From contig CATKWX010000007.1 of NCBI GenBank assembly GCA_949840345.1, positions 1 to 64,000 of the forward strand: a stretch of 64,000 bases of DNA, written 5' to 3'. The notes below the pieces were generated by a model. The model ran no database searches. It saw nothing but the letters and a program-made list of their open reading frames with translations, and had not been told where the DNA came from. Position 1 is the first letter of the stretch. Each line of letters starts with the position of its first letter. Positions 1 through 64,000 of this stretch are shown here, in pieces. This stretch comes from an uncultured Eubacteriales bacterium (GTDB lineage: Bacteria; Bacillota; Clostridia; TANB77; CAG-508). The position numbers were made by a program, and so were the translations under genes.

Positions 1-831
1 TATTATCTTGGAGATATGGGAGTAAATTTAGTTTCAGATGTAGTAAAAATTAGAGTAGAAGGTTTAAAAGAAGGAACAGAAGTAGATGCGTTTAAAGATA
101 TAAAAGTTGATTTTTCAGGAATGTCACCTAATATAAATGTTTCAATATCAAATAATAGTGATGACGAATTCCTAAAAACTGTAGAATATAAAGCAAGCAA
201 AACTTCTGGAATTGCAAACGGAGAAACTATTACTATAACAGCAATTAAATGGGATGAAGAAATGGCACAAGAAAAAGAAATTACATTAAAAGAAACAAAA
301 AAAGAATATAAAGTAGAAGGTCAATCTGCATATATTTTTAGTAAATCAGAAATTACTGATGCAGTAAAGACTGAATTAAAATCTATTTTTGTAAGTAAAA
401 CAACTTCAAAAGCTAACGAAGAGTACCAAGGATATGATTCAGATAATTTTAGAAGACAATTATATGATAATACAGACTATAAATATTCTGGAGTAAATAC
501 TTATAAAGAAATAGACAGAGATTTAAGTATAGGAACACCTGAAGTCGTTTCTATGTACCTTCTTACAAAGAAACCAGAAATGAGTTTTAATACAATAAAT
601 AAAATAGTAGGAATAGTAAAAGTCCCTTGCAAATCAGCAAAAACAGGAGCAACATATAATTGGTATGTTACAATTGAAGCTGAAAATGCATCTTTAAAAG
701 AAGATAGAGCTATAAGTGATAATACAAATTATATAATAAATGTAAGAGATGGAAAAGATGAAGAAAAAGCTTATCAAACATATGTTAATGATAAGAAAAA
801 TGGATTTAATGTAGATAAAATATCTTTATAA
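1..831 (+). CDS. C-terminal part of an unidentified, probably cell-surface protein (5' end outside the window)
   Basis: The frame is open from base 1, and no ribosome binding site precedes the first ATG at 16, so the gene starts upstream of the window. The visible 276 residues are hydrophilic, rich in Lys, Glu, Asn and Ser, and lack membrane segments. The first 100 residues look like a beta-sandwich repeat: alternating short strands, then a run about residues 20-75 with GLKEGTEVDAF and VDFSGMSPNINVSI. This suggests an extracytoplasmic Ig-like module of a membrane-anchored protein whose anchor would lie upstream. No catalytic motif is recognisable. A hairpin terminator follows the stop. Function unknown. 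Confidence 0.6.
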   Translation, partial: YYLGDMGVNLVSDVVKIRVEGLKEGTEVDAFKDIKVDFSGMSPNINVSISNNSDDEFLKTVEYKASKTSGIANGETITITAIKWDEEMAQEKEITLKETKKEYKVEGQSAYIFSKSEITDAVKTELKSIFVSKTTSKANEEYQGYDSDNFRRQLYDNTDYKYSGVNTYKEIDRDLSIGTPEVVSMYLLTKKPEMSFNTINKIVGIVKVPCKSAKTGATYNWYVTIEAENASLKEDRAISDNTNYIINVRDGKDEEKAYQTYVNDKKNGFNVDKISL

Positions 832-842
832 TTAAATTGTAG

Positions 843-868
843 AGGCACACTTTATTAATAGTGTGCCT
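843..868 (+). terminator. Intrinsic terminator after the first gene
   Basis: An AGGCACACT arm pairs with AGTGTGCCT across an 8-base loop, 12 bases after the stop of the preceding gene. The T-run is weak, but position and stem fit a Rho-independent terminator. Confidence 0.6.
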
Positions 869-945
869 TAAAAATATATTGCAAATTTCAATATAAATGT
901 ATATAATATATACGAAATTTGAATTATAAACATGGAGGCAAAACT

Positions 946-1491
946 ATGCTTAAAAACTTCATTGGACATTTATGCACAATAATAAAACATAAGTGGTGGG
1001 TATTCAAATTATGTTGTAGAGCAGGCATTCCTTGGAGAGGCTTGGTTCATGATTTATCTAAATTTTCACCAACTGAATTTATAGAGTCAGTAAAATTTTA
1101 TCAAGGTGGAAAGAGAAGTCCTATTCCTATAGCAAGGGAAGAACACGGATACTCAAAAGCATGGTTACACCATAGAGGAAGAAATAAGCATCATGTAGAA
1201 TACTGGTACGACCCAGAAGGAGAAAATCCATATCCTATTATTCCTTACAAGTATACTGTGGAAATGATATGTGATAGTATAGCTGCTAGTATTGTTTATA
1301 ACGGAAAAAATTGGACTCCTGACTGTCAAATAAGATATTGGGAAAAGAAAAGAAAAACAGCTCCAGTAAACGACAAGATAAAAGATTTAGTAGCTGAAGT
1401 TCACTTACAAGTAAAGGATAGGGGAATTAATAAAACTATTACTAAATCAAATATGAAAGAATTATATAATAAATATTGTGGTAGAAATTAA
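946..1491 (+). CDS. DUF5662 family protein
   Basis: A 181-residue soluble protein. The ATG at 946 is chosen because GGAGG lies 7 bases upstream; the in-frame codons before it have no ribosome binding site. It matches the DUF5662 pattern from memory: an N-terminal HLCTIIKHKWWVF segment, a conserved HDLSKFSPTEF box about residues 36-46, and a histidine-rich stretch with HHRGRNKHH about residues 77-85, spacing that recalls a metal-binding HD-like fold. The biochemical role of the family is not established to my knowledge. It stands between two hypothetical genes and upstream of lepA. Confidence 0.65.
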   Translation: MLKNFIGHLCTIIKHKWWVFKLCCRAGIPWRGLVHDLSKFSPTEFIESVKFYQGGKRSPIPIAREEHGYSKAWLHHRGRNKHHVEYWYDPEGENPYPIIPYKYTVEMICDSIAASIVYNGKNWTPDCQIRYWEKKRKTAPVNDKIKDLVAEVHLQVKDRGINKTITKSNMKELYNKYCGRN

Positions 1492-1509
1492 TAAGGAATG
1501 TGATTATGT

Positions 1510-2772
1510 ATGGTTAATTATAAAATTGAAAATATACTAACTCAAATAAGAAGAGCAAAAGCTATGAATCACAGTGCACCTGACTTCTATAATTTATACT
1601 CTATAAAAAAAAGAGCATTGTATAAAGATTATATAGCTGAAAATGATATTAGTAGTCTTATAGATTCTGCATTTAAATATACAAATAATAATTTGGAATT
1701 ATCGTTTGTTGATAATAGATATTCTGAAATTTTTCGTTATATAGATGGTGGAGAGGTTGAAAAAATGCCAGTTAAGCAACTTTCAGGAAATCTAAATGCA
1801 TTATTTGAAGCTATGAAAACTTCAGGTATAAAGGACATGCTTATAAAAAAACATAATATGCGTTGTACAGATAATGATTTAGATGCATTAGCAATAACCG
1901 AAAGCCAATTTGATGCAGAATTCGATGTTGCTACCAATAATAGAAGCAAGTTGCCAATTCTATATTTAAAAAATGTATTTTGGCTACAGAAATATTTGAG
2001 AATGTTTAAAAATCTACAACTACAAGAAATATTTAGCCAAAACTTTAAAGGAGATGAAACTCCAGAAAATATAAATTATTTATTATATATGGCTTTTAAG
2101 AAGTATGAAATTTTAGATACTATCTATTTTGAGGAAAAAAGAGGCGGAAATAGAGAAATGCCTATGTGCTTATCATATAGAGAAGTTTATAAAAATATAT
2201 TTGACGATATTTTTCCAAATTCAGAAAATGATATATCTATGGATTATCAAATGGTTTATGAATATAAATCTATATTAGATAATTTAAATAGCAAAAAAAA
2301 CATGTTGCTAGAGACTCTGATAAAAAGTCAAATAAGAGAATCACAAGCTAATGTATTAAATCAAACAATACCTAGTTGGGGTGTAATAAAAAGTGAAGAA
2401 TCTATTAGCGTTGGATTTGAGCCAGAAGGATATATGTTAACACCTGTTTTTAATTATAAAAATAAATATGTATATTCGCAGATATTAACAACTCCTCAAA
2501 TGAGAACATATCCATATAAGGAATTTTATCCAATATATTTGTCTAGAGAGGATGAAAAATTATTAACACCTTCTGTTTTAGTAAAACCAACTCCTGAACA
2601 AATAAAAGAAATAAAATTACAGTCAAAAAGAAAATGGTATAATCAAGAAATTTATAAAAGAGTTTTGTGCCAAATTAATGGCAAACCATATCCTCATGAA
2701 AAAACTAATATTATAAATTTATCAGATTTAAAAAATCAAGATAGGAGAAACGAAATTGGAAAATCAAGATAA
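1510..2772 (+). CDS. Hypothetical protein, 420 aa, overlapping the start of lepA
   Basis: The frame opens 18 bases after the DUF5662 gene and its last 17 bases overlap the TTG start of lepA, so it is probably translationally coupled to lepA. The product is soluble, Lys/Asn-rich and mostly helical by composition, with no signal peptide, membrane segment or nucleotide-binding motif. I do not recognise the family. The overlap with a core translation gene argues that it is expressed. It contains no in-frame CGG. Confidence 0.6.
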   Translation: MVNYKIENILTQIRRAKAMNHSAPDFYNLYSIKKRALYKDYIAENDISSLIDSAFKYTNNNLELSFVDNRYSEIFRYIDGGEVEKMPVKQLSGNLNALFEAMKTSGIKDMLIKKHNMRCTDNDLDALAITESQFDAEFDVATNNRSKLPILYLKNVFWLQKYLRMFKNLQLQEIFSQNFKGDETPENINYLLYMAFKKYEILDTIYFEEKRGGNREMPMCLSYREVYKNIFDDIFPNSENDISMDYQMVYEYKSILDNLNSKKNMLLETLIKSQIRESQANVLNQTIPSWGVIKSEESISVGFEPEGYMLTPVFNYKNKYVYSQILTTPQMRTYPYKEFYPIYLSREDEKLLTPSVLVKPTPEQIKEIKLQSKRKWYNQEIYKRVLCQINGKPYPHEKTNIINLSDLKNQDRRNEIGKSR

Positions 2773-4569
2773 GATTAGAAACTTTAGCATAATAGCACAT
2801 ATAGATCACCGGGAAATCTACATTAGCAGATAGATTAATAGAAATGACAGGTGTGCTTTCTAAAAGAGAAATGGAAAGTCAAGTTTTAGATAATATGGAT
2901 TTAGAGCGAGAACGTGGAATAACAATAAAAGCTCAAGCAGTGCGTATGGAATATGTTGCAAAAAATAGTGAAAAATATATATTTAATTTAATAGATACTC
3001 CGGGACATGTAGATTTTAATTATGAAGTTTCAAGAAGTTTAGCAGCATGCGAAGGGGCAATCTTAGTAGTTGATGCAAGTCAAGGAATAGAAGCGCAAAC
3101 CCTTGCTAATGTTTATTTGGCATTAGATAATAATTTAGATATATTACCAGTAATAAATAAAGTAGATTTGCCTAATGCAAGACCTGATGAAATAAAGCAA
3201 GAAATAGAAGATATTATTGGAATACCAGCTATGGATGCGCCTTGCATATCTGCAAAATCTGGTTTAAATGTAGATGAGGTTTTAGAAAGAATTGTAACTG
3301 ATTTTAAAGCACCGCAGGGAGATTCAAATGAACCATTAAAATGCTTAATATTTGATTCATTTTATGATAATTATAAGGGCGCAGTAAGTTATGTTAGAGT
3401 TAAAACTGGAACTGTAAAAGTAGGAGATGAAATCTTATTTATGGCAACAAATAAAAAATTTGTTGTAACAGAAGTAGGATACTTAGAACCTCGGTACTTA
3501 TGCACCATCAAACAAATTATCTGCAGGGGAAGTAGGTTACATTGCAGCTAGTATAAAAAACGTTTCAGATTTACATGTAGGTGATACAATTACTTTAGCA
3601 AATAATCCAGCTTTAGAGCCACTTCCAGGATATAAAAAAGCAAATTCTATGGTATACTGCGGATTATATCCATTAGATGGAAGCGAGTATGAAGCTTTAA
3701 AAACAGCACTAGAAAAGCTAAAATTAAACGATGCTGCTTTAAACTATGAGCCGGAAACCTCGATTGCTTTAGGTTTTGGTTTTAGATGTGGATTTTTAGG
3801 ACTACTACATTTAGAAATAATTCAAGAAAGATTAGAAAGAGAATTCGATTTAGGACTTATAACAACAGCACCTTCTGTTATATATAATGTTCACAAAACT
3901 AATGGAGAGATAATAGAACTATATAATCCAGTAGATTTACCGCCAACAACAGAAGTAAGCTTTATAGAAGAGCCTATTGTAAAAGCTGAAATTATGCTTC
4001 CTAAAGAATTTGTTGGTAATGTTATGGAAATATGTCAACAAAGAAGAGGAACATATATAGATATGAAATATTTAGATACCTCAAGAGTAATACTAGAATA
4101 TGAGTTACCTTTAAACGAAATAATATACGATTTCTTCGACACTTTAAAATCAAAAACAAAGGGATATGCTTCTTTTGATTATGAGTTTAAAGAATATAGA
4201 AGGTCAGACCTTGTAAAATTAGATATCCATATAAATAACGAACCAGTTGATGCATTATCTTTTATTGTTCATAAAGATTCTGCATACACTAGAGGAAGGA
4301 AAATGGCAGAGAAGCTAAAAACAGTTATACCAAGGCAATTATTCGAAATTCCATTACAAGCAGTTGTAGGGGGCAAAATAATAGCAAGAGAGACCATATC
4401 TGCAATGAGAAAAGATGTGCTTGCAAAATGTTATGGTGGGGATATAACAAGAAAGAAAAAATTGTTAGAAAAGCAGAAAAAAGGTAAAAAGAAAATGCGT
4501 CAAATTGGAAACGTAGAGATTCCACAAGAAGCATTTTTAAGCGTACTTAAACTAGATGATGAAGAATAA
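2756..4569 (+). CDS. lepA: Elongation factor 4 (LepA), read through two +1 shifts at CGG
   Basis: LepA/EF4 is a ribosome-associated GTPase of the translation-factor family. The TTG start at 2756 has AGGAG 8 bases upstream and begins [18 protein letters not shown], the classic LepA N-terminus. In the plain zero frame the gene breaks twice, at CGG codons 2810 and 3492. Skipping one C at each site gives an uninterrupted 603-residue protein, the normal LepA length. The first site lies exactly in the P-loop ([13 protein letters not shown]), the second in the [19 protein letters not shown] segment. The rest is intact: [24 protein letters not shown], and the C-terminal domain ending SVLKLDDEE. LepA is rarely a pseudogene and no stray mutations are visible, so I infer that the two sites are recoded in translation. 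Confidence 0.93.
2810..2813 (+). other. +1 recoding site CGGG to Gly in lepA (P-loop)
   Basis: Zero-frame codons are GAT CAC CGG GAA. Skipping the C of codon 19 (CGG) gives CAC GGG AAA TCT, i.e. His-Gly-Lys-Ser of the GTPase P-loop. Without the shift the frame stops within a few codons. Confidence 0.9.
3492..3495 (+). other. +1 recoding site CGGT to Gly in lepA (domain II)
   Basis: Zero-frame GAA CCT CGG TAC becomes GAA CCT GGT ACT TAT GCA, giving [18 protein letters not shown], the standard LepA sequence. Without the shift, translation ends after about 19 more codons. Confidence 0.9.
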
Positions 4570-4570
4570 C

Positions 4571-4602
4571 TGTAGGGGCGCATGATTGCGCCCCTTCTTT
4601 TC
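4571..4602 (+). terminator. lepA terminator made from a TGTAGGG-type repeat
   Basis: TGTAGGGGCGCA pairs with TGCGCCCC and is followed by TTCTTTT, directly after the lepA stop. It belongs to the GC-rich hairpin family scattered through the chromosomal part of this window. Confidence 0.7.
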
Positions 4603-5235
4603 TTACATTATCATAAGCGTTATCTTATCTCCACTTTTCTTTATAAAGCCATCTTCTTTTAAAAGCTTTAGTTCTCTCATCATTGCACTTCTATCTACGC
4701 TCAAATAATCTGCTAAATCAGTTAGAGATAGGGGAAGAGTAAAGGTTTTACTAAATGCTTTTTCAGACAATATTTTAAAATAAGAAATTAATTTATCTCT
4801 AATTGTTTTTTTGGCTAGTAACTCAATTCTTAAATTTAAATCTGAAACTTTACTTAAAACTAGATTAGGAAGTCCAAGTAGAAGCTCTTCATGAAATTTA
4901 CAGTTTTTCTTGCACTTTTTCTCAAATATATCATAATTAAATACTAAAATTTTTGATTTTTCTTTAGCAATAACAAAAAGTTCATTATTAGTATTAATTT
5001 GATAAAAAATTTCACCAAATATATCAAACTGATTAAATCTTTCAACAATCATTTGATTACCATTAAAATCATATCTCATTAAATCTGCAGAACCTTCTAA
5101 TACTATACAAACTTGATTTCTATTGACTATATAAGTTGTAATAATTTCGTTTTTTTCAAAGTCTTTTTCTTGTACTTTTTCACAAGAAGATAATAAATTG
5201 TTACAAAATTTCTCTATACTAAAATTATTTTTCAT
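4603..5235 (-). CDS. Crp/Fnr-family transcriptional regulator
   Basis: A 210-residue regulator. The start ATG at 5235 has GGAGG 7 bases upstream; the longer frame runs into an intergenic repeat. Residues about 25-115 form a cyclic-nucleotide-binding-like beta barrel (VCIVLEGSADLMRYDFNGNQ, FDIFGEIFY). Residues about 150-205 form a winged helix with LTDLADYLSVDRSAMMRELK, the helix-turn-helix typical of Crp/Fnr proteins. A cysteine-rich stretch (EKKCKKNCKFHEE) sits in the middle, not in the N-terminal Fnr arrangement, so I cannot say whether it binds an iron-sulfur cluster. It is divergent from nrdDG, and the same palindrome lies upstream of both, so it probably regulates itself and the anaerobic ribonucleotide reductase. 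Confidence 0.85.
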   Translation of the reverse strand: MKNNFSIEKFCNNLLSSCEKVQEKDFEKNEIITTYIVNRNQVCIVLEGSADLMRYDFNGNQMIVERFNQFDIFGEIFYQINTNNELFVIAKEKSKILVFNYDIFEKKCKKNCKFHEELLLGLPNLVLSKVSDLNLRIELLAKKTIRDKLISYFKILSEKAFSKTFTLPLSLTDLADYLSVDRSAMMRELKLLKEDGFIKKSGDKITLMIM

Positions 5236-5257
5236 TAAAATTCCTCCAAAACCAATG

Positions 5258-5357
5258 TGCGGACGACCAATGGTTGCCCCTACGATAAACATATTGCAAA
5301 TACTGTAGGGGCACCGTTTGCGGGAATACCTGTGGCTCGCCACACCACTGTGCCCAT
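5258..5357. repeat. Two GC-rich TGTAGGG-type palindromes, back to back
   Basis: A minus-oriented copy (about 5258-5287) is followed by a plus-oriented copy starting TGTAGGGGCACC. The second closely resembles the copy at 26025-26077, including the internal GGGAATACC and GGCTCGCCACA blocks. They are much richer in GC than the surrounding DNA and lie between the regulator start and its upstream palindrome. Confidence 0.7.
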
Positions 5358-5403
5358 TTGTTCCATATACAAATTTTTCTATTTGCTATTATATCAAAAA
5401 ATA

Positions 5404-5417
5404 GTTGCAAATGCAAC
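5404..5417. promoter_or_regulatory. Candidate operator GTTGCAAATGCAAC upstream of the crp/fnr gene
   Basis: GTTGC-AAAT-GCAAC is a dyad with five-base arms. An identical copy with the same six bases on its left (AAATAG... context) lies upstream of nrdD. Two identical dyads in a divergent region headed by a Crp/Fnr gene suggest autoregulation. Confidence 0.6.
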
Positions 5418-5612
5418 AAGAATACATAAAAACGTTAAAAAAATTATTTATATATCTTTAAAATAACCCATATATATCAATGCTTTGCTCAATTATTACA
5501 AAATTACAGAATTTGTTTTAATGTTGTAATATAAATGTAATAATTGGTATAATTCACTATTATTAACATTTTTTACTAGTCATTTAATCAAAATCAAAGA
5601 AAAATGAAAATA

Positions 5613-5626
5613 GTTGCAAATGCAAC
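5613..5626. promoter_or_regulatory. Candidate operator GTTGCAAATGCAAC upstream of nrdDG
   Basis: Same 14-base dyad as at 5404, placed about 60 bases before the nrdD start codon. Inferred binding site of the divergent Crp/Fnr regulator. Confidence 0.6.
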
Positions 5627-5686
5627 TTCTAAATGATATATATCTACATATATAATGTGGTCATAAACAAAGAGGGGGTAATACTA

Positions 5687-7813
5687 ATGAAGGTAATAAA
5701 AAGAGATGGAAGGGCCGTAGAATTTAATTCTGAAAAAATTAAAATAGCTATTGAAAAGGCAAATAAGGAAGTAAGACCAAGTTTAAGAGCAACAGAAGAA
5801 GAAATCAATAATATAATAAAATACGTAGAAGAAATGGACAAGAAGAGAATACTAGTTGAAGATATTCAAGATATAATTGAAGAAAAATTAATGGAAATAA
5901 ACAAATATGATTTAGCAAAAAAATATATTGTATATAGATATACAAGAGCCTTAGTAAGAAAACAAAATACAACAGATGAGTCAATACTAGGCTTAATTAA
6001 AAATCAAAATAAAGAATTATTAGAAGAAAACTCAAATAAAAATGCAGTATTAGCTTCAACACAAAGAGATTATATTGCAGGAGAAGTTTCTAAAGATTTA
6101 ACTAAAAGAATTTTATTACCAGAAAAAATTACAAAAGCACATGAAGAAGGAGTACTTCATTTCCACGATATGGACTACTTTTTACAACCAATATTTAATT
6201 GCTGTTTAATAAATATTGGAGATATGCTAGATAATGGAACTGTTATGAATGGAAAATTAATAGAACCTCCAAAAAGTTTCCAAGTTGCTTGTACTATTAC
6301 AACACAAATTATAGCAGCAGTAGCATCAAATCAATATGGTGGACAATCAGTTGATATAAGACATTTAGGTAAATATGTAAGAAAAAGCTATGACAAATTT
6401 AAAAAAGAATTAGAAGAAGAGTTTTCAGATAAATTATCAGCAGATATGATAGAAGAAATAGCACAACAAAGATTAAAGAAAGAGATTTCAGCAGGTGTGC
6501 AAACAATTCAATATCAAATAAATACATTAATGACAACAAATGGACAATCTCCTTTTGTAACATTATTCTTAAACCTAGATAAAGATGATGAATATATTGA
6601 AGAAAATGCTATGATTATAGAAGAAGTTTTAAAACAAAGATACAAAGGAATAAAGAATGAAAAAGGTGTATATGTAACACCAGCATTCCCAAAATTAATA
6701 TATGTTTTAGATGAACATAACTGCCTAAAAGGTGGAAAATATGACTACTTAACAAAACTTGCTGTAAAATGTTCTTCAAAAAGGTTATATCCAGACTATA
6801 TTTCTGCTAAAAAAATGCGTGAAAATTACGAAGGTAATGTATTTAGCCCAATGGGTTGCAGAAGCTTCTTATCTCCTTGGAAGGATGAGAACGGAAACTA
6901 CAAATTTGAGGGAAGATTTAATCAAGGTGTTGTAAGTATTAATTTACCACAAATAGGAATTGTAGCAGGTGGAGATGAAGATAAATTCTGGAATTTATTA
7001 GATGAAAGATTAGACTTATGCTTCGAAGCATTAATGTGTAGACACTATGCTTTACTTGGAACATTAACTAATACAAGCCCAATTCACTGGAGATATGGAG
7101 CAATTGCTCGTATGAAATCTGGAGAAAAGATAGACGAATTGTTAAAGGGTGGATATTCAACAATATCTTTAGGATACATTGGTATATATGAATTAACTAA
7201 ATTAATGAAAGGTGTATCTCATACAACAAAAGAAGGACATGATTTTGCAATAAAAGTTATGAAATATTTAAAAGATACTACAAAAAGATGGAAAGAAGAA
7301 ACTGGTTTAGGATTTGCATTATATGGAACACCAGCAGAATCTCTATGTTATAGATTTGCAAGAATTGATAAAGAAAAGTTTGGAGATATAAAGGATGTTA
7401 CAGATAAAGGATATTACACAAACTCATACCATGTAGATGTAAGGGAAGAAATAGATGCTTTCGAAAAATTACAATTCGAAAGTGAATTCCAAACAGTTTC
7501 ACCAGGTGGAGCAATATCATACGTTGAAATACCAAATATGAGACACAATTTAGAGGCATTAGAAGAATTAGTTAAATTTATATATGATAATATACAATAT
7601 GCAGAATTCAACACAAAATCAGATTATTGTCACGTATGTGGTTTTGATGGAGAAATTATAATAAATGATAAACTAGAATGGGAATGTCCAAACTGTGGAA
7701 ACAAAGATAAAAATAAGATGAATGTAACAAGACGTACTTGTGGATATTTAGGAGAAAACTTCTGGAACGAAGGAAAGACAAAGGAAATAAAGTCTAGAGT
7801 ATTACATTTGTAG
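5687..7813 (+). CDS. nrdD: Anaerobic (class III) ribonucleoside-triphosphate reductase
   Basis: Reduces ribonucleotides to deoxyribonucleotides without oxygen using a glycyl radical. The ATG at 5687 follows AGAGGGGG and gives MKVIKRDGRAVEFNSEKI, the start of an ATP-cone allosteric domain (about residues 1-90). The product is 708 residues, normal for NrdD. The C-terminus has two zinc-binding CxxC pairs (CHVCG about residue 648, then CPNCG) and the glycyl-radical box RRTCGYLGENFWNEG with the likely radical Gly near residue 686. The activase gene follows after 11 bases. Regulation by the divergent Crp/Fnr protein is suggested by the shared palindrome. Confidence 0.95.
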   Translation: MKVIKRDGRAVEFNSEKIKIAIEKANKEVRPSLRATEEEINNIIKYVEEMDKKRILVEDIQDIIEEKLMEINKYDLAKKYIVYRYTRALVRKQNTTDESILGLIKNQNKELLEENSNKNAVLASTQRDYIAGEVSKDLTKRILLPEKITKAHEEGVLHFHDMDYFLQPIFNCCLINIGDMLDNGTVMNGKLIEPPKSFQVACTITTQIIAAVASNQYGGQSVDIRHLGKYVRKSYDKFKKELEEEFSDKLSADMIEEIAQQRLKKEISAGVQTIQYQINTLMTTNGQSPFVTLFLNLDKDDEYIEENAMIIEEVLKQRYKGIKNEKGVYVTPAFPKLIYVLDEHNCLKGGKYDYLTKLAVKCSSKRLYPDYISAKKMRENYEGNVFSPMGCRSFLSPWKDENGNYKFEGRFNQGVVSINLPQIGIVAGGDEDKFWNLLDERLDLCFEALMCRHYALLGTLTNTSPIHWRYGAIARMKSGEKIDELLKGGYSTISLGYIGIYELTKLMKGVSHTTKEGHDFAIKVMKYLKDTTKRWKEETGLGFALYGTPAESLCYRFARIDKEKFGDIKDVTDKGYYTNSYHVDVREEIDAFEKLQFESEFQTVSPGGAISYVEIPNMRHNLEALEELVKFIYDNIQYAEFNTKSDYCHVCGFDGEIIINDKLEWECPNCGNKDKNKMNVTRRTCGYLGENFWNEGKTKEIKSRVLHL

Positions 7814-7824
7814 GAGGAATCATA

Positions 7825-8349
7825 ATGAATTATGCAAAAATCAAAAAATGTGATGTAGCAAATGGACCGGGTGTTAGGGTTTCACTATTTGTTAGTGGAT
7901 GTACACACCACTGTAAAAATTGTTTTAATAAAGAGGCTTGGGATTTTAATTATGGAAATTGTTTTAATGAACAAGCAGAGTGTGAAGTATTAGAAGCGTT
8001 AAAGCCAGATTATATTCAAGGGTTATCTCTTTTAGGTGGAGAGCCTATGGAAAAAGCTAACCAAGAAGGATTACTTCCACTAGTAAAAAAAGTTAAAGAA
8101 ACATATCCAAATAAATCTATATGGTGCTATTCAGGTTACACTTTTGATGACCAAATATTAACAGGAAAAGCAAACGACAACGAAGTTACCAAGGAATTGT
8201 TAGAGAATATAGACTATATAGTAGATGGGGAATTTGTAGACGAATTAAAAAATCCTAGTTTAAAATTTAGAGGTTCATCAAATCAAAGAATAATAGATGT
8301 ACAAAATAGTTTAAAAAGTGGAACAGTAACACTATGGGAAAATGAATAA
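7825..8349 (+). CDS. nrdG: Anaerobic ribonucleotide reductase activating protein (radical SAM)
   Basis: A 174-residue radical-SAM activase that makes the glycyl radical on NrdD. The cluster-binding motif is CTHHCKNC (CxxxCxxC, about residues 26-33), preceded by GPGVRVSLFVSG; the SAM-binding LLGGEP follows. It has AGGAGG before its ATG and lies 11 bases after nrdD, so they form one operon, closed by the terminator after it. Confidence 0.95.
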   Translation: MNYAKIKKCDVANGPGVRVSLFVSGCTHHCKNCFNKEAWDFNYGNCFNEQAECEVLEALKPDYIQGLSLLGGEPMEKANQEGLLPLVKKVKETYPNKSIWCYSGYTFDDQILTGKANDNEVTKELLENIDYIVDGEFVDELKNPSLKFRGSSNQRIIDVQNSLKSGTVTLWENE

Positions 8350-8367
8350 ATAAATTATAATTATATG

Positions 8368-8395
8368 TGGCGTGGAATATTTCACGCCATTTTTT
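8368..8395 (+). terminator. nrdDG terminator
   Basis: GGCGTG pairs with CACGCC over an 8-base loop, followed by ATTTTTT: a typical Rho-independent terminator after nrdG. Confidence 0.8.
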
Positions 8396-8486
8396 ACGAA
8401 TAAATTTAAAGATAAATGTAGACTTTTTGCGAATAAAGGTATATAGTATTAAAAAGAATATAAAATTAGGAAAAAAGGAAAATTCA

Positions 8487-9455
8487 ATGAACACAGAATT
8501 ATATAAAGAAAGAATAATTAAAATTATAATGGATAGTAAATTTTTGCGAAATTTTGCTCAAAAAACGGATTATTTAAAACCTATAAATTGGATAGATCCA
8601 AAGGAAAACTGGCGAAATAAAGAAATATTGGAGAATCCAAATTCGAAGGATAAAGAACCATTAGTAGCTTTAAATTCATATAATGAAAAAACTAAAGAGC
8701 TTATACAACTTCATAAAAAAATATTTCCCGTTCCAGCATATTTTAATCAAAATATTAAAAGTGCAATGCCTATACTTTATTCAAGAGAAGGTGTAGTTGA
8801 TTATCTATTGAGAATAATAGATGAGTTGCCAGATGAATATGGAATAATCGTATATGATGGATATAGACCTGTTTCAGTTCAACAATCTCTGTTTGATACA
8901 ATATACGAACTACAAAAAAGCAAACCAGAAAATAAAAATTGTACACATGAGGAATTAGAGAAACTGACAAATGAATTCGCCTCTACTCCGTCTTTAGATC
9001 CCAAAAAGCCATCAACACATACTACTGGTGGGGCAATAGATTTTTCTATTTGCGATTTAGACGGAAAAGAACTAAACTTTGGTTGTGATTTTGATGATTT
9101 TCATCATATTTCTAATGTAACATACTTTGAAGAAAAGTATAAAAATGGAGAAAATTTAACAGACGCTGAATTAGAAGCAATGCTTAATAGGAGAGTATTG
9201 TCAAATATAGGTTCTAAAGTAGGATTTTCTTTAAATGAGTTTGAATGGTGGCATATGGATATATATAATCAATGGGATGATGGTATGGCTACTGCTATGT
9301 ATGATAGTTGCGAGATAAATGGAGTTATTCCAAATCCTAATAATACTATAGCTAAATATATACAAATGAACAAGAATTTACAAAATCATTTTAAATATTT
9401 AACTCCACAAGCATTAGAACTATTAAAGGATGAAAATGATATTGAAATAAATTAA
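8487..9455 (+). CDS. VanX-type D-Ala-D-Ala dipeptidase (peptidase M15D)
   Basis: A zinc dipeptidase that removes free D-Ala-D-Ala so that modified precursors enter the cell wall. The ATG at 8487 follows AAAAAAGGAAAA; the product is 322 residues, longer than VanX (about 200) because of a roughly 100-residue N-terminal extension. M15D signatures are present: YDGYRPVSVQQ (about residues 122-132), STHTTGGAID (residues 176-185, His and Asp zinc ligands), and EFEWWHMD with the catalytic Glu and zinc His (about 251-258). No signal peptide, so cytoplasmic. It is directly followed by a VanG-like ligase, which points to a glycopeptide-resistance-type set rather than a nutritional dipeptidase. Confidence 0.85.
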   Translation: MNTELYKERIIKIIMDSKFLRNFAQKTDYLKPINWIDPKENWRNKEILENPNSKDKEPLVALNSYNEKTKELIQLHKKIFPVPAYFNQNIKSAMPILYSREGVVDYLLRIIDELPDEYGIIVYDGYRPVSVQQSLFDTIYELQKSKPENKNCTHEELEKLTNEFASTPSLDPKKPSTHTTGGAIDFSICDLDGKELNFGCDFDDFHHISNVTYFEEKYKNGENLTDAELEAMLNRRVLSNIGSKVGFSLNEFEWWHMDIYNQWDDGMATAMYDSCEINGVIPNPNNTIAKYIQMNKNLQNHFKYLTPQALELLKDENDIEIN

Positions 9456-9502
9456 CATTAATAAATATATAATTAGAAAATAAAATTCAAGGAGGATAAA
9501 TT

Positions 9503-10540
9503 ATGGAAAAGAAAAAAATTGGAGTAATATTTGGAGGATGTAGTCCAGAACATGATGTTTCTTTAGAATCTTCATACAGTGTTATAAAAAATATGAATAA
9601 AGAAAAATATGACTGTATATTAATTGGAATTACAAAAAATGGTGATTGGTTTAAGTTTGATGGAGATATAGAAGATATAAAAAATAATACTTGGGAAGAA
9701 AAAGGAAAATGCACAAAAGTAGTAATTTCTACAAATGTTTCTGATAAAGGCTTAATAGATTTAGAAAATAATACATTAATAAAACTAGATGCAATTTTTC
9801 CTGTATTGCACGGAAAAAATGGGGAAGATGGAACAGTTCAAGGCCTAGTTGAATTATCTGGTATACCATTAGTTGGATGCGGCGTTCTTTCATCTAGCCT
9901 ATGTATGGACAAGTATGTATCACATAAATTAGTAGAAAGTTATGGAATTAAAGTTGCAAAAAGTATTGTAATAGGTAATAAAACTGAAGCAAGTGAATTA
10001 AGCAATAAACTAAAAGAATTAACATATCCAGTATTTGTAAAGCCAATGAGAGCAGGTTCTTCAATTGGAATTACAAAAATCGAAAATGAAAATAACATAA
10101 AAATGGCAATTGAAGAAGCTTTTAAATATGATACAGAAATTATAATAGAAGAAAATGTTGAAGGTATAGAAATTGGATGTGCTGTTCTTGGAAACGACGA
10201 ATTAACAGTCGGAGAGGTTGACGAAATCGAATTAAGTAGTGGCTTTTTCGATTATACAGAAAAATATACTTTAAAAACCTCAAAAATCTATGTACCTGCA
10301 AGAATAAGTAAAGAAATCTCAGACAAAGCTAAAGAAACTGCAAAACAAATATATAAAATCTTAAAATGTAAAGATTTTGCAAGAGTAGATTTATTTTTAA
10401 CACCACAAGGAGAAATTTATTTTAATGAAATTAACACAATACCTGGCTTTACTAGTCACAGTAGATATCCAAGTATGATGAAGGAGATTGGCATAAGTTT
10501 CGACCAATTAGTAGATAAGCTAATTAGTTTTAATATATAA
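9503..10540 (+). CDS. vanG: D-alanine--D-serine (VanG-like) ligase
   Basis: ATP-grasp ligase, 345 residues, that joins D-Ala to a second D-amino acid for peptidoglycan precursors. N-terminus GVIFGGCSPEHDVSLESSYSV and C-terminus FNEINTIPGFTSHSRYP are typical of the Ddl/Van family. The omega-loop region reads ELSSGFFDYTEKYTLKTSKI (about residues 243-262). The EKY motif and surrounding residues are those I know from VanG/VanC-type D-Ala-D-Ser ligases. The neighbours are a VanX-type dipeptidase upstream and a split VanT-like racemase downstream. It could still act as a housekeeping D-Ala-D-Ala ligase; the context favours D-Ser. Confidence 0.82.
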   Translation: MEKKKIGVIFGGCSPEHDVSLESSYSVIKNMNKEKYDCILIGITKNGDWFKFDGDIEDIKNNTWEEKGKCTKVVISTNVSDKGLIDLENNTLIKLDAIFPVLHGKNGEDGTVQGLVELSGIPLVGCGVLSSSLCMDKYVSHKLVESYGIKVAKSIVIGNKTEASELSNKLKELTYPVFVKPMRAGSSIGITKIENENNIKMAIEEAFKYDTEIIIEENVEGIEIGCAVLGNDELTVGEVDEIELSSGFFDYTEKYTLKTSKIYVPARISKEISDKAKETAKQIYKILKCKDFARVDLFLTPQGEIYFNEINTIPGFTSHSRYPSMMKEIGISFDQLVDKLISFNI

Positions 10541-10587
10541 GAATAACATTAATTAGTTTTCTATAATGTGCAATAGATGTTAATGGA

Positions 10588-10724
10588 GACAATATAATAA
10601 TATTTTTTGCGAGTTCGACCCTGAGTCGTTTTGTCTTTAACTCAAGTAGAGTGTGTTACTAAAAGATGTTTTGCCGTATCTAAAACGCCTTGGAGAACGG
10701 AACGAAAAATATTATTATATTGTC
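10588..10724. repeat. MITE-like element with 20-bp perfect terminal inverted repeats
   Basis: The outer 20 bases (10588-10607) are exactly the reverse complement of 10705-10724. The roughly 100-base interior is clearly richer in GC than its surroundings and has no plausible ORF. It sits between the VanG-like ligase and the acyltransferase gene. It could also fold as one long RNA hairpin. Confidence 0.65.
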
Positions 10725-10761
10725 GTAATTAGCATTATATAAATATTTTAAGGAGAAACAA

Positions 10762-11757
10762 ATGAAAAAACAAATAACATTAGATAAATTTAAAATCATA
10801 TGTTCCATTCTTATTATTGCCATACATACATATCCTTTTTTAGCTATAAATGAGAATTTAGATTTTATATTCACGCATATATTCTGTAGAATAGGTGTGC
10901 CGTTTTTCTTAATGGTAACAGGATTCTTTGTATTGCCAAAAGCATTAGAAAATAGGGAAAGTCTGATAAAATATACAATTAAAATTATTAAAATATACGC
11001 AATATGTATTTTGCTATATTTACCAATAAATATCTATGCAGGCAAATTCAGTGGAATTGGAGTTACAGGGTTACTTAAAGAAATATTCATAAATGGCACG
11101 TTTTATCACTTATGGTATTTCCCAGCATTAATATTAGGAATATGGATTACATACTTCTTAATAAAACATCTAAAAGTAAATAAAGCAATATTTGTTTGCG
11201 CAATATTATATATAATTGGATTATTTGGAGATAGCTATTATGGAATTGCACAAAAATCAGATATATTAAGAAACATTTACAATATAATATTTAATATATT
11301 CGATTATACAAGAAATGGGTTATTTTATGTACCAATATTTCTAATATTGGGCTATATTATGAAGCAACTAAAACTTAACTTAAGTAAAAGTACTAATATA
11401 GTTCTTATTGTTATATCACTAATTTTAATGATATGTGAAGGCTTTGTATTACATCACTTCAATTTGCAAAAGTGGGATAGTATGTATATTATGCTAATTC
11501 CAACTATGATACTTATATTTAATTTAATAATGCAAAATAATAATGAGAATAATAAGAAATTAAGAAATATATCAACAGTAATTTATATAGTACATCCTAT
11601 TTTTATTATTGTTGTAAGAGGAATAGCCAAAGTGTTAAAACTTCAAGAAATAATGATAAATAATAGTGTGATCCATTATTTATTAGTGGTTATACTAACA
11701 GTGTTGTTTAGTATAGTTTTTGAAATTATAAAAGAGAAGGGAAGTTTTAAAAAATAA
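10762..11757 (+). CDS. Acyltransferase-3 family membrane protein resembling the VanT N-terminal domain
   Basis: A 331-residue protein with about ten hydrophobic segments, starting at an ATG after AAGGAG. The opening LDKFKIICSILIIAIHTYPF followed by FCRIGVPFFLMVTGFFVLP is the acyltransferase-3 signature. In VanT of VanC/VanG-type enterococci this domain is fused to the serine racemase and is thought to help deliver L-Ser. Here the racemase is a separate gene 64 bases downstream, so the two parts of VanT seem split. Acyltransfer activity itself cannot be judged from sequence. A perfect 17-bp hairpin overlaps its stop. Confidence 0.78.
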   Translation: MKKQITLDKFKIICSILIIAIHTYPFLAINENLDFIFTHIFCRIGVPFFLMVTGFFVLPKALENRESLIKYTIKIIKIYAICILLYLPINIYAGKFSGIGVTGLLKEIFINGTFYHLWYFPALILGIWITYFLIKHLKVNKAIFVCAILYIIGLFGDSYYGIAQKSDILRNIYNIIFNIFDYTRNGLFYVPIFLILGYIMKQLKLNLSKSTNIVLIVISLILMICEGFVLHHFNLQKWDSMYIMLIPTMILIFNLIMQNNNENNKKLRNISTVIYIVHPIFIIVVRGIAKVLKLQEIMINNSVIHYLLVVILTVLFSIVFEIIKEKGSFKK

Positions 11758-11789
11758 TCAGCATATTGCTATATTATTTTTTAAAACTT
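11742..11789 (+). terminator. Hairpin with 17-bp perfect arms overlapping the acyltransferase stop
   Basis: Bases 11742-11758 are the exact reverse complement of 11773-11789, with a 14-base loop and an internal T-run. It may act as a terminator or processing hairpin between the two VanT halves. Confidence 0.6.
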
Positions 11790-11821
11790 GGTTTGTGCTT
11801 TAGAAAGGAAAGATAATAAAA

Positions 11822-12961
11822 ATGGAAAATGAAGAAAGCATAAAAAAAGATAGAGCTTGGATAGAAATTAACTTAAGTAATTTAGAAAATAACGTTAATG
11901 AAATTAAAAAAGTAATATCAGATGAGTGCAAAATAATGGCAATTGTGAAAGCAAATGGATATGGACACGGAATGATAAATATATCAAAGAAATTAAACGA
12001 TATAGGAATTGAAAATTTTGCAGTAGCAACTTTAGAAGAAGGTATAGCTTTAAGAAAAAACAATATTAAAGGTAACATACTAATACTAGGTTATACAGAT
12101 TTTAATGATTTAGAATATGTAATAAAATATGATTTAATTCAAACTATAGTAGATTATCAATATGCAAGCACAATAAATGAATTGAATTTAAGCAGTAAAT
12201 TAAAAGTTCATATTAAAATAAATACAGGTATGAACAGAATAGGTGAAAGCTGTAAAAACGTAGATAATATAGCTAAAATATATGAAATGAACAATATAGA
12301 AGTACTTGGAGTTTATAGTCATTTATGTGTTGCAGATAGCAGTAAAAATGATGATTTAGAATTTACGGATAAACAAATTAATAACTTTTATGAATGTATA
12401 GATACAATAAAAGCTTTAGGGTATAATGTTGGAAAAATCCATTTACAATCTAGTTATTGTATATTAAACTATTCAAACCTAAAATGCGATTATGTTCGCC
12501 CCGGAATAATTATGTATGGCTTATATAGCGATAAATATAGTAAAACAAAAATACAACCTAATATAAAGCCAGTATTATCACTAAAAGCTAGAATAACTAG
12601 TGTAAAGCAAATTAATACTGGAGAATCTGTAGGGTATGGTAGAACATTTATATCTGATACAAATAGAAAAATTGCATCAGTTGCAATTGGATATGCAGAT
12701 GGATATCCTAGAAGTTTATCTGGAAAGCATACGAAAGTTTTAGTAAATAATGAGTACGCAGAAATAGTAGGTAGAATATGTATGGACCAATTAATGATAG
12801 ATGTAACAAACATTTCTAATGTAAAACAAGGAGACATAGTTACATTAATAGGAGAAGAAAAGGAAATTTCTGCCGAAGAACTTTCTGATAAATCAGATAC
12901 AATTACAAATGAATTATTATGCAGATTAGGCAATAGATTACCAAGAATTGAGATAAATTAA
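11822..12961 (+). CDS. PLP-dependent alanine/serine racemase (VanT C-terminal-like)
   Basis: A 379-residue fold-type III racemase. The PLP lysine is in IMAIVKANGYGHG (Lys about residue 43), and substrate/PLP regions include AIGYADGYPRSLS and VGRICMDQLMIDV. In classical alanine racemases the late motif reads INYE or IPYE, with a tyrosine that closes the alanine pocket. Here it reads TITNELLCRLGNRLPR with Asn at about residue 363, the residue I recall for VanT serine racemases. Following a VanX-VanG-acyltransferase set, D-serine production is the likely role. It could also be the cell's only alanine racemase. Assays would settle the substrate. Confidence 0.82.
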   Translation: MENEESIKKDRAWIEINLSNLENNVNEIKKVISDECKIMAIVKANGYGHGMINISKKLNDIGIENFAVATLEEGIALRKNNIKGNILILGYTDFNDLEYVIKYDLIQTIVDYQYASTINELNLSSKLKVHIKINTGMNRIGESCKNVDNIAKIYEMNNIEVLGVYSHLCVADSSKNDDLEFTDKQINNFYECIDTIKALGYNVGKIHLQSSYCILNYSNLKCDYVRPGIIMYGLYSDKYSKTKIQPNIKPVLSLKARITSVKQINTGESVGYGRTFISDTNRKIASVAIGYADGYPRSLSGKHTKVLVNNEYAEIVGRICMDQLMIDVTNISNVKQGDIVTLIGEEKEISAEELSDKSDTITNELLCRLGNRLPRIEIN

Positions 12962-13043
12962 CAAAAAATACTACACAAATAAAAAATAATATGTTAAAAT
13001 ATTAATGTTAAATTAGATAGTGAAGAGTGAACAGTGAATAGTA

Positions 13044-13070
13044 CAAAACTCTTCGAGTTTTGAAGGGAGG
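13044..13070 (+). promoter_or_regulatory. Hairpin touching the yebC ribosome binding site
   Basis: CAAAACTC-TTC-GAGTTTTG (13044-13062) ends two bases before GGGAGG. A variant with compensatory changes sits in the same position before spoIIIAB. Confidence 0.55.
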
Positions 13071-13078
13071 AATTAATC

Positions 13079-13804
13079 ATGTCAGGACATAGCAAATGGC
13101 ATAATATTGCAGCGAAAAAAGGAAAGGCAGATGCTGCAAGAGGAAAAATATTTACAAAATTAGGTAGAGAATTACTTATGGCAGTAAAACAAGGAGGACC
13201 AGACCCTGACAGTAATTCTAAATTAAGAGATGTAATTGCAAAATGTAAATCTAATAATATGCCTAATGATACAATAAATGGAGCTATAAAAAGAGCTGCA
13301 GGTGCAGGTAATAGTGAAAATTATGAAGAAATTGTATATGAAGGATACGGACCTAATGGAATAGCAGTTATAGTAAATGCTTCAACAGATAATAGAAATA
13401 GAACTGCAGCAGATGTTAGACACGTTTTCGATAAATTCGGTGGAAACCTTGGTACATCTGGATGCGTATCATATATGTTTGAGAAAAAGGGTGTAATTGT
13501 AATAGAAAAAGCATCAACAAATCTTTCAGAAGACGATTTAATGTTACTAGCAATAGATGCAGGCGCAGAGAATTTTGAAAGTTCTGAAGAAGTTTATGAA
13601 ATTACAACATCACCAGATGACTTTTCTAAAGTAAGAGAAGAGTTAGAGAAAAATAATATATCATTCTTAGAAGCAGATGTTCAAATGGTTCCAAATATGT
13701 ACAATACATTAGATGAAGACGGAGCAAGAAAAATGGGATTATTATTAGAACACTTAGACGAATTAGATGATGTTATTGAAGTATATCATAACTGGGATGA
13801 ATAA
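13079..13804 (+). CDS. yebC: YebC/PmpR family protein (TACO1-like)
   Basis: A 241-residue soluble protein starting [20 protein letters not shown], the invariant YebC opening, and containing IYEGYGP-type, [11 protein letters not shown] and [15 protein letters not shown] motifs. Family members were annotated as transcriptional regulators; recent work assigns several a role in translation of proline-rich stretches, like mitochondrial TACO1. Full length and intact. A hairpin lies directly against its ribosome binding site, and a GC-rich repeat follows the stop. Confidence 0.92.
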
Positions 13805-13818
13805 AACTGCGGGAGATT

Positions 13819-13902
13819 TGTAGGGAACGACGCCCTCGTCGTTCCGAATGAATAACGAATAGTGAATAATTAATGTAGGGTTACACGATGTGCAACCCTT
13901 TT
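13819..13902. repeat. Two TGTAGGG-type GC-rich hairpins between yebC and spoIIIAA
   Basis: One hairpin begins TGTAGGGAACGACG (13819-13846) with arms GGAACGACG/CGTCGTTCC; the other begins TGTAGGGTTACAC (13874) and pairs with GTGCAACCC, followed by TTTT. The second may serve as a terminator. Confidence 0.65.
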
Positions 13903-13953
13903 GTTCTAAATTAATTCTTTTTGCATATATATACTAATAAGGTGGTATATTAT
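13901..13953 (+). repeat. 53-bp direct repeat, copy 1 (covers the spoIIIAA leader and ribosome binding site)
   Basis: The right 33 bases match 15638-15670 with one mismatch, and the left part is also similar, for 53 bases of equal length. It includes the AAGGTGG ribosome binding site of spoIIIAA. The two copies bracket spoIIIAA and the foreign-looking gene that follows. Confidence 0.75.
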
Positions 13954-14866
13954 GCAATTTTTTAATTTTTTCCCAAATCACATAGTAAATATTATAAAAG
14001 AATATTCTTCAAATCTAGAAGAAATACGTATTCGTATTGGGCTTCCAATAATATTAAAATATTCAAATAAAAGTATTGTTTTAGAATATAAAACTACACA
14101 AAGTGATTTATTAGATATTCTAGAGAAGATATGTGAAAATTCAATATATTCATATCAAAATCAAATATGTAATGGGTATATAACAATTATTGGAGGACAT
14201 AGGGTAGGAATAACTGGAAGTGTTGTTATGCAAAATGGAAAAATTGTAAATATAAATAATATATCTAGTTTAAATTTTAGAATTGCAAGACAGGTTTTAG
14301 GTTGTAGTAATGAATTATTAAAATACATAATAGATTATGAAAATAATACTATATACAATACTTTAGTGGTTTCTCCACCGGGTAGTGGGAAAACTACAAT
14401 ATTAAGAGATACTATAAGGCAAATTAGTAATGGCATAGGAAATTTTGAAGGAAAGACTATAGGAATAGTTGACGAAAGAAATGAAATTTCTGCTATGTAT
14501 AAAGGTATTTCTCAAAACGATATTGGAATAAGAACAGATGTATTAGAAAATATACCTAAAAGTATTGGTATGAAGATGTTAGTTAGAAGTATGGCACCAC
14601 AAATAATATGTGCTGATGAAATAGGAAGTTTAGAAGATATAGAGGCAATTAAGTATATAGTATGTTCTGGTGTAAAAGGAATTTTTACAGCTCACGGAAG
14701 TAGTTTTCAAGAATTACAGCTAAATCCTGAATTAAAGAAATTACTAGATTCATATACTTTTAAAAGAATAGTGTTTTTAGATGAAAGTAATAGAGGAAAA
14801 TTAAAGGAGGTATATGAATTGAAGGATAAGGAATATATTATTATGAAGGTTCAACATTTTGTTTGA
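13952..14866 (+). CDS. spoIIIAA: Stage III sporulation ATPase SpoIIIAA
   Basis: A 304-residue secretion-type ATPase of the SpoIIIA-SpoIIQ feeding-tube complex that joins mother cell and forespore. The Walker A motif is SPPGSGKTTIL (about residues 141-151), the aspartate box GIVDERNEIS (about 171-180), and a further motif is ADEIGSLEDIEAI. The ribosome binding site AAGGTGG lies inside a repeat that recurs 1.7 kb downstream. It begins the spoIIIA operon, which is interrupted by an unrelated gene before spoIIIAB. Confidence 0.94.
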   Translation: MQFFNFFPNHIVNIIKEYSSNLEEIRIRIGLPIILKYSNKSIVLEYKTTQSDLLDILEKICENSIYSYQNQICNGYITIIGGHRVGITGSVVMQNGKIVNINNISSLNFRIARQVLGCSNELLKYIIDYENNTIYNTLVVSPPGSGKTTILRDTIRQISNGIGNFEGKTIGIVDERNEISAMYKGISQNDIGIRTDVLENIPKSIGMKMLVRSMAPQIICADEIGSLEDIEAIKYIVCSGVKGIFTAHGSSFQELQLNPELKKLLDSYTFKRIVFLDESNRGKLKEVYELKDKEYIIMKVQHFV

Positions 14867-14880
14867 TATATTGCAAACGT

Positions 14881-14910
14881 TGTAGGGAACGACTTCCAAA
14901 GTCGTTCCGC
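14881..14910. repeat. TGTAGGG-type hairpin, identical to a copy after spoIIIAG
   Basis: A 30-base palindrome with arms GGAACGACTT/AAGTCGTTCC around a short loop. The same 30 bases occur at 19786-19815. Confidence 0.75.
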
Positions 14911-15095
14911 TTAGGCATTGCCACTTTTCTTGCACAAATTATGTAAATGTGATATAGTATATATGGCAAATTTTTCATATATTTTATTCTTGTTATTTCG
15001 AGGATAGAATAATAAATTCCTTTGTTCCAAGCAAGTAATGCTTGTTTACTTATATAATTATAAACCCTACGACCCTAAATTTAGGAGGAATGTTT

Positions 15096-15575
15096 ATGGC
15101 TTTAATTTTGTTTATTGTCGCTGTTGCATGTCTTGTTGTTTGGATCTCTGATGCAAAAAGAAAAAAAGTTACGTTACTTATTATGCTTGCACTTTGTGCA
15201 ATAGCTATCATTTTGTTAATGATTGCAAATAGCATCCCTAGAGATATTACTATTTCGAGAACATATATTCCAATTAACAATACTGATAACTTTTGCATAA
15301 CATATGACAGTACAAATACCTATGTTTGTTTTGAAGATGGGTATGACAACCACTATGTTATTCCAAAAGAAATTGTGCGCATAGAAACATTTTCAGACAG
15401 TGAATTAAAGACAATTACAGTCAGCAAACTTGAAGTAAACTCAACTAACTCGTGGACGACAGGATTTTTAGGAAATTTAAATGCATTTCTTGGAACACAT
15501 AGAGATGTGTTCTACGAATTTCTTATTCCAGAATCAGCAAATAAACTGCAAGAAACGACAGAACCAAACGAATAA
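15096..15575 (+). CDS. Hypothetical membrane protein inserted in the spoIIIA operon
   Basis: The ATG at 15096 has AGGAGG 7 bases upstream (the ATG at 15090 is too close). The 159-residue product has two N-terminal membrane segments (about residues 3-17 and 24-42), then a soluble domain of about 110 residues with no motif I know. It uses codons such as CGC, TCG and ACG more than the spo genes and has its own terminator. A 53-bp direct repeat flanks the block of spoIIIAA plus this gene. No known spoIIIA operon carries such a gene between AA and AB, so recent insertion is likely. Role in sporulation cannot be assumed. Confidence 0.7.
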   Translation: MALILFIVAVACLVVWISDAKRKKVTLLIMLALCAIAIILLMIANSIPRDITISRTYIPINNTDNFCITYDSTNTYVCFEDGYDNHYVIPKEIVRIETFSDSELKTITVSKLEVNSTNSWTTGFLGNLNAFLGTHRDVFYEFLIPESANKLQETTEPNE

Positions 15576-15584
15576 GTCCATAGC

Positions 15585-15617
15585 AAAAAAAACTCACTAG
15601 AAATAGTGAGTTTTTTG
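15585..15617. terminator. Bidirectional-looking terminator after the inserted gene
   Basis: AAAAAACTCACTA pairs with TAGTGAGTTTTTT over a GAAA loop, just after the stop. Confidence 0.85.
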
Positions 15618-15670
15618 TTGTGCTAAATTATTTCTCTTTGCATATATATACTAATAAAGTGGTATATTAT
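15618..15670 (+). repeat. 53-bp direct repeat, copy 2 (leader of spoIIIAA without the gene)
   Basis: Near-identical to 13901-13953, including the ribosome-binding-site-like AAAGTGG, but not followed by a start codon of any gene. Confidence 0.75.
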
Positions 15671-15680
15671 TTTAATTTAT

Positions 15681-15714
15681 GTTCTAAAATTGGTACAAGC
15701 TGAATATATATATT
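15681..15714 (+). promoter_or_regulatory. Bipartite motif shared with the yabP leader
   Basis: GTTCTAAAAT, ten variable bases, TGAATATATATATT. The same two blocks with the same ten-base spacing occur at 28365-28398 before yabP. Both downstream genes are sporulation genes, so a mother-cell promoter or activator site is possible. Confidence 0.45.
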
Positions 15715-15752
15715 ATAATGGAATTCCGAATTACATCTAGCGAATAATTAAT

Positions 15753-15786
15753 TGTAGGGGTCGGCGTCCCGACGACCCGCCACCCT
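15753..15786. repeat. TGTAGGG-type GC-rich hairpin before spoIIIAB
   Basis: TGTAGGGGTCGGCGTC is followed by the complementary GACGACCC. Same family as the other chromosomal copies. Confidence 0.6.
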
Positions 15787-15847
15787 AAAGGAATACCTTA
15801 AAAAATTTAGTTAATAGTGAAAAGAGAATAATGAATAGTGAAGAGTA

Positions 15848-15872
15848 CAAAAATCTTCGATTTTTGAGGAGG
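15848..15872 (+). promoter_or_regulatory. Hairpin touching the spoIIIAB ribosome binding site
   Basis: CAAAAATC-TTC-GATTTTTG directly abuts AGGAGG (15867-15872). Compared with the copy before yebC, both arms have changed together, keeping the stem. Confidence 0.55.
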
Positions 15873-15877
15873 AATCA

Positions 15878-16387
15878 ATGTTTTTTATAAAATGCATTAT
15901 ATACATATTAATTTTTTCTTCTTCTACATATATTGGAATATTAATATCTAAACAATATAGCAATAGAGTTAATGAATTAAAAGAGATAAAGTTAGCTTTG
16001 AATATTCTGAAAACAAAGATACGTTTTACAAATGAGCCTTTATATAGTGCTTTTAAAGAAATATCAAGCTCATCAAAAGGTAATGTTTCGAATTTGTTTA
16101 AAAATATGAGTGAAAGTTTAAAGAATAATTCTGCTAAAGTTGCTTGGGAGCAAGGTATTGAAAATGAAATTTTGGCTATAAAAAAGCAAGATAGACAAGC
16201 TTTAAAGTCTATGGGTAAACTGCTTGGAAAAACAGATTTAGATGGGCAAATAAGCGAAATAGAATTAACTGAATCTTTTTTAGAAACTCAAATATTAGAT
16301 GCTGAAAAGGAAAAAGATAAAAACGAAAAGTTATATAAAACTCTAGGAATGGTTACAGGTGTAGGAATTATAGTTATATTAATTTAA
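15878..16387 (+). CDS. spoIIIAB: Stage III sporulation protein SpoIIIAB
   Basis: A 169-residue protein with an N-terminal membrane segment (residues 1-20), a helical cytoplasmic domain with GKTDLDGQISEIELTE about residues 114-130, and a C-terminal membrane segment (TGVGIIVILI). This is the GspF-like layout of SpoIIIAB. AGGAGG lies 5 bases before the ATG, touched by a hairpin. SpoIIIAC follows after 19 bases. Confidence 0.9.
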   Translation: MFFIKCIIYILIFSSSTYIGILISKQYSNRVNELKEIKLALNILKTKIRFTNEPLYSAFKEISSSSKGNVSNLFKNMSESLKNNSAKVAWEQGIENEILAIKKQDRQALKSMGKLLGKTDLDGQISEIELTESFLETQILDAEKEKDKNEKLYKTLGMVTGVGIIVILI

Positions 16388-16406
16388 TGAAAGTGAGGCA
16401 ATACAT

Positions 16407-16601
16407 ATGAATATAGATTTATTGTTTAAAATAGCTGGAATTGGAATATTGGTGGCGGTATTGCATCAGGTTTTAGTAAAAGCAGGAAGGGAAGACCAAG
16501 CTATGATGACTACGCTTGCAGGTCTTATTATTGTGTTAACTATAGTAATAAAGGAGATTGCGACATTGTTTACAACAGTAAAAACGATTTTTAATTTGTA
16601 A
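16407..16601 (+). CDS. spoIIIAC: Stage III sporulation protein SpoIIIAC
   Basis: A 64-residue two-helix membrane protein beginning MNIDLLFKIAGIGILVAVLH, the usual SpoIIIAC sequence and length. Part of the mother-cell side of the SpoIIIA channel. A long palindrome separates it from spoIIIAD. Confidence 0.92.
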   Translation: MNIDLLFKIAGIGILVAVLHQVLVKAGREDQAMMTTLAGLIIVLTIVIKEIATLFTTVKTIFNL

Positions 16602-16619
16602 ATATGATATGCTACTAAA

Positions 16620-16785
16620 ATATAATCAAAAAATGAAATTTCTCGGCTACATTACAAAATTCAAGAAATTCTAATTTGATTTTATGGCACCCTTCCAAGC
16701 ATAGCTTGAACTCTTTCCATAAAATCTTCATAAGAATTTCTAAAATTTCTCCATTTGCATTCGTAATTTGATTTTTTGATTATAT
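16620..16785. repeat. MITE-like long palindrome between spoIIIAC and spoIIIAD
   Basis: The 21-base ends 16620-16640 and 16765-16785 are inverted repeats with one mismatch. Inside, GATTTTATGG pairs with CCATAAAATC and AGAAATTCT with AGAATTTCT, so the whole 166 bases can fold into one nested hairpin. No ORF inside. Confidence 0.65.
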
Positions 16786-16822
16786 TTGTTTGTTTTATAT
16801 AACAAAATACGAAAGGAATTTT

Positions 16823-17209
16823 ATGGAAATTGTAAAAATTATAGGAATAGGACTAATTTCATTAATTATTATAATTATTCTAAAGCAATATAAGCCAGAC
16901 TTTGCAATATACATATCAATACTTGCAGGTGCATTAATTTTGTTGTTTGTAATGGACAAGCTATCAAGCGTTGTAAATTTACTTTCTAGTATTCAAAATA
17001 AAGCAAATATGAATAATCAATTTCTAGTTATATTGTTAAAAATAACAGGAATAGCATTTTTAACCGAATATGCTACAAGCATTTGTAAAGATGCAGGGGA
17101 GAGTGCTATTGCAACAAAAATAGATTTAGGTGGGAAGGTATTAATTATTGCAATTTCAATTCCTATTATTCAAGCCTTATTAGAACTAATTATCAAAATT
17201 ATGCCATAA
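16823..17209 (+). CDS. spoIIIAD: Stage III sporulation protein SpoIIIAD
   Basis: A 128-residue membrane protein with four hydrophobic segments. The ATG at 16823 (MEIVKIIGIGLISLIIIIIL) follows GAAAGGAA and gives the usual family length. Residues about 80-100 contain TGIAFLTEYATSICKDAGESA, conserved in SpoIIIAD. It belongs to the SpoIIIA channel. Confidence 0.9.
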   Translation: MEIVKIIGIGLISLIIIIILKQYKPDFAIYISILAGALILLFVMDKLSSVVNLLSSIQNKANMNNQFLVILLKITGIAFLTEYATSICKDAGESAIATKIDLGGKVLIIAISIPIIQALLELIIKIMP

Positions 17210-17211
17210 GA

Positions 17212-17288
17212 TGTAGGGGCGATTTTAATCGCCCGTATATTATAGGAATTTAATTTTTGCAACACGGGCGATTAAAATCGCCCCTACG
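17212..17288. repeat. Inverted pair of TGTAGGG-type repeats
   Basis: TGTAGGGGCGATTTTAATCG... at 17212 and its reverse complement ending at 17288 form arms of about 25 bases around a 27-base AT-rich loop. Each arm is itself a palindrome. Confidence 0.75.
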
Positions 17289-17334
17289 TCACACATATTT
17301 AAAATAGAAGAATAAATTAGGAGGTGCTAGCAAT

Positions 17335-18474
17335 ATTCTTAAAAAAACAATTTTCATATTTCTTTTAATTATAAGCATATCTATAACTTCCTACGCAACT
17401 AATGAAATTATTCAAGAGCAAATGTCAATTTTGAATATATCTGATTTTATAAACAAATCTGAAGATTATACTAAAGAATCATTTCCTGATTTAGATGTAG
17501 GCGAATTATTAAACTCTGCAATAAATGGGAAAGTTAATAATAAAACATTCTATAGTGCACTTCTCTCATTACTAGGAAAAGAAGTTGTAAACGCTATAAG
17601 AGTATTAGCAAATGTTATGCTTATAGTTGTAATACATAGTTTATTAAAAAGCATTAGTGAAAATTTAGGCAATAGCGGAGTTTCGAAAATTACATATTAT
17701 GTTGAATATATTTTAATTGTAACACTTGTGTTGGTTAGTTTTTCAGAAGTAATTACAATAACAAAAAATTCTATACAAAATTTAGTAGGTTTTTCATATT
17801 CTCTGCTTCCAATACTATTAGCGTTAGTTGCAGCAACTGGAAGTGTTATATCAGTTTCTGTTGTACAACCAGTTATATTAGGTTCTGTAGTTTTTATAAG
17901 TAGTATTGTACAAAATGCAGTAATACCAATTCTTTTAATAGGCACAGTGTTGGGAGTTATATCAAACATCTCTGAAAAAGTACAAGTGGAAAGACTCTCT
18001 AAATTTTTTAAATCAGGAATTGTATGGTTTTTAGGTATAGTAGTTACATTATTTGTTGGAGTACTATCAATTGAAGGAACACTTTCTAGTAGTGTAGATG
18101 GAGTTACAGCCAAAACTACAAAAGCAGTAGTTTCTAATTTTGTTCCTGTTGTTGGAAAAGCGTTAGGAGACTCTGTTGATACTGTTTTAGGATGTACTAA
18201 TATATTGAAAAATGCAACTGGGTTAGTTGGAATAGTAATAATAATTGGAATATGTGCTATGCCAATTATTAAATTAATTATCTTAAGCGCTTCCTTCCAA
18301 CTGGTAAGTGCATTAAGCGAACCAATTGCAGATAAAAACATTGTTAAATTATTAAGCCATATTGGAGATGTTTTTAAAATATTGCTTGCTATTATGTTTT
18401 TTATTGCTGTTATGCTAATTGTTGGAATAACAATTATTATAAAAATATCTAATGGTGGATTAATGTATAGGTAG
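17335..18474 (+). CDS. spoIIIAE: Stage III sporulation protein SpoIIIAE, probably starting at ATT
   Basis: A polytopic membrane protein of the SpoIIIA channel. The first in-frame ATG (17422) has no ribosome binding site and would remove the signal peptide. An AGGAGG at 17319-17324 instead precedes the in-frame codon ATT at 17335 by 10 bases. From there the frame encodes ILKKTIFIFLLIISISIT followed by SYATNE, a typical signal peptide with a cleavage-like site, as in known SpoIIIAE. The product would be 379 residues with a signal peptide and about seven further membrane segments. A non-ATG/GTG/TTG start is unusual and is an inference from spacing and signal-peptide logic. Confidence 0.85.
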   Translation: MLKKTIFIFLLIISISITSYATNEIIQEQMSILNISDFINKSEDYTKESFPDLDVGELLNSAINGKVNNKTFYSALLSLLGKEVVNAIRVLANVMLIVVIHSLLKSISENLGNSGVSKITYYVEYILIVTLVLVSFSEVITITKNSIQNLVGFSYSLLPILLALVAATGSVISVSVVQPVILGSVVFISSIVQNAVIPILLIGTVLGVISNISEKVQVERLSKFFKSGIVWFLGIVVTLFVGVLSIEGTLSSSVDGVTAKTTKAVVSNFVPVVGKALGDSVDTVLGCTNILKNATGLVGIVIIIGICAMPIIKLIILSASFQLVSALSEPIADKNIVKLLSHIGDVFKILLAIMFFIAVMLIVGITIIIKISNGGLMYR

Positions 18475-18484
18475 GTGATTTAAT

Positions 18485-19081
18485 TTGATTGAATTTATAA
18501 AAAACTGGGCAGAAGGTATTGTAATTGCTGTAATTATTGCTACTATTCTCGAAATGCTTCTACCAGATAATAAAAACAAAAAATATATTAGTACAGTTAT
18601 CGGAATATATATTCTATTTGCTATAATCTCTCCTATAATTTCTAAGTTTACAGGGCAAAGTATAAATTTAAAAGATTACGCAAACAAAGATACAAGCTTG
18701 TCTACATCAAATACAATGAACAATATTGCATTATTAGAAAGTAGTTCTAATGTTGAAGATGTTTATATAAAAACACTAAAATCTGATATAACAGACAAAT
18801 TAAAATCCAAAGGATATTCTGTAAATTTTATAGATTTAAAGGTCAATACTTCTTCAAAAAGCAATTATGGAGAAATAGAGGGAATATATTTAAACTTATC
18901 TTTGATAGAAGAAAAAAACAGTATAAATAGTGTTAATGAAGTAAAAATTAATGTAAGCGAAAATTCAAATAATACTAAAAAAGTAGACAATATTCCAGAA
19001 GAAAATATGATTAGCATAACTGAATTTTTAGTTGATACATATGGAATAAGCAAAGATAAAATTCATATCAATAAGGAGTGA
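18485..19081 (+). CDS. spoIIIAF: Stage III sporulation protein SpoIIIAF
   Basis: A 198-residue protein starting with TTG, 10 bases after spoIIIAE and after TAGGTGA. Two N-terminal membrane segments (IVIAVIIATILEMLLP and YISTVIGIYILFAIISPII) precede a soluble ring-type domain. This layout and the LPDNKNKKYISTVIG motif match SpoIIIAF. SpoIIIAG follows after 7 bases. Confidence 0.9.
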   Translation: MIEFIKNWAEGIVIAVIIATILEMLLPDNKNKKYISTVIGIYILFAIISPIISKFTGQSINLKDYANKDTSLSTSNTMNNIALLESSSNVEDVYIKTLKSDITDKLKSKGYSVNFIDLKVNTSSKSNYGEIEGIYLNLSLIEEKNSINSVNEVKINVSENSNNTKKVDNIPEENMISITEFLVDTYGISKDKIHINKE

Positions 19082-19088
19082 AAAGTAT

Positions 19089-19724
19089 ATGTTTGGAGAT
19101 AAATTTAAAAATATAAAAGCACTTGTAAAAACTAAATCTGAAGATGGTAGCAATAAGAAGAAAATTGAAAATCTTGTTATATTTTTAGTTTTATTAATTA
19201 TAACTATAATTGCAATAAATGTAATATTAGGAGACAATAAAAAGTCAGATAAAAACGATAATAATGCTGAAAATTCTGCTTATAAACAATTAGCAGTAGA
19301 AACAAATAATAATTCTAGTAATATTTCTAAAAATTCAGAATATACTTTAAAAGAAGAGTTAGAAGAAGTACTATCAAAAATATCAGGAGTAGGACAGGTC
19401 AAGGTGCTTATTACATATTCAGAAACAAGTGAAGTAGTTCCTATGTATAACGAAAAGCACACTGAAAGTACAACACAAGAATCAGATACAAATGGAGGAG
19501 TTAGAACTATACAACAAGCCGACAACTCAAAAGAGATAATATACGAAGAACAGTCTGGAGAAAAAATGCCAATAACAAAGAAAGTTATATCCCCAAAAAT
19601 TGAAGGAGCAATAGTTATTGCTGAAGGCGCCAGCAATACAAACGTAAAAGTAAATGTAATACAAGCAGTACAAGCAGTAACTGGACTTCCAACTCATAAG
19701 GTTCAGGTATTTGAAATGAACTGA
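19089..19724 (+). CDS. spoIIIAG: Stage III sporulation protein SpoIIIAG
   Basis: A 211-residue protein with one membrane helix (about residues 28-46) and an extracytoplasmic ring-building domain with ELEEVLSKISGVGQVKVLIT (about 90-111) and KVNVIQAVQAVTGLPTHKVQVFEM at the end (read in two parts: VIQAVQAVTGLP, HKVQVFEM). SpoIIIAG multimerises into a large ring in the intermembrane space of the forespore. Confidence 0.92.
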   Translation: MFGDKFKNIKALVKTKSEDGSNKKKIENLVIFLVLLIITIIAINVILGDNKKSDKNDNNAENSAYKQLAVETNNNSSNISKNSEYTLKEELEEVLSKISGVGQVKVLITYSETSEVVPMYNEKHTESTTQESDTNGGVRTIQQADNSKEIIYEEQSGEKMPITKKVISPKIEGAIVIAEGASNTNVKVNVIQAVQAVTGLPTHKVQVFEMN

Positions 19725-19758
19725 GAAGCGTCTATTTTAAATAATAGATAATTTAATT

Positions 19759-19815
19759 GTAGGGCACTGTTTGCAAAAATTCACTTGTAGGGAACGACTT
19801 CCAAAGTCGTTCCGC
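19759..19815. repeat. TGTAGGG-type repeats between spoIIIAG and spoIIIAH
   Basis: A truncated copy (TGTAGGGCACTG) is followed at 19786-19815 by a 30-base hairpin identical to 14881-14910. Confidence 0.7.
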
Positions 19816-19851
19816 AAACATCATTGTGCTCATAAATAGGAGGTTTTAAAT

Positions 19852-20457
19852 ATGAAGGTTTTAAAAAGAAATCAATTAGTAATTTTGGTAATAGCTTTAA
19901 TGCTAGTAACTGCAGGGTATTTGAACTTTACATCTATGCATAATGATGAAACATCTGTTGCAAATAGTATAAATCTTGCAGACAGTAACGATAGTTCAAT
20001 AGGAGATGCAACTCTTGTAAATAACGATAATGTGGAAAATGTAACTAATGAAACACCAGATAATAACGAAAAAGATACTGATGCAAAATTAGTTTCAACT
20101 CAAGATGAAAAAGATTATTATTTTGAAAACTCAAAATTGGACAGGGATAAAATGTATTCTCAAATGCTAGAATCATACCAAAAAATGTATGAAGGTGAAA
20201 CTGTATCAATTGAACAAAAAACAATGGCTGCAAATGAAATTGCTAAAATTAATGCCACAAGAAATGCCATAATGATAAGCGAAAACTTAATAAAAACAAA
20301 AGGTATAAGCGATATTGTTATATTTGTAAATGATACACAAATAAGTGTAGTAATTGATGCAGAAGAATTAGCGCCAGAACAAATTGCACAAATTCAAAAT
20401 ATAGTTTCAAGAGAAATGAAGGCACAAATTGAAAATATACACATAAGTTGTAAGTAA
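19852..20457 (+). CDS. spoIIIAH: Stage III sporulation protein SpoIIIAH
   Basis: A 201-residue protein with one N-terminal membrane helix (NQLVILVIALMLVTAGYLNF, about residues 6-25), an Asp/Asn-rich linker, and a C-terminal EscJ/YscJ-like domain (about 90-200) with YFENSKLDRDKMYSQMLE. It is the partner of forespore SpoIIQ. AGGAGG precedes the ATG. It ends the spoIIIA operon. Confidence 0.92.
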   Translation: MKVLKRNQLVILVIALMLVTAGYLNFTSMHNDETSVANSINLADSNDSSIGDATLVNNDNVENVTNETPDNNEKDTDAKLVSTQDEKDYYFENSKLDRDKMYSQMLESYQKMYEGETVSIEQKTMAANEIAKINATRNAIMISENLIKTKGISDIVIFVNDTQISVVIDAEELAPEQIAQIQNIVSREMKAQIENIHISCK

Positions 20458-20539
20458 AATATGATATTACAAACTATAAGGGCAGGCTTTTAAGTCTGCT
20501 CTGTACTATAAAATTAATCTAATGTTATACTATTATATT

Positions 20540-21376
20540 TTATTTAATCTTGTAACATATATTTTCTATTTTATATCCTTTTTCCCTTAAATCTCCTTTT
20601 TCGCCAGTTTTAACTTTTTTCATATAATGAATTTCATAATCTTTATTATTATAAAACCATTCTATTATATTTTTTACTGCCAATGGCTTAAAATATACTT
20701 GCCAATATTCATTTTTACTTAAATCTTTAATAATAGCAATATAATTATCTTCATAATAATGTTTATAAGCTACTTTGTATCCAAGTTGTCTAGCTATTGC
20801 ACCAATTAAATTTGAATGTGGGTTATTGTTTTCAGAATATATTTCTAGTTGTTCTGCTATATCTGATGCTAAACAATAATTATTTTTTATTTTTATATCT
20901 ATTTTAGATTTTAAATTATTTATTTCGTTCTTTACTTCACTCAATCCAATTTCTAAATTATCAACTCTTATATTGTTTTCCTTCATATAATTAATTGCGT
21001 TTTGCATTATATCTACTAATTGATTACTATTATTACTTGTTGTATCCAATATATTTCTATATCGTTTTTCTATCTCTATAAAATATTTTCTAAGAATTCT
21101 TCCTTGTTCATTATTTTCAATTAATGAAATTTCTTTTGCAACATCTAATTTAAGTATATATTCTTTTTTGGGCCTTCCTCCTGTACTTTCCAACAAAATT
21201 GTTGAAAAGTCTTCATTTTCCTTAAAATCATACTTCTTTATTCTATCTGAAATCCAATTAGAAAAATCTCTTTTACTTTTTAAAGCTTTATGCAATTCTC
21301 TTGCATTAATTAGCTTTTCGTTCTTACTATTTTCATAAACTGGTATTATACCATCTTCAACTTTTTTTATATCCAT
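20540..21376 (-). CDS. Phage-type antirepressor (AntA/AntB family)
   Basis: A 278-residue protein. The ATG at 21376 follows AAAGGA. Residues about 15-110 form an AntA/AntB domain: LINARELHKALKSKRDFSNW, RIKKYDFKENEDF, GGRPKKEYILKLDVAKEISL. The C-terminal half is a different, uncharacterised domain. Such proteins are usually prophage or plasmid borne and counteract repressors. Here it stands alone between spoIIIAH and a WG-repeat gene, with no other phage gene near, so it is a likely solitary mobile remnant or a domesticated regulator. Confidence 0.85.
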   Translation of the reverse strand: MDIKKVEDGIIPVYENSKNEKLINARELHKALKSKRDFSNWISDRIKKYDFKENEDFSTILLESTGGRPKKEYILKLDVAKEISLIENNEQGRILRKYFIEIEKRYRNILDTTSNNSNQLVDIMQNAINYMKENNIRVDNLEIGLSEVKNEINNLKSKIDIKIKNNYCLASDIAEQLEIYSENNNPHSNLIGAIARQLGYKVAYKHYYEDNYIAIIKDLSKNEYWQVYFKPLAVKNIIEWFYNNKDYEIHYMKKVKTGEKGDLREKGYKIENICYKIK

Positions 21377-21530
21377 CAATCCTTTCTTTTATATAATATT
21401 TAGTGGGAACTTTAGGCGAATTGCCATATAAGAAAAAATAAGACTTAAAACTACATATAAAATATCATATTTGTCATTTTTTGTAAATAATAAAATTAAC
21501 TACACTCTTATACAATTTTTTTCAAAAACC

Positions 21531-21558
21531 TTGTATTTAATTTATTTATTGATATAAT
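21531..21558 (+). promoter_or_regulatory. SigA-type promoter of the WG-repeat gene
   Basis: TTGTAT (21531) and TATAAT (21553-21558) with a 16-base spacer. The surrounding 40 or so bases are nearly identical to the promoter upstream of the phosphofructokinase gene at 23167. Confidence 0.7.
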
Positions 21559-21588
21559 ATCTAATATATAAGAGTGAAGGAATAATAT

Positions 21589-23143
21589 ATGGGTAATAAA
21601 TCAAAAATAATTAAATACATTATAATATCATTAATTGTCTTATTAGCACTTACAACTATTGTGATGATTATTTTAAAATTAAACGATAATGCTAAAAAAG
21701 ATGATGGCGAAAATAAAGAATTTGTAACTAATGTTGATTACAAATATATTGCACCTGTAGTAAAAGATGGAAAAATTGGATTTATAGATGATTTAGGAAA
21801 TATTGTTATAGATTTTAAATATGATGATTGCGCAAGATATGAAGGAGATGTAGATTATTTTATTGTATCTCAAAATGGAAATACAGGAATAATTGATAAA
21901 AAAGGAAATACAATAATTCCACTAGAATATGATAAAATTGAATATATATTAAATGAAAAAGAACTTTTTAAAGTATCAAAAGATAAAAAATATGGATTAA
22001 TAAGTGTTAAAAATGAAATTGTTGTACCAATGGAATATGATAATATAGGTACTGTTCCTTATGAAAATTTAAACATACATCCCATAAAGGATTTAATAGT
22101 AGTTTCTAAAGCAGGAAATTACGGTGTAATAAATAAAAGTGGAGATATAGTTTTACCTCTCGAGTATGATTATATTTCAGGCATAGATAATAGCGAATTA
22201 ATACGTATATGTAAAGATGAACAATATGGTTTGGCAGATTATCTAGGAAATACAGTTTTGCCAACAGAATATTATTATATAAGTGATATAGTAAATAATG
22301 ATGTTATAGAAATCCGTAAAGATGATAAATATGGATTGTTGAATAAAAATGGAAAAATTTTAGTGGAGCCTAACTATACAAATTTAGGAGAGATATCAAA
22401 GTCAAATCTCATAAGTTGTTCACTAGGTGATTTTAACGGAATAATAAATATTTTTGGAGAAACGGTAATTCCTATCCAATACAATATGGAAAGTCAAATT
22501 TTTTACACAAATCCTAATAGTGATTTAATTGAATATTCTGAAAATGGAAAATGGGGTGCAATTAATTATAAGGGAGAATTAATTATTCCTAATATGTATG
22601 ATGAATTGACTTTTCTAAGTAATACTTTAATTCTAGTAAAATTAAACGAAAAGTACCGGAATAATTAATGAAAACAATGAAATTATTATTCCTTTAGAAT
22701 ATGATTATATATCTTTGAAGGAAAACTTAATATATGCAGAATCAGACGAAAAAAGTGGAATACTTAGTGAAAAAAATGAAAAAATTATTCCTTTCGAGTA
22801 TGATAGTTTAAAACTTTTAAATAATAACTTAATTTTAGCAGATAAGAATGACAAATATGGTGTTATAGATAAAAATAACAATATAGTTATTCCTTTGGAA
22901 TATGAAGAAATTGAATTAAAAGGCGATTATATTTATGTAACGAGAGATAATTTGCAAGGTATATATGACTTAAACGGCAAAGAAATTATTCCTGTTGAAT
23001 ATGATGGTGGACTTTTAGAATTTTCTGAAAACGGATTAATATCAGCTGTAAAGAATTACAAATATGGTGTTTTAAATAAAGATAATGAAATAGTTATTGA
23101 TTTCAAATATGACCTAATTTGGAAATTTTTAAAAGTCGATTAA
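21589..23143 (+). CDS. WG-repeat protein with N-terminal membrane anchor, read through one +1 shift at CGG
   Basis: The protein has a membrane helix at residues about 8-28 and then a long array of WG (KWG-type) repeats, each about 35-40 residues, of the form YGVINKSGDIVLPLEYD. Such proteins are extracytoplasmic and of unclear function. The plain frame stops at 22668, and the repeats resume in frame +1. Skipping the C of CGG at 22657 gives LNEKYGIINENNEIIIPLEYD, a perfect repeat unit, and a 517-residue product ending at 23143. Repeats on both sides are undecayed, which supports recoding rather than a pseudogene. Confidence 0.85.
22657..22660 (+). other. +1 recoding site CGGA to Gly in the WG-repeat gene
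   Basis: GAA AAG TAC CGG AAT AAT TAA in the zero frame; skipping C gives TAC GGA ATA ATT AAT GAA (YGIINE), the central WG-repeat glycine. The zero frame stops three codons later. Confidence 0.9.
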
Positions 23144-23166
23144 TAGCATAATTTTTTCAAAAAAAC

Positions 23167-23194
23167 TTGTATTTAATTTATTTATTGATATAAT
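23167..23194 (+). promoter_or_regulatory. SigA-type promoter of the phosphofructokinase gene
   Basis: TTGTAT and TATAAT with a 16-base spacer, in a stretch of about 45 bases nearly identical to the promoter of the WG-repeat gene 1.6 kb upstream. Confidence 0.7.
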
Positions 23195-23234
23195 ACTAAA
23201 GGTATCAAAACTTAAATTAAATGGAGGTTTTTTT

Positions 23235-24371
23235 ATGTTAAAGAAAGTAGCAATTTTAGCCAATGGTGGGGATGTTTCAGGCTTTAATGCAGTTATTAGA
23301 GGAATTGTTAAAACTGCTGAAAAAAACAATATAGAGTGTTATGGAATTATAGATGGTTATAGAGGTTTATTAAAAAATGAATATGTTGAATTATCATCAG
23401 CCGAAAACGCATCTGGTATTCTTCATAAAGGTGGCTCTATAATCGGTTCATCTCTAAATGCAAATGTTTTTAATTACAAAGTAGAGGAAAATGGCAAAGT
23501 AGAATATAAAGATTTGTCTGATATATGCATAAAAAATGCTAAAGAAGCAGGGTTTGACTGTATATTTACTTTAGGAGGAGATAGTACTCAAAAATCAGCA
23601 AGGGACTTTTTTGTAAGAGGCTTAAACGTTATAGGCGTTCCAAAAACAATAGATAATGATGTAGCATGTACTGATATAACATTTGGTTATAACACTGCTG
23701 TATCAGTTGCAATGGAAGCAATAGATAGACTTCATTCAACAGCTGAAACACACCATAGAATAATGGTATTAGAAGTTATGGGAAGGTATGCAGGATGGAT
23801 TGCTCTAGAGTCTGCAATAGCAGGTGGAGCTGATATTGCACTTATACCTGAAATTCCTTATGACATTGAAGGTGCAGCAAACATTATAAAAGAAAGACAA
23901 GCTATTGGAAAGAATTTTAGTATAGTTGTTGTTGCTGAAGGAGCTTTTCCTAAAGGTGGAAGCTTAACTGTAAAAAATACAAGAGATGGGGGAGCAGGAG
24001 TAATAAATACACAACTAGGTGGAGTAGGAGACAAGGTTGCAAAAGATTTAGAAGAACTTACTGGATTAACTGCAAGAAATACAACTTTAGGATATATGCA
24101 AAGAGGTGGAACTCCAACAGCTTATGATAGAGTTTTATCAACTAAATATGGTGCAAAAGCAATGGAATTAGCACTAGACGGAAAATTTGGAGTTTTAACA
24201 GTAATACAAAATGGTAAATTAGGCTACGTACAATTAGAAGATGTAGTTGGAAATAATAAAGAAATAGGAGCAGTTTCAGGAAACACAGAAGAAAGCAACA
24301 TAAGGAAAGTAACAATGGACCACGATTTAGTAAAAACAGCAAAAAATATTGGAATTTATTTAGGGGAATAA
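23235..24371 (+). CDS. pfkA: 6-phosphofructokinase family enzyme
   Basis: A 378-residue phosphofructokinase. Phosphorylates fructose 6-phosphate in glycolysis. Motifs: substrate loop VPKTIDNDVACTD (about residues 136-148) and HRIMVLEVMGRYAGWIAL. PKTIDND with Lys is the form seen in pyrophosphate-dependent and group III enzymes; ATP-specific ones usually have PGTIDND. Two other sites are unusual: the N-terminal loop reads ANGGDVSGFN instead of TGGGDAPGLN, and the phosphoryl-donor motif reads GGDSTQ instead of GGDGS or GGDDS. The phosphate donor therefore cannot be called. Strong start: GGAGG before the ATG. Confidence 0.85.
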   Translation: MLKKVAILANGGDVSGFNAVIRGIVKTAEKNNIECYGIIDGYRGLLKNEYVELSSAENASGILHKGGSIIGSSLNANVFNYKVEENGKVEYKDLSDICIKNAKEAGFDCIFTLGGDSTQKSARDFFVRGLNVIGVPKTIDNDVACTDITFGYNTAVSVAMEAIDRLHSTAETHHRIMVLEVMGRYAGWIALESAIAGGADIALIPEIPYDIEGAANIIKERQAIGKNFSIVVVAEGAFPKGGSLTVKNTRDGGAGVINTQLGGVGDKVAKDLEELTGLTARNTTLGYMQRGGTPTAYDRVLSTKYGAKAMELALDGKFGVLTVIQNGKLGYVQLEDVVGNNKEIGAVSGNTEESNIRKVTMDHDLVKTAKNIGIYLGE

Positions 24372-24404
24372 TGTTGAAAAGTAACAAATTTTATAATATA
24401 ATGT

Positions 24405-24436
24405 ATAAGGTTTATTTTTAATAAGCCTTATATTTT
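24405..24436 (+). terminator. Terminator after the phosphofructokinase gene
   Basis: ATAAGGTTTATT pairs with AATAAGCCTTAT over TTT, followed by ATTTTTAT. Confidence 0.8.
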
Positions 24437-24453
24437 TATGACGAAAGGATGAT

Positions 24454-26007
24454 ATGAAGGTGAAAGCATTAATCAGTGTATCAGACAAGACTGGAATTGT
24501 AGAGTTTGCAAAGGAACTCGAGAAAAAAGGAATTGAAATAATTTCAACAGGGGGTACATATAAAAAATTAAAAGAAGAAGGAGTTAATGCAATAGAAATA
24601 TCAGAACTTACAGGTTTTCCTGAGTGTTTAGACGGAAGAGTTAAAACTCTTCATCCAAAAGTACATGCAGGAATATTAGCTATGAGAAGCAACGAAAATC
24701 ATATGAAGCAATTACAAGACTTAAATATAGATACAATAGATTTTGTTGTTGTAAACTTATATCCATTCAAACAAACTATATTAAAAGACAATGTAACAAG
24801 AGCTGAAGCAGTTGAAAATATTGATATAGGTGGACCAACAATGCTAAGAAGTGCAGCAAAGAATTACCAAGATGTTGCAGTTATTACAGACCCAAAAGAT
24901 TATGAAATAGTATTAAACGAACTAAATAACAATGGTAAAGTATCAGTAGATACAAAATTTTATTTAATGCAAAAGGTATTTGAACATACAGCAAATTATG
25001 ATGCAATGATTTGCAAATACATAAAAGAACAAAGAAATGACGATAGTTTTCCAAATGAACTTACTCTAACTTTCGAGAAAGTTCAAGATATGAGATATGG
25101 TGAAAATCCTCATCAAAAAGGAGCTTTATACAAAGAAATTGGAAAATGTAAAGGCTCTTTAACAACTGCCAAACAATTAAATGGAAAAGAATTATCTTTT
25201 AATAATATAAATGATACAAATGGTGCTTTAGAATTATTAAAAGAATTTGACGAACCAACAATTGTTGCTTGTAAACACGGTAATCCTTGTGGAGTAGGAA
25301 GTAGCAATAATATATATACAGCTTGGAAAAAAGCATATGAAGCAGACAAAGTTTCTATATTTGGAGGAATTGTTGTTTCAAATAGAGAAATAACAAAAGA
25401 AGTTGCTGAAGAAATGAAAGAAATTTTCTTAGAGGTAGTAGTAGCTCCTGCATTTGCTCCAGAAGCATTAGAATTGCTTTTAACAAAGAAAAATTTAAGA
25501 ATACTAGAATTACCAGATATAACAGTAAAACAACCTGAAACTGCTTATGACATCAAAAAGATTAATGGTGGAATGATAGTTCAAACAATAGATTCTAAAT
25601 TATTAGATGAATATGAAGTTGTAACAAAGAGAACTCCAACAGACAAAGAACTAGAAGATATGTTATTTACTTTAAAAATTGTTAAATATGTTAAATCCAA
25701 TGGAATTGCACTAGGAAAAGATAAACAATCTATAGGAATAGGTCCAGGACAAGTAAATAGAATTTGGGCAGCAAAGCAGTCTATAGAACATTCAAAAGAA
25801 CTAATAAACGACACAATAGTTAATGGAGCAGTACTTGCATCTGATGCATTTTTTCCATTTGCAGACTGTGTAGAGGCAGCGCATGATGCTGGAATTACAG
25901 CTATAGTACAACCAGGAGGTTCTGTTAGAGACCAAGAATCAATAGATAAATGTAACGAATATGGAATAGCAATGATATTTACAAAAATGAGACATTTTAG
26001 ACATTAA
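24454..26007 (+). CDS. purH: Bifunctional AICAR transformylase / IMP cyclohydrolase
   Basis: Catalyses the last two steps of IMP synthesis. The 517-residue product has an N-terminal MGS-like cyclohydrolase domain (ALISVSDKTGIVEFAKELEK, DGRVKTLHPKVHAGIL, VVNLYPF, IDIGGPTMLRSAAKN, to about residue 195). The AICAR transformylase domain follows (MRYGENPHQKGALYK, CKHGNPCG, AVLASDAFFPFAD). Normal length. It stands alone rather than in a pur operon, with its own terminator-bounded unit after the phosphofructokinase gene. Confidence 0.94.
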   Translation: MKVKALISVSDKTGIVEFAKELEKKGIEIISTGGTYKKLKEEGVNAIEISELTGFPECLDGRVKTLHPKVHAGILAMRSNENHMKQLQDLNIDTIDFVVVNLYPFKQTILKDNVTRAEAVENIDIGGPTMLRSAAKNYQDVAVITDPKDYEIVLNELNNNGKVSVDTKFYLMQKVFEHTANYDAMICKYIKEQRNDDSFPNELTLTFEKVQDMRYGENPHQKGALYKEIGKCKGSLTTAKQLNGKELSFNNINDTNGALELLKEFDEPTIVACKHGNPCGVGSSNNIYTAWKKAYEADKVSIFGGIVVSNREITKEVAEEMKEIFLEVVVAPAFAPEALELLLTKKNLRILELPDITVKQPETAYDIKKINGGMIVQTIDSKLLDEYEVVTKRTPTDKELEDMLFTLKIVKYVKSNGIALGKDKQSIGIGPGQVNRIWAAKQSIEHSKELINDTIVNGAVLASDAFFPFADCVEAAHDAGITAIVQPGGSVRDQESIDKCNEYGIAMIFTKMRHFRH

Positions 26008-26024
26008 AATTAATATAATTTATT

Positions 26025-26077
26025 TGTAGGGGCATCGTTTGTGGGAATACCCGAGGCTCGCCACATCACTGTGCCCA
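26025..26077. repeat. TGTAGGG-type GC-rich repeat after purH
   Basis: TGTAGGGGCATCG... with internal GGGAATACCC and GGCTCGCCACA, ending CACTGTGCCC; closely similar to the copy at 5305-5357. Confidence 0.7.
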
Positions 26078-26113
26078 AAGTGAAAAGTAAATAATTTTAG
26101 GAGGAATTTTATT

Positions 26114-27115
26114 ATGGATAATAATATGGAAGTTGAAAAAATTTTCAAAAACAAAAAGAATATTTTAATTATAGGATTGGTAATATTAGCAATTGCAATA
26201 GGATTAATTGTTGCAGGAGTTATAACAAATAAAAACAAATATGATAATGAAGAAGTACATGTATATAATGACTTAATTGCTGCAAAGAAAGACAAAGAAG
26301 AAATGTTAGTTGAACTAGAGATAACAGAAATACCATATTTATTTGCTACTAAAGAAGAGAAAAGTACTAAGCAAAACTTTTACTTTGCAATAGATAAAAA
26401 TAATTATTGGTATATTGTAAGACTTACAGAAGATACTTACAAAAAAATTGAAGAGCAATATAATGCAGATAAAGAAAACTTCAAATATACTTTAAAAGGA
26501 TATATTTATGATGACCCATCTGAATTAAAAAGATTAGCAATATCTGCATATAATGAAAATTTATCAGAAACAGCAGAAAAGCTAACAACTACTAATTTTA
26601 GAGATTATTTAGGAATTACATACTTAGACGAAACTAAAACACCTTTCGATAGTACTGCTACTACTTTTATTGGTATAGGAATTGGTACAGGAGTAATTTC
26701 ATTAATATTCTTTATTATATATTTCTCTAAAGCAGCTAAAATAAAATCAGCTTTAAAGAAATATAATATAGAGGATTTAAAAGACGAATTAAATAATTGC
26801 GATATGAGCCAATATGCAAAACAAACTATATATTTAACAAATAAATATTTAATATCTACTTTAAATGGATTAGATGTATTCGAATATAAAGATATCGTAT
26901 GGGTATACAATGAAAAAAGAAAGCAAAATGGTGTATCTCTTGGAGTTTGGTTAATTGTATGTACTATGGATAGAAAAAGAATACAAGTAGCTAGAGCTCA
27001 AAAAGATGATATATTAATAGAAATAATGACAAAAATAAAAGAAAAAAATCAAGACATATTAGTTGGATTTACTGGAGATAATAATAAACAATACAAAGAA
27101 ATAACTAAAAAATAA
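26114..27115 (+). CDS. Hypothetical membrane protein with two membrane helices
   Basis: A 333-residue protein with AGGAGG before the ATG. Helix 1 is at about residues 16-38 (ILIIGLVILAIAIGLIVAGV), then an extracytoplasmic domain of about 140 residues, helix 2 at about 186-207 (IGTGVISLIFFIIYF), and a C-terminal cytoplasmic domain with the pleckstrin-like stretch YKDIVWVYNEKRKQNGVSLG. I do not recognise a named family. The lysozyme gene follows after 9 bases, so they probably form an operon. Confidence 0.7.
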   Translation: MDNNMEVEKIFKNKKNILIIGLVILAIAIGLIVAGVITNKNKYDNEEVHVYNDLIAAKKDKEEMLVELEITEIPYLFATKEEKSTKQNFYFAIDKNNYWYIVRLTEDTYKKIEEQYNADKENFKYTLKGYIYDDPSELKRLAISAYNENLSETAEKLTTTNFRDYLGITYLDETKTPFDSTATTFIGIGIGTGVISLIFFIIYFSKAAKIKSALKKYNIEDLKDELNNCDMSQYAKQTIYLTNKYLISTLNGLDVFEYKDIVWVYNEKRKQNGVSLGVWLIVCTMDRKRIQVARAQKDDILIEIMTKIKEKNQDILVGFTGDNNKQYKEITKK

Positions 27116-27124
27116 GGAGATTTA

Positions 27125-28348
27125 ATGAAAAACAAAGGAAAAGTTATTATATTAATAGTTTTAATAATTGCTGTTTTAGTACTTTTAGGATTTGGAATAA
27201 AATCCTTAATAAACTATTTACAAATTAAATACGCAAAAATAGAAGTAACTTTAGTAGAAGATTTAACTTTAAAGTTTACAGAGGAAAAACATGTTTCTGA
27301 TTTTATCACTAGTATAAATGGAAAAATAATTGATGATTATATTATAGATTCTACAAGAGCAGGAGAAAAAGTAGTGCACTTCGAATTCATAAACGATGAT
27401 GGAATTAAAGTATCTTATGAATATACAGTTAAAATTATAGACGAAGTGCCTCCACTTATTTGGATGGGGGATAGCTATTCAATAACAGTAGGAAATAATG
27501 TTGACATTGTATCGAAAGTTATATGTGGAGATAATGAAGATAATAACCCTAAACGCTATATTGAAGGTGAGTATGATTATAACACTGTAGGAAGCTATCC
27601 ACTTGTATTCAAAGCAGTCGACAGAAGTGGAAATACATCGGAGAAAAAATTTACTCTATATGTAAATGAAGAAAAGCCAAGTACACCTACCACACCTGCT
27701 CCAAAAACTTATACTTATTTTTCAGATATAGTACAAACACATAAAACAGAAAATACTAAAATAGGAATTGACGTCTCTGTTTGGCAAGGAGATATAGATT
27801 TCGAGAAAATAAAAAATGCTGGTGTAGAATTTATTATTATAAGAGCTGGCACAACAAAAGGTCCGGATGGAGAATATATGATAGATTCTAAATTCATAAG
27901 GAATATAGAACAAGCGAATGCTTATGATATAGATGTTGGAATATATTTCTATTCATATGCGAATTCAAGTGAAAAAGCTAAAGAAGAAGCATTGTGGGTA
28001 TTAGATCATATAAAAGACTATAAGGTAACATTACCAATTGCTTTTGACTGGGAAAATTGGAGCACATTTAACGATTATAAATTAAGCTTTTACCAATTAA
28101 CAGATATGGCAAAAACTTTTCTAAACACTGTAAAAAAAGCAGGATATGATGGTATGCTTTACAGCAGTAAAAATTATTTAGAAAGTTTCTGGATGCCAGT
28201 AGAATTTCAAACTTGGCTTGCACATTATACTAAAAAAACTACTTATAAAGGAGACTATACTTTTTGGCAATTATGTAGTAATGGAAAAATTGATGGAATA
28301 AATGGCGATGTAGATATAAATGTAATGTATGTAAATAAGGCACAATAA
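27125..28348 (+). CDS. Membrane-anchored GH25 lysozyme
   Basis: A 407-residue muramidase that cleaves peptidoglycan. An N-terminal membrane helix (residues 7-30) is followed by a region with Ig-like beta domains (about 40-185) and a Pro/Thr linker. The GH25 domain runs from about 210 to the end, with IGIDVSVWQGD (Asp about 216) and the catalytic AFDWENW (Asp308, Glu310). It ends in a hairpin terminator that overlaps the stop. Confidence 0.92.
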   Translation: MKNKGKVIILIVLIIAVLVLLGFGIKSLINYLQIKYAKIEVTLVEDLTLKFTEEKHVSDFITSINGKIIDDYIIDSTRAGEKVVHFEFINDDGIKVSYEYTVKIIDEVPPLIWMGDSYSITVGNNVDIVSKVICGDNEDNNPKRYIEGEYDYNTVGSYPLVFKAVDRSGNTSEKKFTLYVNEEKPSTPTTPAPKTYTYFSDIVQTHKTENTKIGIDVSVWQGDIDFEKIKNAGVEFIIIRAGTTKGPDGEYMIDSKFIRNIEQANAYDIDVGIYFYSYANSSEKAKEEALWVLDHIKDYKVTLPIAFDWENWSTFNDYKLSFYQLTDMAKTFLNTVKKAGYDGMLYSSKNYLESFWMPVEFQTWLAHYTKKTTYKGDYTFWQLCSNGKIDGINGDVDINVMYVNKAQ

Positions 28349-28364
28349 AATGTGCCTTATTTTT
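28335..28364 (+). terminator. Terminator overlapping the lysozyme stop
   Basis: ATAAGGCACA pairs with TGTGCCTTAT over ATAAAA, followed by TTTTG. Confidence 0.85.
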
Positions 28365-28398
28365 GTTCTAAAATAGACAAGGTGTGAATATATATATT
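28365..28398 (+). promoter_or_regulatory. Bipartite motif shared with the spoIIIAB leader, upstream of yabP
   Basis: GTTCTAAAAT, ten bases, TGAATATATATATT, identical in blocks and spacing to 15681-15714. It lies about 50 bases before the yabP start and may be part of a sporulation promoter. Confidence 0.45.
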
Positions 28399-28445
28399 TT
28401 ATACACTTTATAATAAGTTTGAAACTTAGAAAGGAATGTGATTAT

Positions 28446-28742
28446 ATGACAATAGATGAGAGAAAACAATTTACAAATACCACTGTTCAAAATCTTGTAT
28501 TGGAAAATAGGGGAAAGCTAAGTATATCAGGAGTACTAGATGTTTTAAGCTTCGATGATCAAATAGTTATTGTAGAAACTGAATTAGGATTATTAAATGT
28601 AAAGGGCGAAAATTTAAGAATAAATAAATTAAGTATAGATACATCTGAAGTAATAGTTGAAGGAGATATATCAAGTCTTGCATATTCGGAAAAAGATTAT
28701 GATAAAAAGGGAACATCACTTTTTGGGAAAATATTTAAATAG
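28446..28742 (+). CDS. yabP: Sporulation protein YabP
   Basis: A 98-residue YabP/YqfC-type protein. The ATG at 28446 follows AAAGGAATG; the frame opens earlier without a ribosome binding site. It has the family pattern NLVLENRGKLSISGVLDVLSF followed by VETELGLLNVKGENLRINKL. In Bacillus it is made in the mother cell and is needed for coat and cortex assembly. It is followed by yabQ, divIC and rho on the same strand. Confidence 0.88.
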   Translation: MTIDERKQFTNTTVQNLVLENRGKLSISGVLDVLSFDDQIVIVETELGLLNVKGENLRINKLSIDTSEVIVEGDISSLAYSEKDYDKKGTSLFGKIFK

Positions 28743-28759
28743 AATAGGGTGAATATATA

Positions 28760-29254
28760 ATGCAACCGCAAATTTTAGAACAATTATATTCATTTGCAAT
28801 ATTTATTTTAGTTGGTTTTTTAATAGGATTACTATTCGATATGTTTAGAATATCAAGAAGAACTTTTAAAACATCAGATATAATTACTTATTTAGAAGAT
28901 ATCTTATTTTGGATATTAACAGGATTATTAATATTATTTTCTATATTTAAATTTAATAATGGAGATATAAGAGCTTATATTATATTAGGAATTTTCATAG
29001 GATTGGCACTATACATGCTAGTATTTAGTAAAATAGTTATAAATACTCTAGTAAAAATTATTCTTGTAATTAAGCAAATAATTTCTTTTGTTTCAAAAAT
29101 AATTTTGTATCCTATAAAATTAATTACAAAAATATCCAAAATAGTGACTAAACCTATCAAAAAACTATTAAAAAATTTGACAAATAATATTAAAAAAATA
29201 CCTAAAATAAGTAAAAAACAAAATAAATCTAAATATAAGAAGGATTTTGCATAA
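28760..29254 (+). CDS. yabQ: Spore cortex biosynthesis protein YabQ
   Basis: A 164-residue membrane protein with four hydrophobic segments in the first 95 residues, and a basic Lys-rich tail. Placement directly after yabP (17 bases) and the FLIGLLFDMFRISRR motif at residues about 22-36 fit YabQ. Confidence 0.85.
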   Translation: MQPQILEQLYSFAIFILVGFLIGLLFDMFRISRRTFKTSDIITYLEDILFWILTGLLILFSIFKFNNGDIRAYIILGIFIGLALYMLVFSKIVINTLVKIILVIKQIISFVSKIILYPIKLITKISKIVTKPIKKLLKNLTNNIKKIPKISKKQNKSKYKKDFA

Positions 29255-29310
29255 TTTTGTTGAATATTTATATAAGGGATTTCCGTAAGGGTTTAACCGC
29301 TTAAATAATA

Positions 29311-29613
29311 ATGGAGTATCAAGCACATATGAAAAAGAAATTAAGTTTAAAGAAATTTATACAAATTTTATTTGCAATTATCGTTGCTATATATGTCATT
29401 TCTGTTTTTATAAATCAACAAAAGACATTGAATTCATATAAAACAACACAAGAACATTATGCAATGGAAATAGATAGAGAAAAGAAAAATAAAGAAGAAC
29501 TATTAGAATTAAAAAATAATATAAATTCACCAGAATATATAGAACAAATCGCAAGAGAAAAATTAGATATGTATTTACCAAACGAAAGAGTATATATAGA
29601 TATTAGTCAATAA
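29311..29613 (+). CDS. divIC: Septum formation protein of the FtsB/DivIC family
   Basis: A 100-residue bitopic protein: basic N-terminus, membrane helix (about residues 15-34), then a coiled coil (LNSYKTTQEHYAMEIDREKK) and the family motif SPEYIEQIAREKLDMYLPNE. It acts in the divisome with FtsL. The start may be 29311 or the second ATG at 29329; neither has a strong ribosome binding site. The yabP-yabQ-divIC order is the same as in Bacillus. Confidence 0.85.
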   Translation: MEYQAHMKKKLSLKKFIQILFAIIVAIYVISVFINQQKTLNSYKTTQEHYAMEIDREKKNKEELLELKNNINSPEYIEQIAREKLDMYLPNERVYIDISQ

Positions 29614-29645
29614 ATCCTTAGAACCAAAATAGTTTTAAGGATTTA
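29611..29645 (+). terminator. Hairpin after divIC
   Basis: TAAATCCTTA pairs with TAAGGATTTA over a 15-base loop. There is no T-run, so it may be a processing hairpin or a weak terminator. Confidence 0.4.
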
Positions 29646-29745
29646 TATGAATTATTTCTAAATTATAGTTTTTGTCTAAAAAAAATTTCCAAAAAAGTTT
29701 TTAAATTTTAAAAAATATATAATTATATTGTAGGGGGCTAATATA

Positions 29746-31050
29746 ATGAGTTATGAAGAAATGACACTTACAGAATTGAAAGAATTATGTAAGGAAAAAG
29801 GATTAAAGAACTTTTCTACACTTAAGAAAAATGAATTAATAGAATTATTATCATCTACAGAACCAATTGTACAAGCTAATGATAATATAGAAGCAAAAAC
29901 AACTGAAGAAGGATACAAATTAAGCGAAGGTGATGAAGTTGTAGAAGGTATACTAGAAGTTTTACCTGATGGTTATGGTTTCTTAAGAGGCGATAACTAT
30001 TTACCAACTCCAAAAGATGTATATGTATCTCCAGTACAAATAAGAAGATTTAGACTAGATACAGGAGATAAACTAAAAGGAATTAAAAGAACTCCAAAAG
30101 AAGGAGAGAAGTTCCCTGCATTAATTTTTGTTGGTGAAGTAAATGGTCAACATCCAGAAAATGCTATGAAAAGAGTATCATTTGACGATTTGACACCAAT
30201 ATATCCAACAAAAAGATTAAAGCTAGAAACAACACCTACAGAATATACAATGAGATTAATGGATCTTTTATCTCCAATAGGTAAAGGCCAAAGAGGAATG
30301 ATAGTTGCACCTCCAAAAGCCGGAAAAACAACTATATTAAAACAAATTGCAAATAGTATCACAAAAAATAACCCAGAGGTTGAACTTATAGTATTACTTA
30401 TAGATGAGAGACCTGAAGAAGTAACAGATATGAAACGTTCTATTACAGGAGATGTTATATATTCAACTTTTGATGAGCAACCTGAACATCACGTTAAAGT
30501 AGCGGAAATGGTTTTAGGAAGAGCTAAAAGACTTACAGAACAAAAGAAAGATGTAGTAATATTATTAGACAGTATAACTAGACTTGCAAGAGCTTACAAC
30601 CTAGTTATTCCAACATCTGGAAGAACTCTATCAGGAGGATTAGACCCAAGTGCATTACATAAACCAAAGCGTTTCTTTGGTGCAGCAAGAAATACAGAAG
30701 ATGCAGGAAGTTTAACCATACTTGCAACAGCATTAGTAGAAACTGGAAGCAAAATGGACGATGTAATATTCGAAGAATTTAAAGGTACTGGTAATATGGA
30801 GGTTCACTTAGATAGAAAATTATCTGAAAAACGTATATTCCCAGCAATAGATATAAACAAATCGGGAACAAGAAGGGAAGAGTTATTACTTACAGAAAAA
30901 GAACAAAACGTAGTATTACAATTAAGACGTTCTATGGCAAATATGAACTCTGTAGAAATGACAGAACAACTAATTAGCCAAATGGTAAGAACAAAAACAA
31001 ATGAGGAATTTTTAACCAAATTAGATTATTTATTCAAAAATTCAAAATAA
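29746..31050 (+). CDS. rho: Transcription termination factor Rho
   Basis: A 434-residue hexameric RNA helicase. N-terminal SAP-like helix domain ([19 protein letters not shown]), RNA-binding cold-shock domain ([19 protein letters not shown], about residues 66-84), Walker [11 protein letters not shown] (Gly193 about), Walker [17 protein letters not shown], and the Q- and R-loop region [20 protein letters not shown]. Full length. A TGTAGGG-like hairpin follows as a terminator. Confidence 0.96.
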
Positions 31051-31056
31051 TAGTAA

Positions 31057-31080
31057 GGGCACGTTGTAACGTGCCCTGTA
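31057..31080 (+). terminator. rho terminator, GC-rich hairpin
   Basis: GGGCACGTT-GT-AACGTGCCC just after the stop, followed by TGTATTTATT; similar in style to the TGTAGGG repeat family. Confidence 0.7.
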
Positions 31081-31100
31081 TTTATTAATATATTGCATAT

Positions 31101-31321
31101 CGTAGAGGCGTGCATTGCACGTCCGTTGTTTGACGAAAACAACAAAAAAATATTCTGGAACTCCAAAAATAATGGAAGCGAACAAATGTAGTAATTTGCA
31201 ATGGTTTAATATAAATAAATTACCAGGAAATATTATTGTACGTGTTAAAAATATTATAGAAAATATGCATAAAGGAATTATATGTGATGATGGAGATTTT
31301 TCTCATCAAAATTATAATTAA
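31101..31321 (+). pseudogene. C-terminal remnant of a NUDIX hydrolase, headed by a repeat
   Basis: Starting about 31140 the frame reads YSGTPKIMEANKCSNLQWFN followed by NKLPGNIIVRVKNIIENMHKGI. This is how the last 60 residues of small NUDIX hydrolases read (EPxKCxxLxWFxIxxLPxNIIPR). The catalytic NUDIX box is missing. Upstream bases 31101-31125 are a palindromic TGCATTGCACG repeat of the TGTAGGG family, so the 5' part seems lost at the repeat. Unlikely to be functional. Confidence 0.7.
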
Positions 31322-31534
31322 TTACATATCAATTAAATTATAATAAGTATAAAAATGTACAAATCTATAAGAGGGCAGCATAAGAATAGGCCCTAAAAAA
31401 GATGTAAAATTCTAAATACAACATTGCACAAAATAAAAGTTTTGTGCAAATAGGAGTAGGAATAAATATTACACCAGGTGTATCTTGGTGCTTTTCTTAT
31501 AATTCTTGTATTTCTTTATATTAGCCACTTTTAG

Positions 31535-31612
31535 CGTATTTTTCTAACAACAAACTATATTACTTTTATATTAAAACTCCTTAAAATTGATTCTAATGCG
31601 TTGTTTTTTTCT
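31535..31612. repeat. Degenerate direct repeat, copy 1 (ICE left end)
   Basis: Carries ACAACAAACTATAT, then about 20 bases later CCTTAAAATTGATTCTAATG followed by CGTTGTTTTTTT. About 75% identical by eye to copy 2. Confidence 0.6.
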
Positions 31613-31741
31613 CATTATATTCATATTATGTTTGGTTGGATTTTTTTATATTATTGTAAACTTATAATTATAAAAAATTTTAAGAACTTCTAATATTTTT
31701 TTAAAATTCTTAAAATCCCTATTTTTCAATATTTACGCCAT

Positions 31742-31815
31742 TTTTTAGACAACAAACTATATGGCTAAAAAATAAAAACGCCTTAAAATCGATTCTCGTG
31801 CGTCGTTTTTTTAGT
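31742..31815. repeat. Degenerate direct repeat, copy 2 (ICE left end)
   Basis: Carries ACAACAAACTATAT and then CCTTAAAATCGATTCTCGTG followed by CGTCGTTTTTTT, with the same order and spacing as copy 1. Confidence 0.6.
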
Positions 31816-31932
31816 CATTTTTCACTAATATATATGATATTCATAAAATTACTGAAATATCAATATTTAAACTAATTAGATATAAATTTACATCTAATCT
31901 AAATTAGCATAAAAAAATCATAATGGTATAAC

Positions 31933-31985
31933 TTGTAGAATTTATTATAAAAATGTCTTAAAAACGATTTTAATGTGTTTGTGAT
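31933..31985. repeat. Degenerate direct repeat, copy 3 (weakest)
   Basis: Only the second half is clear: TCTTAAAAACGATTTTAATG followed by TGTTT, aligned with the CCTTAAAAT core of the other two. Confidence 0.4.
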
Positions 31986-32284
31986 ATATAATTATAATAC
32001 AATTTGATAATGTGAATTTATAATATGATTATAATAAATTATTTAAAATTTTAAATTTATAAAGTTAAAATTTCTATTAAATTTTTATAATTAACAAATG
32101 TTCGTTTTTTTGTTTTCCATTCCTATATTTCTTTATTAAATTTTAAATTATAATTTTGCTTTTTAATTTTTCAAAATCTGAAGTAAATTTTTGTTTTTTA
32201 AATTTTTTATTTCTTATTATTCTTTAATCTGTTTTTAAACAGCCTATTCCCCCACTCCCTGCTCTTTTTTATACTTATAAAAAA

Positions 32285-32611
32285 TCAAATAACTTTTAAT
32301 TTATCTATTAAATTTGTTTCATTTGTATTTGTACTTAATAATTTTCCAAAACTATTTAATTTATTAAAATTACTATTATTGGAATCTAATTGTTCTGCTC
32401 GAGAGGCTAATATCTGTTCATAAGTGTATTTTAGCATTGCTACTTTTTCTTGTTGTAAATCGTTAGTTGTATCTATACCATTAAGCATATATTCTAAATT
32501 ATAGCCATACAATTCAAGAGCCCTTAAAATTAAATCTATTTGACCGTTTAAAAGGTTTAATTCTACAGATTTAATATTGCTTGTATTAAATTTTTTTTCA
32601 TAATTTTCCAT
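32285..32611 (-). CDS. Small protein encoded after the tandem recombinases
   Basis: A 108-residue soluble, helical protein. The ATG at 32611 follows AAGGAGG. It is the third gene of a three-gene unit with the two recombinases, 24 bases after the second. By position it resembles the small accessory protein of Tn554-type systems (TnpC, about 125 residues), but I see no sequence motif that proves this. It may help choose or regulate recombination. Confidence 0.55.
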   Translation of the reverse strand: MENYEKKFNTSNIKSVELNLLNGQIDLILRALELYGYNLEYMLNGIDTTNDLQQEKVAMLKYTYEQILASRAEQLDSNNSNFNKLNSFGKLLSTNTNETNLIDKLKVI

Positions 32612-32634
32612 TATTTTAGCCTCCTTACTGTAAA

Positions 32635-33609
32635 TTAAGCACAAAAGGCAAGTGCATCTGCCATTTTAAATTTAGATAATGGGTGTTTTAACATAGCATT
32701 CATAACCTTTTGACTATGTAAATGTGTGTATATTTCAGTTGTATCAATGCGAACGTGTCCTAGTAATTCTTGTATTGTTTTTATATTAGCACCGTTTTTA
32801 TATAGTAAAGTGGCACAAGTATGTCGCAATGTATGAACACTATAAATTTCTGATTCAATTCCAGCTTTTTGATAAGCTCTTTCAACAATTTTTTCAATAG
32901 ATGTTGAACTCATTTTTGTTCCATATCTACTTACAAATAAGGTATTATCTATTGGGTTAAATTTATCTCTAATCTCTAAATATTTTTCTAAAGCATTTTT
33001 AGTAATATTATTTATATAACCTGTTCGTTCTTTATTACCTTTACCAATTATAAGAAATTTATTATTTGATAGGTCTATGTCATCAATATTTAAATTCTTT
33101 AATTCTGATAAACGAATTCCACTATTAAGAAATAAATGTAATATGGCATTATCTCGTATTTCAATTTCATTTTCACTACTAGCATATATATTTAATAATC
33201 TTTTTGCTTCATCTAAAGATAAATAATTTGGCAATTTTTCTTCCTTTTTTCTTTCTACATTTAACTTTTTAAAAGGCTCATTAAATATACTGTGTTTTAT
33301 AGTATATAAATAACTAAAAAAAGTTTTTAAATGTTCTATTTTTGTAATTCTAGAATTTGTTTTAAAATGGCTTTCAGATAAAAAATAGATAAAACTATAT
33401 ATATCGCTATTATTTAATGCTCTTATATCATTTTCACTCATATTTTCTATTGAATTATATTTATATTTTAATTTGTGAACATTTATAAAGTCTAAAAATT
33501 GTTCTAATGTTTGTGTCATACTTGTTATATATGTTTGTGATAAATTTTTTATATTGATTAAGTAATCAGTTAAATTAGTTATAAAATTTGGAATTTTTAA
33601 TTTATTCAT
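32635..33609 (-). CDS. Tyrosine recombinase (second of a tandem pair)
   Basis: A 324-residue XerC/D-like recombinase. GGAGG precedes the ATG at 33609. N-terminal SAM-like core-binding domain (about residues 1-100), then the catalytic domain: Arg in FLNSGIRLSELKNL, the HxLR box VHTLRHTCATLLYKNG, and LLGHVRIDTTEIYTHLH with the His and nucleophile Tyr. All catalytic residues are present. Its start overlaps the end of the upstream recombinase gene by 8 bases, so the two are co-translated. Confidence 0.9.
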   Translation of the reverse strand: MNKLKIPNFITNLTDYLINIKNLSQTYITSMTQTLEQFLDFINVHKLKYKYNSIENMSENDIRALNNSDIYSFIYFLSESHFKTNSRITKIEHLKTFFSYLYTIKHSIFNEPFKKLNVERKKEEKLPNYLSLDEAKRLLNIYASSENEIEIRDNAILHLFLNSGIRLSELKNLNIDDIDLSNNKFLIIGKGNKERTGYINNITKNALEKYLEIRDKFNPIDNTLFVSRYGTKMSSTSIEKIVERAYQKAGIESEIYSVHTLRHTCATLLYKNGANIKTIQELLGHVRIDTTEIYTHLHSQKVMNAMLKHPLSKFKMADALAFCA

Positions 33610-34639
33610 TTTGGTTTCCTCCAATTCTTTCTAAAATACTTGATACAGTGCAATTTTGCATTATATTTTTCATTTTTTGGTTAGAAATATGAGTATATAT
33701 TTCGGTAGATTTTAAACTGCTGTGTCCTAAAATTTCTTTTAAAACAAATATATCAAGATCTATTTCATTATAAAGTAAACTTGCTCCAGAATGTCGCAAT
33801 GTGTGTGTATGATATTTTTGGGAGTTTTCTTTAAATATTTTTGTTAAATTTTCTTTTATAATTGTTTGCACCATTCTATTTGAAATTCTTTTGTTTCTTG
33901 AACTTAAAAATAATGCATTATAATCTGTATTATCTTTTCCTAAAGATTGTCTAACTTTCAAATAACATTGTATAGCCTCGCACACAGCACTATTAAGATA
34001 AACTAATCTTTCTTTATTTCCTTTTCCGTGAATTATTAAAGTTTGTTCACTATTATCTATTTTTAAGTCAGTTAAGTTTATACTTGTTAATTCAGAAAGC
34101 CTTAAACTGCAATTTAAAAATAAACAAGTTATTGCATAATTTCGTATTTTAAATTTTTCTTCAGAGTTAATTATTTCAGCAAGTAATTGCTTACTTTCTT
34201 CTAAATTGAGATATTTTGGTGTTCTTTTTTCAATTCTTGCAAAATTTATTTCTTTAATTGGATTTATTCTAATTAACCTATTTGTTTCTAAATATTCAAA
34301 AAAGCTTTTAGCAGTTGCTAATTTTCTATTTCTTGTTTTTGCAGTATTTTTTGAAACATTACATAGAAAAATTATATAATTTTCAATATCAAAACAGCTT
34401 ATCTTATTTAAGTCATCAATTGTAATATCTTTTATAGATGTATTTTTAAATTCATTTATTGTAATTGAATTTAACTTATTTTTATCGTAGATATATAGTT
34501 TTATATATCTTAAAAAAGTTCTTAAATCAAAATATGTTTCATCTACAGTAGTTTTTGCATTACAATCAATATATCTTTTGTATTTTAGGTAGTTATTTAA
34601 AAAATCTGGACTTTGATTTTGATATTTCAAAAAAGACAT
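33602..34639 (-). CDS. Tyrosine recombinase (first of a tandem pair)
   Basis: A 345-residue recombinase. GAGGGGAG precedes the ATG at 34639. Catalytic residues: Arg in FLNCSLRLSELTSI, HTHTLRHSGASLLY, and ILGHSSLKSTEIYTHIS with the Tyr. Similar to but clearly different from the second recombinase (roughly a third identical by eye in the catalytic part). Both being intact suggests that they act together rather than being a duplicate and relic. Confidence 0.9.
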   Translation of the reverse strand: MSFLKYQNQSPDFLNNYLKYKRYIDCNAKTTVDETYFDLRTFLRYIKLYIYDKNKLNSITINEFKNTSIKDITIDDLNKISCFDIENYIIFLCNVSKNTAKTRNRKLATAKSFFEYLETNRLIRINPIKEINFARIEKRTPKYLNLEESKQLLAEIINSEEKFKIRNYAITCLFLNCSLRLSELTSINLTDLKIDNSEQTLIIHGKGNKERLVYLNSAVCEAIQCYLKVRQSLGKDNTDYNALFLSSRNKRISNRMVQTIIKENLTKIFKENSQKYHTHTLRHSGASLLYNEIDLDIFVLKEILGHSSLKSTEIYTHISNQKMKNIMQNCTVSSILERIGGNQNE

Positions 34640-34706
34640 ACTTAATCTCCCCTCGTAAAAGATTTTATATTTGTAATAAAAATAGCATATCTTCTTTAGT
34701 AAAAAC

Positions 34707-34744
34707 AAATGTGCAAAATCTGAAAAATCAGAATTCGCACATTT
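34707..34744. repeat. Imperfect palindrome upstream of the recombinases
   Basis: AAATGTGC pairs with GCACATTT and TCTGA with TCAGA around AAAA. It may be a terminator for leftward read-through or a regulatory dyad. Confidence 0.5.
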
Positions 34745-34842
34745 GACAAAATATTTTATTTATGATTATTGTCTTATAAATATAGTCATTGAAATAATAT
34801 CTAACATTTTTGCCTTTTACTTTGTTTTACGATTCATTAAAT

Positions 34843-35010
34843 TGTAATAGCGACATTACACTCTGGTATTGCACCTGTTTGTTATCAACAAACTTGTCTT
34901 CTTGCGTGGGACGGTCTTTTCTCGCTCGTGCTATGACTAGACAAGAGTCTTATTGTTTCTATTATTAGTATTCGCCTTATGAGTTGCCATCTCATATTTA
35001 AGTTAAAAAG
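34843..35010. ncRNA. Structured, GC-richer non-coding segment (candidate RNA or recombination site)
   Basis: Within about 170 bases there are several clean stems: TGTAAT/ATTACA (34843-34860), GTTTGTT/AACAAAC (34877-34893), CTTGTCT/AGACAAG (34893-34945, enclosing a GC-rich 39-base loop), and ATGAG/CTCAT (about 34979-34995). It stands out by composition from the very AT-rich surroundings and has no ORF. I do not recognise a known RNA family. The strand is undetermined. Confidence 0.4.
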
Positions 35011-35082
35011 TTCTGTTCCTTTTTATTAAACTAGCTCTTAATAATAGATTTCATTTAATGAATGTTATTCAATTGTCAATGT

Positions 35083-35123
35083 ACTATATAATTAGAAGAA
35101 TTTTCATCTTCTAATTATATAGT
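35083..35123. repeat. 17-bp perfect inverted repeat
   Basis: ACTATATAATTAGAAGA (35083-35099) and its exact reverse complement (35107-35123) with a 7-base spacer. It lies between the structured segment and the sigma-like genes. It may be the terminator of the sigma-like unit or a recombinase site. Confidence 0.65.
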
Positions 35124-35153
35124 GTCATCGACAAACAAAAATGGAGACATTTT

Positions 35154-35339
35154 TTATAATTTTTTTCTGTTTTTTGATAAACTAACAAAAATATTTAAGT
35201 AAATATCTTGTTTTAGATCTTCATTAAAAATACCATTTATGTAGCAATTAGCATTGATAGTTTTCTCCAGTTGATTTAAAATATTCTCTATTTCTTCATT
35301 TGATAAATTAAAATTATTAAATAGCATTGTATTATTCAC
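35154..35339 (-). CDS. Small HTH_16-like (conjugative transposon) regulator
   Basis: A 61-residue protein, probably starting with GTG at 35339, which touches the stop of the gene before it. The segment FNEDLKQDIYLNIFVSL resembles the sigma-region-2-like helix of Tn916-type small regulators. Presumed regulator of the ICE; exact role unknown. Confidence 0.6.
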   Translation of the reverse strand: MNNTMLFNNFNLSNEEIENILNQLEKTINANCYINGIFNEDLKQDIYLNIFVSLSKNRKKL

Positions 35340-35701
35340 TAATAAGCCCCCCCTACCTTTTTTAATACTTTTGATAGAATTTTATACTCATAGCTCTTGT
35401 TCTTCTTTAAATCCTTTCTAAAATCCTTAAAATTATCAGCATTTTCAATAGCTCTTTTTAAAACATTTAACTCCTTTCTTGTTAAATAAGGTTTAGCAAT
35501 TCTAAATAATTCTTCCATAAAAAATTTATTTTCTATTGTTTCAATATCTGAATAACTTTCTAATTCTTTAATAGAGTCTATTGATTCAATTTTAATAATT
35601 GAATTTCTTTTAAACTCTTTTATAAAATATCTTTTCTTTATGTTCATTATTATTGATAATAAATAGCGACTTTCGTGTTCATTTAATTTATAATTTTTCA
35701 T
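35339..35701 (-). CDS. Sigma-like regulatory protein of the ICE
   Basis: A 120-residue protein with a helix pattern typical of ICE sigma-70-like proteins: ESRYLLSIIMNIKKRYFIKE, and a C-terminal LTRKELNVLKRAIENADNFK. Its ribosome binding site AGGAGG is sequestered by a complementary CCTCC located in the upstream leader ORF. This suggests translational coupling control. Function inferred from context only. Confidence 0.55.
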   Translation of the reverse strand: MKNYKLNEHESRYLLSIIMNIKKRYFIKEFKRNSIIKIESIDSIKELESYSDIETIENKFFMEELFRIAKPYLTRKELNVLKRAIENADNFKDFRKDLKKNKSYEYKILSKVLKKVGGAY

Positions 35702-35710
35702 AATAAAAAT

Positions 35711-35947
35711 CCTCCTAATTTAATTGAATTTTAAATTTGAATTAGGAGGAGGTGCTCTTGCTCTATTAGAAAAAAATAAAAAAAGAACCTCTTTACTTCT
35801 TTCAGTAAGTTCATTCTCTTTAAAATGTTTAGTTAATAAAATTAGTTCTTCTAATTTCACTACTATTCTCCAAATATCTACATCAGCGTAGATTAGATAG
35901 AATAGTGTTGAAATTATACTATTAGAACAATAGAAAAAATCTACGCT
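35711..35947 (-). promoter_or_regulatory. Attenuator-like leader with sequestered ribosome binding site
   Basis: On the minus strand, CCTCCTAATT (35740-35749) pairs with AATTAGGAGG (35711-35720), hiding the ribosome binding site of the sigma-like gene. The upstream arm lies inside a 46-codon leader ORF. Further upstream a nested hairpin with arms AGCGTAGATT/AATCTACGCT (35885-35947) encloses AATAGT/ACTATT. The layout fits control by translation of the leader peptide. Confidence 0.55.
35720..35860 (-). CDS. Leader peptide ORF, 46 aa
   Basis: A GTG at 35860 with GGAG 7 bases upstream opens a 46-codon frame that begins MKLEELILLTKHFKE and ends RARAPPPNSNLKFN, with the stop just before the ribosome binding site of the sigma-like gene. 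Its proline run PPP is encoded by the arm of the hairpin that hides that site. Translation to the end would open the hairpin. Confidence 0.45.
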   Translation of the reverse strand: MKLEELILLTKHFKENELTERSKEVLFLFFSNRARAPPPNSNLKFN

Positions 35948-36086
35948 AAAATATAATCTCTCTTAATAATTTTATCTTATGAATATTCAGTATTGTAATT
36001 ATGTATATATATTATGGTATCATATTTTAGATGCAAAACTTGTCGGAATGTGTCGTTGCTTGTATAAAAATGCAATTTGAATAAAA

Positions 36087-36118
36087 AAAATAACCCAGAT
36101 TTTATATTCTGGATTATT
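36087..36118 (-). terminator. Terminator of the ribbon-helix-helix-like gene
   Basis: On the minus strand AATAATCCAGA pairs with TCTGGGTTATT and is followed by TTTTTTTATT. Confidence 0.75.
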
Positions 36119-36183
36119 TCAGTTTTGTGAGAGCAAAACTTTGGAATAGCTTTATTGTAACTAAAAGTATATAATTTGTCAAA

Positions 36184-36552
36184 TTATATGGTAATTAGCT
36201 TTATATATAAATTAAGATTATTTATTTCTAATTGTTGCATTGCACTGTTTATCATTAAAATTTCATCATCATTAAAACATATTTGCTTTCTGTGAACATT
36301 TTTACCTGAAGTAACAAAATTATCTAATTGCTCTTTTGTTACTTCCTTAGAATATAGACAATTTCTAACATATTCACTAAAAGTATCAATTCCAAATTCA
36401 AGCATTCTATTTTGAATTGCAGTATATTCTATATCTGTAAAAATTAGTTGTTTTCTAACTTTGCGATTCCTACTTTCTTCTCTTATCTGATTTTCTCTAT
36501 AATTATAAGGTCTTTCCCTATATTGATATGGTCTTTTTCTTTTTTCATACAT
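36184..36552 (-). CDS. Small basic DNA-binding-like protein with two similar halves
   Basis: A 122-residue protein with an Arg/Tyr-rich N-terminus (RKRPYQYRERPYNYRENQIR), then two related segments: RKQLIFTDIEYTAIQNRMLE and RKQICFNDDEILMINSAMQQ, each a strand followed by helices. This recalls a tandem ribbon-helix-helix like those of MobC or Arc-type proteins. It may be an accessory DNA-binding protein of the ICE. No family named with confidence. Confidence 0.5.
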   Translation of the reverse strand: MYEKRKRPYQYRERPYNYRENQIREESRNRKVRKQLIFTDIEYTAIQNRMLEFGIDTFSEYVRNCLYSKEVTKEQLDNFVTSGKNVHRKQICFNDDEILMINSAMQQLEINNLNLYIKLITI

Positions 36553-36625
36553 ACAAAAAACCCCTCTTTATCATAAGTATTTATACCAAAATTTCATTTA
36601 TATATTTTTTTATAATATTATTGTT

Positions 36626-37057
36626 TTATTTAATGCTACTTATTATGTCTTGCAAATCTATATTATTATTTTCTACAACCTTTATCTCAAAACTGTCAAA
36701 TTCTGATTTATTATTCTCTATAAATTTCTTTGCATTTTCTCTGCTAAAAAATGTATATGTTTTTTTATTTTTATTCTTTATTTCAAACAAGTGAATTTTT
36801 TCATTATTAGCATCTCTCTTTCTTATTTCTTGCTTAACTACTTCAAATAATTTGCTTTTTAAATTTTTATAAACTTCTTGCTCTTCTTCTAATTTTATGA
36901 TTCTTTTAAATATTGTTAACATATCTTCTAGTAATTCCATATTTGTTTCTTTGTTTTCTAATAAAGAATATAATATTCTTCTTTCTTCCAAATACTTGTC
37001 TTTTAAATTAGCAGTGTCATCTAATAATCTATTTGCTTCTCTTTTTAATTCTTCCAT
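36626..37057 (-). CDS. Hypothetical coiled-coil protein
   Basis: A 143-residue protein, largely coiled coil for the first 90 residues (Glu/Lys/Leu heptads). A C-terminal part, FEIKNKNKKTYTFFSRENAK, looks like a small beta domain. Its ATG overlaps the end of the AbrB-like gene by 13 bases, so the pair is co-translated. Function unknown. Confidence 0.6.
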   Translation of the reverse strand: MEELKREANRLLDDTANLKDKYLEERRILYSLLENKETNMELLEDMLTIFKRIIKLEEEQEVYKNLKSKLFEVVKQEIRKRDANNEKIHLFEIKNKNKKTYTFFSRENAKKFIENNKSEFDSFEIKVVENNNIDLQDIISSIK

Positions 37058-37311
37058 AACTCATTACCTCCAATTTTAGTTATCTTTTTTATACATTTAT
37101 TACATACTGATTTTTCCAGTACACTTGTTAAATTCTTATCATTGCCACAAAAAATACAAGATTTTTCGTTTTTGGATAAAATTATACTATCATTATCTAC
37201 ATAAATTTCCAAAGCATCTTTTTCTTGTATATCTAATTGGTTCCTAATTTCCATAGGGAGAGTTACTCTTCCCAGTTCATCAACTCTTCTCACAATACCT
37301 GTATTTTTCAT
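37045..37311 (-). CDS. AbrB/SpoVT-type regulator with a C-terminal zinc ribbon
   Basis: An 88-residue protein. Residues 1-48 are a swapped-hairpin AbrB domain: TGIVRRVDELGRVTLPMEIR and LDIQEKDALEIYVDNDSIIL. Residues about 52-78 hold CIFCGNDKNL and CNKCIKK, two CxxC pairs that may bind zinc. Such fusions occur in Clostridia. Presumably a transition-state-like repressor of ICE or host genes. Confidence 0.85.
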   Translation of the reverse strand: MKNTGIVRRVDELGRVTLPMEIRNQLDIQEKDALEIYVDNDSIILSKNEKSCIFCGNDKNLTSVLEKSVCNKCIKKITKIGGNELWKN

Positions 37312-37475
37312 ATTACATATTTCTCCTTTGTATCTTAACTATGCCTATTGCATATTAAAAAAAAAAATGAAAATACTACTTATTATAGTTTTTATTTTTA
37401 ATAGGCTGTACTCTATTATTCTATTACAAAATTAGTTATAAAATCAATACATATTAAAAAAAATTAGGAGCAACT

Positions 37476-37724
37476 ATGAAATTTAATAAATATAATACTT
37501 CATATAATATTGTTGGAAAAAAATTAAAAGAAATAAGAGAAAGTAAAAATATATCTCAAGAACAATTAAGTAACAAACTAGCATTATTAGGAATCACTTT
37601 ATATCAAAGCGATATTTTTAATATAGAACACAATGCGAGAACTGTCAGAGATTTTGAATTATGGGGAATTTGCAATATTTTAGGAATTAAAGCAGAAGAT
37701 TTATTTGACCCTAATAGCAATTAA
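37476..37724 (+). CDS. XRE-family helix-turn-helix regulator
   Basis: An 82-residue single-domain regulator, GKKLKEIRESKNISQEQLSN about residues 15-34 being the HTH. AGGAG precedes the ATG. It is a paralogue of the XRE gene at 40950: the same layout and shared GITLYQSDIFNIEH-like block. Followed by a strong terminator. Confidence 0.85.
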   Translation: MKFNKYNTSYNIVGKKLKEIRESKNISQEQLSNKLALLGITLYQSDIFNIEHNARTVRDFELWGICNILGIKAEDLFDPNSN

Positions 37725-37760
37725 AAAAGAATAGAATTGAATAAATTCCTATTCTTTTTT
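37723..37760. terminator. Bidirectional terminator after the XRE gene
   Basis: AAAAAAGAATAG pairs with CTATTCTTTTTT over a 14-base loop. Confidence 0.85.
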
Positions 37761-37852
37761 AATTTTTAATCATACAAATATTTTTTATATAAATTATAGA
37801 TGTTTTATCAGCTCTATAACTTGTAATTTTTCAGTATCTATCAAATTTTTTA

Positions 37853-38239
37853 TCATATTTCCATTTGCAAAAATTTCGACAATTCTACCTTTTTTACATT
37901 CTTTAATTTACTTATTTTTTCTTGCACGGCATTTTTCGATTCCAAGTCTACTAATTTTACTTTATACATATCAAATCGTGCATCATATTCTACAGTATTT
38001 ACACCCTCTATTTGTAGCATTTCATTTTCCACTTGTTTTATTTCCATATCTGTCAAATTGTCTTGTACAAATACAGATATTGTATTATCAAATTCTCCAT
38101 ACTGTAATAATAAATCGATATTGTTATTTGCTTTTACTAAATTGTTATTTGCTCTTACTAAAAAATATGTTTCAATCATAATAGCTACTGCAAGTATTAC
38201 AATTAAAAAGACTAAAATTAAATTTTTTTTCATATATTT
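37853..38239 (-). CDS. Orphan FtsX-extracellular-domain-like protein
   Basis: A 128-residue protein. The ATG at 38239 follows GGGAGTGATT. One membrane helix (residues 2-22) is followed by a domain reading ISVFVQDNLTDMEIKQVENE and then MLQIEGVNTVEYDARFDMYK, the pattern of the large extracellular loop of the divisome protein FtsX (isVfl.d.....e....i....gV..v.y). The rest of FtsX is missing. It may interact with or decoy the host's FtsX-linked peptidoglycan hydrolases. The match is by eye. Confidence 0.55.
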   Translation of the reverse strand, partial: KYMKKNLILVFLIVILAVAIMIETYFLVRANNNLVKANNNIDLLLQYGEFDNTISVFVQDNLTDMEIKQVENEMLQIEGVNTVEYDARFDMYKVKLVDLESKNAVQEKISKLKNVKKVELSKFLQMEI

Positions 38240-38283
38240 AATCACTCCCAACATATTCAACTAATTTATTTAATTTCTAATTA

Positions 38284-38883
38284 TTAGTTCCATTTTCTAT
38301 TTTCAATACTGTTTTGCATATATTTTATTTGGCTCTCATATTCTTTTTGTGAATCGTTTGTCTTTGAATAAAAATTACCTACAAAACATACTAATAGTAT
38401 AACACCTATAATATAAATTAAATTTAACCATATCGGTGAAACTTCTTTATATTTTCTATAACAAAATATTCCACTTACTACTGATGACATAAATACAAAA
38501 TCTGATATTAGAATTATTTTTATTATGATATTATTCATAGTTGTACTAATATTACTTACTCTATGAATTACAAGTTCAAGTGATGACATTGCAATGAAAC
38601 TTACTATTATTATTATTCCTATTATAACTGCTTTTTTACTCACTTTTGTAAATTTTTCATTCTTCTGTGTATTATTCCTAAAACAATTCAAAACGATATA
38701 TACTAATGTTCCAATAGCAATAATAATTATCATTGCACTAACTTGACTCGCTTTAACTGTTTCTTTTATTTCTTCTATTTCTTTTAATTCTACTAGTGAA
38801 TCTGTTGCATATACCACGCTAGATATACTCATAAATACCATTACTACCAAGACTACAATTATACACATCTTTTTATTCATCAT
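38284..38883 (-). CDS. Hypothetical membrane protein, 199 aa
   Basis: Starts at the ATG at 38883 (AGAGG upstream). A signal-like N-terminus (CIIVVLVVMVFMSISSVVYA) is followed by four membrane helices. Its C-terminal half shares a KYKEVSPIWL... pattern with the next gene upstream (KNKEKMPTWL...), so they are paralogues. Part of the small-membrane-protein cargo cluster. Function unknown. Confidence 0.6.
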   Translation of the reverse strand: MMNKKMCIIVVLVVMVFMSISSVVYATDSLVELKEIEEIKETVKASQVSAMIIIIAIGTLVYIVLNCFRNNTQKNEKFTKVSKKAVIIGIIIIVSFIAMSSLELVIHRVSNISTTMNNIIIKIILISDFVFMSSVVSGIFCYRKYKEVSPIWLNLIYIIGVILLVCFVGNFYSKTNDSQKEYESQIKYMQNSIENRKWN

Positions 38884-38917
38884 TGTACCTCTTTTATTTA
38901 ACATATTTTTATTGTTT

Positions 38918-38953
38918 GTTGTACGAGTGACAGAAAAAAGTCATTTGTACAAC
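38918..38953 (-). repeat. Intercistronic hairpin, copy A
   Basis: On the minus strand GTTGTAC pairs with GTACAAC and TGAC with GTCA around a TTTTTT-containing loop. A nearly identical hairpin is at 39291-39325. Confidence 0.65.
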
Positions 38954-39261
38954 TATATTTTTTGAGTAAACTTCTGATATATTCTCAAATCCATTATTGT
39001 CGAAACTCCCCACATAATTGCGAACACTACTACTAAAACTATAATGATAATTAACCATGTTGGCATTTTTTCTTTGTTTTTTATAGATGCTACTATACAA
39101 CCTATAATTGAAACTATATCTACTACTAATGATATTGAAAACAATACTTTCATTATTTGCCATATTTCCCTTGTATTATCTGCATTTAAAGCACCACATA
39201 ATACCATAAATATTATTGTTAATACAATGCCAATTGCAAAAAGCATTTTCCATTTTTTCAA
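38953..39261 (-). CDS. Hypothetical membrane protein, 102 aa
   Basis: The TTG at 39261 has AAGGGGGTG upstream, and the longer frame runs into an intercistronic hairpin. It has three membrane helices and a KNKEKMPTWL motif before the last, shared with the gene downstream. Flanked on both sides by copies of the same hairpin, as if a gene-plus-hairpin unit had duplicated. Confidence 0.6.
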   Translation of the reverse strand: MKKWKMLFAIGIVLTIIFMVLCGALNADNTREIWQIMKVLFSISLVVDIVSIIGCIVASIKNKEKMPTWLIIIIVLVVVFAIMWGVSTIMDLRIYQKFTQKI

Positions 39262-39290
39262 TTTTTCACCCCCTTGATTTGACCTTATTG

Positions 39291-39325
39291 CTGTACGAGG
39301 ACCGAAAAAAGTCATTTGTACAACA
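39291..39325 (-). repeat. Intercistronic hairpin, copy B
   Basis: CTGTTGTAC pairs with GTACAG and GAC with GTC around a T-rich loop; nearly the same sequence as copy A. Confidence 0.65.
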
Positions 39326-39357
39326 GAACGGGTTTATTGTAATGAGTACTGTAAATA

Positions 39358-39738
39358 TTATTTGGTCTTTGTCACATTATATATTGCATCTTCAAAGCAA
39401 TCATATCCACCTGCCATTTTCATTTTAAATGTTTTTTTATCTACTTTAATCCACATCATTACTTTATCATTACCATTGCATATATTCTTTGTGTAATCAT
39501 CTTTTGCAATGCATTCTATTGTATAAACATGACTATCTTTATTTGTCTCAATTTCATAATTTAATTTTACATTATTATTCATCTCATATTGCAATATAAC
39601 TGTTCTTATATCGCTTCTGTATTTGTCTAATTCAGTTTCAATATGTGCTTTCTTTCGTGGATATACAGTCACAAATATTATCATAATTAACAATATTATT
39701 ACTACTGCACCTAAAACTATTATTTTCTTATTTTTCAT
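39358..39738 (-). CDS. Hypothetical single-pass membrane protein, 126 aa
   Basis: GGAGGTG lies before the ATG. Membrane helix at residues 5-25, then a soluble extracytoplasmic domain with two Cys (TIECIAKDDYTKNIC) that might form a disulfide. Neighbours are of the same build. No family recognised. Confidence 0.6.
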   Translation of the reverse strand: MKNKKIIVLGAVVIILLIMIIFVTVYPRKKAHIETELDKYRSDIRTVILQYEMNNNVKLNYEIETNKDSHVYTIECIAKDDYTKNICNGNDKVMMWIKVDKKTFKMKMAGGYDCFEDAIYNVTKTK

Positions 39739-39781
39739 TTCATCACCTCCTGTTGTAAGAGTAACCGAATTTATTAGTATG

Positions 39782-40201
39782 TTATTTTATTCTTACATTG
39801 TTATTTATATCAACATATGCTGTCATACCATCTTTTTTTATTTCAATTTCAGGAAGATTATTATTACTAACTGCTTTAACATTATTTATTCCATATACAT
39901 TTTTTAATTCTTCTTCTATTCCAAATATAGTTGCAAAAGAAAGTTTTTCTTCACAACGTTTTTTGGCTAAATCAAATTCCTTTTTTATATCCTCTTTAAA
40001 TGCCTGTTGTTGCGGTATACTAGGTGTGTTATATTTATCATGAACCGTATTGATTATGTTTTCCTTGTCTTGTTCTATTTTCTTTTCTATTCTTATAGCA
40101 TCCATCACACTTGTTATAATTGCATAAGCTCCTATAACCCCAACAATTAGTACAATTACCATTATTACTTGCTTATTATTCGTTTTATTTTTACAAAACA
40201 T
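39782..40201 (-). CDS. Hypothetical single-pass membrane protein, 139 aa
   Basis: Membrane helix at about residues 12-32 (VIMVIVLIVGVIGAYAIITS), then a helical and beta extracytoplasmic domain. AAGGAG lies upstream of the ATG. It follows the 161-residue gene by 12 bases. Function unknown. Confidence 0.6.
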   Translation of the reverse strand: MFCKNKTNNKQVIMVIVLIVGVIGAYAIITSVMDAIRIEKKIEQDKENIINTVHDKYNTPSIPQQQAFKEDIKKEFDLAKKRCEEKLSFATIFGIEEELKNVYGINNVKAVSNNNLPEIEIKKDGMTAYVDINNNVRIK

Positions 40202-40213
40202 ATATATTTCTCC

Positions 40214-40699
40214 TTACTTTACTAGTTCAAGTAATTCATCTAAATTTGAAAATTGTACTAGATATTTATTAGATGTTTTAAATATATCATCATAATAAGA
40301 ACCAGCTGTTCCTAATAATTCTAAACTATCATCTTCATTATAGACTTTTATTTTATCATCTGAAATTACTATATAAATTTTTTTGCTAGGTGATATATCC
40401 ATAGGTTCTATTCCATTACTACTATTGTTTTTGTGTGCTTTAAAACCTCTAACAACTAAATAATTACCTTTTGAATAGCATATATTTACCGTAGCTACAT
40501 CAATATCTTCTTTTTTTATTTTGTTTTCAATACCTTTGGAAATATTTTTAAGATAATCGAAATCTGTTTGTGTCATATCATATCTTTCTAACATACTGAT
40601 AGTTTTATTATTCTTATTTATTGAGTTTACAGCAAATGCTACTATAATACTAACAGCAACAATTCCTATTATCATCATTACTATATAACCTTTTTTCAT
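40214..40699 (-). CDS. Hypothetical single-pass membrane protein, 161 aa
   Basis: Membrane helix at residues 4-24 (GYIVMMIIGIVAVSIIVAFA), then an extracytoplasmic domain with no motif known to me. First gene of the leftward run of six small membrane proteins (40699 to 37853) that seem to be ICE cargo. Its divergent upstream region carries a 22-base inverted repeat shared with the XRE gene. Confidence 0.6.
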   Translation of the reverse strand: MKKGYIVMMIIGIVAVSIIVAFAVNSINKNNKTISMLERYDMTQTDFDYLKNISKGIENKIKKEDIDVATVNICYSKGNYLVVRGFKAHKNNSSNGIEPMDISPSKKIYIVISDDKIKVYNEDDSLELLGTAGSYYDDIFKTSNKYLVQFSNLDELLELVK

Positions 40700-40865
40700 T
40701 GTTTACATACTCCCTTCTTATTTTATATTTAACTTTATTTATAAATTACTATTTGTTTGTTAATTCATTTATACATTAAAATTATAATATATTGATTAGA
40801 AAATTGCAATTTTTTTACTTTATATATATAGTTTATGAATAATAAAAAAATATAATAAATATTCT

Positions 40866-40936
40866 CCTTGTTAATATCATTACAACAGTTTTTTTTATTT
40901 GTATTGTAAAATTTTGTTGTAATGTTGTTAACAAGG
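40866..40936. promoter_or_regulatory. Inverted-repeat operator between the membrane-protein cluster and the XRE gene
   Basis: Arms 40866-40887 and 40915-40936 match in 20 of 22 positions. Each arm is a copy of TTGTTGTAATG, three bases with middle T, TTAACAA. A third copy lies at 41706-41726 before the receiver-domain gene. Confidence 0.6.
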
Positions 40937-40949
40937 ATGGTGTATAAAT

Positions 40950-41207
40950 TTGAAAATAAATAAGATAAATGGAAAATCAAATATTATAGGTAAAAATTTA
41001 AAGAAATATAGAGAATCAAAAGGCTTAACTCAAAGAGAGTTAAGCGAAAAATTAGAACTATTAGGATTAACTATTTACCATTCCGATATCCACAATATGG
41101 AACATGGAAGAAAAACTGTTAGGGATTATGAAGTCAAAGCTTTCGCTATTGCTTTAAAAATATCATTAGAAAATTTATATGAAGATACAGATGAAGAATA
41201 TGAATAA
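40950..41207 (+). CDS. XRE-family helix-turn-helix regulator
   Basis: An 85-residue regulator starting with TTG at 40950, just after AAGG. HTH in GKNLKKYRESKGLTQRELSE (about residues 14-33). Paralogue of the gene at 37476. It directly follows an inverted-repeat operator, so it probably represses itself and the divergent cluster. Convergent with the receiver-domain gene, whose promoter has the same operator. Confidence 0.85.
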   Translation: MKINKINGKSNIIGKNLKKYRESKGLTQRELSEKLELLGLTIYHSDIHNMEHGRKTVRDYEVKAFAIALKISLENLYEDTDEEYE

Positions 41208-41210
41208 AAT

Positions 41211-41687
41211 CTACCTTATTTTATTTTTAATCAAATCAAAAAAGTACTTTATTTTAGTTATAGAACTTGCAGTAACAATTTTGTTTTCTTTTGCAATAAT
41301 TTCATTAGGATATATTTTGTAATATACTCTATTTAATATTTCTAAAAAATCTTCTTTTATAAATGGTTTTAATAAGCAATATTCAATATCAAGTTCTTTT
41401 ATTTTAGAATAATAATCAGTTATACTTCCTGATACCAAAATAAATATAGGCTTATTGTTGCTATCTTGATAATGCTCTATTATCTCTATTCCTGTCCACC
41501 CCATTTTTTTCTTAATATCTGTAATTACAACATCAGGTCTAAATTTTTCTATCATTTCTATTTCTGTTAATTCATCATTAGATATTCCTACTATTTCATA
41601 CCTTATATCTTTTTTAATATATTTCATCATACTATCAGCTATGTACTTGTTATCATCTGCTATTAGAATTTTAACTGTTTCATTCAT
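41211..41687 (-). CDS. Stand-alone response-regulator receiver protein
   Basis: A 158-residue protein; the ATG at 41687 follows GGAGATAAA. Receiver domain (about residues 5-120) with KILIADDNKYIADSMM (acidic pair), the phospho-acceptor region DVVITDIKKKMGWTGIE, and LLKPFIKEDF with the conserved Lys-Pro. No DNA-binding output domain; the last 35 residues are not a known effector. No kinase gene is near. Upstream lies the operator shared with the XRE gene. Confidence 0.8.
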   Translation of the reverse strand: MNETVKILIADDNKYIADSMMKYIKKDIRYEIVGISNDELTEIEMIEKFRPDVVITDIKKKMGWTGIEIIEHYQDSNNKPIFILVSGSITDYYSKIKELDIEYCLLKPFIKEDFLEILNRVYYKIYPNEIIAKENKIVTASSITKIKYFFDLIKNKIR

Positions 41688-41705
41688 AAATTTTATCTCC
41701 TTATC

Positions 41706-41726
41706 TTGTTGTAATGTTTTTAACAA
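41706..41726. promoter_or_regulatory. Third copy of the TTGTTGTAATG operator
   Basis: TTGTTGTAATG, TTT, TTAACAA, 19 bases before the start codon of the receiver gene and matching the two arms at 40866-40936. Confidence 0.55.
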
Positions 41727-41925
41727 ACAGATTAAAAAAATATAAATTTATTTTATTATCACTTACAACTAAAAATATCATTTATATTGATATTATAACA
41801 TTTTTTCTAGTTAATTACAAGCAAGTAGTTAAAAGTGTCGAAGTTTTTTAGATGTTTCTTCAAAAGTAGCACATATTTTAGTATATATCATTGCTATACT
41901 TTTATTTGAAAGAAGGTTGATACTT

Positions 41926-42162
41926 ATGACTTTAACAAATGCTGTTCGACAAAGAATAAAAAAATTGTTAAAACAAAATAATATGAATATATGGAAATTA
42001 TATAAAAGAACTGGTGTATCTGCATCTACCCTAACCTATTTTATTAATCAAAAACGAGGACTAATAACTATGAAAACTTTGCTACATATTTGTGAGGGAT
42101 TTGGAATTAGTCTAAAAGAATTTTTTGATGACCCTTTATTTGAAAATGTTGAAGAAGATTAA
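41926..42162 (+). CDS. XRE-family helix-turn-helix regulator (Cro/CI-like)
   Basis: A 78-residue HTH protein; the ATG at 41926 follows AGAAGG. MNIWKLYKRTGVSASTLTYF is the HTH, followed by a short helix ending FGISLKEFFDDPLF. Typical regulator of Firmicutes mobile elements. Followed by a terminator. Confidence 0.85.
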   Translation: MTLTNAVRQRIKKLLKQNNMNIWKLYKRTGVSASTLTYFINQKRGLITMKTLLHICEGFGISLKEFFDDPLFENVEED

Positions 42163-42201
42163 AACATAGCCGTTATTATATATAAAAGACTATGTTTTTT
42201 G
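42161..42201. terminator. Terminator after the Cro/CI-like gene
   Basis: AAAACATAG pairs with CTATGTTTT over about 20 bases and is followed by TTG; it overlaps the stop. Confidence 0.7.
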
Positions 42202-42321
42202 TTTCTATAAATTATCCTCTAATAATAGGTTATTGGCTATAAGAAATAGAATATTATTTTTTCTATTGATTTTTTGTTTTTCTTTTTATATAATTACATA
42301 AGTTTCAAGGAGGCATTACAA

Positions 42322-42495
42322 ATGAATATAAAACAGTTAGAAGAATTGAGTTGCAAAAGCGACAATGTATTAAGGCAAGAATTTGAGGCTGGAGAATATT
42401 CTCTATTAACTTTAAGAGAAATGCTAGATAATGACTATATTACGCAAGAACGCTACAACAGAATAGTCCGTGCTAATGAAATAGATATAATATAA
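42322..42495 (+). CDS. Small conserved-looking ICE protein, 57 aa
   Basis: AAGGAGG lies before the ATG at 42322. The product is acidic and helical (QLEELSCKSDNVLRQEFEAG). No known motif. Ends at a bidirectional terminator. Confidence 0.6.
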   Translation: MNIKQLEELSCKSDNVLRQEFEAGEYSLLTLREMLDNDYITQERYNRIVRANEIDII

Positions 42496-42498
42496 GTT

Positions 42499-42530
42499 AA
42501 GTACCACTCATTTTAAACAAGTGGTACTTT
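42499..42530. terminator. Bidirectional terminator between convergent genes
   Basis: AAGTACCACT pairs with AGTGGTACTT over a 10-base loop, with TTTTATTT on one side. Confidence 0.8.
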
Positions 42531-42534
42531 TATT

Positions 42535-42723
42535 TTATCTTACAATAGATTTAGAATACACTACTCTATTTATATCACTAGTATCTATAACTTTTTTGCC
42601 TAGAGTTATTCCATAAGCATTTACTACCTCTGCAATAAATTGATTTTTATTTTTAATAACATCTAAAATTGTTGCTCGTTTTTTATCTTTTAACTCTACT
42701 ACATCAAATTTATTTATTTTCAT
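42535..42723 (-). CDS. Small ICE protein, 62 aa
   Basis: Starts at the ATG at 42723 (GGAATGATG upstream). Sequence MKINKFDVVELKDKKRATIL suggests a small beta-barrel, like the DUF4926/SH3-like proteins. Last gene of the conjugation operon. Function unknown. Confidence 0.55.
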   Translation of the reverse strand: MKINKFDVVELKDKKRATILDVIKNKNQFIAEVVNAYGITLGKKVIDTSDINRVVYSKSIVR

Positions 42724-42745
42724 AAATTCATCATTCCTTTCATAT

Positions 42746-44308
42746 TTAATACATTGGTGTTCCATAACCTAGTATATTTTCGCTGTATAAGTCATACTCT
42801 CTCCTATCACACATATCACTTGTGTTTCCCTCTATTGTATAGACTTTTCCATTTTCTATTTTTTCTACAATTCCAACGTGATCTGCGATTCCGTTTCTTA
42901 TTCCTGTTTCATCAAGCCAGTCAAAGAATATAATATCTCCAGGTTTTGGTATATAACCTCTTTCTCTCCATAAATTACACGCTTTAAACCAATTTACTCC
43001 TTCGCTATGACAAGACGCAAATTTAGGAATAATACCTGCTTCTATATAACCACATTGATTCGCACACCAACTTACAAAACAAGCACACCATTCTTCTCTT
43101 TTGGAAAATCCATACCAACTCCAGTAAGGCTGTCCACCTGTATTTCCTATTTGTGATACTGCTACATTAACAATATCATTACTTCCTGCACTTGTTCCAT
43201 ATATTACTGAAGCCCAAGCAGTAGAGTAATCGTCCTTTAACAATTCTTCTAATTGTTTTCTTTGTTCTTCATTGAAATTATATTTATCTGCCATTTCGTA
43301 AGCGTTTTTTCCATTTATGTTAATATGTAATGTGACTTCTACAATTTCTACAGTTTCTGTATAGCTAAAATGTAGAATCTTTTTAGTATATCTATTTTCA
43401 TCTTTAGTAAAGTTCACTTCATTCATTTCCCAAAAAATTTCTTTTAATGTATTTATTTTATTTTCATCTAAAGTTACTAATTCTGTGCTATTATCTCCAT
43501 TGTTTACTTTTACTGCATAAACTGCTAATATGTCTTTCCAGTCTGCTCTATTTGAATTTATATCATACTCTTTATATGGATTATCTTTTTGAATTTGTAC
43601 TATTTTTCCAACAAACTCTCTATTAAGTTCTGAAACAACAGAACTCATAGTTTTTGTTTGAGTATTCCCACCTATATTTTCACTTGAAAAGAAAATCCCA
43701 AAAATTGAAGCTACTAATAAACCTATCATACAAATAATAATTATTATAATAACAAAAATCCATAGCCCTCCAGTAAGTAATATTAACAACCAATTTAAAG
43801 CTCTTATTATTGCTTTTATTGCCTTAATTACGGTCTTTATTGTTATTTTTATTGCTTTCTTTATTGCATTTGCTGTTTGTTTCATTTTTTGTAAAGTTTT
43901 TTGTCTGGCTTTATTGATTTTCTTTAGTTTTTTAGCATTATTTTTAGCAGTTTTTATACCCTTGCCTGTATCTTTTGTTGTTCCTTTTATTGTTTTTATG
44001 CTATTTTTATGAAACATATTAGAATTTTTTATATTCTTTTTCATTAAATCTACTTTTTGCTCTTGTTTCAGCTTGTCTATCAATTTTTCAGCTGATTTCT
44101 GACCATATTTATTAAATGTATCTATTCCATTTTTAATAGTTGAATTGATTTTGTTTTCTCCATATTCTGTTTCAGTTTGTTCATTGTTATAATTAGATTT
44201 ATTTTTTACATCTACAATATTATCTTTTAACTTTTTACTATAATTTGCAACTCTATCAAACTGTTTAATTGTTGACTTCACACTGTTTCTTATTTTTATA
44301 TTAGACAA
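42746..44308 (-). CDS. CHAP-domain cell-wall hydrolase of the conjugation system
   Basis: A 520-residue protein starting with TTG at 44308 after GGAGGTGG. Basic, coiled N-terminal region (residues 1-170), a membrane helix (about 173-213), an extracytoplasmic spacer, and a C-terminal CHAP domain (about 385-520) with EEWCACFVSWCANQCG (catalytic Cys), the histidine in GIADHVGIVEKI and Asn in TIEGNTSD. The counterpart of VirB1/Orf14-type hydrolases that open peptidoglycan for the conjugation pore. Followed by sortase and VirB4 upstream in the operon. Confidence 0.88.
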   Translation of the reverse strand: MSNIKIRNSVKSTIKQFDRVANYSKKLKDNIVDVKNKSNYNNEQTETEYGENKINSTIKNGIDTFNKYGQKSAEKLIDKLKQEQKVDLMKKNIKNSNMFHKNSIKTIKGTTKDTGKGIKTAKNNAKKLKKINKARQKTLQKMKQTANAIKKAIKITIKTVIKAIKAIIRALNWLLILLTGGLWIFVIIIIIICMIGLLVASIFGIFFSSENIGGNTQTKTMSSVVSELNREFVGKIVQIQKDNPYKEYDINSNRADWKDILAVYAVKVNNGDNSTELVTLDENKINTLKEIFWEMNEVNFTKDENRYTKKILHFSYTETVEIVEVTLHININGKNAYEMADKYNFNEEQRKQLEELLKDDYSTAWASVIYGTSAGSNDIVNVAVSQIGNTGGQPYWSWYGFSKREEWCACFVSWCANQCGYIEAGIIPKFASCHSEGVNWFKACNLWRERGYIPKPGDIIFFDWLDETGIRNGIADHVGIVEKIENGKVYTIEGNTSDMCDRREYDLYSENILGYGTPMY

Positions 44309-44319
44309 AGTACCACCTC

Positions 44320-45057
44320 CTAGCTAATTTGTTTTGCTATTACAACTAATCTTCCGTTTTGTTTTGAATATTCGCAAGTTGATAATGTAATTAACTTATC
44401 TCCAAATTTTGCAGTTTCTTTAATTTCATAAAAAGAGAGTTCTTTACACTTGTTTACAAATGTATTGAACTCTCTTTCCTTTTCCATATTATAAAATTGA
44501 TAATATTTAAAACCTACATTATCATATACAGTAGTTTTAAATACTGATATTATCTCATATTCTATCATCGTATCTCTTGTATAAAATTTTATTATTTTAT
44601 GATTTTTATAATATTCTTCACTTTTATAATTTTCTAATTCTCCCAACATCTTATTTCCTTTTATGTGGTGTCCATATATTATAATATTATTACTGTTTTC
44701 TATATCACAATTTTCATCTATATATGGTGTTCCCATAACTGAATACTCCTTGTAAAAATTTTTATCTAAATAAAAATTAGGTTTATTTCTTGTTTGCATT
44801 ATTGGGTAATTTATATTTGTATTATCTATCTTTAGCCATCCTACAATGTCATTATTTATTTTGTATAATTTTTCTAAATCTATTTGATTTTCTTCTGTTT
44901 GTTCATTTTCTTTCGTAGCTATAGCTATATTGCTTAATTCAGTAAATATGTTTTTTTGTTTATCTTCTTCTTTAAAATTTTTTATTAAAAAGTAACTACT
45001 AATAAGCATAACACTTATTAGTAGCATACTAATTACTATAAATATAATCTTTTTCAA
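44320..45057 (-). CDS. Class B sortase
   Basis: A 245-residue sortase. TTG start overlapping the VirB4 stop (TTGA). N-terminal membrane anchor (residues 3-25). Catalytic His in NNIIIYGHHIKG (about residue 131) and catalytic Cys in LITLSTCEYSKQNGRLVVIA, with the Arg of that block as third catalytic residue. Sortase B genes are common in Clostridia ICEs beside the CHAP hydrolase. They are thought to attach transfer or adhesion proteins to the wall; no LPXTG-type substrate is visible in this window. Confidence 0.9.
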   Translation of the reverse strand: MKKIIFIVISMLLISVMLISSYFLIKNFKEEDKQKNIFTELSNIAIATKENEQTEENQIDLEKLYKINNDIVGWLKIDNTNINYPIMQTRNKPNFYLDKNFYKEYSVMGTPYIDENCDIENSNNIIIYGHHIKGNKMLGELENYKSEEYYKNHKIIKFYTRDTMIEYEIISVFKTTVYDNVGFKYYQFYNMEKEREFNTFVNKCKELSFYEIKETAKFGDKLITLSTCEYSKQNGRLVVIAKQIS

Positions 45058-47382
45058 TTTTCTACCTCACTTATTGTTTCTTCAAAATTTGTAGTCATTA
45101 GTTTATATAATTCAGTATCTTTTGGGAATTTATTTATAAATGGAATAAGTGAACTTCTTACTCTTATTAGTCCCTCTCCAGAATTCACATTTGTTATATA
45201 AACTCTTTCCATTTCTGATATATTTAGTATTTCTGATAATCTTTCTCTATCTGTTGCAGATTGATTAAGCATTATTATAAGTTCGCTGTTTGCCAACATT
45301 AGTCTAGCCTTATCATTTTCTAATAATTCTTCCACATTTTGTGTAATTCCAGTTGCACAACCTCCATATTTTCTAATTCTTTTCCATAATTTATAGATAA
45401 ATTCAGAAGTATATTTATACTTAAACAATAAATATATTTCATCAATGAATACGTATGTCCTTTTCCCTTTTTGCCTATTTATTGCAATTCTATTTAAAAT
45501 GCTATCTAATATTACAAGCATTCCGAATTGGTGTTAATTGTTCTCCTAAATCAATAATATCATAGCATAATAATCTGTTGTTGGTTTCTACATTTGTTTG
45601 CTTTGAAAATGTATTCAAGCTCCCCTTTGTAAACAATTCTAATGCTAATGCAATATCTTTTGCCTCTGGTTCTTGTTGTTGTAATAATATTTCTCTAAAA
45701 TCTTCTAATGTTGGCGGAGTTCCCTCATAATTTCCTTGTTTATAGTATTTGTAAACTTGTGTAGCACATCTATCTATTATTGCCTTTTGATTTGGGGTAA
45801 CATTATTTATTACTTGTTCACAAAGTGACAATATAAATTCTGCTTTTACTGTTACTGGATTTTTCTCATCATAGTCTTTACTTAAATCTAGTGCATTTAT
45901 ATGATTATAACTTGTAGAAGATATTTTTATAACCTCTCCTCCTAGTGCTTTTATAAGTGGTTTATATTCTGCCTCTGGGTCTATTATAATTATATCTGCA
46001 TCTTTATCTCTTAATGCTATTGAAGTTATTTCTTGTTTTGCAGTAAAACTCTTTCCACTACCACTTACACCTAAAATAAAAGAATTACCATTTTGTAATT
46101 CTTTTCTATCTATTAGTATCATATTTTTTGAAATAATATTTTTTCCGTAATATACTCCTTTTGTATCTTGAATTTCTTGTACTTTGAAAGGCATAAATAC
46201 TGATAAACTTTCTGTTGTTAATGTTCTTTTTGTATTTATTCTTTTCACACCACTAGGCATTACAGTATTTAGTCCATCCATTTGTTGATATTTTAAAGTT
46301 ACTAACTGACATAAATGTTTTCCTGCTGTTGTTACTAACTTTTCTGTATCATTGTCTAATTCTTCTTTAGTATCTGCTGTATGTACTAATGTTATTGTTG
46401 CAAAAAACATCTTTTGGTCACGTGTAGTTAAATCATCCAAAAATTCTTTACTTTCTTCTCTTTGTCTTTCCATATCATACGGGATAACTGCAGAAAAATT
46501 ATTATTTGCATTTTGTTTTTTTTGCCATTGTGTTATATTGGTTTCCACTCCTAGCCTTATTTTTTCTGCTTTTTTTATAGCCTCTTCCATTGGTACTGGT
46601 TTTATATCAATACTTAACATCATATTTTTGTCTAAATCGGTTAATTCTGATACTATATCATCATTTATAAAATTAGCATATTCTTTTAAATATAATACTC
46701 TACCATACTTTTCCCCCATTTTGAAATAATCTGATTTAAATTCAAATGTATTTGGGCAAATATAATCTTTAAAACTATGCCCTTTTTTCATACATTTTTT
46801 TATGTCAAAACTATATAAGTCTTCTTCTCCTATTCTAAAAAAGTCATAGAATACTCGTAATCTTTCATTTATGTCTAATTCTGTAAATTTTGAATTTAAC
46901 CTTGCAAAATTATTACTTAACTCTGCTCCTGTTCTTGTAAAATAATTTCTTGATTCACTAATATCTTTTTTATCTATCGTTATAGTTAATAATTTTTCTT
47001 GTATCATATTTTTAGAATCTATTGAATTTTCTGCAAGTATTCTATTGTATTCTTTTCTATATTTTGTTAGGTTATCATCTTCTAATTTTAATTTTATTTT
47101 ATTGTCAAAGTCTATCTTATTTAATTTTCTATTGATTATTGTTAATTTAGGGTATGAGCCACAGTCTAATAAATTAAGTATACTTCCATACCCCAAAAAC
47201 ATTCTTTCTTTATCTTCTTGTCCTGCGATTGCATAGTTTACATCTGTAAATTTAAATGTCTTTGAATACTTATTTCTTCCAACTTGAAATATGCCATCTT
47301 CATATATACTCTTAATTGGTATTGCTTGTTGCACACTTCTTGGAATTTTTACTCTTTCTTTATCTCTTTTAAAAATTTTCAT
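45054..47382 (-). CDS. virB4: VirB4-family conjugation ATPase, read through one +1 shift at CGG
   Basis: The ATPase that powers the type IV secretion channel. The plain frame stops after residue 626; skipping the C of CGG at 45525 gives a continuous 775-residue protein, the usual VirB4 size. The Walker A motif ILGVSGSGKSFTAKQE lies at about residues 433-448, and IIIIDPEAEYKPLI follows. After the shift (LTPI-G-MLVILD) come the Walker B TYVFIDEIYLLF and the GGCATGITQNVEELL box. Both halves are well conserved. Upstream a terminator-like hairpin separates it from prgI. Confidence 0.93.
45522..45525 (-). other. +1 recoding site CGGA to Gly in virB4
   Basis: Zero frame ACA CCA ATT CGG AAT GCT; skipping the C gives ATT GGA ATG CTT GTA (IGMLVILD). 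The zero frame ends after six more codons. Confidence 0.9.
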
Positions 47383-47408
47383 CCTAAAATTCCTCCATTT
47401 ATTAAATT

Positions 47409-47440
47409 TTTTGCATAAAAAAAGACAGATTTTCTCTGTC
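47409..47440 (-). terminator. Terminator-like hairpin between prgI and virB4
   Basis: On the minus strand AAGACAGA pairs with TCTGTCTT and is followed by TTTTTT. It lies inside the conjugation operon, so it probably attenuates rather than stops transcription. Confidence 0.65.
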
Positions 47441-47471
47441 TTAAAATTTTTAATATATATTGACTTTTTTA

Positions 47472-47834
47472 CTATTTTTTCTTTAGATTTTTACTTTTCA
47501 TTTTTTCATAATCTTCTTTTAACATTTCATAATATATGTTTTCTGGCTTAAATAGTAGCACTTTGGGAATTAAAAACTCTGATTTGATAAATGCTACTAT
47601 AAATTCTTCTGCATACATTCCATTGTATCTTATAAATCCTAAAATTGCAAAAGGTACCGCCCCTAATATGCACACCCAGCTCAACGTTTCTATTCCCATA
47701 TAATTTTTTAATATAAAATATAATAATACTGCAACTACACAAGCCAAAAGCGAAAAAATAAACTGTCGCATTGATAGTCCAAAGAATATTGACTCTGTAT
47801 AATCTCGTATTTCTTTATTGATTTTTATTTCCAT
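47472..47834 (-). CDS. prgI: PrgI family (VirB3-like) conjugation protein
   Basis: A 120-residue membrane protein starting MEIKINKEIRDYTESIFFGL, then two membrane helices (residues about 25-42 and 52-68) and the YNGMYAEEFIVAFIKSEFL block. This is the PrgI pattern. Such proteins sit next to VirB4 in FATA-type systems. Confidence 0.88.
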   Translation of the reverse strand: MEIKINKEIRDYTESIFFGLSMRQFIFSLLACVVAVLLYFILKNYMGIETLSWVCILGAVPFAILGFIRYNGMYAEEFIVAFIKSEFLIPKVLLFKPENIYYEMLKEDYEKMKSKNLKKK

Positions 47835-47854
47835 AAAATAAATTTCTCCTTTCC

Positions 47855-48139
47855 TTATCTACTCTTTTCTATTTTTCTTTCTTCTTTTACCCTATTAAAA
47901 ATATAATTTCTTAAATCTTGTTCTTTCATATTTGCCATATCTCTTGATATTTTTATAAATTCTTTTTTAAAATCAGGAGTCATAAGTGGATTTTTTGTAT
48001 CGTTTTCCACTTCTTTTATCATTTTATTATAAAAATCATCATTTAATATGTTTTTTCTCCCATATTCTAATAAGTAGCTAAAGGCTATTGCATTTTGTAA
48101 TGGATTATTTTTCCCTAGTATTTTTTCATATTCTTTCAT
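47855..48139 (-). CDS. Hypothetical ICE protein, 94 aa
   Basis: Soluble helical protein with a Lys/Glu-rich C-terminus. Its stop is 20 bases before prgI and its start abuts the stop of the gene before it (48140). Co-transcribed with the conjugation genes. No motif known to me. Confidence 0.55.
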   Translation of the reverse strand: MKEYEKILGKNNPLQNAIAFSYLLEYGRKNILNDDFYNKMIKEVENDTKNPLMTPDFKKEFIKISRDMANMKEQDLRNYIFNRVKEERKIEKSR

Positions 48140-48697
48140 TTAACGCTCTCTCCATTCTTTCTTATTCTTAATACTTTTTTCATTAAAGGTATCTGCTAAA
48201 TTTCCACCTGCAATTACCTTTTTAAAATCCTTTGTAGCTTTATTTATATCTGTACCATAATAATATCCATAACCCCAATCAATTTTATTATCAATAATTT
48301 GATAATTAAATCCAATGATATATTCTGTGCCATATTCAGTTTCTCTTTTTACAAGTGCAATGGGTTCTTTATTACGAAATCCAACATCTAGAACAAGCAT
48401 ATTATTATCTAATTGTCTTGTTTTGTTGCGAAATAGTAATTCTTCAATTGTACTAACAAATTCATTTTTTTTAGCAAATGTTTCATAGTCTATACAGTTA
48501 TCTGGAAATTTACCTCCCATTGTAATATCTACATCTGTAATAATACTTCCTACATTGTTTACTAAAACTTTCTTTTCAATAGTTGCTATACCTATTCCAT
48601 CATCGTTACCTCTTAAATCGTAACAATATAAATTATTTTTTTCTTGTATTTCTTCTTTTTCTTTTTCGTTTTTGTAACTTGTTATTAAATATTTCAT
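48140..48697 (-). CDS. Hypothetical ICE protein, 185 aa
   Basis: A soluble protein with a beta-rich N-terminal half (MKYLITSYKNEKEKEEIQEK, VDITMGGKFPDNCIDYETFA). It resembles YodL/LPD-type proteins of ICEs in style, but I cannot assign it. Located between virB6 and prgI in the transfer operon. Confidence 0.5.
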   Translation of the reverse strand: MKYLITSYKNEKEKEEIQEKNNLYCYDLRGNDDGIGIATIEKKVLVNNVGSIITDVDITMGGKFPDNCIDYETFAKKNEFVSTIEELLFRNKTRQLDNNMLVLDVGFRNKEPIALVKRETEYGTEYIIGFNYQIIDNKIDWGYGYYYGTDINKATKDFKKVIAGGNLADTFNEKSIKNKKEWRER

Positions 48698-48705
48698 AAA
48701 ACCTC

Positions 48706-49535
48706 CTATAATCCCATCATTTCTCTCACTATTCTGTCGCTCATTTTTACTGTACCTACTAAAACTAACATATTAAATATAAGTTCGCCAATATAACTCC
48801 ATACCATAGTAACTGGTGCACCTGCACTTACTACTGGTGGAGAACTTGCAAATACAGAGAAAATTATACAAGCTAGTATTATAATTGCTCCCTCTAAACA
48901 AACAGCACAATAACCTTTTATAAAACTTTTTCCTACACCTTGACTTGGCTCTCCTGCAAAAGTTGCCATTGGTACTGGTGCTATTGCAGTATACATATAT
49001 ATTTTAAAAAATCTACCATACACAGACAGTATCATTATAAAAGATATTACTGTAACAAATAGTCCTCCAATTAAAGTTACTGCCCATAATGGTATTGATT
49101 CAAAGAAACCGACAGTTTTCAATTGCAGTTATTATTTCCTGCGGTAAAACAGTTTGAGTTGCCGTTCCTAATCCTGCTGTTTGCATTATTGTTTGCACAA
49201 TGCCTTGTGTAATTTTAAATATTCCTAACATTAGCTCTAAACCATAGGTTATTACTGCTTTTGCTAGTGCAAATCTTACAAATAATTTTAGGACTTGTTC
49301 TGGCTTTTTCACTTCTGCAAAACTACCACAAGTTTTTATAATTCCTACTAAAAAGAATACTACTAGCAATGCTAATCCTATTGCCTGTATCGTTCCATTT
49401 ATGTTTTTTATTACTTCCCATATAGCACCGACCCTTAAAATTTTCTGGGTCTTGTGTGATTAGTGTCCATATTTCACTTAATTTTGTATTCCAAGTATTT
49501 AGTGCATTTTGTAAATTTCCAACTACCCAATTCAA
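48706..49535 (-). CDS. VirB6/TrbL-like channel protein, read through two +1 shifts at CGG
   Basis: A polytopic inner-membrane protein of the conjugation channel. The TTG at 49535 has AAAGGAGG upstream (MNWVVGNLQNALNTWNTKLS). Three overlapping frames are joined by skipping the C of CGG at 49430 and 49111, giving 275 residues. The joined protein reads ENFKG-G-AIWEVIKNINGT, then AIENC-G-FFESIPLWAVTLIGG. It has about six membrane helices and ends VGTVKMSDRIVREMMGL, as in TrbL-like proteins of Gram-positive ICEs. Located between the pilin-like gene and prgI, the usual place. Confidence 0.9.
49108..49111 (-). other. +1 recoding site CGGT to Gly in the VirB6-like gene (second)
   Basis: Zero frame GAA AAC TGT CGG TTT CTT TGA; skipping C gives TGT GGT TTC TTT GAA TCA (CGFFESIP). 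The zero frame stops two codons later. Confidence 0.9.
49427..49430 (-). other. +1 recoding site CGGT to Gly in the VirB6-like gene (first)
   Basis: Zero frame TTT AAG GGT CGG TGC TAT; skipping C gives GGT GGT GCT ATA TGG GAA (GGAIWE), which continues into the conserved membrane protein. Confidence 0.9.
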
Positions 49536-49584
49536 AATTTTTCCTCCTTTCTGCAAATAGGCAAGTATATTTTACTTGCCTATT

Positions 49585-49947
49585 CTAACCTCCAGTTATT
49601 AGTGTTAATATTTCTTTTGCAAAAGTAACTATTACACCTCCTGCAAAGGTTAAAAATCCATTTGCTCTCTGTGATGGGTCGTGGCTCTTTAGTGCTAATC
49701 CTATTTGCACAATTCCCCAACCTAAAAGTATCATTCCTATTGCTCTTATAATTCCAAAAATAAATGTTGATAGTTTATTTATAACTACTAGCGGTTCTGT
49801 TGCAGTTGTAGTTTCTGTTGCAAATACACTCATTGGTAACATTGCAATAACTAATAATATATAGCTACATATTATTACTGCTCTTTTTATATTTTTTACT
49901 TTCATATTTTCTTTTTCTATTTTCTTATTTTCTTTTAAATTTCTCAT
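49585..49947 (-). CDS. Pilin-like (VirB2/TrbC, Maff2-type) conjugation protein
   Basis: A 120-residue protein; the ATG at 49947 follows AGGTAGGA. A signal peptide (about residues 20-41, ending VFATET) is followed by two membrane helices: FGIIRAIGMILLGWGIVQIG and FLTFAGGVIVTFAKEILTLI, with the loop LKSHDPSQRANG between. This fits the Maff2/TrbC group found between virD4 and virB6 in Clostridia ICEs. Confidence 0.75.
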   Translation of the reverse strand: MRNLKENKKIEKENMKVKNIKRAVIICSYILLVIAMLPMSVFATETTTATEPLVVINKLSTFIFGIIRAIGMILLGWGIVQIGLALKSHDPSQRANGFLTFAGGVIVTFAKEILTLITGG

Positions 49948-49991
49948 ATTTTTTCCTACCTTTCTGTTTGCATAATATTGAAGTTTAGGCA

Positions 49992-50028
49992 TAAAAAAGC
50001 AGAGATTATTTTTTTATTTAATCTCTGC
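49992..50028 (-). terminator. Terminator-like hairpin between virD4 and the pilin-like gene
   Basis: On the minus strand GCAGAGATTA pairs with TAATCTCTGC and is followed by TTTTTTAT. It may adjust the level of downstream genes. Confidence 0.7.
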
Positions 50029-50046
50029 TCTTTTAAATATTATTAC

Positions 50047-51859
50047 CTATTCAATATTTGTTTTTATAATATTTTCTATTTCTTCTTCTGATAAAAGTTC
50101 GTAATTAGACTCTTTATCAATTTCTTCTGTATCTTTTATCTCTCTTATCTCTTGTAATTCTTCTAATGGTATTTCTGTTATTTTCCCTATTGCCTTATCT
50201 ACTTTACCATACTCATAATTTTTTTCTTCTCCATCTGCTGTATATTTTACATTTGGATGTTTTAATATGTCATATTTGTAGTCTACAACTGGCTTTTCTC
50301 CTCTAATTAGCAATATTGCTTTGCTATTATCTAACATCCTAACTTCATCTGCAGTTAAAAGTTCTCTACCTGTTTCTTGATAATTAGTTGAGTAGCTACC
50401 AGAATGACCTGTACTTTTTCCATAAGTATTTGTATCTAGTGTTTCTTTTCCCAAGAGCTCACTAACATATTTGTGTGTGCTCTGCTCGTTACCACCAAGA
50501 TATAAAAATTCATCACAATTTCCTACTATGCTTTCCCATTGCTTTTCAAACAATGCTTTTAATTGTGATAAATTTTGTAATATTATTGATACAAATACAT
50601 TTCTTGACCTCATAACACTTAAAATTTTATCAAAGTCATCTGGTAATGCAACATTTGCAAACTCGTCCATTAAAAAATGTACTGGTATTGGTAATGCTCC
50701 TTTGTATTTATTATCTGCTCTATAAAAAGCATTTTGAAATATTTGTGTATATAAAATACTAACAAGGAAGTTGTATGATGTGTGAGTGTCTGGAATAACA
50801 GCAAATACTGCTATTTTTTCTTCTCCTAGCTTGTCTAGTTCCATTTCATCTGTCATAGTCAAACTTGCTATTTCATCTATATTAAATTTCTCTAGCTTAG
50901 AAGATAATGTTACTTGTATTGATTTTAATGTTCTTCCTGCTCCACTATGATAGTCTTTATAATATTTTACTGCTATATGGTCTGGATTTTTATATTCTAA
51001 TCTTTTGAACAGAATATCTAAAGGGCTTTCATAATCTTCGTCATCTTCCTTTACTTTTCCTGCTCTTAACATTTCTCCAACCATTGAGAAGTTTTGTTCT
51101 TCTTCTGGAGCTTCATATTTTAAGTAAAAAATCAATGCAGACAATAACATTTGTGCCGAAATGTCCCAAAATGGGTCAGAACTTGCTCCTGCTCCTTTTG
51201 GTGTTGTACTTTTAAATAGATTAGATACTAATTTTTGAACATCATTGTCATCTTGAATATACTTAAAAGGATTATAACAATGACTTAATTTAGGTGTAAC
51301 TAAATCTAAAACTTTAACTTTATACCCCTCTTTTTCTAATAAATGCCCTACATCTCTTACGATTTCTCCTTTTGGGTCTAACACTACAAAACAACAATTA
51401 CATTGCATTAAATTTGGCTTTACAAAAAATCTTGTCTTTCCTGCTCCGGCTCCCACCACATACCAATGTATTTAGATTTCTTCTGTGCTTTTGTGCTTTT
51501 AGACCTATTTCTACATTTTGTGTTAATATCTTGTTTTGTTTTTCTGGATTTTGCTTATATTTTTTATTTACTTGTCTTGCTATTCCCCATATAGCAGAAC
51601 CATATTCTTTGCCTCTCCTATAATTTCTTCTAGTTGATATATATATACCTATTCCTAATATATAAGCAAATAAAAAAATAAAGACAGTTTTTAGACTATC
51701 TTTGCAAAATTCAATATTATATGGTGTATTCATTTTTTGTGGTACTTTTTCTATTATTTCAGTTAAACCACCATTTATATATGGTGCTATTAACAATGCT
51801 AACCATATTATGATTAAAGCAACAAAACAATATAACACAACATTTGATTTATCTTTCAT
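50047..51859 (-). CDS. virD4: VirD4/TraG coupling ATPase, read through one +1 shift at CGG
   Basis: The coupling protein that delivers the relaxase-DNA complex to the channel. The ATG at 51859 overlaps the gene upstream. Two membrane helices (about residues 8-27 and 56-75) precede the ATPase domain. The shift at 51448 (codon 138) lies inside Walker A: NTLVCGGS-G-AGKTRFFVKP. The joined protein is 603 residues. Later motifs include FVVLDPKGEIVRD, Walker B HFLMDEFANV and VILQNLSQL. No other defect is seen. PcfB, its usual partner, is encoded two genes upstream. Confidence 0.94.
51445..51448 (-). other. +1 recoding site CGGA to Gly in virD4 (Walker A)
   Basis: Zero frame GGT GGG AGC CGG AGC AGG; skipping C gives GGG AGC GGA GCA GGA AAG ACA (GSGAGKT), the P-loop. 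The zero frame ends after about 15 codons. Confidence 0.92.
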
Positions 51860-52052
51860 CTTTGTTTTTTTCCTTTTTGTTAAATAGAGATTTCTTCTTT
51901 GTTGGGGCATCTAAAACTTTTTCTAATATTTCATCTATAAAGTCATTGTCTTTATTTTCTTCTATTAGAGTTGTTCTTTTCTCCAGTAAGATATTTGCTA
52001 TAGCTTTATGTTCGTATCTATCTAATTCTAATACTCTTTTTTCTTCGCTCAT
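51849..52052 (-). CDS. Small ICE protein upstream of virD4, 67 aa
   Basis: ATG at 52052 after AAAGGTAGGG-like sequence; acidic N-terminus (MSEEKRVLELDRYEHKAIAN), helical, with a Lys-rich tail. Its stop overlaps the virD4 start, so it is translationally coupled. Function unknown. Confidence 0.6.
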   Translation of the reverse strand: MSEEKRVLELDRYEHKAIANILLEKRTTLIEENKDNDFIDEILEKVLDAPTKKKSLFNKKEKNKDER

Positions 52053-52059
52053 ATCAACC

Positions 52060-52914
52060 CTACCTTTCTGGAACAGTTTTATTCTTTTCCTTATTACTAA
52101 TTTCAAAATAATCTGTCATTCTTGTATTTACTTTTTCAAAAGTATTTTTTATTGTTTCAAGTTCTGCTCTTATTGCTTTAGGTTCTCTTAATTCACTTAT
52201 TTCTTGAGGTAACTTTGAAAAGTTAAAGTTAGAAACATCAATTCCATATTTTTTACATATCATATATGAAATACAATAACTTTTAAAACTCTTAATATCG
52301 CTATCTACTTCGCCTTTCATTTCTATATTTCCCATTTCTTGTGAAAGAGTTTTAAATAACACTTCTCTCTCCATACCTTTACATACATATAAAGTATTAT
52401 TATCTCTATTATATTCAGATCCTATTGAACCATCTTCTAATGTATCTACTGCTTTTCTTGGAACATCGCAATTATGCAATAATGCCTCTAACAATTTTCT
52501 ATCACTATATTTAATTGCATTTTCTTTTATAGGTGCATTAGTTTCTGTTATGTCATAAACACATTTTGGATTATAATATACCTTATCATTGGCTTTACTT
52601 GGCTCTAATATTTTTATTTCATTAGCATTATCTACTAATTCAAAGCCTTTTTCTTGCCACGATTTTTTATCTTTTATTTGTGTAGCTGTAGGTGCTTTAG
52701 CTAATATTACTAGGCAATTTCCTACAGAGTATTTAGAAAATCTACTTTGTATATTTAAATACTCTTTGAATTTTATTCCATTATTTCCGACTTCACTTGC
52801 CATTGTGTCCATTAGCTTATATATTTCTTGCCTATCTTTGTTTTGCTGTTCTTTCCAATTATTTTGATTATTAGTTTTTTCATTTGTTCCTAAAATCTCA
52901 TCTATTTCACTCAC
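52060..52914 (-). CDS. ArdC-like protein with N-terminal ssDNA-binding-type domain
   Basis: A 284-residue protein. I chose GTG at 52914 because AAGGAG precedes it and it starts right after the PcfB stop; the longer frame would overlap pcfB by about 100 bases. The part SRFSKYSVGNCLVILAKAPT with ATQIKDKKSWQEKGFEL (about residues 57-95) is the ArdC-type N-terminal domain seen in ICE antirestriction proteins. A metalloprotease HExxH motif is not evident, so antirestriction activity is uncertain. Confidence 0.72.
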   Translation of the reverse strand: MSEIDEILGTNEKTNNQNNWKEQQNKDRQEIYKLMDTMASEVGNNGIKFKEYLNIQSRFSKYSVGNCLVILAKAPTATQIKDKKSWQEKGFELVDNANEIKILEPSKANDKVYYNPKCVYDITETNAPIKENAIKYSDRKLLEALLHNCDVPRKAVDTLEDGSIGSEYNRDNNTLYVCKGMEREVLFKTLSQEMGNIEMKGEVDSDIKSFKSYCISYMICKKYGIDVSNFNFSKLPQEISELREPKAIRAELETIKNTFEKVNTRMTDYFEISNKEKNKTVPER

Positions 52915-52915
52915 T

Positions 52916-53710
52916 TTATTTACTCCTTCCCTTATTTTTAGTTTTATTTGCCAAGTGTTTAGGCTCTTTATATCTTTTTCCCTTATGCCTTTCTTCTTTT
53001 GGTTTATAATGTTTTCCACCTTTGTTTTGTTCTTTTGTATTCTCTGTTTTTATCTCTTGTTTCTCTTTTAATTTCATCTCATTAGTTATTTCTTCTAATT
53101 CCTGTTTAACAGATTTTTTATTTTCTTTAGAATTCTTCACTTTGTCTTGCACTTTGGTATTTGAGGAAATCTCTGACAGACTCTTTTCCACCGTTTTATT
53201 TGTGCTACTACTGGGAATTTCCTTTTGTTCTTTAGATACAGGCATAATATCATCTATAAATTTCTTATCTTCGTTTTCTGTACTCATTTCTGTTTTATCT
53301 TGTTTAGATTTTTCAAATTCTTCTTTAACTTTTGCTATACCTTTAAAGTTAAATCTTTCAGATATTCTATTTATTTTTGCACTATCTTCTTCTCTTACCA
53401 TTATATCTACCATACCATCAATTTTGTCATTCTTTTTATTGGCTAATGCACAATATAAAATTCCATATTTTTTAGCCTCTTGAGAAAATTTTTTCAAGTC
53501 TTCTGCTCTTATAGTAAATATATCTAGTGGTTTTCCAGTTTTTAGCATATTAGCAAGTCTTGTTTTGCCTTTTGTTTGCTTTTTTTCTTTAGATATTGCA
53601 ATTAGTATTACTGCAATATTCTTTGCTCCTACTCCAGCAATTCTTAAAAATCTGTCCATACCATCTATGCAAATTTTTACAAGTTCATCTGCTGATTCTG
53701 ATGTATTCAT
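52916..53710 (-). CDS. pcfB: PcfB family (DUF3801) protein
   Basis: A 264-residue protein. Residues 1-130 match PcfB/DUF3801: a helix with ADELVKICIDGMDRFLRIAG, then GKTRLANMLKTGKPLDIFTI and EEFAKEAKKYGILYC-like sequence. The C-terminal half is a charged, low-complexity tail (Lys/Glu-rich, ending KNKGRSK). PcfB binds the coupling protein PcfC in pCF10. It starts 4 bases inside the relaxase stop. Confidence 0.82.
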   Translation of the reverse strand: MNTSESADELVKICIDGMDRFLRIAGVGAKNIAVILIAISKEKKQTKGKTRLANMLKTGKPLDIFTIRAEDLKKFSQEAKKYGILYCALANKKNDKIDGMVDIMVREEDSAKINRISERFNFKGIAKVKEEFEKSKQDKTEMSTENEDKKFIDDIMPVSKEQKEIPSSSTNKTVEKSLSEISSNTKVQDKVKNSKENKKSVKQELEEITNEMKLKEKQEIKTENTKEQNKGGKHYKPKEERHKGKRYKEPKHLANKTKNKGRSK

Positions 53711-55056
53711 TTTTCTAACTCTCCTTTCTTTTTAGATTTTTCTTCTTTTTCTTTCTTTTGTAATTCATTAACATTCATTTTTATCTTATGATTTTGTTCT
53801 TCTATTTTCTCTGTATACACCACCTCCTTTTTTAAGTAGCTTATCTTGTTAGATAAATCTAAAATTTCATCGCATAACTCTTGTCTGATTTTGGGGTTAG
53901 TTTCTTTTTGCCTTTTTCTTCTTAATGTATTTCTAACTTTCATTTGTTTTTTTAATTCATCTTGAACAAGATTTTTATATGATAAAAGTTCCTTTGTAGT
54001 TTTTATTTTATTTTTGCAAAGAAACTTAATCTCATTTGATATTTCTTTCATTTTTTTGACATCTTCTCTCATCTTTGGTGTCATTTTATATCTTGTATTT
54101 TTCTTACTAGGAAAGACTTTTAAAATGTAGCAATAATAAAGATATAATCTATATAAGTTACCTCTATCTATATGTAGGTTTCTTATCTTTCCTGTGTATG
54201 TCCTTTTTTCATACTTTTCTATAAATGGTACTTGTGCTATTTCTGTATTCATTATTCTTTCTTTTATGTTTTCAATACTATATTCAATTCCAAAAGCTCT
54301 TTCAATTCTTATATTTCTTTTATATGGTGGTCTTGCTATACTAATTTTGTTTGCTCTAATTGTTATTGTATAGCCCATTTTGCTTAAAATTGACTCAAAA
54401 TTATTATATGAGTATGCTTGTTTTATAGCAAAATCTATATCTTCTTTTGTACTTGTATAATAATCATTTTTCTGAATATATGAATTATAATATTTGGTAT
54501 AATCTATTTTTAATTTTCCACACGGTTTTTCTTTAATGACACTTAATCCATACTCTATACATAAATCATCTGATGTTTTTCTCATAAGAGCATAAGTTCT
54601 TCTATCATTTCTATATTTTTCGCCATCTATAAATGATACAGAATTTAAAACAAAATGATTATGATAATGATTTGTATTAAGATGTGTTGACACAATTACT
54701 TCAAACTTATCTCCCCATAATTCTTCTGCAAGTTTTACGCCTATTTCGTGTGCTTGTTTTGCTGTTACTTCTCCCTCTGCAAATGACTGAAAACCGTGAT
54801 AACCCAAAATGCCTTTTTCTTTTCCAAAACTTTTTTTAGTTAATATCATTTCTTTAAATGCTGTTTTTGAATTACAATTTATACCTGTAACATATAGTTG
54901 TTTTTCTGTTTTAAAATCTGATTTTGCATATTCTATTGTATTGTGTAAAGCGTTATATAAATCATTAGTAGTTTCTTTTGTTTTTTCTTCATTAACCGTA
55001 TAATCAATTACTTTGTCTAACCTTTGATGAATTTCCCATAAGCTAGTTGTCGCCAT
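53707..55056 (-). CDS. MOBP-type relaxase
   Basis: A 449-residue relaxase that nicks oriT and leads the DNA into the recipient. N-terminal domain (about residues 1-210) with YVTGINCNSKTAFKEMILTK, the three-histidine motif STHLNTNHYHNHFVLNSVSF (about 122-141), and a candidate Tyr nucleophile in the N-terminus (DYTVNEEKT). The C-terminal half is a long basic coiled coil. It follows MobC by 10 bases. The oriT is probably just upstream of mobC (55389-55477). Confidence 0.88.
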   Translation of the reverse strand: MATTSLWEIHQRLDKVIDYTVNEEKTKETTNDLYNALHNTIEYAKSDFKTEKQLYVTGINCNSKTAFKEMILTKKSFGKEKGILGYHGFQSFAEGEVTAKQAHEIGVKLAEELWGDKFEVIVSTHLNTNHYHNHFVLNSVSFIDGEKYRNDRRTYALMRKTSDDLCIEYGLSVIKEKPCGKLKIDYTKYYNSYIQKNDYYTSTKEDIDFAIKQAYSYNNFESILSKMGYTITIRANKISIARPPYKRNIRIERAFGIEYSIENIKERIMNTEIAQVPFIEKYEKRTYTGKIRNLHIDRGNLYRLYLYYCYILKVFPSKKNTRYKMTPKMREDVKKMKEISNEIKFLCKNKIKTTKELLSYKNLVQDELKKQMKVRNTLRRKRQKETNPKIRQELCDEILDLSNKISYLKKEVVYTEKIEEQNHKIKMNVNELQKKEKEEKSKKKGELEK

Positions 55057-55066
55057 TTCCCCTCCT

Positions 55067-55388
55067 TTATAAATATCTTTCCTTAATTTCTATTCTAAAA
55101 TTTTGCCATTCTTCAATTTCTTTCTTTAGTATTCTTTCATCTATAAATTTTTTGTGATATAAAAGTCTCTCTAATTCATTTAATGTTCTCGTAAAATCTC
55201 CCATTTTTCTTGATATTATTTTATAAGACTCTAAATCTGGTTTTTCTTTTATTTGACAACCGTAATGCTGACTCTCTTATGAAAGTTGATACTTGCTTTC
55301 CAGTTTTTTTTGCTCGTTTTTTAATTTTATATTTTTCTTCAAAATTCATTCTAATTGGAACAATAAAATCTCTACAATTTTCTTTCAC
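55067..55388 (-). CDS. mobC: MobC relaxosome accessory protein, read through one +1 shift at CGG
   Basis: A 106-residue protein. The GTG at 55388 follows AAAGGAG. In the plain frame it ends at residue about 55; skipping the C of CGG at 55262 restores the family sequence: TGKQVSTFIRESAL-G-CQIKEKPDLESYK, then RKMGDFTRTLNELERLLYHK. MobC proteins normally read REAALG at this point, so the Gly is the expected residue. The stop lies 10 bases before the relaxase start. The C-terminal half has no start codon of its own, so it would be missed without recoding. Confidence 0.9.
55259..55262 (-). other. +1 recoding site CGGT to Gly in mobC
   Basis: Zero frame TCA GCA TTA CGG TTG TCA; skipping C gives TTA GGT TGT CAA ATA AAA GAA (LGCQIKE), the MobC continuation. 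The zero frame ends 13 codons later. Confidence 0.9.
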
Positions 55389-55477
55389 TTTGTTCTCCTT
55401 TCTCGGGGATTGGGGTGTCCCCATATATTAGCATTTGTGTATATACAAATGCCGTGCTTGTTAGGACAATAATTTTT
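55389..55477. other. Short spacer upstream of mobC, candidate oriT
   Basis: Contains GC-richer sequence (CTCGGGGATTGGGGTGTCCCC, about 55402-55421) and an inverted repeat GCATTTGTGTATATACAAATGC (55432-55453). In MOBP systems oriT usually lies beside mobC. Position-based inference only. Confidence 0.4.
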
Positions 55478-56443
55478 TTATCTCGCCCTTTCTTCGTTAG
55501 CCTTTTCTATTAATTTTCTTTGTATTAAATCACATAAATATTCGTTATAATCCTTTAATTTTTTGGGTGGTTTATCTATTATTTCGTACCTATCTGAAAG
55601 AATAGTTTGTAATGCTTTAGTTGCATTTCTTCCTGCTTTATCATTGTCTAAACACAGATAAATTCTTCTTATTTCCTTGTGTTCTTGAAGATAATTTTGA
55701 ATAGCAATAGGTACTTTACTGTCTTCAATTTTACTTGATGGCTGATATACTCCTGCTAGAGAGATTAGTGTCTTATCTTCGTAATTTTGCTTATATAATT
55801 TAAAAAGGGTTGCAAAAGATAATACATCTATTGCACCCTCAAAAATATAAATTGTATCTGTTTTTTTCTCTGCTTCTAATCTAAAAGAATACATTTTATT
55901 ACTGCCTGTTGCATCTGCTTTAAATTTGCTATCATTAGTTGCTCTACAACCTGCATACTTAATATTTCCTATTTCATCATACCCACAGAAAACTACATTG
56001 TGATAATATTTTTCTTCATAAATTAGCTTTTTTTCTATACATTTTTTGATTATTTCTTTATCAATACATCTACTTTCTAAATACGATATTGCTCTATCTA
56101 ATGTAATATTTTTTTCTGGTAATATTATATTGGTTGGCTTTGTTTTTACCTGTATTTCTGCTTTTATAGGTGTTTTAATCTTCATTTTATCTAGCACTAT
56201 TTCTGCAGATTTTGGGAATTTTATTCCTTTTACTTTTTCAAAATAATCTACTGCATTTTTTCCTCCAATACCAACTGAACACCAATTCCAATATCCATTG
56301 CTTATTTTTAAACTGTCGTGTTCTCTAGTGCAATATTGATTTTGGGTTTCTTTAACTAATTCATTAGGTTCATAGTTTTTTAGATATGTTAATAAATCTA
56401 TTGATTTTGCTTTTTCTACTAATGGTGGTGGAACATAACCCAT
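55478..56443 (-). CDS. DUF3991/Toprim domain protein (primase-like)
   Basis: A 321-residue protein. N-terminal DUF3991-type region (LLTYLKNYEPNELVKETQNQ, GYWNWCSVGIGGKNAVDYFE) with a zinc-site-like CTREHDSLK. The Toprim domain (about residues 195-290) shows the conserved Glu in YIFEGAIDVLSFATL and DxD in IYLCLDNDKAGRNATKAL. Likely a primase-like protein that starts synthesis on transferred single strands. Confidence 0.82.
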   Translation of the reverse strand: MGYVPPPLVEKAKSIDLLTYLKNYEPNELVKETQNQYCTREHDSLKISNGYWNWCSVGIGGKNAVDYFEKVKGIKFPKSAEIVLDKMKIKTPIKAEIQVKTKPTNIILPEKNITLDRAISYLESRCIDKEIIKKCIEKKLIYEEKYYHNVVFCGYDEIGNIKYAGCRATNDSKFKADATGSNKMYSFRLEAEKKTDTIYIFEGAIDVLSFATLFKLYKQNYEDKTLISLAGVYQPSSKIEDSKVPIAIQNYLQEHKEIRRIYLCLDNDKAGRNATKALQTILSDRYEIIDKPPKKLKDYNEYLCDLIQRKLIEKANEERAR

Positions 56444-56468
56444 ACAAACACCTCCAATTTGTTTAATT

Positions 56469-57191
56469 TTATCTAGTATCTTTTGCTTTTGTTTTTAAAT
56501 TTCTTTCGTAATTTTCTGTAATTATATCTATTGTATCTTCCATAGTATATTGCACATTTTCGCATAATTTTCCGTCAGAATTTCTCCAATCTTCATAAAA
56601 TTCTGATAATAAATTATCTTCTTTAATCAATGCTTTTAATTCATTGTAATCAAAATTTCTCTCCTTTAATTCGCCTATTATTCCATCCATTGCAGTTAAT
56701 TTATAAGCATTTTCTATAATTTCATCTGGTGCTTTTTGTCTTAATTCTTGCTTAAAACTATCTAATTCTTTTTCAACTTTTTGAAATAATTTTTCCTTTA
56801 ATTCTTCTATTTTCAATATAAACTCATCTCCTTTTTTCTTTTTTTGCAACAAATCAGAACCTTTTTCAAGTTTTTTTAGTTCTTCTAAAACATCATCATA
56901 AATAGAGTCAACTAGTTCATTCTTTTCCTTTTCTGTATAGTCTTTTAAGTTTGATGAAATATCAAAATAATTAAGGATTTTATCAAGTATTTTAACAGTA
57001 TAATCTGTCTTTTTATTATATATTGGTTCTGGTATTCCCTGTCCAAAATAACTGCAAAATGAGTGCAATTTATCATTATATTTATAAATTCCTACCTGTC
57101 CTACTCTCCAATTAAATGGTGGATTAAAATAACAATCTATTAACTCAATTATCTCATTTTTTAAATTAAATTCTTCTAACAAGTTTTCCAT
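56469..57191 (-). CDS. DUF3848-containing ICE protein
   Basis: A 240-residue protein. The C-terminal third (ELRQKAPDEIIENAYKLTAM, NYELKALIKEDNLLSEFYEDW-like) matches DUF3848, a domain common in Firmicutes ICEs. The N-terminal part (ELIDCYFNPPFNWRVGQVGI) is less familiar. GGAGG lies before the ATG. Function unknown. Confidence 0.7.
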   Translation of the reverse strand: MENLLEEFNLKNEIIELIDCYFNPPFNWRVGQVGIYKYNDKLHSFCSYFGQGIPEPIYNKKTDYTVKILDKILNYFDISSNLKDYTEKEKNELVDSIYDDVLEELKKLEKGSDLLQKKKKGDEFILKIEELKEKLFQKVEKELDSFKQELRQKAPDEIIENAYKLTAMDGIIGELKERNFDYNELKALIKEDNLLSEFYEDWRNSDGKLCENVQYTMEDTIDIITENYERNLKTKAKDTR

Positions 57192-57335
57192 TTCTTAACC
57201 TCCTATTTTCTAATTATTAGCAATTTAAATTATCCATTCTATGGTATTTAATTAACATTATTTGAATAGTCAAATTTATTGATAAATTACTGCTTGTAAT
57301 TTATATTTTTTAATGCTACTAATAATTTTTTGCAT

Positions 57336-57524
57336 TTATTCTCTTGCCTTTTCTTGTATTTTAAACTCTTTAGAATAATAGTTTTTTAAATAAAACTTTA
57401 TCTTATTTGCTAAATCATTTATGTTTTTATAATCATAGTTTGCTCCTGCACTAGCTTCTTCTCCAATGCATATATTCTTGTTTTTTAAATCAATATCTAA
57501 TGTTAAAATCAAATTTTCTTCCAT
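57336..57524 (-). CDS. Small ICE protein, 62 aa
   Basis: AAAGAGGTG lies upstream of the ATG. Sequence LILTLDIDLKNKNICIGEEA then SAGANYDYKNINDLANKIKF. Resembles small ICE proteins related to DUF5049/DUF4314 in style, without a firm match. Confidence 0.5.
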   Translation of the reverse strand: MEENLILTLDIDLKNKNICIGEEASAGANYDYKNINDLANKIKFYLKNYYSKEFKIQEKARE

Positions 57525-57572
57525 TATTTTTGCACCTCTTTCTTTATAAAATTTGTATAAAAACTTTTTATT

Positions 57573-58127
57573 TTATCTATCATTCATTTGTTTACTTTTT
57601 ACACTTTTTCTTTTTGTAAGTTCTTCTTTTAGTTTTTTATTCTCCTCTTTAAGCAATATATTTTCAGTAAAATTTAATTTATCATCTGTGAAATCATAAT
57701 CTATTTCGTTATATTTTCCCATACTACGATAGTCATTTTCTGTAACTATTATATGGTCTATTAAGTCTATATTAAAAATCTTTAGTAACTTACTGGTATA
57801 ATTTGTTATATATTTATCTGCATTACTTGGCTCTAGTCCATTTGATGGATGATTATGTACTAATACTACCTTTTCACTTGCAGTTAATAAAGCTGTTCTT
57901 ATAATCTCTTTATTATCTATACTTATAGCATTGCAATTTCCTATTCCAATTAATCTAATATTTCTAATATTATTTCTTCCATCTAATCCTATAAACAGAA
58001 AATGTTCTTGAACTGCATCTTTTATCGCTTGTACTTCATCTAATTCAAAAATAGCTTGAGAGCTATTCCCTTTTCTATTTAAAGTATCTCCTTTAGGTTT
58101 CTTTTCTATTTCAAACTCAACTTTCAT
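57573..58127 (-). CDS. RadC-like JAB-domain protein
   Basis: A 184-residue protein. The JAB/MPN core has FIGLDGRNNIRNIRLIGIGN, then VLVHNHPSNGLEPSNADKYI with HxH and downstream Asp (metalloprotease-type motif HNHPSG...PSxxD). Such RadC-like proteins are frequent in mobile elements; the biochemical role is unclear. A terminator precedes it. Confidence 0.85.
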   Translation of the reverse strand: MKVEFEIEKKPKGDTLNRKGNSSQAIFELDEVQAIKDAVQEHFLFIGLDGRNNIRNIRLIGIGNCNAISIDNKEIIRTALLTASEKVVLVHNHPSNGLEPSNADKYITNYTSKLLKIFNIDLIDHIIVTENDYRSMGKYNEIDYDFTDDKLNFTENILLKEENKKLKEELTKRKSVKSKQMNDR

Positions 58128-58146
58128 TTCTCCCTCCTTTATGCAT

Positions 58147-58175
58147 AAAAAAAGAGCTGAATTTTATTTCAACTC
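58147..58175 (-). terminator. Terminator between the XRE gene and the radC-like gene
   Basis: On the minus strand GAGTTGAA pairs with TTCAGCTC (one G-U) and is followed by TTTTTTT. Confidence 0.75.
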
Positions 58176-58214
58176 CTATTTTTACCTATTATAATAAATT
58201 ATGAATTTTGTAAT

Positions 58215-58889
58215 TTAATTTCCTTTCTTTTTTTTACTCATAAATACTGACCCATTATAAAAGTTAATATAATATTTATAATACATTTTGCATTGTTTTT
58301 CTTCATCATTTTCATTTAACATCTCTATTAGTTGTTTTGGAATATCTAGCCCCTTTGCTATATGTAAGTCAATAATATATTGTATTTTCTTTGAAATACT
58401 CCACTCTTTTCTTAAATGTAGCTTTGTTAAGTAATAGCTTTCTATATGTGTACCATTTTTAAAAGCTTGTTTATCTTCATCATCGTATAACTCTCCTATA
58501 GTTTCTTTCATTTCATCTTTTGATTCGAAAACCATATTATCTTGACTAATGTAACTTTTATCTTCTTCAACTAAATTAGCTATATAACTTTCTAATTCTT
58601 CTTCTATGTTGCTTGGATAAAATGGATCTAATTCATTAGGAGATATTCCATAAATTACTGATAATAAATATCTATTGATATTATGTGGAATATACTTTCC
58701 TTTTTCCCAGTTACTTAATTGAACTTGATTAAAACAAGTTCCTTTTTCGCTAGAACAATTATCATTATAAACCCTTTCTACAAATTCCTTTGCCCTGTCT
58801 ACAACCTCTTCTTGTGTTAAACCAAGTTCTTCTCTGTATTCTTTCAATTTCAAACCATATTTTATTTTTTCTTCATTGCTAATTTTCAT
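58215..58889 (-). CDS. XRE-family regulator with C-terminal extension, 224 aa
   Basis: The ATG at 58889 follows GAGGTG. HTH domain at about residues 8-75 (GLKLKEYREELGLTQEEVVD, QVQLSNWEKGKYIPHNINRY), then about 140 residues of acidic helical sequence with no known fold. Upstream are two 17-base direct repeats that may be its operators. Probably controls the recombination or transfer genes. Confidence 0.85.
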   Translation of the reverse strand: MKISNEEKIKYGLKLKEYREELGLTQEEVVDRAKEFVERVYNDNCSSEKGTCFNQVQLSNWEKGKYIPHNINRYLLSVIYGISPNELDPFYPSNIEEELESYIANLVEEDKSYISQDNMVFESKDEMKETIGELYDDEDKQAFKNGTHIESYYLTKLHLRKEWSISKKIQYIIDLHIAKGLDIPKQLIEMLNENDEEKQCKMYYKYYINFYNGSVFMSKKKKGN

Positions 58890-58941
58890 TATAATCACCT
58901 CTTGATAAATTTATATACTATTTTATATTACTTGTCAATAT

Positions 58942-58978
58942 AAAAGTGATATATTTTTTAAAAAAGTGATATATTTTT
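58942..58978. promoter_or_regulatory. Two direct repeats upstream of the 224-aa XRE gene
   Basis: AAAAGTGATATATTTTT occurs at 58942-58958 and again at 58962-58978, exactly 20 bases apart (two helical turns), in front of an XRE gene and behind another. Candidate operator. Confidence 0.55.
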
Positions 58979-59005
58979 GATATATTATATATATTTAATA
59001 CCATA

Positions 59006-59209
59006 CTATTCTATTTTGTGTAAACAAAATAATTCTGTCATATCTTCGTTTAGTACTTTAGCTATTTTTTGCATTGTTTTATAACTTGGATTATCTCTTG
59101 TTCCATTTTCTAAATGAGAAATATAACCATTAGACAAATTAGATAATTCAGCTAATTCTATCAACTTCATTCCTTTTTTTATTCTTATTTCTTTAATTCT
59201 ATTGCTCAT
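59006..59209 (-). CDS. XRE-family helix-turn-helix regulator, 67 aa
   Basis: HTH in MKLIELAELSNLSNGYISHL, followed by ENGTRDNPSYKTMQKIAKVL. A plain Cro/CI-type repressor of the ICE. AGAGGAG lies before the ATG. Confidence 0.88.
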   Translation of the reverse strand: MSNRIKEIRIKKGMKLIELAELSNLSNGYISHLENGTRDNPSYKTMQKIAKVLNEDMTELFCLHKIE

Positions 59210-59285
59210 AATAAATTCAACTCCTCTTATCTTTTTATTTCAGAGTTAATTTAACATAAAAATAGGCTTAATAAAAATGTGCAAA

Positions 59286-62200
59286 TTATCTAACTGGATC
59301 TTTATTATTGTTATGATTTTTGCTTATATCGCAATTTTTATCTTCATTTTCTACTTCTTCTAATATTTCAGTATCTTTTTCATTAAGATTTAACAAATTG
59401 TTAATATTATTTAGTTTCTGCATTTTTTCTTTTAGTTCATCTTCTTTATCAAATGAAATTTTTACATCTATTTTAGCAGTTTCAAATTGCTTTTCCATAT
59501 TTTCTAATTCAATTTTTGTTTTTTCTAATTGTTTTTCCATATCATCTATTACATTGTCTATTCTTGTTATATTTCCGTATATATCTGTTCCTAAACTAAC
59601 TTTATATGATGTATGTCCTTTTAATGTTAGTTCAAATTGACTACTACTACTATTGATTTCTAAAAACATTTTTAATCCTCTATATTCTCCTATTTCTTCT
59701 TGCTCTTTATTTTCTTTAGATTTACACATTTCTAATATTTCATTTCCTGCATTTTCTTTTTTTGTATAGATTTTTCCTTTTAAAGTCATTGGAGAAAATT
59801 TTTCTTCATTTTCTTTTTGAGTATTCTTTTTAACAATTTCTATATCTTCTTGAATGTTAATTATTTTGTTTTGCAAGTTTTTAATTTCTACAGGATAAAA
59901 TTTTACAATTAAATCTTCTAATCTATATATTTGACTTAAATGACTTTGCTTTAATAATTTTAATTTTGATACTTGTGCATCTAACTCTATCTTTTCTACT
60001 ATTAATGGGTTTCCAGAAGATAATGCTTTTATTTCTGCATAAGACAATGCTTTCTCATCAATATCTTCTGCAGAACGTACTATTTGTTTTGATGTCATTA
60101 TTTGCGATATAAATTTTTGTTTTGTTTCCACAAGTTGATAAGAATATGCATCAAATGTTCCCTCTGTAACATAATTATATATGTCTATTTCTGGATTTTC
60201 ATTTCCTTGTCTTTCTCCTCTACCGATTTCTTTGTGTTAAGTCTGCAGGTCGCCACGGACAGTCTAAATGATGTATTGCTATAATTTTTTTTTGCACATT
60301 CGTTCCTGCCCCCATTTTAGCAGTTGACCCTATTAAAATTCTTACATCTCCAGACCTAACCTTTGCAAATAACTCTTTCTTTTTTATTTCTGTATCTGCA
60401 TCGTGAATAAATGCTATTTCATTTTCTGGTATTCCTTTGGATATCAATTTTTGCTTTATATCATCATAAGCATTAAACTTTCCATCTTTGTTTGGAGTTG
60501 ATAAATCACAAAATACTAATTGTGTTGATTTTTTCTCTTTTGTTTTGTCCCATATTTCATATAAGTTTTTCACACAAGTATTTATCTTACTTCCTTCGAA
60601 ATCTGGTAACAACGGATTTATCATTCTTTGGTCTAAAGCTAATTTTCTTCCATCATTTGTGATTTTTAACATATTGTCTGTATTAGGAGATACTTCTCCC
60701 TTTCTTACTTTTTCTGCTCTTTCTCCTAAATTCTTTACCATTTCTTTTTGAATATCACTAGGTTTTGTTACTACTGTATGAAAATTTGCTTTTGGAACTG
60801 GTAAATTAAGAGTTTCTGCAGTTTGTATATCTGCAACTTCTTTAAAAAGCGACATAAGCTCTGGTAAGTTATAAAATTTTGCAAATCTTGTTTTACTTCT
60901 GTATCCTGTTCCCTCTGGATTTAACTCCATTGCATTTATTGTTTCTCCAAAAGTACTAGCCCAAGAGTCAAAATGCAATAGTCCATTTTCTTCTAATGTC
61001 TTATATTGCAAATATCTCTGCATTGTATACATTTCTACCATAGAGTTTGAAATTGGTGTACCTGTAGCAAATACTACGCCTCTTCCGTTTGTTAATTCAT
61101 CAAGATACCTGCACTTCATAAATAAATCGGAACTCTTTTGTGCTTCTGTTTGAGCAATTCCACCTACATTTCGCATTTTGGTAAATATAAATAAGTTCTT
61201 AAAATTATGTGCCTCATCTACAAATAATCTATCTACTCCTAACTGTTCAAAAGTTATAATATCATCTTTTTGGCTTTGGTCATTTAATCTTTTTAGCTTT
61301 TCTTCTATTTTTTTCTTACTGTTTTCTAATTGTTTTATAGAAAATCGCTCTCCATCATTTCTTCTTAAATCATCTATTCCTAATCCAATTTCGTTAATTT
61401 CCTGTTCTAATATTTTTATTTGTCTTTCTTTTGACATTGGTATCTTTTCAAATTGTGAATGTCCTATAATAATTGCATCATATTCTCCTGTTGCAATTTT
61501 TGAGCAAAACCTTTTCCTGTTATTCATTGCAAAATCTTTTTTAGTTGTAACCAGAATATTGGCACTTGGGTATAGTTGCATAAATTCACTTGCAAATTGC
61601 TCTACAATGTGATTTGGGACAACAAATAAAGACTTGTTGCATAATCCAAGTCTTTTCGTTTCCATAGCTCCTGCTACCATTTCAAATGTTTTACCTGCAC
61701 CGTACTTCGTGTGCTAATAAAGTATTTCCACCATATAAAATATGTGCTATTGCATTTATTTGATGTTTTCTTAATTGAATTTCTGGATTTATTCCTCCAA
61801 AAGTAATGTATTTTCCATCGTATTCTCTAGGTTTTATACAATTAAATTTTTCATTATATAAAGCTACAAGCCTTTCTCTTCTTTCTTGGTCTTTCCAAAT
61901 CCACTCTTCAAATTTTGATTTTATCAATTCTTGTTTTGCTTGTGCAATGGCAGTTTCCTTTGTATTTAATACTTTTTCTTCATTTCCATCACTATTAATA
62001 ATTGTATCAAATATTCTAACATCTTTTAAGTTAAGTGTTGTTTCAATAATTTTATAAGCATTTATTCTTCTTGTACCATAAGTTGTATTTGCTCTTTCGT
62101 TATATCTATCTTCACTTTTTCCACTTATATTCCATTCAGAGGTATAGTCGGAATAATGAACTCCTATTAAATGTTGATTTATTCTAGATGTTTGTAACAA

Positions 62201-64000
62201 TTCAAAAACAAATTGCTCTATATCTTTAGTTGGAATCCAAGTAGCACCTAATCTTACACTAATTTCACTAGCTGATAAATCTTTAATTTTTACTTTTTCT
62301 AAAGCCTCTACATTTTCTTCATATTCTTTATTGCTTTCAGCTAATTTCTTTGCTATTTTTAGCTTTTCTCTTATGTTTCCAGAAAGATATTCATCTGCAG
62401 TTACATATTTCTCTGATGTTGGGTCTTTATATATACTACCTTTTAAATCTTCTATAATTTCATTTTCTGTTTTTCCTGTTAAACTAGACATATACTCCAT
62501 ATCAACAGTTGCTTTTTCAGAAATTGATAAAATTAAAGCATCAATGCTATTTTCTACTTTTGATACTGGTATGTGTGGCTTTATTGTCCTCTTATGAAAC
62601 ATATCTGCTTTTCTAACAAATTGTTTATTTTCATCTAATATTTCTAATGAGCATAATAAATAGTAACTATTATCTTCGCTAAATGCTTTTTCATTTGCTC
62701 TACTATTTATAATTCCATAAGTTCTTGTAAAACTATCATATAAACTATTTAATTTTAATTGTTCTTGTTTTATTTCTTCTTCAGAAGCATCATCGGTTTG
62801 TAGTTCTATTAAATTTCTTACACAATCTCTAATCGCTATCATACCTTTTATTCTGCTTATGCTAGTTTCTGGTAATTCTTGATAATACATTTGGCTATTT
62901 TCTCTATAATATACTTGATTATCTACTATCGTATATGAAAAATTCCTTACACTTGGATCTGCAGGAATGCTTTTCTCATTCTCATCTTCTATATCTAACT
63001 GATAATCTTCTATTTCATCATTTATATTTTCTATTGCCCTATCTAATAATTCTTCTAAACTAACATTACTTAATGGATTACAAGTTGAATCAACACCAAA
63101 AGCAGTAGTTGTCATTTCCATTTTTCCTATTATCATTTGGGGATTATCTACAAAATATTTGTTAATTCTTATACCATCTTCATTAGTATCTAAATGTACC
63201 CAGTCATCTTCTATATCTGTAATTTTATCTCTCTTTTTTAAGAAAATGATATCTGATGTTACAACTGCTCCTGCATTTTTCTTAAAAGTATTATTGGGTA
63301 ATCTTATAGCACCAATCAGTTCAGCCCTTTGTGATATATATTTTCTCACTTTCTCATTCTCTTTGTCCATTGTTCCTTTTGAAGTAACAAAAGCAATTAC
63401 TCCTCCGTGGTCTAACTTTATCAAGTGTTTTAGCAAAGAAATAATCGTGAATTAAAAAATTATTTTTATCATATTTTTTATCTGTCAACTTATAGCTACC
63501 AAAAGGAACATTTCCGAACTGCAACATCAAAAAAACTATCTGGCAATTCCACATCTTCATAGCCTTTTACTGCTATTGTATTCTTTTGATATAATTGTCC
63601 TGCTATTCTTCCAGAAATATTGTCTATTTCAATTCCATATAATTTACACTCATTTAAACTTTCTGGTAACATTCCCATAAAATTTCCTACTCCGACAACT
63701 TGGCTCTAAAACATTACCTCTTTGTAATCCCATATTTTCTAATGCTTTATAAATAGCTTTTATGATTATAGGTGGTGTATAAAATGCTGTTAATGTAGAC
63801 TGTCTTGCCTCTGTATATTCTCTTTCAGTAAGTAATTCTTTAAGTTCCTTATACTCATTAGACCAACTGGAATTATTTTTATCAAATACATCTGCTAAAC
63901 CACCCCAACCAACATATTTTGATAAAATTTCTTGTTCCTGTTGTGTTGCATAACGATTTTCAATTTCGCATTGCTTTAAAATTTTTATCGCTTGAACATT
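59286..64000 (-). CDS. N6-adenine methylase / SNF2 helicase fusion, partial, read through five +1 shifts at CGG
   Basis: The largest ICE protein; at least 1569 residues lie in the window, and the N-terminus is beyond 64000. In order (C-terminal part of the gene): a [11 protein letters not shown] motif, methylase motif [15 protein letters not shown], motif [16 protein letters not shown], a [17 protein letters not shown] block, a linker, SNF2 helicase Walker [19 protein letters not shown] box [25 protein letters not shown], and helicase motif [16 protein letters not shown] coiled coil ends the protein. The five dashes are CGG shift sites at 63694, 63516, 63407, 61702 and 60225. With them the sequence is continuous to the stop at 59286. 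Confidence 0.93.
60222..60225 (-). other. +1 recoding site CGGT to Gly in the methylase/helicase (motif VI)
   Basis: Zero frame CAA AGA AAT CGG TAG; skipping C gives AAT GGT AGA GGA GAA AGA CAA (NGRGERQ). The zero frame has a stop codon immediately after CGG. Confidence 0.92.
61699..61702 (-). other. +1 recoding site CGGT to Gly in the methylase/helicase (Walker A)
   Basis: Zero frame CAC GAA GTA CGG TGC AGG TAA; skipping C gives GTA GGT GCA GGT AAA ACA (VGAGKT). The zero frame stops two codons after CGG. Confidence 0.92.
63404..63407 (-). other. +1 recoding site CGGA to Gly in the methylase/helicase
   Basis: Zero frame GTT AGA CCA CGG AGG AGT; skipping C gives CCA GGA GGA GTA ATT GCT (PGGVIA), a conserved block after the methylase motif. 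Confidence 0.92.
63513..63516 (-). other. +1 recoding site CGGA to Gly in the methylase/helicase (motif IV region)
   Basis: Zero frame GTT GCA GTT CGG AAA TGT; skipping C gives GTT GGA AAT GTT CCT TTT GGT (VGNVPFG), the NPPF-like catalytic block. Confidence 0.92.
63691..63694 (-). other. +1 recoding site CGGA to Gly in the methylase/helicase (motif I)
   Basis: Zero frame CCA AGT TGT CGG AGT AGG; skipping C gives TGT GGA GTA GGA AAT TTT ATG (CGVGNFM), the SAM-binding motif I. The upstream frame is open to the window edge. Confidence 0.92.

Follow-up and report, generated by a model that had tools for sequence, protein, structure and literature searches.

Among the known systems closest to the locus reported here are the vanG operon of Enterococcus faecalis BM4518, the vanG-like cluster of Clostridioides difficile and the vanL cluster of E. 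faecalis N06-0364. In VanL of E. faecalis, the membrane and racemase parts of VanT are encoded by separate genes, vanTmL and vanTrL (PMC9404765; also PMC11597547), and NCBIfam includes models for both parts. The role of the acyltransferase-3 (AT3) half of VanT is an open question (PMC9558356; PMC12423673), and it is in this half that mutations of vanT associated with high vancomycin resistance reportedly lie (PMC12423673). As for the racemase, an account cited in PMC6182600 reports both serine and alanine racemase activities for VanT of E. gallinarum (Arias 2000).

The 64 000-nt stretch analysed here (the window) covers positions 1–64000 of a contig from the 1.84-Mb draft genome (50 contigs, 99.5% complete) of an uncultured Eubacteriales bacterium. 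Between nrdG (7825–8349, plus strand, TIGR02491) and yebC (13079–13804, plus strand, NF001030) lie four van-cluster genes in a row (8487–12961), all on the plus strand and encoding an M15D dipeptidase, a VanG-type ligase, a membrane protein (VanTm) and a racemase (VanTr). Our best explanation, to which we assign a probability of roughly 0.6, is that this is a VanG-type D-Ala-D-Ser cluster occupying a slot that in a sister species holds a conventional alanine racemase gene (alr).

The gene set is a new variant of the known VanG system. Like the E. faecalis BM4518 operon and the C. difficile cluster, it has a VanG-type ligase, a VanT-G-type racemase with the signature Asn, and a homologous AT3 half. 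It differs from both in four ways: its VanT is divided between two genes; the window contains neither VanRS nor VanXY, so that this is not a complete vanG operon; the place of VanXY is taken by an M15D dipeptidase; and the genes lie in an alr slot. With the vanL cluster of N06-0364 it shares separate vanTm and vanTr genes (PMC9404765), but its ligase is of the VanG rather than the VanL type. The nearest relatives of its ligase and racemase are in racemase-only or split VanG loci of its own family (L052–L065), which often lack VanRS or VanXY too; none of these has the M15D gene, however, and some lack VanTm or carry VanRS.

Ligase, dipeptidase and racemase

The ligase (345 aa, 9503–10540, plus strand) scores 549.6 bits against the NCBI curated model D_ala_D_ser_VanG (NF000091, cut-off 495) and 437.6 bits against the E. 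faecalis VanG structure 4fu0, while its 324.8 bits against the VanL ligase model fall well short of that model's cut-off of 750. A VanG-type omega loop had been suggested on inspection of the sequence, and alignment agrees: FDYTEKYTLK is identical in E. faecalis VanG (4fu0). Phylogenetically, the enzyme groups with van ligases and apart from housekeeping Ddl (support 100/100). Its clade, supported at 97/94, has 15 members and includes other uncultured Clostridia, among which are several VanG loci from the same family. D-Ser is its predicted acceptor substrate.

The dipeptidase (322 aa, 8487–9455, plus strand) is a zinc D,D-dipeptidase of the VanX fold, with 55.4 bits to PF01427. It had been called VanX-type from the sequence alone, which holds for the fold but not for the family, as it scores only 37.6 bits against VanX (cut-off 320). 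All five active-site residues of VanX/DdpX are nonetheless kept in the alignment (R127, H178, D185, E253 and H256). This enzyme probably does the job of VanX or VanXY. It is otherwise divergent, being 25–31% identical to the relatives aligned, with an N-terminal extension of ~90 residues relative to VanX/DdpX and no evident signal peptide. Neither the 292 genomes of the family and 391 of the class nor phages, plasmids and viral contigs yielded a close relative of this gene, and no M15D gene stands beside VanG in any of the other VanG loci read.

The soluble racemase VanTr (379 aa, 11822–12961, plus strand) scores 539.5 bits against vanT-G-Cterm (NF033131), above the cut-off of 460, and conserves the catalytic residues K43 and Y272. 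The Asn of its TITNELLCRL motif (N363), pointed out earlier as replacing a classical Tyr, indeed aligns with the Asn of VanTG (4ecl); at this position most alanine racemases have Tyr. The Asn is present in all 70 of 70 VanT racemases sampled, whereas the corresponding site in nine alanine racemases was Tyr in eight and Gln in one. In the VanT literature this site is established as governing the use of Ser as opposed to Ala (Meziane-Cherif 2015, cited in PMC9558356). VanTr also clusters with VanT and separately from Alr (SH-aLRT 99) in a tree which, like that of the membrane half, was built with a quick method. Having Asn instead of Tyr and falling outside the Alr group, it is not a member of Alr, and an Asn-bearing Alr is ruled out in that none of the nine Alr sampled carries Asn. 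With the ligase apart from Ddl and the racemase apart from Alr, the VanG-like D-Ser cluster proposed by the sequence-only reading stands, borne out by the curated models for both enzymes, by the trees and by the residues.

The divided VanT and the hairpin element

VanTm (331 aa, 10762–11757, plus strand) is an AT3 membrane protein (96.7 bits to PF01757) that retains the AT3 (R/K)-x10-H motif as K11-x10-H22. It matches positions 4–329 of the vanT-CELN model with 271.7 bits and thus corresponds to the N-terminal half of VanT; the model's cut-off of 900 applies to the whole 697-position fused protein and not to this half alone. Against the curated vanT-L-mem model it reaches 203.5 bits, below the cut-off of 675.

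The sequence-only reading contrasted the split with an enterococcal VanT made as one protein. This description is not general, given that VanL has two genes (PMC9404765), and the split is not unusual, as it recurs across Bacillota. Among 71 classifiable loci (including one duplicate record), 37 had a fused T gene and 20 a split one; the split group includes Brevibacillus, Amphibacillus, Mediterraneibacter and the window. The remaining 14 had a racemase only, although in a few of these the contig may end too early or the membrane half may have been missed. The three states are interleaved, the racemase tree requiring a minimum of 15 changes and the membrane-half tree a minimum of nine; hence neither of the two origins that had been put forward, an ancestral state or a fission, emerges, the trees showing neither a clean ancestral state nor a single fission. 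A sequencing frameshift is ruled out as the cause of the split, because relatives from independent assemblies have the identical boundary. The way in which split and racemase-only clusters are distributed offers a natural test of the function of the AT3 half.

At several loci (L040, L042, L044 and L045, and also L052, L053, L055 and L058) a VanG–VanT racemase pair occurs without VanTm. Such pairs are flanked 5' by a protein that resembles GH25 muramidases and has a hydrophobic stretch at its N terminus, and 3' by a long transporter-like protein.

Between vanG and vanTm lies a non-coding, dispersed hairpin (MITE-like) element (10577–10735, no strand assigned), recognized by its 31-nt inverted ends, its copies in the genome and its fold (z-score −4.84). 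Fourteen other places in this genome match it at E below 1e-15. The copies (L149–L157 and L174–L183 besides the one in the window) have a conserved core of ~93 nt inside inverted arms, which measure 23–30 bp in 10 of the 11 copies aligned. The arms differ in sequence from copy to copy, yet the two arms of any one copy remain complementary: on average, 24.4 arm positions pair when a copy keeps its own arms, as against 12.9 when arms are swapped between copies. No match to the element was found in Rfam.

The element could weaken expression downstream, and it bears on whether the cluster is a decaying or cryptic remnant that has lost its regulator, had its operon broken by a repeat and exchanged a conserved VanTm His for Trp. 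The position of the hairpin is consistent with such decay, and so is VanTm residue 238, a Trp where 97% of the VanTm proteins aligned have His. Yet all four reading frames are intact and the catalytic residues of racemase and dipeptidase are kept, and we regard a remnant as very improbable.

The alr slot and the supply of D-Ala

In the sister species (genome G096), nrdG is followed by short ORFs, a Zip transporter, a conventional alr and then yebC, whereas in the window it is the van cluster that lies between nrdG and yebC. The flanks are closely similar: the lepA, nrdD, nrdG and yebC proteins are 95–98% identical (97% for yebC), and nrdG DNA is 89.2% identical over 7813–8349. Homology at the DNA level ends at the nrdG stop codon and restarts at about the stop codon of the racemase. 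Taken with the shared flanks, these breakpoints place the van cluster where G096 has Zip and alr, with VanTr at the position of alr. The direction of the exchange is not proven, as the G096 alr is itself long-branched and the comparison within the genus covers four species. This alr, beside yebC (L136, 9383–10477), sits on a very long branch with its catalytic residues kept. Either the type or the location of the racemase gene varies among the four species.

VanTr is the only match to PF00842 in its genome. Housekeeping Ddl is kept, beside murF. A D-amino-acid transaminase as source of D-Ala is ruled out, the genome's only class-IV aminotransferase being IlvE. Within the family, VanG exceeds the cut-off in 11 of 292 genomes, and eight of these 11 (the genome studied here, G030, G057, G060, G097, G113, G227 and G128) have no PF00842 gene other than a VanT-type racemase, which in G128 lies on another contig; the other three have a second PF00842 gene. 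Non-VanT Alr is rarer in genomes with VanG (three of 11) than in the rest (178 of 281; Fisher p 0.024), a difference that is suggestive only, since five of the 11 belong to one genus.

From these identities and positions the following mechanism can be proposed. VanTr would convert L-Ser to D-Ser and, since no other Alr-family enzyme was found, would probably provide D-Ala too; VanTm would act with it at the membrane, whether as a serine importer or as an AT3 enzyme or partner. VanG would join D-Ala to D-Ser, while the M15D enzyme, in the role that VanX or VanXY has elsewhere, would hydrolyse the D-Ala-D-Ala produced by housekeeping Ddl. With expression probably constitutive, some of the peptidoglycan stems would always end in D-Ser, making low glycopeptide affinity a built-in trait. 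Against our explanation count the divergence of the M15D protein, the uncertain direction of the alr–van exchange, the family genomes without any PF00842 racemase, the effect that the hairpin element could have on expression, and the report, in the account cited in PMC11326576, that a C. difficile vanG cluster is functional without conferring resistance (Ammam 2013).

More broadly, we propose tentatively, and with less confidence than for the locus itself, that in several genera of the family the VanT-type racemase of a VanG cluster has displaced alanine racemase, supplying both D-Ala and D-Ser, and that a partly D-Ser-ended wall is constitutive there. If this is true, a resistance-type racemase has taken over an essential housekeeping step, and D-Ser wall chemistry has become fixed in a lineage instead of inducible.

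Alternatively, an ordinary VanG resistance cluster may have landed at this locus, with VanTr making D-Ser only and D-Ala coming by uptake or from an unrecognized enzyme. VanG is patchy in the family, as expected for mobile resistance genes, and 103 of the 292 family genomes, about one-third, contain no PF00842 racemase at all, although a Ddl-like ligase is present in most of the family. Uptake or an enzyme that escaped detection may therefore supply D-Ala, in which case VanTr would not have to. However, the racemase sits exactly in the alr slot, alanine racemase activity has been reported for VanT (Arias 2000, as cited in PMC6182600) and no VanS was kept, and this alternative seems to us unlikely, if the strongest of the rivals.

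Regulation

No homologues of VanR, VanS, VanXY or VanW were found in the 64-kb window, as the sequence-only reading had noted for vanRS. Genome-wide, no VanS-class kinase passes the cut-off of 400, the best scoring 130.8 bits, although VanS proteins of relatives, at 368–374, also fall just short of it. The earlier suggestion that the cluster is constitutive or serves normal cell-wall chemistry can accordingly be refined in both its parts. With no VanS over the cut-off, constitutive expression is favoured, and the cluster is probably expressed in this way. The second part, normal wall chemistry, gains support from the alr slot and from VanTr being the genome's only PF00842 racemase.

The cluster might also serve normal wall chemistry only, for example in a growth phase or sporulation, with glycopeptide resistance incidental or absent. 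The missing VanS is compatible with this, as is the cluster's place in a housekeeping setting, with nrdDG, yebC and a spoIIIAA-like gene nearby, and some VanG loci of relatives likewise have no VanRS nearby. Yet ligase, dipeptidase and racemase together are what a full D-Ala-D-Ser switch needs, and the nearest relatives include clusters with VanRS. A role confined to wall chemistry appears to us quite improbable, and we continue to prefer a VanG-type D-Ala-D-Ser cluster in the alr slot.

Upstream, a terminator-like hairpin 3' of nrdG (8367–8390, plus strand; a 10-bp stem followed by a T run) separates nrdDG from the van cluster, though it is weak evidence alone, since chance would produce one such site over the region that was scanned. 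Elsewhere in the genome, one copy of the dispersed hairpin element adjoins the housekeeping ddl.
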